Positions 1 to 20,776 of a DNA stretch of 20,776 nucleotides are shown one piece after another; the stretch's first letter is position 1; each line of letters starts with the position of its first letter. This DNA is from a virus. Both the position numbers and the translations under genes were made by a program. The DNA is taken from the IMG/VR virus record IMGVR_UViG_3300005563_000491, positions 1 to 20,776 of that record; one strand, given 5' to 3'. The notes beneath the pieces were generated by a model that did not search any database, was not told the origin of the DNA, and worked only from the letters and a program-made list of their open reading frames with translations.

Positions 1-217
1 ACACCATGCAGCGGTACGCACCGGGTGGGATGCTATTCACCACCGATGCCACCGGGAAATACGAGTCACCTGACTGAGCCCAGCAAGCCGCCGCAGCCAG
101 TGTCTTCACCCAATCAGATGTTCCGGGGACATCAGCTGTAGCAGGCCTAGCTACTTCAGCATTGTCAAAATTACTCGCACCTCGCACAGCCCTTGCAAAT
201 TCTTCCATGTCCGTCAT
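1..217 (-). CDS. Partial gene, N-terminal 72 residues, possibly an ATPase
   Basis: An open frame starts at ATG 217-215 and runs off the left edge without a stop. It begins MTDMEEFARAVRGASNF and reaches FPVASVVNSIPPGAYRC at the edge. The start overlaps the stop of the SNF2 helicase as ATGA, the coupling seen between most genes in this half. The 'FxPxxxxxxxxPPGxYR' stretch reminds me of the region ahead of the Walker A motif in some phage AAA+ ATPases, but the catalytic part lies outside the window. Treat that as a guess. The reading frame itself is well supported by the overlap and the absence of stops. Confidence 0.7.
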   Translation of the reverse strand, partial: MTDMEEFARAVRGASNFDNAEVARPATADVPGTSDWVKTLAAAACWAQSGDSYFPVASVVNSIPPGAYRCMV

Positions 218-1779
218 TTCAATTTTTCCGTTCCTTTGAGCAATGAGTCCAGCAACTTTTTGCCCTGCTGGTTTGAGTAGAATATTCTCTCGTCCACCGT
301 CCCTTCCATGAAAGGGTCAATGATATATACGGGCTTGGACTGGCCTGCCCGCCAGATGCGTTTCTCACCCTGTTGGCGGTTGATAGGGGAGTCAGGCTGC
401 TCAAAGAAAAACATGTAGTTAGCGTGCTGCAAATTCAGCGAACTGGAACCAGACATGTCATTCAAGACAAGGATGATGCAGTTGAGGTCTTCGCGGAAGC
501 GCTTCAACTCACCAATGACGTTTTTCTGACCGGACCAAATGCGCGCGTGTTTTATCTTCAATTTGGTTAGGCGATCACTGATTAGCTGATTGGTATGTAT
601 GAAGTGATGGAATACAACCATCTTGCAGCCACGTGGCATTGCGTCAATTTTCTCTTCCAGCACGTCCAGCTTTGGGTTGTTGTCAAATGACACTTTCACT
701 TTGCTGTCGTTCTGCCCATCCAAGGTCATGAAACCGGATGCCAATTGGCGCAGCTGCATATAGCTGGCCTCAGCCTTGCCATACACGCCGCCTCGGCTGT
801 CGCCTTTGATGGCTTCAATCAGTTCGGCCGCCGCTCGACTCACGTAACCCTCAATGGCCGTAGGCAATGGGATATGAAGCTTGATGTACCTCTTGGTGGG
901 TAGATCGTGCATTTCAGTGGCAGTATAATGGATTGAATTGTGCTTGATTATCTTGCTGAGCAAGGGCATCTTTGCCTTGTCAAACACGTACTCAGGGAAC
1001 TTGGTCCTGAAGTTAATCTTACTGGTGAAGAAGGCCTCTTGGAACAGCCCCTTGGTCTCACCCAGCGTCTCACCAAAATCAATCAGATAGAACTGTGACC
1101 AAATATCCTCTACGTCCTTGCCAAAGGGGGTACCTGACAAGCCTATCCCATACTCGCATTCATTGCTGATGGCACGGCACATCCTGTAAGTCAGGGTGCT
1201 CAGATTGCTGCACTTGTGGATTTCATCAGCTACAAAGGTGTCAAACCCGGCAAACACTTTGCGAGTGTTTTTTGGGTCAATAGTCCAGCCCTTTTTCTTT
1301 TTGGGGTGGGGCTCAGACAACATGGCCACGGCGCTGGCGTAGCAAATCACAAACACATCACCATCGCCCTCAGCCAACCATCTAAGGTTCTCAGTGGTGG
1401 TGCCTATCAAGGGGACCAGCTTCAGTTGAGGGGTATGCTGAAGGCACTCCTGTATCCAAGTATCAACCGCCGTCACATAGGGCACAAAGACAACCGCTTT
1501 GGGCTTCTGCCCCAACAATTTGCGGTACAGAATTGAGAACAGCGTAATCAGGGTTTTGCCGCCACCCATATCGATGTGAAGCATGAACCGCTTCAGGGTG
1601 GTCACAAGGATAAAACAAACCAGCTGATGCACCCATAGCTTGCTCATGCCGGGGATCAGCTTGAATTCCTTGGCCAGTTCAATGCGCAATTCCAGTGGCC
1701 CAAGCTTCTTCATCCAGTCATGGTTTTCCATAGGACGGGATAAGAAGTCTTTGACTATCTTTGGATTGATGACGCCCAT
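214..1779 (-). CDS. SNF2/DEAH-type superfamily 2 helicase
   Basis: This 521-aa protein carries the classical SF2 motifs in order: Walker A MGGGKT (about residues 71-76), motif Ia near VVFVPYV, motif II DEIH (185-188), motif III GLSGTPFG (213-220), motif V SSSLNLQHA (about 450) and motif VI QQGEKRIWRAGQ (about 470). The last motif and the spacing are typical of Swi2/Snf2 ATPases, which translocate on double-stranded DNA without necessarily unwinding it. Phage versions sit in replication or recombination modules, and the DnaB-like helicase three genes upstream fits that. The SD before the ATG is weak (GAG in CACTGAGTGTT). The 3' end overlaps the next gene as ATGA. Family assignment is firm; the exact role is inferred. 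Confidence 0.93.
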   Translation of the reverse strand: MGVINPKIVKDFLSRPMENHDWMKKLGPLELRIELAKEFKLIPGMSKLWVHQLVCFILVTTLKRFMLHIDMGGGKTLITLFSILYRKLLGQKPKAVVFVPYVTAVDTWIQECLQHTPQLKLVPLIGTTTENLRWLAEGDGDVFVICYASAVAMLSEPHPKKKKGWTIDPKNTRKVFAGFDTFVADEIHKCSNLSTLTYRMCRAISNECEYGIGLSGTPFGKDVEDIWSQFYLIDFGETLGETKGLFQEAFFTSKINFRTKFPEYVFDKAKMPLLSKIIKHNSIHYTATEMHDLPTKRYIKLHIPLPTAIEGYVSRAAAELIEAIKGDSRGGVYGKAEASYMQLRQLASGFMTLDGQNDSKVKVSFDNNPKLDVLEEKIDAMPRGCKMVVFHHFIHTNQLISDRLTKLKIKHARIWSGQKNVIGELKRFREDLNCIILVLNDMSGSSSLNLQHANYMFFFEQPDSPINRQQGEKRIWRAGQSKPVYIIDPFMEGTVDERIFYSNQQGKKLLDSLLKGTEKLK

Positions 1780-1784
1780 AACAC

Positions 1785-2060
1785 TCAGTGCGGGAGGATG
1801 ATTTTCTTCTTACGCTTGTCGACAGGCCCTGCGCTCAACTGGCCATTGGTGTGCAAGTTAGACATGCCCTGATAGAACAGTTCAGGTGGCATTGGGAACT
1901 TGCCACCGTCTTGGACGGTGAGTTGGTCACCTTCCTTGTAAATGGCTATCACAATCACTGACTCGGCACCCATGCGCCGGGTCAGCAGTTCTGACTCCTT
2001 GCGTATTTCCTGCAAGCGGCGTGCGTCACGCCGCTGCTTGCTTTCTGGCTCCTCAGTCAT
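1785..2060 (-). CDS. Hypothetical 91-aa protein
   Basis: The start is taken at ATG 2060, beginning MTEEPESKQRRDARR, because it overlaps the upstream stop as ATGA and is preceded by GGGAGAGG. A longer frame to 2120 would run into the upstream gene. The N-terminal third is charged and probably helical (residues 5-30), followed by a hydrophobic beta-like stretch SVIVIAIY and a short basic tail KRKKK. I do not recognise a family. It lies directly upstream of the SNF2 helicase (gap 5 nt) and is probably co-translated with it. Confidence 0.75.
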   Translation of the reverse strand: MTEEPESKQRRDARRLQEIRKESELLTRRMGAESVIVIAIYKEGDQLTVQDGGKFPMPPELFYQGMSNLHTNGQLSAGPVDKRKKKIILPH

Positions 2061-2242
2061 CTGCCTCTCCCAGCCATGAATAAAATCTGTGTGACGATGA
2101 AAAGCAATGCACCAAACCAAATTGCCATGACAAGCACTCCGCCGGTCACAACTTCTTTCGGCCCAAGGTTGACTGCAACCACTATCATGGCCGCCACTGC
2201 GCCAAAGACAGTGCTAATTATTGATGCTAACATTGGCAACAT
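2057..2242 (-). CDS. Small two-helix membrane protein
   Basis: This 61-aa protein has two predicted membrane segments, about residues 4-24 (SIISTVFGAVAAMIVVAV) and 32-56 (VLVMAIWFGALLFIVTQILF), joined by a short NLGPKE turn and ending in the basic tail RGR. The SD AAGGAGT precedes the ATG, and the start abuts the upstream TAG. Size and topology resemble small class II-type holins, but no endolysin is seen nearby and the neighbours are replication genes, so a holin role is only a possibility. Confidence 0.75.
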   Translation of the reverse strand: MLPMLASIISTVFGAVAAMIVVAVNLGPKEVVTGGVLVMAIWFGALLFIVTQILFMAGRGR

Positions 2243-2482
2243 CTAACAATACTCCTTCCTGAGCCGCGCCAGTTCCTTTTGAACCACCTTGATTTCCCTT
2301 TTGACGTTCAAGCCGTGTACGCGGAATTTGGCTCGTATTTGCCTGAGTTCATGAAGCCACCAGTAACGCAAGTCAATGTATTCCTTTGGTCTGGTGTCAT
2401 ACGTGGCCCGCAAGATTACTGAGCGCAGCCGCAGCCGTGCACGGGGCTCTTTCACTTTAAGACGTATCCTCTGTTTCGCCAT
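2243..2482 (-). CDS. Hypothetical basic 79-aa protein
   Basis: This is a very basic protein rich in Arg and Lys (for example KEPRARLRLRSVILRA and KVVQKELARLRKEYC) with a probable C-terminal helix. The SD AGGTAGAG precedes the ATG at 2482. The start lies 26 nt inside the end of the DnaB-like helicase gene, and the stop touches the next start. A nucleic-acid-binding role is plausible from its charge and place in a helicase operon. I recognise no family. Confidence 0.7.
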   Translation of the reverse strand: MAKQRIRLKVKEPRARLRLRSVILRATYDTRPKEYIDLRYWWLHELRQIRAKFRVHGLNVKREIKVVQKELARLRKEYC

Positions 2483-3890
2483 CTCTACCTACCTGCGGAA
2501 GTAACGGCCAGTAGTTAGCGCCAGCCATCAAAATACTGTCAACCGCGAACACACCCATCGCATAGTTTTGAGAGACTATCACGGTAATGCGGTCCTCATC
2601 GTTTCTACCGCCTGACACAAACAGCCGCGCCAAGCCCATTTTCTTTTCAGCCACCGTCTGGTTATACGTGATGACGCAATCAGCATGGGCAATTTTGCTC
2701 CACGCTTCAGCTACGTTGTCTGAGCCCACATGCTTGGCCTTCTCAGAACTGCGGTTGCCTTGGCTGACAATGGCCCCAGCTATGTTGCGGGCTACAAAGA
2801 TGCCACGAAGCTGCTTGTAGATTTCGTCAATACTGAGGCGGTAGTTGTTCTTGTCCACGTCCATCAGATCAGGGTAGTCAATGATCAGCAAGTCAGGGAT
2901 GAACCGTTCATTGCTTTCAAGGCTGTCAAGGTAGGCTTCCAGTTGCCGTACAGTCAGGGTGCCGGTTGGGAACTGCTTGATGATGACGTTATCAAGCATG
3001 CGTGGCCCAAACTTCTTGATACGCCTTGCCAGCTTGGTGGCTATCTTGGGGTCCTCCATATTGAGGCTGGGGCTGATTTCAGCTTCATCAAACCCTATCA
3101 TCCGTCCAAGCTGGTCACGCTCAAACTTGGTGACTATCTGCTTTTCCTTGCGCTTGCTCATGGCGAACAGCGCCTGCATGTACCGCTGAGCAGAACGGTC
3201 CTCGGACATTTCCAATGAAATGTGGCATACCTTCAGCCTGTGCAGCATGGCCATTTTGGCCAGCTGAATGAGCATCCATGTTTTGCCTTTTTTCGCGGCG
3301 GCAATGTATAGCCACAGCTCTTTACGAGTTGGGCCAAATCCCCGCTTGTCAAGTTCGGGGATGCCTGTTGGAAAGCAGTGAACCTGTTGCTCCAAGAACT
3401 CAAGCACGCGGTTCTGATTTGAAAGTCGCAATCCCGGATCAAACACCGAAGCGACCTGCCGGTTCGAATTAGCTATCAGTTTTTCAGCTTCCTCAAGTGA
3501 CTCGTCCGTGTCCTTTTGCAAGGCCTTGGATAGGTCGATGGCTATGGTGCGCAGTGACTGCCGCTTGATGAAGTTCTCAAGCTGATGCATCACGTAGTCT
3601 TCGTTGATGCCGTCAAACTGATCTTTGATGCTGAGGAGGATGTCCTCATACAAGCCAGCCTCACGCTTATTGGCCTTTTCATCCAGCTTATCCGCCATCA
3701 GGTCGGCAATGTGTTCCTTGGGGGCCTTCTTGTAACGGTCTATGTACTCATAGATGCGCCGAGCCAGCACCGCATACGGCCCGCCCCAAAAATCCACTTC
3801 AACCAGATTGCGGATGGTAATGCAGTGCTTGTCATCAAAGCACAGTAGGGTCACAAGGTTTTCTTGTATCGCTGAGAGGCTAACGGTCAC
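2457..3890 (-). CDS. DnaB-like replicative helicase
   Basis: This 477-aa RecA-fold helicase has a helical N-terminal region (1-150) and a C-terminal ATPase domain. Walker A lies around residues 197-204 (AAAKKGKT), motif H1a is HISLEMSE (223-230), Walker B is LLIIDYPDLMD (334-343), and H3 is SQGNR (376-380), where most DnaB proteins have QLNR. The hexameric ring would unwind DNA ahead of the fork. No primase domain or primase gene is seen, so priming must come from elsewhere. The start is GTG at 3890, overlapping the upstream TGA as GTGA and preceded by GGGGG. The family is clear. Confidence 0.92.
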   Translation of the reverse strand: MTVSLSAIQENLVTLLCFDDKHCITIRNLVEVDFWGGPYAVLARRIYEYIDRYKKAPKEHIADLMADKLDEKANKREAGLYEDILLSIKDQFDGINEDYVMHQLENFIKRQSLRTIAIDLSKALQKDTDESLEEAEKLIANSNRQVASVFDPGLRLSNQNRVLEFLEQQVHCFPTGIPELDKRGFGPTRKELWLYIAAAKKGKTWMLIQLAKMAMLHRLKVCHISLEMSEDRSAQRYMQALFAMSKRKEKQIVTKFERDQLGRMIGFDEAEISPSLNMEDPKIATKLARRIKKFGPRMLDNVIIKQFPTGTLTVRQLEAYLDSLESNERFIPDLLIIDYPDLMDVDKNNYRLSIDEIYKQLRGIFVARNIAGAIVSQGNRSSEKAKHVGSDNVAEAWSKIAHADCVITYNQTVAEKKMGLARLFVSGGRNDEDRITVIVSQNYAMGVFAVDSILMAGANYWPLLPQVGRDGETEDTS

Positions 3891-4120
3891 CTTTGCCCCC
3901 GTCTATCAATACCTTCATGAGGGCAATAAAGTTCTTGAGATTGAACAGCCTCAACTAACAGGTCGATAAGTTGTTCCTGAAAGTTACCGTCATAGACGGT
4001 GGGGCCTCTATCCTTCAAATATTGAAGAGCACCATTTACTGGATCATCATTGAATACGCATTCTTTAGGATGGTTGTTGATTGCAGTTTCAATGATTTCG
4101 CGAAGTACTGCTGGGGTCAT
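3887..4120 (-). CDS. Hypothetical 77-aa protein
   Basis: This protein begins MTPAVLREIIETAINNHP and is probably mostly helical and acidic. It is joined to the next gene by a GTGA overlap and to the previous one by ATGA, so it is embedded in a coupled chain of small genes before the helicase. Its own SD is weak (GAAAG), consistent with coupling. No family is recognised. Confidence 0.72.
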   Translation of the reverse strand: MTPAVLREIIETAINNHPKECVFNDDPVNGALQYLKDRGPTVYDGNFQEQLIDLLVEAVQSQELYCPHEGIDRRGQR

Positions 4121-4290
4121 TTAATTACTTTCAGATTTGCAGCTGAATAGATATGAAGGACATAACCACGGCCCACTTTGTGGGCTACTACAAATCTTAA
4201 TTTCTTATTTGGGGTGAAAAATCTAGAAACTATTATACCTTTCCATTGATAATCTCCGGTGTGCTTTAACACCTTATCTCCTCGTCTCAT
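4117..4290 (-). CDS. Small 57-aa phage protein, SH3-like barrel type
   Basis: This short gene reads MRRGDKVLKHTGDYQWKGII from ATG 4290 and ends VLHIYSAANLKVIK, with its TGA overlapping the next ATG as ATGA. The pattern 'GDxVxKxxGDYxxxGxxVxxFxT...RxVVxxxxGxxHIYxxxNL' matches a small protein family common in phages and alphaproteobacteria, predicted to form a small beta barrel of unknown role. No other in-frame start exists, because a TGA lies just upstream. The coupling and the family-like pattern support it as real. Confidence 0.75.
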   Translation of the reverse strand: MRRGDKVLKHTGDYQWKGIIVSRFFTPNKKLRFVVAHKVGRGYVLHIYSAANLKVIK

Positions 4291-4453
4291 CCTGATGCCT
4301 CATGCAGACGGTGTAGCTGGCGGGACAATGCCTGCATTGGTATACGCCAGCCCCCTTGTTGTCCCACCAATGCTTACTTGCGGCGCATCGTCTTTGTAAT
4401 GTTTTTGACCACCAGATGGCCCATGCCGTTTTCAAGATAGCCGGGAAAGGCAT
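4274..4453 (-). CDS. Possible overlapping small Cys-rich protein
   Basis: This frame fills the 83-nt gap after the 163-aa gene and ends 17 nt inside the next one. Its C-terminal half, VYQCRHCPASYTVCMRH, has a CxxC plus a further Cys and His that could bind zinc. The only in-frame ATG (4453) lies inside the upstream gene. It is preceded by GAGGT at a good distance, so the first 26 residues would be read out of frame from coding DNA. The overlap makes it doubtful, but the otherwise empty gap and the SD favour it. Confidence 0.35.
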   Translation of the reverse strand: MPFPAILKTAWAIWWSKTLQRRCAASKHWWDNKGAGVYQCRHCPASYTVCMRHQDETRR

Positions 4454-4865
4454 TTTCAAATACCTCAGGCAGACGAATAAGGTTGGCCACTATTATGCCA
4501 AAGGTGGGCGTCACACCACGTTCCTTTAAGTCTGATACCAGCAGGTCTGCAAACATGTGCAGAAACGCCAGTTTGGTCACCCGGCTTTCGTCCCAGCCGG
4601 GGAAGTGAGCATTGAAGAATTTGTAGGCAGCAGGGGCGTTCTTGATCAACAGTTTGCCCGGTTTGGTGCCTGCTACCGTGGCATAGGCCGCCGTGACGTT
4701 TAGGTGGCCGCTCAGGGCCTCAAATAAGTCAGCCGCTGGGCTGGTAGCGGTTGACGCTACCATGGCCCCACGGGCCCCTAAAAGGCTTGCAGCGGTAGCG
4801 TGAACCGCCTCCAAGTCAGCCCGTGTCAGGGTAGGCAGTGCCGCCAGTATGCTATCCTTGTTCAT
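4374..4865 (-). CDS. Hypothetical 163-aa phage protein
   Basis: The start is set at ATG 4865 (MNKDSILAALPTLTRADLEA) because it overlaps the upstream TGA as ATGA and follows GGAG. Residues 1-30 form an Ala/Leu-rich helical stretch, and the middle contains KFFNAHFPGWDESRVTKLAF. The C-terminus is basic (KNITKTMRRK). The N-terminal 'LPxLTRADLEAVxxxAxxLLG' resembles a helical motif in many small phage proteins. No function can be assigned. Confidence 0.72.
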   Translation of the reverse strand: MNKDSILAALPTLTRADLEAVHATAASLLGARGAMVASTATSPAADLFEALSGHLNVTAAYATVAGTKPGKLLIKNAPAAYKFFNAHFPGWDESRVTKLAFLHMFADLLVSDLKERGVTPTFGIIVANLIRLPEVFENAFPGYLENGMGHLVVKNITKTMRRK

Positions 4866-5065
4866 AGCGGCTCCGACGTGAAATACGTTTTGCACTTCCT
4901 GCAACGCCAAAGTGCCGGGGTGCGCTTTTTCATTATCTGAACCTGTGACGAGCCGCAGCTGCATTGCGGTTGATGCCGCAGTATTTTGTCCATGCGGGCA
5001 AGAGTATCCTCAATACCCCACTCAACCAAACCGTCCTGCCAGTCAGCGTCTGCTTCTTCACCCAT
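4862..5065 (-). CDS. Small zinc-ribbon protein, 67 aa
   Basis: The start is ATG 5065 (MGEEADADWQDG), which follows a strong GAGGGAG SD; longer in-frame starts lack one. The C-terminal half has CSCG followed 15 residues later by WRCRKCKTYFTS, a zinc-ribbon pattern (CxC...CxxC) like that of transposase-associated and transcription-factor ribbons. The first pair is CxC rather than CxxC. A nucleic-acid-binding or adaptor role is likely but unproven. It is coupled to both neighbours by overlaps. Confidence 0.75.
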   Translation of the reverse strand: MGEEADADWQDGLVEWGIEDTLARMDKILRHQPQCSCGSSQVQIMKKRTPALWRCRKCKTYFTSEPL

Positions 5066-5282
5066 TGCTTTCTCCCTCATATGGTCGCTTGTCATTTTTG
5101 TCGTGAGGCCGTCCAACTATTTCGACAGCGTGGTCAAGTCGAACAGCCATTTGCTCCAGCAACTCAGCCAATGCCAGAGCACCGTTGGGTTTGAATACCC
5201 GGTCCATATCCAGCAGCCCGGCTAAGCGACACTTCCGGATCAATGGCCCAACTACTTCCATCCATGTCTGGTCTTCATTCAT
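5058..5282 (-). CDS. Hypothetical 74-aa protein
   Basis: The start is ATG 5282 (MNEDQTWMEVVGPLIRK), preceded by GAGGGC at good spacing. A predicted amphipathic helix, ALALAELLEQMAVRLDHAVE, occupies the middle, and the C-terminus is hydrophilic. It overlaps the zinc-ribbon gene by 8 nt. Function unknown. Confidence 0.7.
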   Translation of the reverse strand: MNEDQTWMEVVGPLIRKCRLAGLLDMDRVFKPNGALALAELLEQMAVRLDHAVEIVGRPHDKNDKRPYEGESNG

Positions 5283-5290
5283 ATTTGCCC

Positions 5291-5386
5291 TCAATAGAAG
5301 CACAGGACAACAATTGCCCCGGCGATAAAGAGCAGGAGAATGACCCCACCGGGGCCGTCCATTCCGTTACCGTAGTGATGTCCCAT
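5291..5386 (-). CDS. 31-aa single-span membrane peptide
   Basis: This mini-gene reads MGHHYGNGMDGPGG followed by VILLLFIAGAIVVLCFY and a stop. An AAGGAG SD sits six bases before the ATG, the best match to a canonical site in this part of the window. The N-terminus is His/Gly-rich and the second half is a membrane span ending almost at the C-terminus. It lies between the tailspike and the chain of small genes. Such peptides can be lysis or envelope-modifying factors. The call rests on the SD, the membrane span and the otherwise empty gap. Confidence 0.7.
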   Translation of the reverse strand: MGHHYGNGMDGPGGVILLLFIAGAIVVLCFY

Positions 5387-5415
5387 AGTGGCTCCTTGGA
5401 TTCTTTGCCCACTGG

Positions 5416-6618
5416 TTAGCTCTCGAATATGACCCTGTTGATGGTGGCACCAGCCGAGCCAGCACCATTGTACGCAATAGCACTGGCATCACTTCCGTGC
5501 ATCACGCTATCGGTCCACAGGAAGCGACTAAGCCCGCTTGCGAAAACAGCACCTTGGTGGAAGCTGTTGCCCCTCACACGAGAGACGATGCCACCTGCCA
5601 TGGCTCCAATATTGAGTGCTGTGACACCGGCAACGCCAGCGGCAACGCAAACACCATCGATCAGCATATTGGTTGGGTAGATTGGGTTGGTAAAAGGAAC
5701 ATAACCGGGCTCACGTGCGATGTTGTCTGCAAGCGTGTCCAGCCGTATTGCGTTCCCACGACAAGACCATGCCTGTAGGTTCCGCAATGACGTGTTCATG
5801 AATGCCTGTGAGCGAAGGGCAGTATCCCACCGGCAAAATTCAAAGGCGTAGTCGCCACCGTAGTGGCTGAATGCCGAAGCGCCACAGGCCTTGATGTCCA
5901 CGTTGTTGATGTCGATGGCACTGCATGCGGATAGTCGGATGACTTCAGAGGTTGGGCTGGTGAACAGGCCAGCCCTGATGCGCTCAATCTTGATATTGTT
6001 CGGATGCACTGTGCAGAACGTGCCGCTGCTATTGTTGAAGGCGGCCCGGTTCTGCGCAATGGTGCCTCCTGTGCCAACGGTCCCCCAATCAAAATTGATC
6101 AGGCCAAAGGCTGTCGCGTTGTCTAGGCCAACTATATCAGTGATGTGGCCATTGCACACGCCACCAACGCCGGAAATGTGGAGCCCATTTGGCTTGACGG
6201 TTGACAGCTCCATGTTGTGGATGCCCCAGCCGGAAGCTTCAATGAACGGGCCACGGTTGTTGATGTTCAGTACTTCTCCATACCCATCGCCAAGTGACAT
6301 GATGGAATGGTAGATGCCCTGCACGCTTGAAAGGCCATCGGAAACCGTCACATAGGCACGGCCATTCATCACCTTAGCCCCGTTCATGAAACGGGTGCCG
6401 TAGACATCGTGGTGCAGTTCATGGGCCAGCAGTGTGCCGTTGAGATTCAACGTGACGTTTGGCTTTATGACCAAGCCTCTATCTGGCAACGTGTTGTCGA
6501 TGACAAGGCGGCAAACCCTGTTGGCATCCAGTTCAACCTTGCCTCCGGGTGGACAGGCGTCTATCATGGATTGCAGGGCTGCGCGGTCGTCGGTTACTCC
6601 GTCATAGGCAAGTGTCAT
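5416..6618 (-). CDS. Tailspike-like right-handed beta-helix protein
   Basis: This 400-aa protein starts almost directly with the pectate-lyase-superfamily entry motif YDGVTDDRAALQSMIDACPPGG (residues 5-26, abridged as DGVTDDRAALQ), then shows the Gly/Asn/Ile-rich repetitive pattern of parallel beta-helix coils to the end (NGTLLAHE, LNINNRGPFIE, IDINNVDIKACG, GATINRVIFES). Such proteins bind or cleave host surface polysaccharide as trimers at the phage tail. There is no N-terminal particle-binding domain and no obvious C-terminal trimerisation domain, so it may be a second spike that docks through another protein, or a free depolymerase. The ATG overlaps the previous TAA as TAATG and its SD is weak, so coupling is likely. 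Confidence 0.82.
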   Translation of the reverse strand: MTLAYDGVTDDRAALQSMIDACPPGGKVELDANRVCRLVIDNTLPDRGLVIKPNVTLNLNGTLLAHELHHDVYGTRFMNGAKVMNGRAYVTVSDGLSSVQGIYHSIMSLGDGYGEVLNINNRGPFIEASGWGIHNMELSTVKPNGLHISGVGGVCNGHITDIVGLDNATAFGLINFDWGTVGTGGTIAQNRAAFNNSSGTFCTVHPNNIKIERIRAGLFTSPTSEVIRLSACSAIDINNVDIKACGASAFSHYGGDYAFEFCRWDTALRSQAFMNTSLRNLQAWSCRGNAIRLDTLADNIAREPGYVPFTNPIYPTNMLIDGVCVAAGVAGVTALNIGAMAGGIVSRVRGNSFHQGAVFASGLSRFLWTDSVMHGSDASAIAYNGAGSAGATINRVIFES

Positions 6619-6857
6619 TACACGTTTCTTTCTGAGTTGTTTCTGTTAACATTATGCCAGTGAGTGCTCCACGGAGCATCTTTCTTCATTTCAGCAACAG
6701 CTGCATCGAAGGCTTTTTGGGCATCATTAAGAGTGTTGGTGGCAGTTGCCATACTCCTGTCGATGCGGTCCTTCTCCTGTTTCACAGCATTGAATGAAAT
6801 TCGTGCCTCAACCAATGCCTTCGCACAAGCTTCAAGGCTCATTTTTAGATCGGTCAT
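6618..6857 (-). CDS. Coiled-coil protein, 79 aa
   Basis: Residues 5-60 show a heptad-like pattern rich in Ala, Glu, Lys and Asp (KALVEARISFNAVKQEKDR, TNTLNDAQKAFDAAVAEMKK), indicating a coiled coil. A near-perfect SD AAAGGAGGT precedes the ATG. Its stop overlaps the tailspike start as TAATG. Its place and shape suggest a tail-fibre-associated adaptor or chaperone, but this is inference. Confidence 0.75.
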   Translation of the reverse strand: MTDLKMSLEACAKALVEARISFNAVKQEKDRIDRSMATATNTLNDAQKAFDAAVAEMKKDAPWSTHWHNVNRNNSERNV

Positions 6858-6869
6858 TTATTACCTCCT

Positions 6870-8147
6870 TTAAAGCTTGTAGTGCTTGTCGATGAAGCCA
6901 AGTGTTTCATCACCAACAAGCTGCCAGTTAATCCACGTCTTGCTGACGGTTATCCCGTCCTCATTGAAGTAGCGCACCTCGCCACCGGGCGAGCCGAAGT
7001 GACGCCAGTGGCCCCTGCGCCAATGCAGGCGTTTGCGGATGCCAGTGGGGTCGCCGCGCTCATGCTCATTGCGGTGACGCTTGGCTAGAGATACGACGTG
7101 GTAGTCACGAAGCGGCGCACGTCCTTCACGGGCTCGCTTTTTCTGCAACGCCTCGCCGCCCAGTGACCGGCGCTCAGCCATGGCCACCTTGGCATCCAGC
7201 ATGATGCACACGGCACGGATTTGCTCACCAATGCGTTTCAGGTACTCAAGCACGGCCTCGGAGTGGCCCTCAGCGGCTGGGTGGTAGAGTTTGGTGCCGT
7301 CAAAGACGACCTTATTGGGGTTGATGTACCAACGCTTGTTGATGCCGGAAGCAATTACTCCCTCGATGCCGTCGCCTTCACCCAAGAAAGCAAGCACACG
7401 CACACCGTTGATCCGGAACTCAAAGCAGGTGTACTGAAACGGCAGTTTGACTTCACCGCCATCAAAGTCCTTTACCCCTTCAAACGCCGCAGCCCAATTG
7501 TGCTCTATCACAAAGCTTTGGAATTCGTTCTTGAAGAAATCAGTTGTGCCACTATCATCGTGAGTGTGCATCAAATCATCAATGAAGTGATGTATCGATG
7601 TGCCCTGCGGGCGTTCGAACTGCACACCCATGGTGGCAAAGCGCCTCGCCAGCTCTTGAATATCAGCGTGTGCCGTGGCACTCTTTTCAGAGGGGGTCGT
7701 GCGCTCTTTTTCAGCCACGGATTCAATGTGCTGCTTTACGCTGGCAAATACAGTGTCGCCATCAGGCTGAGGGTGGCTAACATGAATGGTGCCTACGTGA
7801 TCCATGAACTTAAGTTCGGACTCACGCCGCTTCCTGTTCATGAATTTACGGAACTCTTTTTTAGTAGCACGCATGTCACTTTCAGACTGACGTGCTCTCA
7901 ATTCATCCAAATTCTTGCTACGTACCCAAACAAGGGCATCTGCTACGTTACCGTCAGTGAGCGGCAATCCCACTTGATCAAGCAGGATTTTAATCATCGT
8001 CAACGCGTCTTTTTTCTGCTTGTCATCAAGCAGGTCAGCATTGTGGCCGGTGTATATTTTTGCTTGTTTCACCTCCACGTCCATGTCTGACCTCTTCAAG
8101 ACGTTATCTGCCATGAAGTGATCATAATCCGATCTCCAATTTGGCAT
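6870..8147 (-). CDS. Hypothetical 425-aa phage protein
   Basis: This is a largely hydrophilic protein. Residues 75-140 are rich in Arg, Lys and Glu and probably helical. The middle (about 230-330) looks globular, with CFEFRINGVRVLAFLGEGDG. The C-terminus carries RLHWRRGHWRHFGSPGGE, a 'KRLHxxRGHxRxY/F' motif I have seen near the C-termini of phage proteins of unknown function. The ATG at 8147 follows GGGGAGAAACAA. It is the first protein gene after the tRNA and heads the tailspike cluster. Confidence 0.75.
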   Translation of the reverse strand: MPNWRSDYDHFMADNVLKRSDMDVEVKQAKIYTGHNADLLDDKQKKDALTMIKILLDQVGLPLTDGNVADALVWVRSKNLDELRARQSESDMRATKKEFRKFMNRKRRESELKFMDHVGTIHVSHPQPDGDTVFASVKQHIESVAEKERTTPSEKSATAHADIQELARRFATMGVQFERPQGTSIHHFIDDLMHTHDDSGTTDFFKNEFQSFVIEHNWAAAFEGVKDFDGGEVKLPFQYTCFEFRINGVRVLAFLGEGDGIEGVIASGINKRWYINPNKVVFDGTKLYHPAAEGHSEAVLEYLKRIGEQIRAVCIMLDAKVAMAERRSLGGEALQKKRAREGRAPLRDYHVVSLAKRHRNEHERGDPTGIRKRLHWRRGHWRHFGSPGGEVRYFNEDGITVSKTWINWQLVGDETLGFIDKHYKL

Positions 8148-8163
8148 TTGTTTCTCCCCATGT

Positions 8164-8240
8164 TGGCAACCCCGGCTGAATTCGAATCAGCAACCTTCGG
8201 AATCAAAATCCGACGCTCTAACCAGTTGAGCTACGGGGCT
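8164..8240 (-). tRNA. tRNA-Gln (anticodon TTG)
   Basis: A complete 77-nt cloverleaf folds by eye. The acceptor arm is AGCCCCG/CGGGGTT (with one G-T pair), the D stem GCTC/GAGC, the anticodon stem TCGGA/TCCGA with loop TTTTGAT, and the T stem GCTGA/TCAGC with loop TTCGAAT. The discriminator base is G and the 3' CCA is encoded. The anticodon TTG reads CAA and, by wobble, CAG. The 5' ten bases overlap the end of the upstream coding region. It lies within the minus-strand gene chain, so it must be cut from a longer transcript by host RNases P and E/Z. Confidence 0.95.
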
Positions 8241-8584
8241 TTACAAGACTTCTTGGCAAAGTCACGGACATACGTGTTTGAGTAGTATCCGTCAAGCCAA
8301 GGACGGACTATTTGATTGTACACAAGGGTTGAATGGTAAGGGAAAAGATAATTACTTTCACGTTCAAAGGTGAACGTGCGTTTTCCATTACCTCGTTCAT
8401 AGAGGTGGAACCAAGCATTAACCTGACGGTTGATTCTCTTGTTGAAAGCCCATGCTGTAACAACAGCCACATGCGTCCATTGTCGCTTGGCATATCTGCG
8501 TCTGCGCCAAGCACGCCATCGGCCCAATGCCACAGCCCACCACGGGGCTTTGAACTCTTTCAACTTCTGAATGTGATCAGTCAT
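8231..8584 (-). CDS. Hypothetical basic 117-aa protein
   Basis: This Trp/Arg-rich protein begins MTDHIQKLKEFKAPWW and contains RWRAWRRRRYAKRQW. Its C-terminal half includes VYNQIVRPWLDGYYSN, a 'VxPWLxGxY' pattern found in some phage hypotheticals. An AAGGG SD precedes the ATG, and the gene overlaps the previous one by 8 nt. Its TAG stop lies inside the tRNA-Gln gene. Maturation of the tRNA would therefore cut this mRNA at its very end. Confidence 0.7.
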   Translation of the reverse strand: MTDHIQKLKEFKAPWWAVALGRWRAWRRRRYAKRQWTHVAVVTAWAFNKRINRQVNAWFHLYERGNGKRTFTFERESNYLFPYHSTLVYNQIVRPWLDGYYSNTYVRDFAKKSCKAP

Positions 8585-8825
8585 GGATGGTGGCCCTTAT
8601 ATCATGCTTGGCTCTATATGCCCTCAGGATGGTAGGACCGTGCGGCCCGGCCAACATTACAAGAAGCTGCTTCAGGTTTTCAGGTAGTGGTGTATCTTCC
8701 CATGACATCCTCTTATTGAAGATTGACCACTCTTCACTTCCAATGAGCACATCAAGCTCCAATGAAGTTACTTTGAGGGCTGTACAAGCAGGTACCCAAA
8801 ATTCTTGGAACTCAAAAGTAGTCAT
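8577..8825 (-). CDS. GPHG-motif protein, 82 aa
   Basis: This is a member of a local paralogue family. It begins MTTFEFQEFWVPACTAL, matching the aromatic-x-P-A start of its relatives, and its C-terminal quarter is LKQLLVMLAGPHGPTILRAY followed by RAKHDI. It overlaps the XRE gene stop as ATGA. The family has no function I know. The conserved tail looks like two short helices around a Gly-Pro-His-Gly turn. Confidence 0.75.
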   Translation of the reverse strand: MTTFEFQEFWVPACTALKVTSLELDVLIGSEEWSIFNKRMSWEDTPLPENLKQLLVMLAGPHGPTILRAYRAKHDIRATIHD

Positions 8826-9067
8826 CCGGTTTTGCGCCCCCTCGCCTGATTGATCAGTGAACTGTAGATGCCCAGCACTTTCTCAAACGCAAAGATCTGA
8901 TGCAACATTATACGCTGCCGCCCCGCCTCTATGTTGGCAAGGGACGGGCGGCTGATTTTCAAATGCTTGGCAAGCTGTTCCTGCGTCATCCCCGCCTCCG
9001 TGCGGGCCTCAGCTATCGCCTTGCCCAGCCTCTTGTAACACGGTTCCAGTTTCATTGCCTGAGCCAT
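8822..9067 (-). CDS. XRE-family HTH regulator
   Basis: The start is ATG 9067 (MAQAMKLEPCYKRLGKAI), which follows AAAGGT eight bases upstream. The 81-aa protein is almost entirely a lambda-repressor-like HTH domain: RLGKAIAEARTEAGMTQEQL, then AKHLKISRPSLANIEAGRQR, with the recognition helix around SRPSLANIE. It has no catalytic or cleavage domain, so it is Cro-like in size. It is buried among GPHG-motif genes and overlaps the upstream gene by 59 nt. It probably controls phage promoters or works like an antitoxin-type repressor. Confidence 0.85.
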   Translation of the reverse strand: MAQAMKLEPCYKRLGKAIAEARTEAGMTQEQLAKHLKISRPSLANIEAGRQRIMLHQIFAFEKVLGIYSSLINQARGRKTG

Positions 9068-9335
9068 TAACGATACCTTTCTTGATTTGATATGCCTTAA
9101 GGATAACTTTGCCATGCGGGCCTGCCAGCTTGATCAGTAGCTCTCTCATGTCATCTGACAATGGGAAGTCTTCAGTCCTAAGCCTTGAACAGTAGTCAGC
9201 ATGAATGGTGACTCCCAGTGCTTTATCCAGTTTCCTGAAATGATGATAAACTTCTTTACGATCATTATTATCCACTGGACCGAACAAGTTCAAGAGAGCG
9301 GGCTGCCAGTATTTGAGGGCGTCGTGTTCATTCAT
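9009..9335 (-). CDS. GPHG-motif protein, 108 aa
   Basis: This paralogue starts MNEHDALKYWQPALLNLFGP and carries LRELLIKLAGPHGKVILKAY-like tail residues (DMRELLIKLAGPHGKVILKA, then YQIKKGI). After the motif it continues about 20 residues (VNGSGNETGTVLQEAGQGDS) that its relatives lack. This extension is the region that overlaps the XRE gene and may result from a lost stop. The ATG overlaps the nucleotidyltransferase stop as ATGA. Confidence 0.75.
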   Translation of the reverse strand: MNEHDALKYWQPALLNLFGPVDNNDRKEVYHHFRKLDKALGVTIHADYCSRLRTEDFPLSDDMRELLIKLAGPHGKVILKAYQIKKGIVNGSGNETGTVLQEAGQGDS

Positions 9336-9847
9336 GAGATCAACTCCAGATTATGCTGAGCCCGGTAAGCCTTGCGCAAGGGCACCCCATAGGGCCCTAT
9401 CAAGCTTCCGACCAGTTCATACACCTCACCGTTATGAACGCGGTGAGTGTTGACGCCTTTACGGAGTGCTTCATGCAGGCAGATGCGTTCCCACTTGTCA
9501 CGCACGTTGAAGCGTTTGCAGATGTGAGTGGCGGTGTCGAACGTCTCAGCATAGTTAGCAGAAGACGTCACAATCAGGTTTACCTCACGCCGCCGCCAAG
9601 CCCAGAAGTCATCGTGGTCTTCTGTCTTGCGGTAGTTCTCAGATTGACTTTTCTTGAAGCCTATCGCCTCCAGTTTTTGGTCTATTGACTTCTTGGTGTA
9701 CACAAGGAAATCAACGTCGGTGCTAATGACAGGCGGTGAGCAGACGTAGCGGCTGCCAGCCGGATAGATGCGGACTTCCGGGAACTGCCGCTGCAACAGC
9801 GCCATCCGTGGTTTGATGGTCAGCCAGAAGACAATGCTATTCAGCAT
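9332..9847 (-). CDS. Nucleotidyltransferase-fold protein with GPYG tail
   Basis: Residues 28-50 read IYPAGSRYVCSPPVISTDVD then FLVY. This is the pol-beta nucleotidyltransferase signature: GSR, then DxD at D44 and D46, with a further acidic residue in REVNLIV (about 87-93). The middle (THICKRFNVRDKWERICLHEA) matches phage nucleotidyltransferases of the minimal type, whose substrate is unknown. The last about 25 residues, LVGSLIGPYGVPLRKAYRAQ, are the GPHG-family tail fused on. An AGAGGTGGAAA SD precedes the ATG. The fold is likely; activity is not shown. Confidence 0.8.
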   Translation of the reverse strand: MLNSIVFWLTIKPRMALLQRQFPEVRIYPAGSRYVCSPPVISTDVDFLVYTKKSIDQKLEAIGFKKSQSENYRKTEDHDDFWAWRRREVNLIVTSSANYAETFDTATHICKRFNVRDKWERICLHEALRKGVNTHRVHNGEVYELVGSLIGPYGVPLRKAYRAQHNLELIS

Positions 9848-10118
9848 TTTCCACCTCTATGTCATGTTTGATCTGGTAGGCCCTTAGGATGGCTTTACCA
9901 TGTGGCCCGGCCAGCATGATAAGCAGTTCCTTCAACTCAGGGCTCATTGGCTTATCCAAGTTGAACGCACGGAATTGCCATTGAGACCATTCCGTGATGG
10001 CCAAGGCACGTTCAAGTGCACGCTCCACTTGGTAGAGCTTTGTACCTGCACCCCTCAAATGCCCAAACAGGTTCTCGGCAGCAGGCATCCATATCCGGTC
10101 CTCTTCCTCAGAAGTCAT
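9837..10118 (-). CDS. GPHG-motif protein, 93 aa
   Basis: This paralogue reads MTSEEEDRIWMPAAENLFGH at the start and ELKELLIMLAGPHGKAILRA then YQIKHDIEVE at the end. It is the clearest match to the family consensus. Its SD is AGAGGTGGAAC. It overlaps the next gene by 11 nt and is itself overlapped at its start by the preceding family member by 11 nt. Function unknown; tandem duplication with divergence is the likely origin. Confidence 0.78.
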   Translation of the reverse strand: MTSEEEDRIWMPAAENLFGHLRGAGTKLYQVERALERALAITEWSQWQFRAFNLDKPMSPELKELLIMLAGPHGKAILRAYQIKHDIEVENAE

Positions 10119-10377
10119 GTTCCACCTCTATACCATGTTTGATTTGGTAGGCCCTCAAGATGGTCTTTGCATACGGCCCCTGTAACAGCAGCAGCACTTC
10201 ACGCATGTCGTCTGCTATGGGGAAGTCTTTCCATCTCTCCCTATGGATGAAATCTGACCACATCTTGCAACCCAGCTGCTTCTCAAGAAGCTGACATTTC
10301 TGTTCGGCATTGTGATCTCCGACAAATATGTTGCGTGCTGCCGGTATGAAGTAGTCGTTAGCGTCTTCCATGTTCAT
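10108..10377 (-). CDS. GPHG-family protein (GPYA variant), 89 aa
   Basis: This protein begins MNMEDANDYFIPAARNIFVG and ends DMREVLLLLQGPYAKTILRA then YQIKHGIEVEHDF, with Tyr and Ala replacing the His and second Gly of the motif. Its start at ATG 10377 would overlap the ancestral stop of the upstream gene as TGATG. That supports this start over the second ATG two codons in. The SD is poor (GGGGG), again consistent with former coupling. Confidence 0.76.
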   Translation of the reverse strand: MNMEDANDYFIPAARNIFVGDHNAEQKCQLLEKQLGCKMWSDFIHRERWKDFPIADDMREVLLLLQGPYAKTILRAYQIKHGIEVEHDF

Positions 10378-10665
10378 CAGGAACCCCCGTATCTGGCTTC
10401 AATGATTTTTAATAGGACACGAAGCATGGAAGGGTCAATTTTGCCACAATAGCAAGAAGACAGCACGTCTATAGCAAGAAGACAGCACGTCTATCTTAGC
10501 ACGGGTTTTGTGGGATACACTGAGGTGTCCTGTCTGCACAAACTTTCTCCACTGCTTGTTTGTTACGCCAAGATTTCTGAAGCTTACTTCCGCAGTAGGT
10601 CCTTTATTTTGTTGTATCAAGAAATGTTTTGCTTCCCATACTTTGCTAGATTCTATCTTAGGCAT
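10377..10665 (-). pseudogene. Small gene frameshifted near its 3' end by a 22-bp duplication
   Basis: ATG 10665 follows GGGGATAAG and gives MPKIESSKVWEAKHFLIQQN, then a DNA-binding-like stretch VTNKQWRKFVQTGHL and TRAKIDVLSSCY. A 22-bp tandem duplication at 10449-10492 shifts the frame, so the present product ends after CYRRAVFLLLWQN with a TGA at 10435-10437 (76 aa). With one copy removed, the frame continues as CYCGKIDPSMLRVLLKIIEA then RYGGS, and stops at TGA 10379-10377, overlapping the next ATG as TGATG. That exact fit shows the intact gene was 88 aa. Whether the truncated protein still works is unknown. Confidence 0.75.
10449..10492. repeat. Perfect 22-bp tandem duplication
   Basis: Two identical 22-base units lie head to tail (10449-10470 and 10471-10492), each beginning atagcaagaag and ending acagcacgtct. 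Because 22 is not a multiple of three, the duplication changes the reading frame of the gene it lies in. Perfect identity suggests a recent slippage event, or an assembly artefact. Confidence 0.95.
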
Positions 10666-10846
10666 GTTTCTTATCCCCCATATAGGACAGTTCTTGTATC
10701 CTGAAGGTGGTGAATGGGCATAGCTTTGCCTAGCATAAGGCAAAGCTAGTTCTGAAGTATGGAGCCAGAGACATAGACAGACCAAGAAAACCTACATGGA
10801 AGTAGGAAGTAAGCTGGGGTTATGCTGTCAGCTTTTACTTCTTGCT
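10666..10846. promoter_or_regulatory. Intergenic region with an 11-bp inverted repeat
   Basis: No convincing gene lies here. It contains a perfect inverted repeat, tagctttgcct (10721-10731) and aggcaaagcta (10738-10748), with a six-base loop. There is no T-tract on either side, so it is not a standard intrinsic terminator. On the minus strand TTGGTC and CATACT, 18 bases apart, form a weak promoter candidate further upstream. Two catggaagta words (10795 and 10884) bracket the region and recur in the flank. Confidence 0.5.
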
Positions 10847-11065
10847 TTACACAACGCTAGGGACGTTACTTCCAAGGTCTGTCATGGAAGTAACCCTATG
10901 AGGGACGGAAGTCACACCGGAGCCCTCGCCTGAGCTACGCTTCACAGCGAGCCCTTCTGTGGATACTAGATGCCCTTCTAGCAATTGCACCTGCGCCTCA
11001 GCAGCAGCAGTGTCGGCTTCTACAGGAAGCTGGCTATGGTAAGGGCGGTAGAAGGCCTTTTTCAC
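10847..11065 (-). CDS. Possible small protein, 72 aa, GTG start
   Basis: The frame from GTG 11065 reads MKKAFYRPYHSQLPVEADTA, then an Ala/Glu/Gln-rich stretch and a Ser/Val-rich end. It starts 27 nt after the previous gene's stop and would fill an otherwise empty space. Its SD (AGGT close to the GTG, GGAG further up) is poor. A 10-bp inverted repeat lies within it at 10865-10894. I recognise no family, so it may not be translated. Confidence 0.4.
   Translation of the reverse strand: MKKAFYRPYHSQLPVEADTAAAEAQVQLLEGHLVSTEGLAVKRSSGEGSGVTSVPHRVTSMTDLGSNVPSVV
10865..10894. repeat. Perfect 10-bp inverted repeat
   Basis: gttacttcca (10865-10874) and tggaagtaac (10885-10894) are perfect complements with a ten-base spacer. 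The half-site recurs at 10797 (tggaagta), 10804 and 10909 in partial form. This clustering resembles a protein-binding operator more than a terminator. Confidence 0.55.
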
Positions 11066-11092
11066 GGACCTGCGTTACCTGCTCCACTTAAC

Positions 11093-11386
11093 TCATACGA
11101 CCGGCTCATTTGCCTGTATCAGAAGCATCTTGTAATAGGCATAGCCATGGGGCCCGGTGAGGGCCTCCAGCCGCCTGAGGCTGCTTTCACTGACGCCAGC
11201 TTGTACTCTGCCGTCATAATTTGGTTTGCCTATGAAAGAGCAACATTCATTGTGATGACCAATTAATTTGGCTATCTTTTCGTTGGTGCCTTGGTCAAGC
11301 CTTTCAGCTGTGTCCCACAGCCCGTGACTGGCCAACGTGTCACGCATCCAACGGGCTCTCGTAAGAGTTTCAGCATCAAAGATCAT
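11093..11386 (-). CDS. Divergent GPHG-motif protein, 97 aa
   Basis: This protein begins MIFDAETLTRARWMRDTLAS and ends SLRRLEALTGPHGYAYYKML then LIQANEPVV. The L-x-x-L-x-GPHG core is kept, but the downstream ILRAYQIK stretch has changed to YKMLLIQ. The middle contains NECCSFIG. It follows the winged-helix gene with a 3-nt gap, and its SD is GGGGATTG. Membership of the GPHG family is likely but less certain than for the main cluster. Confidence 0.7.
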   Translation of the reverse strand: MIFDAETLTRARWMRDTLASHGLWDTAERLDQGTNEKIAKLIGHHNECCSFIGKPNYDGRVQAGVSESSLRRLEALTGPHGYAYYKMLLIQANEPVV

Positions 11387-11389
11387 GAC

Positions 11390-11698
11390 TCAATCCCCTA
11401 CTATGATTTGTGCGACTATTTTTCCCATGGTGGTGATGCCATAGCCTGCGCCAGCTACCGCACCGGTGCTCGTGAACAAGCCACTCTTGTACTCAGCCAA
11501 CCCCTTGCGGGCAAGCTGGCGCACGACCACCCTGCCACGTCGCCTATCCATGCCAGTGGCATGGGCTATCCAATCTAAGGATACAAAGTAAAAGTCATCT
11601 TCAACGGGCAACGCCACAAGCACCCTCGTTTGACTGGGCGTCAACCTTTTGGCTGCGCGGATAATGTCGCCAGCCGGACCGAGGTCAGGCTTTTTCAT
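11390..11698 (-). CDS. Winged-helix HTH protein, 102 aa
   Basis: The sequence RLTPSQTRVLVAL (about 18-30), then SLDWIAHATGMDRRRGRVVV and RQLARKGLAEY, then a Gly-rich wing and YGITTMGKIVA, fits a MarR-like winged helix. The putative recognition helix is around MDRRRGRVVVRQL. Small phage regulators of this layout are common. It overlaps the upstream gene as ATGA. A role in regulating the adjacent GPHG cluster is plausible but unproven. Confidence 0.78.
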   Translation of the reverse strand: MKKPDLGPAGDIIRAAKRLTPSQTRVLVALPVEDDFYFVSLDWIAHATGMDRRRGRVVVRQLARKGLAEYKSGLFTSTGAVAGAGYGITTMGKIVAQIIVGD

Positions 11699-11895
11699 TT
11701 TTCAGGAACCCTTTTTATTTCGCCAATGGCGTACATGCCACTGAATTGTGGCAAGTCCCAATCCCTAACCAACCAATACCGCTCTTGATGTGTGCCGGGG
11801 CGCTCCACGTCACGGACACGTGCTGTCCAGCTTTTGCCATGATGCACGACTTCAACTATCTCACCGACAGATGGTCGCCAAGTCCAATTTTTCAT
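11695..11895 (-). CDS. Hypothetical 66-aa protein
   Basis: This protein starts MKNWTWRPSVGEIVEVVHHG and has alternating hydrophobic stretches (SWTARVRDVERPG, RYWLVRDWDLPQFSG) suggesting a small beta barrel of SH3 or Tudor type. It is the first gene after the terminator at 11926-11974. Its SD is GAAGGGT. It is coupled to the winged-helix gene by ATGA. Confidence 0.7.
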   Translation of the reverse strand: MKNWTWRPSVGEIVEVVHHGKSWTARVRDVERPGTHQERYWLVRDWDLPQFSGMYAIGEIKRVPEK

Positions 11896-11925
11896 GGAAG
11901 AAGACCCTTCAGGTTAAATGAAAGA

Positions 11926-11974
11926 CAAAAATGCCCGCTGGGCAACAGGAGGAGAATCCCAAACCCAGCGGGCA
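11926..11974 (-). terminator. Intrinsic terminator with an anti-Shine-Dalgarno loop
   Basis: On the minus strand TGCCCGCTGGG and CCCAGCGGGCA form a perfect 11-bp stem, followed directly by TTTTTGTC, a standard intrinsic terminator. The 21-base loop contains TTCTCCTCCTGTTG. This is the exact complement of CAACAGGAGGAGAA, the ribosome-binding block used by several genes at 13.6-20.7 kb. The stem and T-tract are seen directly; any regulatory pairing is inferred. Confidence 0.85.
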
Positions 11975-12045
11975 CTCTTCACTCAGGCGGGTCACGGGGC
12001 CGAACTGGGGAATTCGGGTGGGAGCGACTTGGCCTGAGCAAAACA
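11975..12045 (-). ncRNA. Possible structured RNA between two terminators
   Basis: The 71 bases between the two terminators have no gene. On the minus strand CTCAGGC and GCCTGAG (12032-12038 and 11982-11988) form an outer 7-bp stem, and CCGAA/TTCGG (12000-12017) an inner hairpin with an eight-base loop. Together with the downstream anti-SD terminator this could be a small RNA of about 115 nt. No clear promoter is seen, so it could equally be an unremarkable 3' untranslated segment. Confidence 0.3.
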
Positions 12046-12075
12046 AACAAAAAACCCTAGCTTAAGGCTAGGGTT
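12046..12075 (-). terminator. Intrinsic terminator
   Basis: On the minus strand AACCCTAGC, loop CTTAA, and GCTAGGGTT form a perfect 9-bp stem followed by TTTTGTTTG. It lies 26 bases past the stop of the 67-aa gene and would end the transcript of the small genes at 12.1-12.8 kb. Confidence 0.9.
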
Positions 12076-12101
12076 GAAAACTTTAAACCGCAATGAAAAA
12101 G

Positions 12102-12305
12102 TTAGAAATCACCGGCTTGAAATGCGCGCCGGGCGGCGTTCTCACAGGCTACTCTGTACTTGTAGGGCCCAACTAGGCCGCTCACAGGCTGCTCATTGGT
12201 GTCAATGAATTGGAAATAAAAACCCAGCATTTGGTCGCCTTCATCATCATACTGGGGCGGCTGCTTGGGATCAAACTCGTGAATTAGTGCATCAGTGGCT
12301 GGCAT
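12102..12305 (-). CDS. Hypothetical 67-aa phage protein
   Basis: The start is ATG 12305 (MPATDALIHEFDPKQPPQYD), which follows GGGAGCAGGG; a longer frame would need a GTG inside the upstream gene. The end, VGPYKYRVACENAARRAFQA then GDF, matches a widespread small phage pattern 'VGPYxxxxxAxxAARRAFxxGDF' of unknown function. It is the last gene before the terminator pair. Confidence 0.72.
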   Translation of the reverse strand: MPATDALIHEFDPKQPPQYDDEGDQMLGFYFQFIDTNEQPVSGLVGPYKYRVACENAARRAFQAGDF

Positions 12306-12315
12306 TCCCTGCTCC

Positions 12316-12570
12316 CTATTTAATGGCTTTGACGAAGGCTGATTGCTCACCTATGACCGCATAGATCATCCACCCTCCACCGCCAACTATGGCTTTTGTT
12401 TGCCCGGCCCTTTCAGCTTCGGCAAGGGTTTTGTACTCAGAACGGTCATAATTACCGACGCCAGCCTTTTTGACCAATGTGAAATATTCAGCATGGTCGC
12501 GGAAGTAGGTATCACGCTCCGTGTATGACTTGAAGTCCGGCATACTACGTGGGTTTCGTTCTTTTGTCAT
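12316..12570 (-). CDS. Hypothetical 84-aa phage protein
   Basis: This protein contains EYFTLVKKAGVGNYDRSEYK and VGGGGWMIYAVIGEQSAFVK, a pattern I associate with a small conserved phage family of unknown role. A perfect AAGGAGGTTAA SD precedes the ATG. Its SD overlaps the end of the previous gene, so the two are tightly packed. Confidence 0.78.
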   Translation of the reverse strand: MTKERNPRSMPDFKSYTERDTYFRDHAEYFTLVKKAGVGNYDRSEYKTLAEAERAGQTKAIVGGGGWMIYAVIGEQSAFVKAIK

Positions 12571-12579
12571 TTAACCTCC

Positions 12580-12795
12580 TTATGGGCACAGGTCTATATA
12601 AAGGTTGCCTTGATCAACCCTAATACTGAGACGCAAATGCGCAGCTTTTGGGCTTACTTTCAGCCAGCCTTTGTCGCCATTCGATTGGAGCTCAACCACA
12701 ATTTGATGTGTGTGAATTGATTCTCGGGCTGATTGTCCTTTTGACAGATCAAAAGTGACATAATCTTCACCTTTCATTTTCTTTACGTTGCTCAT
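12580..12795 (-). CDS. Hypothetical 71-aa protein
   Basis: The start is ATG 12795 (MSNVKKMKGEDYVTFDLSKG), chosen because AAGGAAGG precedes it; an upstream TTG lacks an SD. The C-terminal half (HLRLSIRVDQGNLYIDL) looks beta-rich. It begins just after the terminator of the H1-like gene, so expression may depend on read-through or an unseen promoter. Confidence 0.7.
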   Translation of the reverse strand: MSNVKKMKGEDYVTFDLSKGQSARESIHTHQIVVELQSNGDKGWLKVSPKAAHLRLSIRVDQGNLYIDLCP

Positions 12796-12820
12796 TAGCC
12801 TTCCTTTCCAAAATTTGGAC

Positions 12821-12863
12821 AAAAATAAACCCCCCTCACCAGCATCACCATGGCGAGGGGGGT
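12821..12863 (-). terminator. Intrinsic terminator after the H1-like gene
   Basis: On the minus strand ACCCCCCTCGCC pairs with GGTGAGGGGGGT (12 bp including one G-U) around an 11-base loop and is followed by TTTATTTTTG. It lies 45 bases past the stop of the H1-like gene, with only about 25 bases before the next start. Confidence 0.9.
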
Positions 12864-12908
12864 CGTTCCAGTTCAGGCTTGGGGGGCGTTCTGCCCGAAC
12901 CGAAAGGC

Positions 12909-13430
12909 TTAGGCTTTCTTGGCCTTCAGGAAGTAGCGGGTCGCAGGGCGCTTGCCCTCACGCACTTCCTTCTTGCGGACCACTTCATGGCCCTCAGCTT
13001 CAAGCGCGTTGAGAACGTTCAGCTGAACGCTGCCGACGGCTGCCTTGACTTCCTCAAGCGTAGCGCCGCCCTTTGCAGCGTACAGGGCAACGGCTTGGGA
13101 CTTGGAACTGCCCTCACGGAAGCCCCACTTGTCCTTCTTGGCACCATCAGCCTTGGGCTTGCTTGCCTTGACAGTGGCCTTGGCAGGCTTAGCGGCGGCC
13201 TTGGGTGCGGTTTTGGCCTTGGCGGCTGGTTTGGCTGCTGCCTTGGCTTTGGGCTTATCAGCGGCCTTTACAGTGGCTTTGGCGGTGGGTTTAGCCGCGC
13301 CATTGGCCTTGACGGTTTTGGCGGGGCGGGATTTGGCGGGTGCGTCGGACTCAACATTGCTCATGAACGGTGCTCGGTTGCTGGCATCCCGTACAAGGAA
13401 AGCTGGGATGTCCAAAGGATTATTATCCAT
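12909..13430 (-). CDS. Histone H1-like Lys/Ala/Pro-rich protein
   Basis: Residues 30-100 are a low-complexity tail of Ala, Lys and Pro repeats (AAKPAAKAKTAPKAAAKPAK), like bacterial H1-like nucleoid proteins and eukaryotic H1 tails. Residues 100-173 form a compact domain: WGFREGSSKSQAVALYAAKG, ATLEEVKAAVGSVQLNVLNA, then EAEGHEVVRKKE and a basic end. This has the look of a winged helix. The protein probably binds DNA non-specifically. An AAGGT SD precedes the ATG. The DNA repeats of the tail also open a long Gly/Leu-rich frame on the other strand, which is an artefact. Confidence 0.82.
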   Translation of the reverse strand: MDNNPLDIPAFLVRDASNRAPFMSNVESDAPAKSRPAKTVKANGAAKPTAKATVKAADKPKAKAAAKPAAKAKTAPKAAAKPAKATVKASKPKADGAKKDKWGFREGSSKSQAVALYAAKGGATLEEVKAAVGSVQLNVLNALEAEGHEVVRKKEVREGKRPATRYFLKAKKA

Positions 13431-13468
13431 GGTGGATTACCTTCCCTAAGAATTGGACGTACAGAGAG

Positions 13469-13496
13469 GGAACCCGGAAGTCAAGTAGGGTTCCCG
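13469..13496 (-). promoter_or_regulatory. Intergenic hairpin upstream of the H1-like gene
   Basis: gggaaccc and gggttccc form a perfect 8-bp stem with a 12-base loop, 8 bases after the stop of the 48-aa gene. On the minus strand the loop and right arm include TTGACT, with TACGTC 17 bases on, a weak sigma70-like pair. No T-tract follows. It takes the place of the repeated leader used by neighbouring genes but lacks the GAAGC hairpin. Confidence 0.45.
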
Positions 13497-13503
13497 AGTT
13501 TAT

Positions 13504-13650
13504 TTATTTCATGAGTTTGTAAGGCACCGCCTCATGATCCGACTCAAGGCACGGCACCCATTTGTTGAGGACTTTGGACCACCGCATCCACATGATGGGT
13601 GGCGGCGCAGTCTTCTTAACGACGGGTGCGTCGTCTTGTTCATCAGCCAT
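13504..13650 (-). CDS. Hypothetical 48-aa protein
   Basis: The start is ATG 13650, set by TAGGAGGAGAAACA directly upstream; the longer frame runs through the leader. The product reads MADEQDDAPVVKKTAPPPIM then WMRWSKVLNKWVPCLES, acidic then Trp-rich. No family is recognised. It is preceded by a full copy of the repeated leader. Confidence 0.75.
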   Translation of the reverse strand: MADEQDDAPVVKKTAPPPIMWMRWSKVLNKWVPCLESDHEAVPYKLMK

Positions 13651-13721
13651 TGTTTCTCCTCCTATTTGAAGCGTAAGTGCTTCTCGAAAGGCAGGGGATG
13701 AGCCCTGCCTTTGAAGCTGCA
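13651..13721 (-). promoter_or_regulatory. Repeated leader, copy 1
   Basis: Reading the minus strand after the upstream stop: a 10-bp hairpin AAAGGCAGGG/CCCTGCCTTT (13687-13712), then GAAGC-ACTTAC-GCTTC (13668-13683), then ATAGGAGGAGAAACA and ATG. It has the same order and nearly the same length as the other copies. Confidence 0.85.
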
Positions 13722-13988
13722 CTAACCTTTCAGCTTCTTGCGACCTTCAGCGGTCAGGGGCAGTGAACTCTTGCCCATGGCCACAGCTGCCGCTGCCACA
13801 GTAGCGAACTGCGGCCTGCGTGTCTTCCCCTTGAACCAATTGCGCAAGGTGCCAGCAGTAGGGCCGCCAGCTTCCGCAATTTGTCCATCACTCATCTCTG
13901 CGTCGCCTTTGATGGTACGCAGCACATCAATGATGGGGTCCTTCTCAGTAAAGGGGTAAGCCTTATATCTCAAAAAACCTCTAGCCAA
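13722..13988 (-). CDS. HTH protein with TTG start, 88 aa
   Basis: The start is TTG 13988, giving MARGFLRYKAYPFTEKDPII. AAAGGAG lies seven bases before it, and it begins one base after the upstream TAA. The ATGs further up have no SD. The N-terminus matches a phage family that starts 'MARxxLxYKxYPFxEKDPxID'. The middle, MSDGQIAEAGGPTAGTLRNW then FKGKTRRPQFATVAA, is a helix-turn-helix. It is probably a phage DNA-binding regulator. Confidence 0.83.
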   Translation of the reverse strand: MARGFLRYKAYPFTEKDPIIDVLRTIKGDAEMSDGQIAEAGGPTAGTLRNWFKGKTRRPQFATVAAAAVAMGKSSLPLTAEGRKKLKG

Positions 13989-13989
13989 G

Positions 13990-14346
13990 TTACTTCTCCT
14001 TTCCACCTGTGACGACATACTCGCCACGGTTCTTGGTTGCCTTGATCAGGCCGTTATCGCGCAGCACTTTTGAGAAGTAGCTGAACGAATTCTCCACACC
14101 ACCTGCCTTGATGATGTCTGCCTTGAGGTTGGCTGACGTGTAGATGGAACCGTTCGGGAGTTTGTGAACCAAATCCCAAACACGTTCCCACGTCGCTATG
14201 CCAGATGAGGCTTGTTTCACCTTGCCGCCTTTCACTTCAGCATTCACCACGGGCTGCGGGGGCTCCATGTTGAGTACGAGACCAGACAAGGCATGGAGTA
14301 CCTTGGAAAGGTTCTTGTCATCAACAATGCACGCAATTCTGAACAT
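13990..14346 (-). CDS. Hypothetical 118-aa phage protein
   Basis: The start is ATG 14346, set by AACAGGAGGAGAAAC. It begins MFRIACIVDDKNLSKVLHAL, then has a variable Gly/Lys linker and a C-terminal half (WERVWDLVHKLPNGSIYTSA, then SYFSKVLRDNGLIKATKNRG) that looks like a winged helix. The N-terminal 'MFRIxCxxDDKxLxxVLxALxGL' is a pattern seen in phage hypotheticals. Its last codons carry the SD for the TTG-started gene. Confidence 0.78.
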   Translation of the reverse strand: MFRIACIVDDKNLSKVLHALSGLVLNMEPPQPVVNAEVKGGKVKQASSGIATWERVWDLVHKLPNGSIYTSANLKADIIKAGGVENSFSYFSKVLRDNGLIKATKNRGEYVVTGGKEK

Positions 14347-14413
14347 GTTTCTCCTCCTGTTGTGAAGCATGAGTGCTTCTTGCTGCCCCTAGATGAGGGG
14401 CAGTGTAGAAACA
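14347..14413 (-). promoter_or_regulatory. Repeated leader, copy 2
   Basis: TGTTTCT follows the upstream stop, then hairpin CTGCCCCT/AGGGGCAG (14383-14403), then GAAGC-ACTCAT-GCTTC (14364-14379), then AACAGGAGGAGAAAC and ATG. It is 67 nt long. Confidence 0.87.
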
Positions 14414-14839
14414 CTAATCATCTGATTGAAAATCAACCGACTCACTGTAGTACCCGTTCGAGGTACCGTGCCACCGGATGTCAACACTGCCTTTTATGGT
14501 TCTGAACTTGTAGAACGTCCAAGTCTCACTCTCTTCCCCATACTCAGAAGTATGAGGCGGCTTTGACCCCTGTAAGAACTTGGCCTTCAGCAAGACCTCA
14601 CCGTGTGGGCCGGTGAATGGGTGGTCTTTGTTTGTGACTTCCTCAGCCAATAAGATGGGCGTACCCACCAAGTCTTGCAAATCACCACAAACGTCTTCGA
14701 TGCGAACGCTTTCACAACAGTTCTGATGGTGCAGCATCTTGAATTTGCTGCCGTCCGCACATTCAAAATAGATTTCATCCTCAGCATCAGATACCGTTAT
14801 TTTGGTCAAGGTCTTGCCTTCAAGAATGTTTACTTTCAC
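14414..14839 (-). CDS. DUF7448-like protein with an inserted GPHG segment
   Basis: The start is GTG 14839, directly after AACAGGAGGAGAAA. The 141-aa product matches a phage family with 'HHQNCCESVRIEDVCGDL', 'LVGTPILLAEE' and a C-terminal 'TWTFYKFRTIKGSVDIRW' then 'GYYSESVDF'. Between these lies HPFTGPHGEVLLKAKFLQGS, a stretch I do not expect in the family and which resembles the GPHG motif of the 8-11 kb cluster. The family name is from memory; the function is unknown. Confidence 0.8.
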   Translation of the reverse strand: MKVNILEGKTLTKITVSDAEDEIYFECADGSKFKMLHHQNCCESVRIEDVCGDLQDLVGTPILLAEEVTNKDHPFTGPHGEVLLKAKFLQGSKPPHTSEYGEESETWTFYKFRTIKGSVDIRWHGTSNGYYSESVDFQSDD

Positions 14840-14902
14840 TTTCTCCTCCTGTTGTTTCAATTGCTGACCACGCCAGCCCGTAGGCTGGCGGACGTCAACA
14901 AT
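14840..14902 (-). promoter_or_regulatory. Leader copy 3, double-stem variant with UACG loop
   Basis: This leader keeps AACAGGAGGAGAAA but lacks the GAAGC hairpin. Instead, ATTGTTGAC pairs with GTCAGCAAT (14894-14902 with 14860-14868, one G-U). Nested inside is GCCAGCC-TACG-GGCTGGC, a C(UNCG)G tetraloop. The outer stem begins at the stop codon of the VWA gene. The same structure follows the MoxR gene. Confidence 0.85.
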
Positions 14903-16176
14903 CACCCATAGGTCTCACTCACGTGGATGGGATCGCCGAACGGCGGGTTCTGGCTCAGTTGTTCGTAACGCTGGTGATGATTGTAGACTGCCCACATGAC
15001 CGGGCAGCCGGGGTCCTCACCAAAGTCATGAACTTCCAAGTCAGTCAGGTAGATGACACAGCTGGCGTCAGGATGGTTTTCCTTCAGCCACCTGAACGAG
15101 TCACTGAAGGCGGTTCCACCTCCGTAATACCGCCCGCAGGTAACAAGGTCACCTTGGTTGTACTCGTCCGCATGCTGCACCTTGGTATCAGCATAGGCAA
15201 TCACGAGGCAGTCAGCCGTCCCCTGATCCAGCGCACCTGCCGCCTCACTGACCATTTCCCGCGCCAATTCAAACTGAATAGACCCGGAAATATCAATGAA
15301 GCAAACCAGCTTGTGCATGCGGTCTGAGACCAAGCCGGGCAGCAACGTACCCACCGAAGCGCTCCGTCGGCTAATCCGTGCCCAACTGTAGTCCTTGGTC
15401 AGGGATTGGTCCACGAAACGCCGCGTCAGTTCACGCCAGCTTACCTTGGGCTTCTTCAGTTGCTGGATGAGGCCCTGCAACGAGCCGGGCACATTGCCAG
15501 CATTCTGTGCGGCAGCAACAGCCACCGCAGCCCGCACCTGCTGTTCCCACGTTGTCTTGACAGCGTCCTTTTTGACGGTGTCGCCCGGTGCATCAAGCAC
15601 CTGACCACAACCACCGGGATCGGCACCGACAAGGACAACAGGGCTCTTGCCTTCACCTGTGCCGTACTTCTTTTGTGCTTCCTTGGCACGCTTCATGAGG
15701 TCGTCATAGACTTCCTCAGTGGTCATGCCCTTGTATTTGGGATCGTACATGTACCCCTTGGTCTTGCATGTGGGGTCGAAGCACATGTCCGCACTGATGG
15801 GTTGCCCCGGCAGCTTGAAGCCGCTGGAGATCAGATCAGCATTGATAACGAAGTCACCGGCCACGTTGAATAGCATGGGATCACGGTTGCCCCGCCGTGC
15901 AAAGTGCTGGAAGCAACAGTGCATGACTTCGTGTGCCACAACACCCTCACACTCACGATCGTCAATTCTGTGAGTGAATTCGGTGTGGTAGAACATGCTG
16001 ACCCCATCTACTGCCATGGTGGTTACCTCACCACCAAACAGATCATCCGCTTCCACCAAGCGCAACTGCATGGCTAGGAAACCAAAGAACCCGTTGCTGA
16101 CCAGCAGATTGGTTCTGGCACGGATGATTTTATCCCGTGCCGCCCTATCCTTTACCTTAGTTCCGGTAGTAATCAT
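14902..16176 (-). CDS. VWA-like protein with HExxH domain (DUF2201 type)
   Basis: This 424-aa protein has an N-terminal putative metallopeptidase-like domain with HEVMHCCFQHFARRGNRDP (HExxH at 82-86) and NVAGDFVIN. A linker (150-200) follows, then a C-terminal von Willebrand A domain with the MIDAS motif DISGS (295-299), the GGGT loop, and TDLE as the third metal site. Such proteins partner MoxR AAA+ ATPases, as in RavA-ViaA or NorQ-NorD, and phages carry the pair. The MoxR gene is two genes upstream on this strand. The target of the pair in this phage is unknown. Confidence 0.9.
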   Translation of the reverse strand: MITTGTKVKDRAARDKIIRARTNLLVSNGFFGFLAMQLRLVEADDLFGGEVTTMAVDGVSMFYHTEFTHRIDDRECEGVVAHEVMHCCFQHFARRGNRDPMLFNVAGDFVINADLISSGFKLPGQPISADMCFDPTCKTKGYMYDPKYKGMTTEEVYDDLMKRAKEAQKKYGTGEGKSPVVLVGADPGGCGQVLDAPGDTVKKDAVKTTWEQQVRAAVAVAAAQNAGNVPGSLQGLIQQLKKPKVSWRELTRRFVDQSLTKDYSWARISRRSASVGTLLPGLVSDRMHKLVCFIDISGSIQFELAREMVSEAAGALDQGTADCLVIAYADTKVQHADEYNQGDLVTCGRYYGGGTAFSDSFRWLKENHPDASCVIYLTDLEVHDFGEDPGCPVMWAVYNHHQRYEQLSQNPPFGDPIHVSETYG

Positions 16177-16243
16177 TTTCTCCTCCTGTTGAAGCTGTTA
16201 AATGCTTCTCACTAGGCTGTGACCCAGCCTAGGACAGAAACAT
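16177..16243 (-). promoter_or_regulatory. Repeated leader, copy 4
   Basis: TGTTTCTGTCC is followed by CTAGGCTG/CAGCCTAG (16212-16232), then GAAGC/GCTTC with an eight-base loop (16191-16208), then AACAGGAGGAGAAA and ATG. It is 67 nt long and nearly identical to copy 9. Confidence 0.88.
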
Positions 16244-16531
16244 TCACAAGTCTGTGGTTTTGGTTTCCTTGGCCCATTTGACAAATGCTCCTGAATCGCA
16301 AAAGCGATTTGGGTCCCTTCTGCACAAGGCCATTATGATGAACACTTCCAACGCTCTGGCATACTCAGGGCGCATCACATAAGTGATGATTTTGTCGAAG
16401 TTCTCCGGTGTGGCCTTCTCAAGAATGTCTTGAGCAAGGAAGGCTTGCATTGCCGGTTCAGGGTCAATTTTGGCTGACTCTGGGTTTTCCATTATCTCAT
16501 TGAATGTGGTTCTCGGTATGATGACTGTCAT
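16244..16531 (-). CDS. Stand-alone paralogue of the MoxR C-terminal region
   Basis: This 95-aa protein ends ENFDKIITYVMRPEYARALE and later CDSGAFVKWAKETKT. The MoxR ATPase ends DNFAQIYKYIMRDDFGADFG and CETPTFIQWAKKNKT. The shared pattern NFxxIxxYxMR...C....F..WAK..KT at the same spacing shows common origin. It has no ATP-binding motifs. It may compete with or extend the ATPase in its complex, or bind the same partner. It sits between the VWA gene and the 114-aa gene. Confidence 0.8.
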   Translation of the reverse strand: MTVIIPRTTFNEIMENPESAKIDPEPAMQAFLAQDILEKATPENFDKIITYVMRPEYARALEVFIIMALCRRDPNRFCDSGAFVKWAKETKTTDL

Positions 16532-16756
16532 TTTCTCCTCCTGTTGAAGCTATAGTGCTTCACCACTGAGATGAGACCCCGGCTAGAGGTGGGTCAAACA
16601 TAGCCGGGGCCGATGTGCTACGTTCATAAGACTCGAGCTACACCGGGTCGAGCTACACCGGGTAGCTAGGCCAATGTTCGCGGTTCTGGGTTTGCCCAGA
16701 GGCTTGCATTGAACTACCTATGAATCGCCTTACGCACACATCTCAGTGAGGCTGCA
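16532..16756 (-). promoter_or_regulatory. Repeated leader, copy 5, with extended upstream region
   Basis: The proximal part is a standard copy: CCCCGGCTA/TAGCCGGGG hairpin (16577-16609), GAAGC-ACTATA-GCTTC (16546-16561), AACAGGAGGAGAAA, ATG. Upstream of it are about 145 extra bases without a gene. They include two head-to-tail 15-bp units tcgagctacaccggg (16633-16662) and a small tctggg/cccaga hairpin. A promoter could lie here, but I see no convincing one. Confidence 0.75.
16633..16662. repeat. Perfect 15-bp tandem repeat
   Basis: Two identical units tcgagctacaccggg follow each other without a gap in the extended leader. They are not within a gene. They could be paired binding sites or a slippage product. 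Confidence 0.9.
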
Positions 16757-17101
16757 CTACCTCAGTTCGTAGGTCACGCGTTCATCAGTCACCGCCTCAT
16801 TATACTTGGCGTGGACCTTGGGTTGCTCCTCTTTAAGGAGCGCTTGGTTGAGGCGCGTGGTCGGCACCAGCTTGAGAACTGCTTTGAACAGTTCACCAAG
16901 GCGTGAACCTTCCTTGTGCTTCAGTTTGGTCTTGATCATTTCCTTGACATGATCATCGATGGTCTTGCAGGCTTTGGCCACCGGCTTCAGCCGCGCCGCC
17001 ACGTCGATGAGATCAGCTTCCGGCAGCGTATCAAGGTCCTTGACCACGTCCTCAAGAATCTCACCAAGCATCTTTAGGTCTTTCTTAAGTGCGGGTTTCA
17101 T
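16757..17101 (-). CDS. Hypothetical helical 114-aa protein
   Basis: The first half (LKKDLKMLGEILEDVVKDLD, then VAARLKPVAKACKTIDDHVK) is strongly helical. The second half, EGSRLGELFKAVLKLVPTTR then LNQALLKEEQPKVHAKYNEA and ERVTYELR, resembles a small phage family with an 'EGxxFxAxLxxVxxxRLxxxxLKxExPxxxAKY' pattern. Function unknown. The start follows AACAGGAGGAGTAA. It is transcribed away from the plus-strand XRE gene. Confidence 0.78.
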   Translation of the reverse strand: MKPALKKDLKMLGEILEDVVKDLDTLPEADLIDVAARLKPVAKACKTIDDHVKEMIKTKLKHKEGSRLGELFKAVLKLVPTTRLNQALLKEEQPKVHAKYNEAVTDERVTYELR

Positions 17102-17160
17102 TTACTCCTCCTGTTTGAGCAAAGCGCTCATCGAGGCGCAAAGTATCTTGCGCCTTGAAA
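17102..17160 (-). promoter_or_regulatory. Repeated leader, copy 6 (variant)
   Basis: Hairpin AGGCGCAA/TTGCGCCT (17134-17155), then TGAGC-GCTTT-GCTCA (17116-17130) where other copies have GAAGC/GCTTC, then AACAGGAGGAGTAA and ATG. The changed arms still pair. The distal end overlaps the proposed promoter of the divergent regulator. Confidence 0.8.
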
Positions 17161-17182
17161 AGCATTTGCGTATGATTAAATT
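17155..17182 (+). promoter_or_regulatory. Possible sigma70 promoter for the XRE gene
   Basis: TTGAAA (17155-17160) and TAAATT (17177-17182) are 16 bases apart, 24 bases before the start of the plus-strand regulator. TATGAT lies directly upstream as an alternative -10. The match is moderate, and direction fits the only plus-strand gene. Confidence 0.4.
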
Positions 17183-17205
17183 GTGGATAGGCAGGGTCCA
17201 AACGC

Positions 17206-17427
17206 ATGACACATAAACCAAGCACCAACTCAAAAGAACTTGTTGAACAGTTGCGTAGACTGCGTAAGGAAAGCGGGCACAATCAACACACGTTTGCTGA
17301 GATGACCGGCTATTGCCGAACGCAAATTGCGCTTTATGAAACCGGGAAGCGCACCCCTAACCTTATCGTAGCCACTGATTTCGCCGAAGCCCTTGGCTAT
17401 GAACTTGTTCTGAAACTCAAAGATTAG
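17206..17427 (+). CDS. XRE/Cro-type HTH regulator on the opposite strand
   Basis: This 73-aa protein begins MTHKPSTNSKELVEQLRRLR and carries a lambda-repressor-like HTH: ESGHNQHTFAEMTGYCRTQI, then ALYETGKRTPNLIVATDFAE. The recognition helix is near CRTQIALYE. It is the only plus-strand gene I accept, divergent from the 114-aa gene and convergent with MoxR. The SD (AGGG, about 10 bases up) is weak. It is probably a repressor acting on the shared intergenic region, or a regulator gained by transfer. Confidence 0.85.
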   Translation: MTHKPSTNSKELVEQLRRLRKESGHNQHTFAEMTGYCRTQIALYETGKRTPNLIVATDFAEALGYELVLKLKD

Positions 17428-17429
17428 CT

Positions 17430-17487
17430 CCCCCAGCACAATTGCTGACCACTCAGGCACCCGGAGGTGCCTGAGGACGTCAACAAT
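17430..17487. terminator. Double-stem structure between convergent genes
   Basis: On the minus strand ATTGTTGAC pairs with GTCAGCAAT, and inside it CTCAGGCACC-TCCG-GGTGCCTGAG forms a 10-bp hairpin with a C(UNCG)G tetraloop. The outer stem starts at the MoxR stop codon, as in the copy after the VWA gene. It lies between the ends of MoxR and the plus-strand regulator, so termination or 3'-end protection in both directions is likely, although no T-tract is present. Confidence 0.65.
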
Positions 17488-18521
17488 CAGATGCGCAGCG
17501 TTTTGTTTTTCTTGGCCCACTGTATGAAGGTGGGCGTCTCACACAGGCTGGCTTCGCGCTTGGCAGCATCCAGCACAACCACGGTGCCGAAGTCAGCACC
17601 GAAGTCATCCCGCATGATGTACTTGTAGATCTGCGCGAAGTTGTCCCGGTTGGCGTACTTCGCCAACATGGCGCTCAGCGCATAGCGTGAGGCCGGCTCG
17701 TCCGGGATCATGGTACGCATGGGGTCACGGACGATATCATCAAAGTCAGGCAGTTCAACGGCCTTGAAGTAGGTTTCCACTTCAGCCGCAGCGCCCTCGC
17801 CCACGTTGGCCGCCACCAGCTTGAACCGCATGTCCGGAGATGCGTCAAACACCTTCGAAGCACGCGCCCAAGAACGCGGTGACGGGAAGGCCAACAGATC
17901 AGCGCCTTCCATGCTGTGGATCAGGTTGGGCCTGAACTTCATGAACCCGATGAGCATCGGATCGATGTCATTCAGGTTGGCCCAGTTGCACCAGCACTCG
18001 GCGTCCGCCCTGATGTGGATGTGTGCAAAGCGGTTCGCCAGCGCGGTGCTGACGCTTTGCGCAGCTGCCCGGTCTTCCCTGCGGTTGCCCGCAGCGACCG
18101 GCCACCAGCCCTTGGGCAGATGATAGTCACCGATCTGCCGGTCCAAGATGACTCGGTAGATGCAGCTTTGCAGCTGACGGCTGGCGTCACTGAGTTCATC
18201 GAACGCAATGATGCCGGTTTTGCCGTCACGCTTTTCCTCAGGCCAGAACGTCGCCCTCAGCCACACAGCCACCCGGCGTTCCAGATCAGGAACAGGGATG
18301 CCCGTGAGGTCTTCAGGCAACATGGTGCCCACGCGGATATCAATGAAACCGGACTTGTCCTCAGCGGCAAGCTGCCGCATGACGTCCGATTTGCCAATGC
18401 CGGGGGCACTGTGCATGTACAGCGGAATGTCCTTTTTACGAAAGATGCGCGCCATTTCCTTGGCGGTTTCGATCGTCTCAGTTCGGACTTCCGTTGCACC
18501 CACGGTTGCTTGAGTAGACAT
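17487..18521 (-). CDS. MoxR-type AAA+ ATPase
   Basis: The start is ATG 18521 (MSTQATVGATEVRTETIETA), set by AACAGGAGGAGAAAACT. The 344-aa protein has Walker A SAPGIGKSD (38-46), Walker B GIIAFDELSDAS (103-114), sensor 1 VAAGNRRED (142-150) and an Arg finger region near ALANRFAHI. These identify the MoxR branch of AAA+ ATPases, which work with VWA proteins as chaperones or metal-cofactor insertion machines. The C-terminal about 55 residues recur as a separate gene at 16244-16531. Confidence 0.92.
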   Translation of the reverse strand: MSTQATVGATEVRTETIETAKEMARIFRKKDIPLYMHSAPGIGKSDVMRQLAAEDKSGFIDIRVGTMLPEDLTGIPVPDLERRVAVWLRATFWPEEKRDGKTGIIAFDELSDASRQLQSCIYRVILDRQIGDYHLPKGWWPVAAGNRREDRAAAQSVSTALANRFAHIHIRADAECWCNWANLNDIDPMLIGFMKFRPNLIHSMEGADLLAFPSPRSWARASKVFDASPDMRFKLVAANVGEGAAAEVETYFKAVELPDFDDIVRDPMRTMIPDEPASRYALSAMLAKYANRDNFAQIYKYIMRDDFGADFGTVVVLDAAKREASLCETPTFIQWAKKNKTLRI

Positions 18522-18600
18522 AGTTTTCTCCTCCTGTTTGCAATGTGAAGCGTAAATGCTTCTCACTGCCCTATACGCTGATAGGGCAGGACAGAAACAT
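18522..18600 (-). promoter_or_regulatory. Repeated leader, copy 7
   Basis: TGTTTCTGTC, then CTGCCCTAT/ATAGGGCAG (18566-18589), then GAAGC-ATTTAC-GCTTC (18547-18562), a short spacer, AACAGGAGGAGAAAACT and ATG. It is 79 nt, slightly longer than most copies. Confidence 0.87.
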
Positions 18601-18966
18601 TCAGTATGGTTTGAAGGCCCGCAATTCAGCTATCTCGATGACCTTCTTGGCGCGATCCAAGGCCGCCTTGAACGTGAAGTCCTGATTGAGTTGAGGGTAC
18701 AGCTTCCCGCTCATGCCATACGCAATTTTTGCGATGGCTTTTGGCAGTTGTAGCTCCACAGGCGGTGCGTCTTCATGCATGTATCTGAGCAGGGTCGTTT
18801 CGCCTTGGAATGAGACCTCGACAGAGCCACGGGCCTTGAGATATTGGCAAACCAGACAATTGCCTGAAGAGTGGGCGTTGTAGTCAGTTGCCCCCTCGTC
18901 AATGCTTTGCTGAAGCCAATCACGGAAGTCCTTCAGGTCAGTGATTGATGGTTCTATAGCTCTCAT
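18601..18966 (-). CDS. Hypothetical 121-aa phage protein
   Basis: This protein begins MRAIEPSITDLKDFRDWLQQ and contains HSSGNCLVCQYLKARG, a CxxC pattern common in a small phage family of unknown function, often near MoxR/VWA genes. The C-terminal part (KAIAKIAYGMSGKLYPQLNQ) is helical. The SD is ACACAGGAGGAGAAT. Two Cys alone are not enough for a zinc site without a partner. Confidence 0.76.
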   Translation of the reverse strand: MRAIEPSITDLKDFRDWLQQSIDEGATDYNAHSSGNCLVCQYLKARGSVEVSFQGETTLLRYMHEDAPPVELQLPKAIAKIAYGMSGKLYPQLNQDFTFKAALDRAKKVIEIAELRAFKPY

Positions 18967-19035
18967 ATTCTCCTCCTGTGTTGATGCGTAAGTGCATCTT
19001 TGGGCGCTGGTTTGACCCAGCGCCCCGTAGATGAA
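18967..19035 (-). promoter_or_regulatory. Repeated leader, copy 8 (compensatory variant)
   Basis: GGGCGCTGG/CCAGCGCCC hairpin (19002-19025), then GATGC-ACTTAC-GCATC (18983-18998), then ACACAGGAGGAGAAT and ATG. The small stem differs from the consensus at both arms (A to T and T to A) and still pairs, while its loop is unchanged. Confidence 0.88.
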
Positions 19036-19227
19036 CTACAACTTTTCATCAGTTGCCTTGAACTTTGGCCTGAATTTAATTCCGGCCTCAGTCAGAGTAG
19101 TTTGGGCAAGTAAGACACAAGCTTCAAAATAGTTTCTCCCTTCCCATTCATCACACTCAGCCTCGTGCTCGGCTATCGCCTTCAAGGCCTTAACAATAGC
19201 CGTCTCAGCTTTCTTTGGCGTGGTCAT
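19036..19227 (-). CDS. Hypothetical 63-aa protein
   Basis: This is a helical protein: MTTPKKAETAIVKALKAIAE, then HEAECDEWEGRNYFEACVLL. The SD GTGAGGT precedes the ATG. Its start lies 8 nt past the stop of the DUF3150-like gene, and it lacks the repeated leader, so it probably depends on that gene's translation. No family is recognised. Confidence 0.72.
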   Translation of the reverse strand: MTTPKKAETAIVKALKAIAEHEAECDEWEGRNYFEACVLLAQTTLTEAGIKFRPKFKATDEKL

Positions 19228-19234
19228 GCCAACC

Positions 19235-20119
19235 TCACTTCATGTACTTCTGAACCTTGGCCAGAAGCTTGTCAGCCTTGCTGATGGTCGCCTGCCGCAC
19301 CTTGGTATCGGCACGAAGTATCTCAGGCGAGTGTTCCACCAGATCAGCCTTCATGGCCTTGGCCAGTTCAGCGATGCGCGGATCGTTGGTGACGTTCAGC
19401 GCAGGCAGCAAGTCAGCCAGATCATTGATGTCGTAGACCACAGAGTCACGGATGACCCCGTCGGCCCGCTTGCCGTCAGCCTTGGGCTGATAGCCGCGCA
19501 GCCTCTCCGACATTTTCTTCACCACTTCAGCAACGCGTTGAAACACGTCATTCATGGCGTTCTCAAGGCGCTGGTTGCTGCGCCGTTCGATGTCCTTGAT
19601 GATCGCTTTCATGCTTTCATCACTGACCTTGGCGCGGAAGTCGGCGGCCTCAGGCATGGGCTTGATTTCCACGTCGAAATCAAACTTCTCCTTGAGGTCG
19701 TCATTGCTGGGGTAGTCGTCAATATTGAACATGTCACCCAGCCGCACCTTAGCGTCCTTGATGTAGTCGTCGCGGCTGGTGAGGAACTCCTTGACGGCGT
19801 CCTCAGCCTTGCGCTTGCACTCCTTCATCTTTTGGACGTAGGTCAGGTAGCCAACCGTGGCCAGCACCCGCGTGCCGTCATCCTCCCACGGCAGCGTCAG
19901 GGTCCGGTGGGCCGTGCGCGCCGCTGAGTGGGCAGATGAAACGCCTTCAAGGAAGGACGCCGCCACCAGCTTCTTGTTGTAGCGCCCAGCCTTCTTGTCA
20001 GCCTTGAAGTCTTGATTGACCGTATCAGTCACTTCCCGGTCAATGGCCGACCCGGCCCAGCTTGAGATGTGCAGGCTGGCCAGCATGGCGCGTTCAGATA
20101 GTTTTCCAGTATCACTCAT
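19235..20119 (-). CDS. DUF3150-like phage protein, 294 aa
   Basis: The start is ATG 20119 (MSDTGKLSERAMLASLHISS), set by AACAGGAGGAGAAACC. The sequence WAGSAIDREVTDTVNQDF, AGRYNKKLVAASFLEGVSSA, LPWEDDGTRVLATVGYLTYV and a long charged helical region (100-230) match a phage protein family often found beside MoxR and VWA genes; I believe it is DUF3150 but cannot check. It is likely a third partner of that chaperone system. No catalytic motif is visible. Confidence 0.78.
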   Translation of the reverse strand: MSDTGKLSERAMLASLHISSWAGSAIDREVTDTVNQDFKADKKAGRYNKKLVAASFLEGVSSAHSAARTAHRTLTLPWEDDGTRVLATVGYLTYVQKMKECKRKAEDAVKEFLTSRDDYIKDAKVRLGDMFNIDDYPSNDDLKEKFDFDVEIKPMPEAADFRAKVSDESMKAIIKDIERRSNQRLENAMNDVFQRVAEVVKKMSERLRGYQPKADGKRADGVIRDSVVYDINDLADLLPALNVTNDPRIAELAKAMKADLVEHSPEILRADTKVRQATISKADKLLAKVQKYMK

Positions 20120-20186
20120 GGTTTCTCCTCCTGTTGAAGCGTAAGTGCTTCTCACTAGGCTGCTTGCACAGCCTAGGACAGAAACA
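20120..20186 (-). promoter_or_regulatory. Repeated leader, copy 9
   Basis: TGTTTCTGTCC, then CTAGGCTG/CAGCCTAG (20155-20176) with a six-base loop, then GAAGC-ACTTAC-GCTTC (20136-20151), then AACAGGAGGAGAAACC and ATG. It is 67 nt long and nearly identical to copy 4 except in the large loop. Confidence 0.9.
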
Positions 20187-20720
20187 CTACAGGCCAGCCT
20201 TGCGGAGGCGCTGTCCCAGTTTGGTCATTGCCTTGTGGAAAGGCTCAGGGTTGTCCCTGTCATAGTCAGGGATATGAGCCTCAAGCTTGCCAAGCTTTTC
20301 TTCAAGCTCTGGCTTGTTATCCAAGCTACTCCATCCATTGATGGATGTGTAAGCATTTACGACGTGCCCTATACGCAGTGAGTCGATGGCGTCCAGTTGT
20401 AGTTCGTTTTTGCCGAAATTGCTGGGACTGAGGGATTTAGTGAAGTCAGCCTTCAATGAGAAGGCCATGACCGCACCCGCCGCACATAGGACGCAAGCAG
20501 GCTGACGCTTGATCTCCATGCCACCCCTCGTTGAGCATATCACTTCAGTGGGCTCATGGTACGAGTTGTCCATTTCAAAAATGTACTTCTCAGGAAGCTT
20601 TTCAGCCTTCCTGATATCCTGCAATGCCAGTCTCACCAGCGCCGACAGCTTCTTGGGCAGCACTGACAGCTTGCGTGTGGCCTTCTTTTTGACCGCACGC
20701 TTTTTAACTTTCTTAACCAT
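20187..20720 (-). CDS. Hypothetical 177-aa phage protein
   Basis: The start is ATG 20720 (MVKKVKKRAVKKKATRKLSV), set by GCAGGAGGAGAAT. The N-terminal 25 residues are very basic. The middle contains QPACVLCAAGAVMAFSLKAD, a CxxC pattern found in small phage proteins of unknown role, and the C-terminus is charged. The basic start suggests nucleic-acid binding. Confidence 0.75.
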   Translation of the reverse strand: MVKKVKKRAVKKKATRKLSVLPKKLSALVRLALQDIRKAEKLPEKYIFEMDNSYHEPTEVICSTRGGMEIKRQPACVLCAAGAVMAFSLKADFTKSLSPSNFGKNELQLDAIDSLRIGHVVNAYTSINGWSSLDNKPELEEKLGKLEAHIPDYDRDNPEPFHKAMTKLGQRLRKAGL

Positions 20721-20776
20721 ATTCTCCTCCTGCAATTGAAGCATGATTGCTTCTCACTACAGCCCGCAGGCTGTAG
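20721..20776 (-). promoter_or_regulatory. Repeated leader, copy 10 (cut by window edge)
   Basis: CTACAGCC-TGCG-GGCTGTAG (20757-20776) has a C(UNCG)G tetraloop and ends exactly at the window edge. GAAGC-AATCAT-GCTTC (20738-20753), then TTGCAGGAGGAGAAT and ATG follow. The upstream stop codon lies outside the window. Confidence 0.85.

Follow-up and report, generated by a model that had tools for sequence, protein, structure and literature searches.

A family of uncultivated bacterial viruses carries a leader that is repeated across a whole block of genes, and this leader is very probably an RNA with two alternative folds (probability roughly 0.9). Each element extends from the stop codon of the upstream gene to the Shine-Dalgarno sequence of the next. 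Our analysis started from a window of 20,776 nt (IMG/VR record IMGVR_UViG_3300005563_000491, positions 1 to 20,776), in which an earlier note, made from the sequence alone, had described a two-hairpin leader in front of about nine genes. That architecture stands as one of the two folds; the strand at the stop codon had been overlooked, and the second fold uses it. Strand 2 (GAAGC), which makes up the 5' side of the 5-bp hairpin, has a second partner, strand 1, at the upstream stop codon (TAATGTTTCT/AGAAGCATTA). In fold A, strands 1 and 2 pair to form a long hairpin of 16-23 bp (median 19 bp) with an asymmetric internal loop, mostly 3/2 nt, that encloses the gene-specific stem; in fold B, strand 2 pairs with strand 3, just 5' of the Shine-Dalgarno sequence, giving two tandem hairpins.

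Selection acts on both helices, which exclude one another: the columns that they share (49-53) covary in both. Covariation of the long hairpin and the 5-bp hairpin is far above shuffled and slid controls, and is present in the outer helix, the small hairpin and the inner stem, which disposes of the concern, raised in the earlier note, that it might not exceed chance. The outer helix covaries independently, including in elements with a non-standard strand 2. The pairing is in RNA, since U.G pairs occur in the sense strand, with 17 G-U to 1 A-C in the inner stem and U.G pairs also in the long helix. Among 97 genes, chosen solely for having AGGAGGAG as their Shine-Dalgarno sequence, a hairpin of 5 bp or more lies no farther than 14 nt from that sequence in 90%, as opposed to 13% of dinucleotide-shuffled upstream sequences and 21% of genes that have a different GGAGG site, which excludes chance; both helices together are found in 73% of the genes so chosen and in 1.5% of shuffled sequences.

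The two folds are predicted to be close in energy (median difference 1.8 kcal/mol), and masking strand 1 raises the probability of the small hairpin from 0.18 to 0.75. Strand 2 begins a median of 33 nt (5-95%: 29-40) 5' of the start codon, small-hairpin loops are 3-8 nt long (mostly 4-6), the internal-loop letters GTC/TG are conserved in the main class, and the Shine-Dalgarno sequence is AGGAGGAG or AGAGGGA.

Sequence and covariance-model searches count ten leaders in the window, all on the - strand. The nine copies reported previously (at 13651, 14347, 16177, 16532, 17102, 18522, 18967, 20120 and 20721) were all recovered, and a tenth, at 14843-14906, had been missed. Their gene-specific hairpin, 5-bp hairpin and AACAGGAGGAGAAA agree with the original description; loops of the small hairpin in relatives are mostly 3-6 nt long, instead of six. 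The best-preserved full leader (20125..20189; model match E 1.7e-18) spans the stop codon of the gene at 20187-20723 to the Shine-Dalgarno sequence of the gene at 19235-20119. It consists of strand 1 (AGTGTTTCT, 20188-20180), the inner stem (20176-20155), strand 2 (AGAAGCACT, 20152-20144), strand 3 (GCTTC, 20140-20136) and the Shine-Dalgarno sequence (AGGAGGAG, 20132-20125); both folds are predicted, at -30.2 kcal/mol for fold A and -28.9 kcal/mol for fold B.

The remaining leaders, also on the - strand, vary around this plan. The leader of the gene at 20187-20723 (20724..20776; model match 20724-20767, E 0.0054) has lost its upstream part to the contig end and retains the inner stem and small hairpin. 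In that of the gene at 18601-18966 (18970..19041; E 6.6e-13), strand 2 is GATGC and strand 3 is GCATC, with compensation in both helices. The outer helix starts at the TGA stop codon in the leader of an AAA ATPase gene at 17487-18521 (18528..18605; E 7.5e-18). Directly 3' of this ATPase gene is an orphan long hairpin (17445..17490, ends approximate, - strand; identified by sequence and fold) that has neither strand 3 nor a Shine-Dalgarno sequence, and faces a convergent + strand helix-turn-helix (HTH_3) gene at 17206-17427. The leader of the gene at 16757-17101 (17105..17170; E 3.7e-8) has a strand 2 of the GAGC type and an imperfect outer helix, and that of a small gene with its ATG near 13650 and its end at 13504 (leader 13656..13727, E 1.0e-9) has a bulged, imperfect one. 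Strong matches precede the gene at 13990-14346 (14351..14419; E 1.9e-17) and the gene for a DUF2201 putative metallopeptidase (Pfam PF13203) at 14902-16176 (16180..16248; E 4.2e-17); the leader at 14843..14906 (E 1.5e-12), which belongs to a DUF7448 gene starting with GTG at 14839, is predicted to form a strong long hairpin and a weak small one. A variant leader (16532..16620; partial model match 16535-16571) precedes a 95-amino-acid gene at 16244-16531. The loop of its CCCCGGCTA/TAGCCGGGG stem holds TTTGACC, able to pair with GGTGAAG, followed by the small hairpin; judging from these letters, a pseudoknot is possible.

The element recurs in related viruses. Covariance-model matches number about 120 across 11 IMG/VR contigs from such relatives, one per gene, within a single block of 10-16 kb; contigs with one weak match or none (G010, G011, G013 and G014) were left out of the member count. 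The earlier note had considered that the elements might be absent before the same genes in close relatives, but they precede orthologous genes, where their sequence changes and their architecture is retained; letters, loop and Shine-Dalgarno sequence can all change entirely. It had also suggested that the leader had either spread or been kept as a unit, and both are the case, with elements kept at orthologues and near-identical copies before unrelated genes. In relatives, the variant leader type stands before the DUF2201 gene; in the window, the 95-amino-acid gene and its own leader lie between the two. The first genes of the block have the small hairpin without a good long helix, and the outer helix is poor or missing where the upstream gene is not adjacent.

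We found no paper describing the element, nor any per-gene connector with two covarying, exclusive folds. No Rfam 15 family reached its curated score in the window or in eight stretches of relatives, where only tRNAs matched, and blastn with the consensus gave no full-length match. The element was not found in cultured phages N4 (best model match E 0.15), At2 (no match), Pokken, Pa2, Mx8, BUCT555, RHph_I3_18, ppBjS10J-1 or phi30-3, and the 12.8-kb stretch of Pag-Yong1 that was searched gave a chance-level match only. For bacterial genomes, 80 of 113 pattern matches were scored with the model, and these were at or near chance (best 21 bits).

Several familiar kinds of signal were considered and rejected. 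A leader peptide starting at an ATG, GTG or TTG beside the stop codon would have a random frame relative to the main start (21/19/16). The leaders end in AACAGGAGGAG with no T run, and terminator-like sites are not commoner than in shuffled sequences, arguing against intrinsic terminators; sigma-70 promoters for each gene are likewise not above shuffles. Sequestration of the Shine-Dalgarno sequence by strand 3 (CUUC with GGAG) applies only to GAAGC-type elements and has no net effect on accessibility. Translational switches of the riboswitch or attenuator kind resemble the leaders in having two exclusive helices with one common strand 5' of the Shine-Dalgarno sequence; here, however, neither fold clearly hides that sequence (unpaired probability 0.53 in fold A and 0.44 in fold B), and the copies stand before many unrelated genes.

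At a little under even odds, we propose that the leader serves as a site of RNA processing between cistrons, comparable to the RNase III sites of phage T7, with refolding after the cut. Of the three functions suggested in the earlier note, namely an RNase processing site, a 5' stabiliser and the binding site of a phage translational regulator, the first two together best fit the whole anatomy. Fold A would be a double-strand-specific processing site of the T7 kind, cut in or near its internal loop by host RNase III; the contigs contain no phage-encoded RNase III. The gene-specific stem would stay on the upstream message as a 3'-protecting hairpin, and the cut would free strand 2 to pair with strand 3, so that the new 5' end would carry a hairpin next to an accessible Shine-Dalgarno sequence. 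Through the cut and the refolding of strand 2, a long phage transcript would thus be divided into messages for one gene each, with hairpins at both their 5' and their 3' ends. Consistent with such processing, the element's halves separate by context, with the small hairpin alone at the block's first genes and the long hairpin alone after the ATPase gene. Turnover of sequence with structure kept is as expected for a structure-specific nuclease. By contrast, conservation of the letters of the GAAGC strand exceeds what an RNase III site requires, which recent copying could account for, and heavy upstream translation would oppose cutting, because fold A would be melted by any ribosome that reaches the stop codon. 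Moreover, in some hosts RNase III has a preference for longer duplexes (PMC6121014).

The T7 sites themselves (R1.1 and other early leaders) are likewise intercistronic two-stem hairpins with an internal loop, several to a transcript unit, and those that we folded for comparison have two stems around the loop at a similar, short distance from the start codon (about 26-35 nt, read by eye from the folds). One of them, R1.1, has been proven to be cut by RNase III, and its internal loop is asymmetric (4/5 nt; PMC6121014). The leaders described here share the two stems, the asymmetric internal loop and the short, fixed start distance. They differ in standing before nearly every gene of the block, in a lower helix that reaches the stop codon, in a loop of mostly 3/2 nt, in unrelated sequence and in a third strand that forms the exclusive small hairpin; T7 sites generally lack such a strand, and in our folding comparison R1.1 alone could refold. 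The 5'-terminal stem-loops of ompA and papA, cited as stabilising bacterial mRNA (Emory et al. 1992 as cited in PMC3997798), similarly place a hairpin a few nucleotides 5' of the Shine-Dalgarno sequence, whereas here a cut would be needed before the hairpin could lie at a 5' end, and another helix also engages its 5' strand. The SAS/ESAS repeats of cluster K mycobacteriophages are found at the starts of some non-structural genes, are kept before the same families and, like the present leaders, place paired inverted repeats just 5' of a Shine-Dalgarno-like motif; their authors found little support for mRNA hairpins (PMC3203893). Sequence is kept in ESAS repeats, whose inverted repeats measure 17 bp, whereas the arms here change by compensation, covary strongly and pair in RNA. 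The SAS/ESAS sequences are different, no third strand is described for them, and our leaders carry AGGAGGAG or AGAGGGA in place of the 13-bp GGGATAGGAGCCC at the start site.

It is conceivable, though unlikely, that the folds instead tie initiation of each gene to translation of the previous one: a terminating ribosome would cover strand 1, letting strands 2 and 3 pair, and the long hairpin would re-form after its release. In 52 of 71 elements, no more than 3 nt separate the stop codon from the 5' end of strand 1, and in 63 of 71 the next start follows the stop at a distance of 61-82 nt. The small-hairpin loop (columns 55-57) covaries with bases of the stop codon (columns 6-8), and the near-equal energies would suit such a switch. 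Nonetheless, the two folds leave the Shine-Dalgarno sequence open to about the same degree and so show no evident effect on initiation; the stop codon position could come from compact gene packing alone, and the long hairpin of the ATPase gene has no start after it. It seems distinctly unlikely that an RNA-binding protein of phage or host, acting as a repressor, activator or stabiliser, controls the block as a regulon by recognising the tandem hairpins or a motif in the internal loop. The many copies in front of unrelated genes within one block, and conserved internal-loop letters, would suit such a protein, but a simple binding site needs no second, exclusive helix, and in relatives the letters, loop and Shine-Dalgarno sequence change fully while the architecture is kept.

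We consider it improbable that the leader is simply a strong ribosome-binding site that the hairpins insulate and keep open, the alternative helix being a by-product. Nearly all copies do combine a strong AGGAGGAG with a hairpin a few nucleotides upstream, yet the outer helix covaries independently, in elements with a non-standard strand 2 as well, and is poor or missing without an adjacent upstream gene. An element acting in DNA is highly improbable, whether a hairpin promoter of the N4 kind or a joint at which recombination spreads gene cassettes. Conserved arms on either side of a variable stem invite an analogy with integron attC sites, whose hallmarks are core boxes and an integrase gene. 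The N4 virion RNA polymerase, encoded by a gene of about 3,500 amino acids, uses promoters with a 5-7 bp DNA stem and a 3-nt loop, and the N4 P2 hairpin has the same GAAGC/GCTTC stem as the leaders. The near-identical copies before unrelated genes and the 95-amino-acid gene that lies with its leader between the variant leader and the DUF2201 gene would also fit, although copying may be a consequence rather than a function. However, U.G pairs would be mismatches in DNA, the small loop varies in length instead of keeping to 3 nt, the searches of N4 and At2 gave nothing better than E 0.15, and the largest open frames in G001, G003 and G005 (possibly incomplete contigs) are about 930 amino acids, with no giant virion polymerase among them.

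A bolder reading, which we consider less likely than not, takes the leader as a standardised, gene-independent, bistable RNA connector, reaching from stop codon to Shine-Dalgarno sequence, that is copied between genes and passes control downstream by strand exchange. If so, the handover would be made by cutting or by the terminating ribosome, and any gene inserted with its connector would be expressed as an independent part of one long transcript. The connector would then be a natural plug-in part, about 65 nt of intergenic RNA that tolerates complete sequence change and makes the genes of a polycistronic phage message independent of their neighbours. It would extend the T7 principle of turning one transcript into single-gene messages to almost all genes of a block, with built-in refolding adding a protective hairpin at the new end, and it offers a structural signature for recognising a phage lineage known only from metagenomes.

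Leaders of this type, RNAs of ~65 nt running from one gene's stop codon to the Shine-Dalgarno sequence of the next, recur in the window, an IMG/VR virus fragment of 20,776 bases for which a comparison with 50,697 phage records gave no near match. An earlier note listed nine copies; all are present on the minus strand with a start codon immediately after each, and the list was incomplete, as a covariance model gives ten on that strand, the additional one at 14843-14906. We gathered related IMG/VR contigs by scanning with leader-derived patterns and with proteins of the gene block, and ran the model on them, the search that the note had proposed. Matches were found in ten further contigs: G001 (64.8 kb; 16 matches), G002 (23), G003 (18), G005 (22), G006 (7), G007 (9), G008 (7), G009 (8), G012 (6) and G016 (5), counts that include a few mirror-image or partial matches. 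In most contigs, almost all matches are confined to a single 10-16 kb block of co-oriented genes. Contig G005 encodes a terminase, portal, DNA polymerase, primase, helicase and DnaB, and its portal is nearest to those of Bradyrhizobium, Rhizobium, Stenotrophomonas and Myxococcus phages (~31-36% identity); all the cultured relatives that we searched lack the element. The window has a tRNA-Gln gene (anticodon TTG; 8164-8240, minus strand), and most relatives also have one or two tRNA genes.

The 50 aligned copies share one layout: stop codon and ATGTTTCT, GTC, a gene-specific stem and loop, TG, AGAAGCAT, a loop, GCTTC, AACAGGAGGAG and the start codon. Both hairpins described previously are there; a third strand, beside the upstream stop codon, had been overlooked. 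Strand 2, consisting of AGAAGCAT and the small-hairpin loop, has two complementary partners: this strand 1 (ATGTTTCT lengthened by the stop codon) and strand 3 (GCTTC). The long helix of strands 1 and 2, enclosing the gene-specific inner stem (fold A), and the small hairpin of strands 2 and 3 (fold B) are mutually exclusive, since both need the same bases. Unconstrained RNAalifold chose the two-hairpin form; folded singly, 59 of 74 elements prefer the long hairpin, and the predicted advantage of fold A over fold B has a median of 1.8 kcal/mol. Fold A is a hairpin of 16-23 bp with a small asymmetric internal loop, and ~33 nt separate the start codon from the point where strand 2 begins. Masking strand 1 raises the predicted probability of the small hairpin from 0.18 to 0.75.

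All three helices covary beyond chance; a lack of such covariation was one of the two outcomes that the earlier note named as refuting its proposal. Across the 50 copies, 93.7% of outer-helix cells are paired (80.5% when shuffled, 43-56% when slid), with both sides changed in 66 cells against 19 in the control; the small hairpin is 99.2% paired, with 15 double changes against 1.2, and the inner stem 96.7% paired, with 155 against 46. Because these 50 sequences had been selected partly by pairing, we repeated the test on 97 genes chosen solely for a AGGAGGAG Shine-Dalgarno sequence: the small hairpin occurs in 90% and both helices in 73%, compared with 13% and 1.5% after dinucleotide shuffling and 21% and 6.7% for other GGAGG genes. 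When strand 1 is exchanged among elements, the mean outer score falls from 17.2 to 11.9 (sd 0.4); for the 38 elements with a strand 2 other than GAAGC, it falls from 15.5 to 10.9 (sd 0.65). U.G occupies one outer-helix position in 38 of 50 copies, and G-U outnumbers A-C by 17 to 1 in the inner stem, as expected for pairing in the sense RNA. No virion RNA polymerase open frame was found in G001, G003 or G005, and the model's best match in phage N4 was no better than E 0.15. The element is a real RNA with two covarying, exclusive folds.

Leaders have been both retained and copied, as relatives have them in front of the same genes despite sequence change, and near-identical copies precede unrelated genes within a genome (94% identity between G001 36449 and 37302); the earlier suggestion that they had spread or been kept as a unit holds on both counts. 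A ~290-aa protein family has the leader in seven contigs, with GAAGC, GATGC, GATGAAGC or GGTGTGCT as the 5' arm of the small hairpin, and the leader precedes the ATPase gene in six. In G006 and G007 the hairpins persist with a different Shine-Dalgarno sequence (AGAGGGA). In G016, whose 290-aa-family protein is 45% identical, the scheme is the same and the letters are wholly different, e.g. TGAGTGCAGC/GATGTACTCA with GATGTAC..GTGCATC.

Several related structures were also seen. A variant leader associated with the DUF2201 gene (window 16532-16620, minus strand; also G001 41.8 kb, G003 21.8 kb and G005 75.9 kb) has a conserved loop, GTTTGACCYACCTCTR, within a stem; since its TTTGAC can pair with a downstream GTGAAG, an H-type pseudoknot is possible. 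In the window, a 95-aa gene (16244-16531, minus strand), paralogous to the C-terminal ~83 residues of the ATPase at 28% identity, separates, together with its own leader, the variant leader from the DUF2201 gene; it looks like an inserted cassette, because the variant leader directly precedes DUF2201 in G001, G003 and G005. The G006 DUF2201 gene (22854-23996, minus strand) has a single in-frame TAG, which could reflect a sequencing error, a pseudogene or stop-codon reassignment. In complete elements outside the block (G005 69196-69262, minus strand; stretch L007 1415-1481, plus strand), a conserved AGGAGGGTTGTGAGCAGGAC.TCCTG..TATGCTCA containing a further inverted repeat takes the place of the start codon, and these could be an extended leader or a small RNA. 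In G007 (28388; stretch L145 ~8388-8500), an insertion with its own hairpin sits within the small-hairpin loop, and strand 3 (GAGCTTC) still precedes the Shine-Dalgarno sequence. Four relatives have at the block head a conserved non-coding leader of ~150 nt (TATCGGTGGTG..GGCAACTAYCGCTT..AAGCGATAGGGAA; L131 13700-13910, plus strand; L137 10500-10710, L171 2850-3060 and L143 5400-5640, minus strand); it matches nothing in Rfam, contains a helix that appears to covary, and may be another structured RNA. In the cyanophage Planktothrix phage Pag-Yong1 (L179, OL906435.1), the corresponding block encodes an ATPase, a VWA-like protein and a 294-aa-protein relative; a recurring single hairpin, GGTTCAGSCTGAACC, lies right behind several of its stop codons and may represent a separate, independent system of intergenic hairpins.

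No Rfam family matches the element, and we have not found such a two-fold RNA described. The nearest layout is that of the SAS/ESAS elements of cluster K mycobacteriophages, which differ in sequence; the study describing them gave little support to hairpins in the mRNA (PMC3203893), and a 2025 paper states that their role still needs experimental verification (PMC12699233). Protein binding is another possible role, but recognition would then have to survive complete turnover of the sequence. In 52 of 71 elements, strand 1 has its 5' end no more than 3 nt from the stop codon, whose bases covary with the small-hairpin loop; a ribosome terminating there should therefore switch the RNA between folds. 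However, the Shine-Dalgarno sequence is predicted to be about equally open in both folds, so that a consequence of the switch for translation is not evident.

Since fold A is favoured and the small hairpin becomes more probable once strand 1 is masked, cleavage at the internal loop would provide the upstream message with a 3' hairpin and the downstream message with a 5' hairpin beside an open Shine-Dalgarno sequence; we infer the cutting, the enzyme and the stabilisation alike. The two halves are found apart where this cut-and-refold model predicts: the first genes of the block, after the long non-coding leader, have the small hairpin without a good long helix, and the window ATPase gene ends in a long hairpin without strand 3 or a Shine-Dalgarno sequence. 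T7 early leaders, which we folded, have the same design and similar spacing to the start codon; one of them, R1.1, with its asymmetric 4/5-nt loop, is proven to be cut by RNase III (PMC6121014). In our reading of the T7 sequence (L177), the R1.1 strand adjoining the RNase III cut (ATTGACC) could also pair with a downstream GGTTAAT, a possible precedent for the refolding step. We propose that the element is most probably a refined form of T7-style intercistronic processing.
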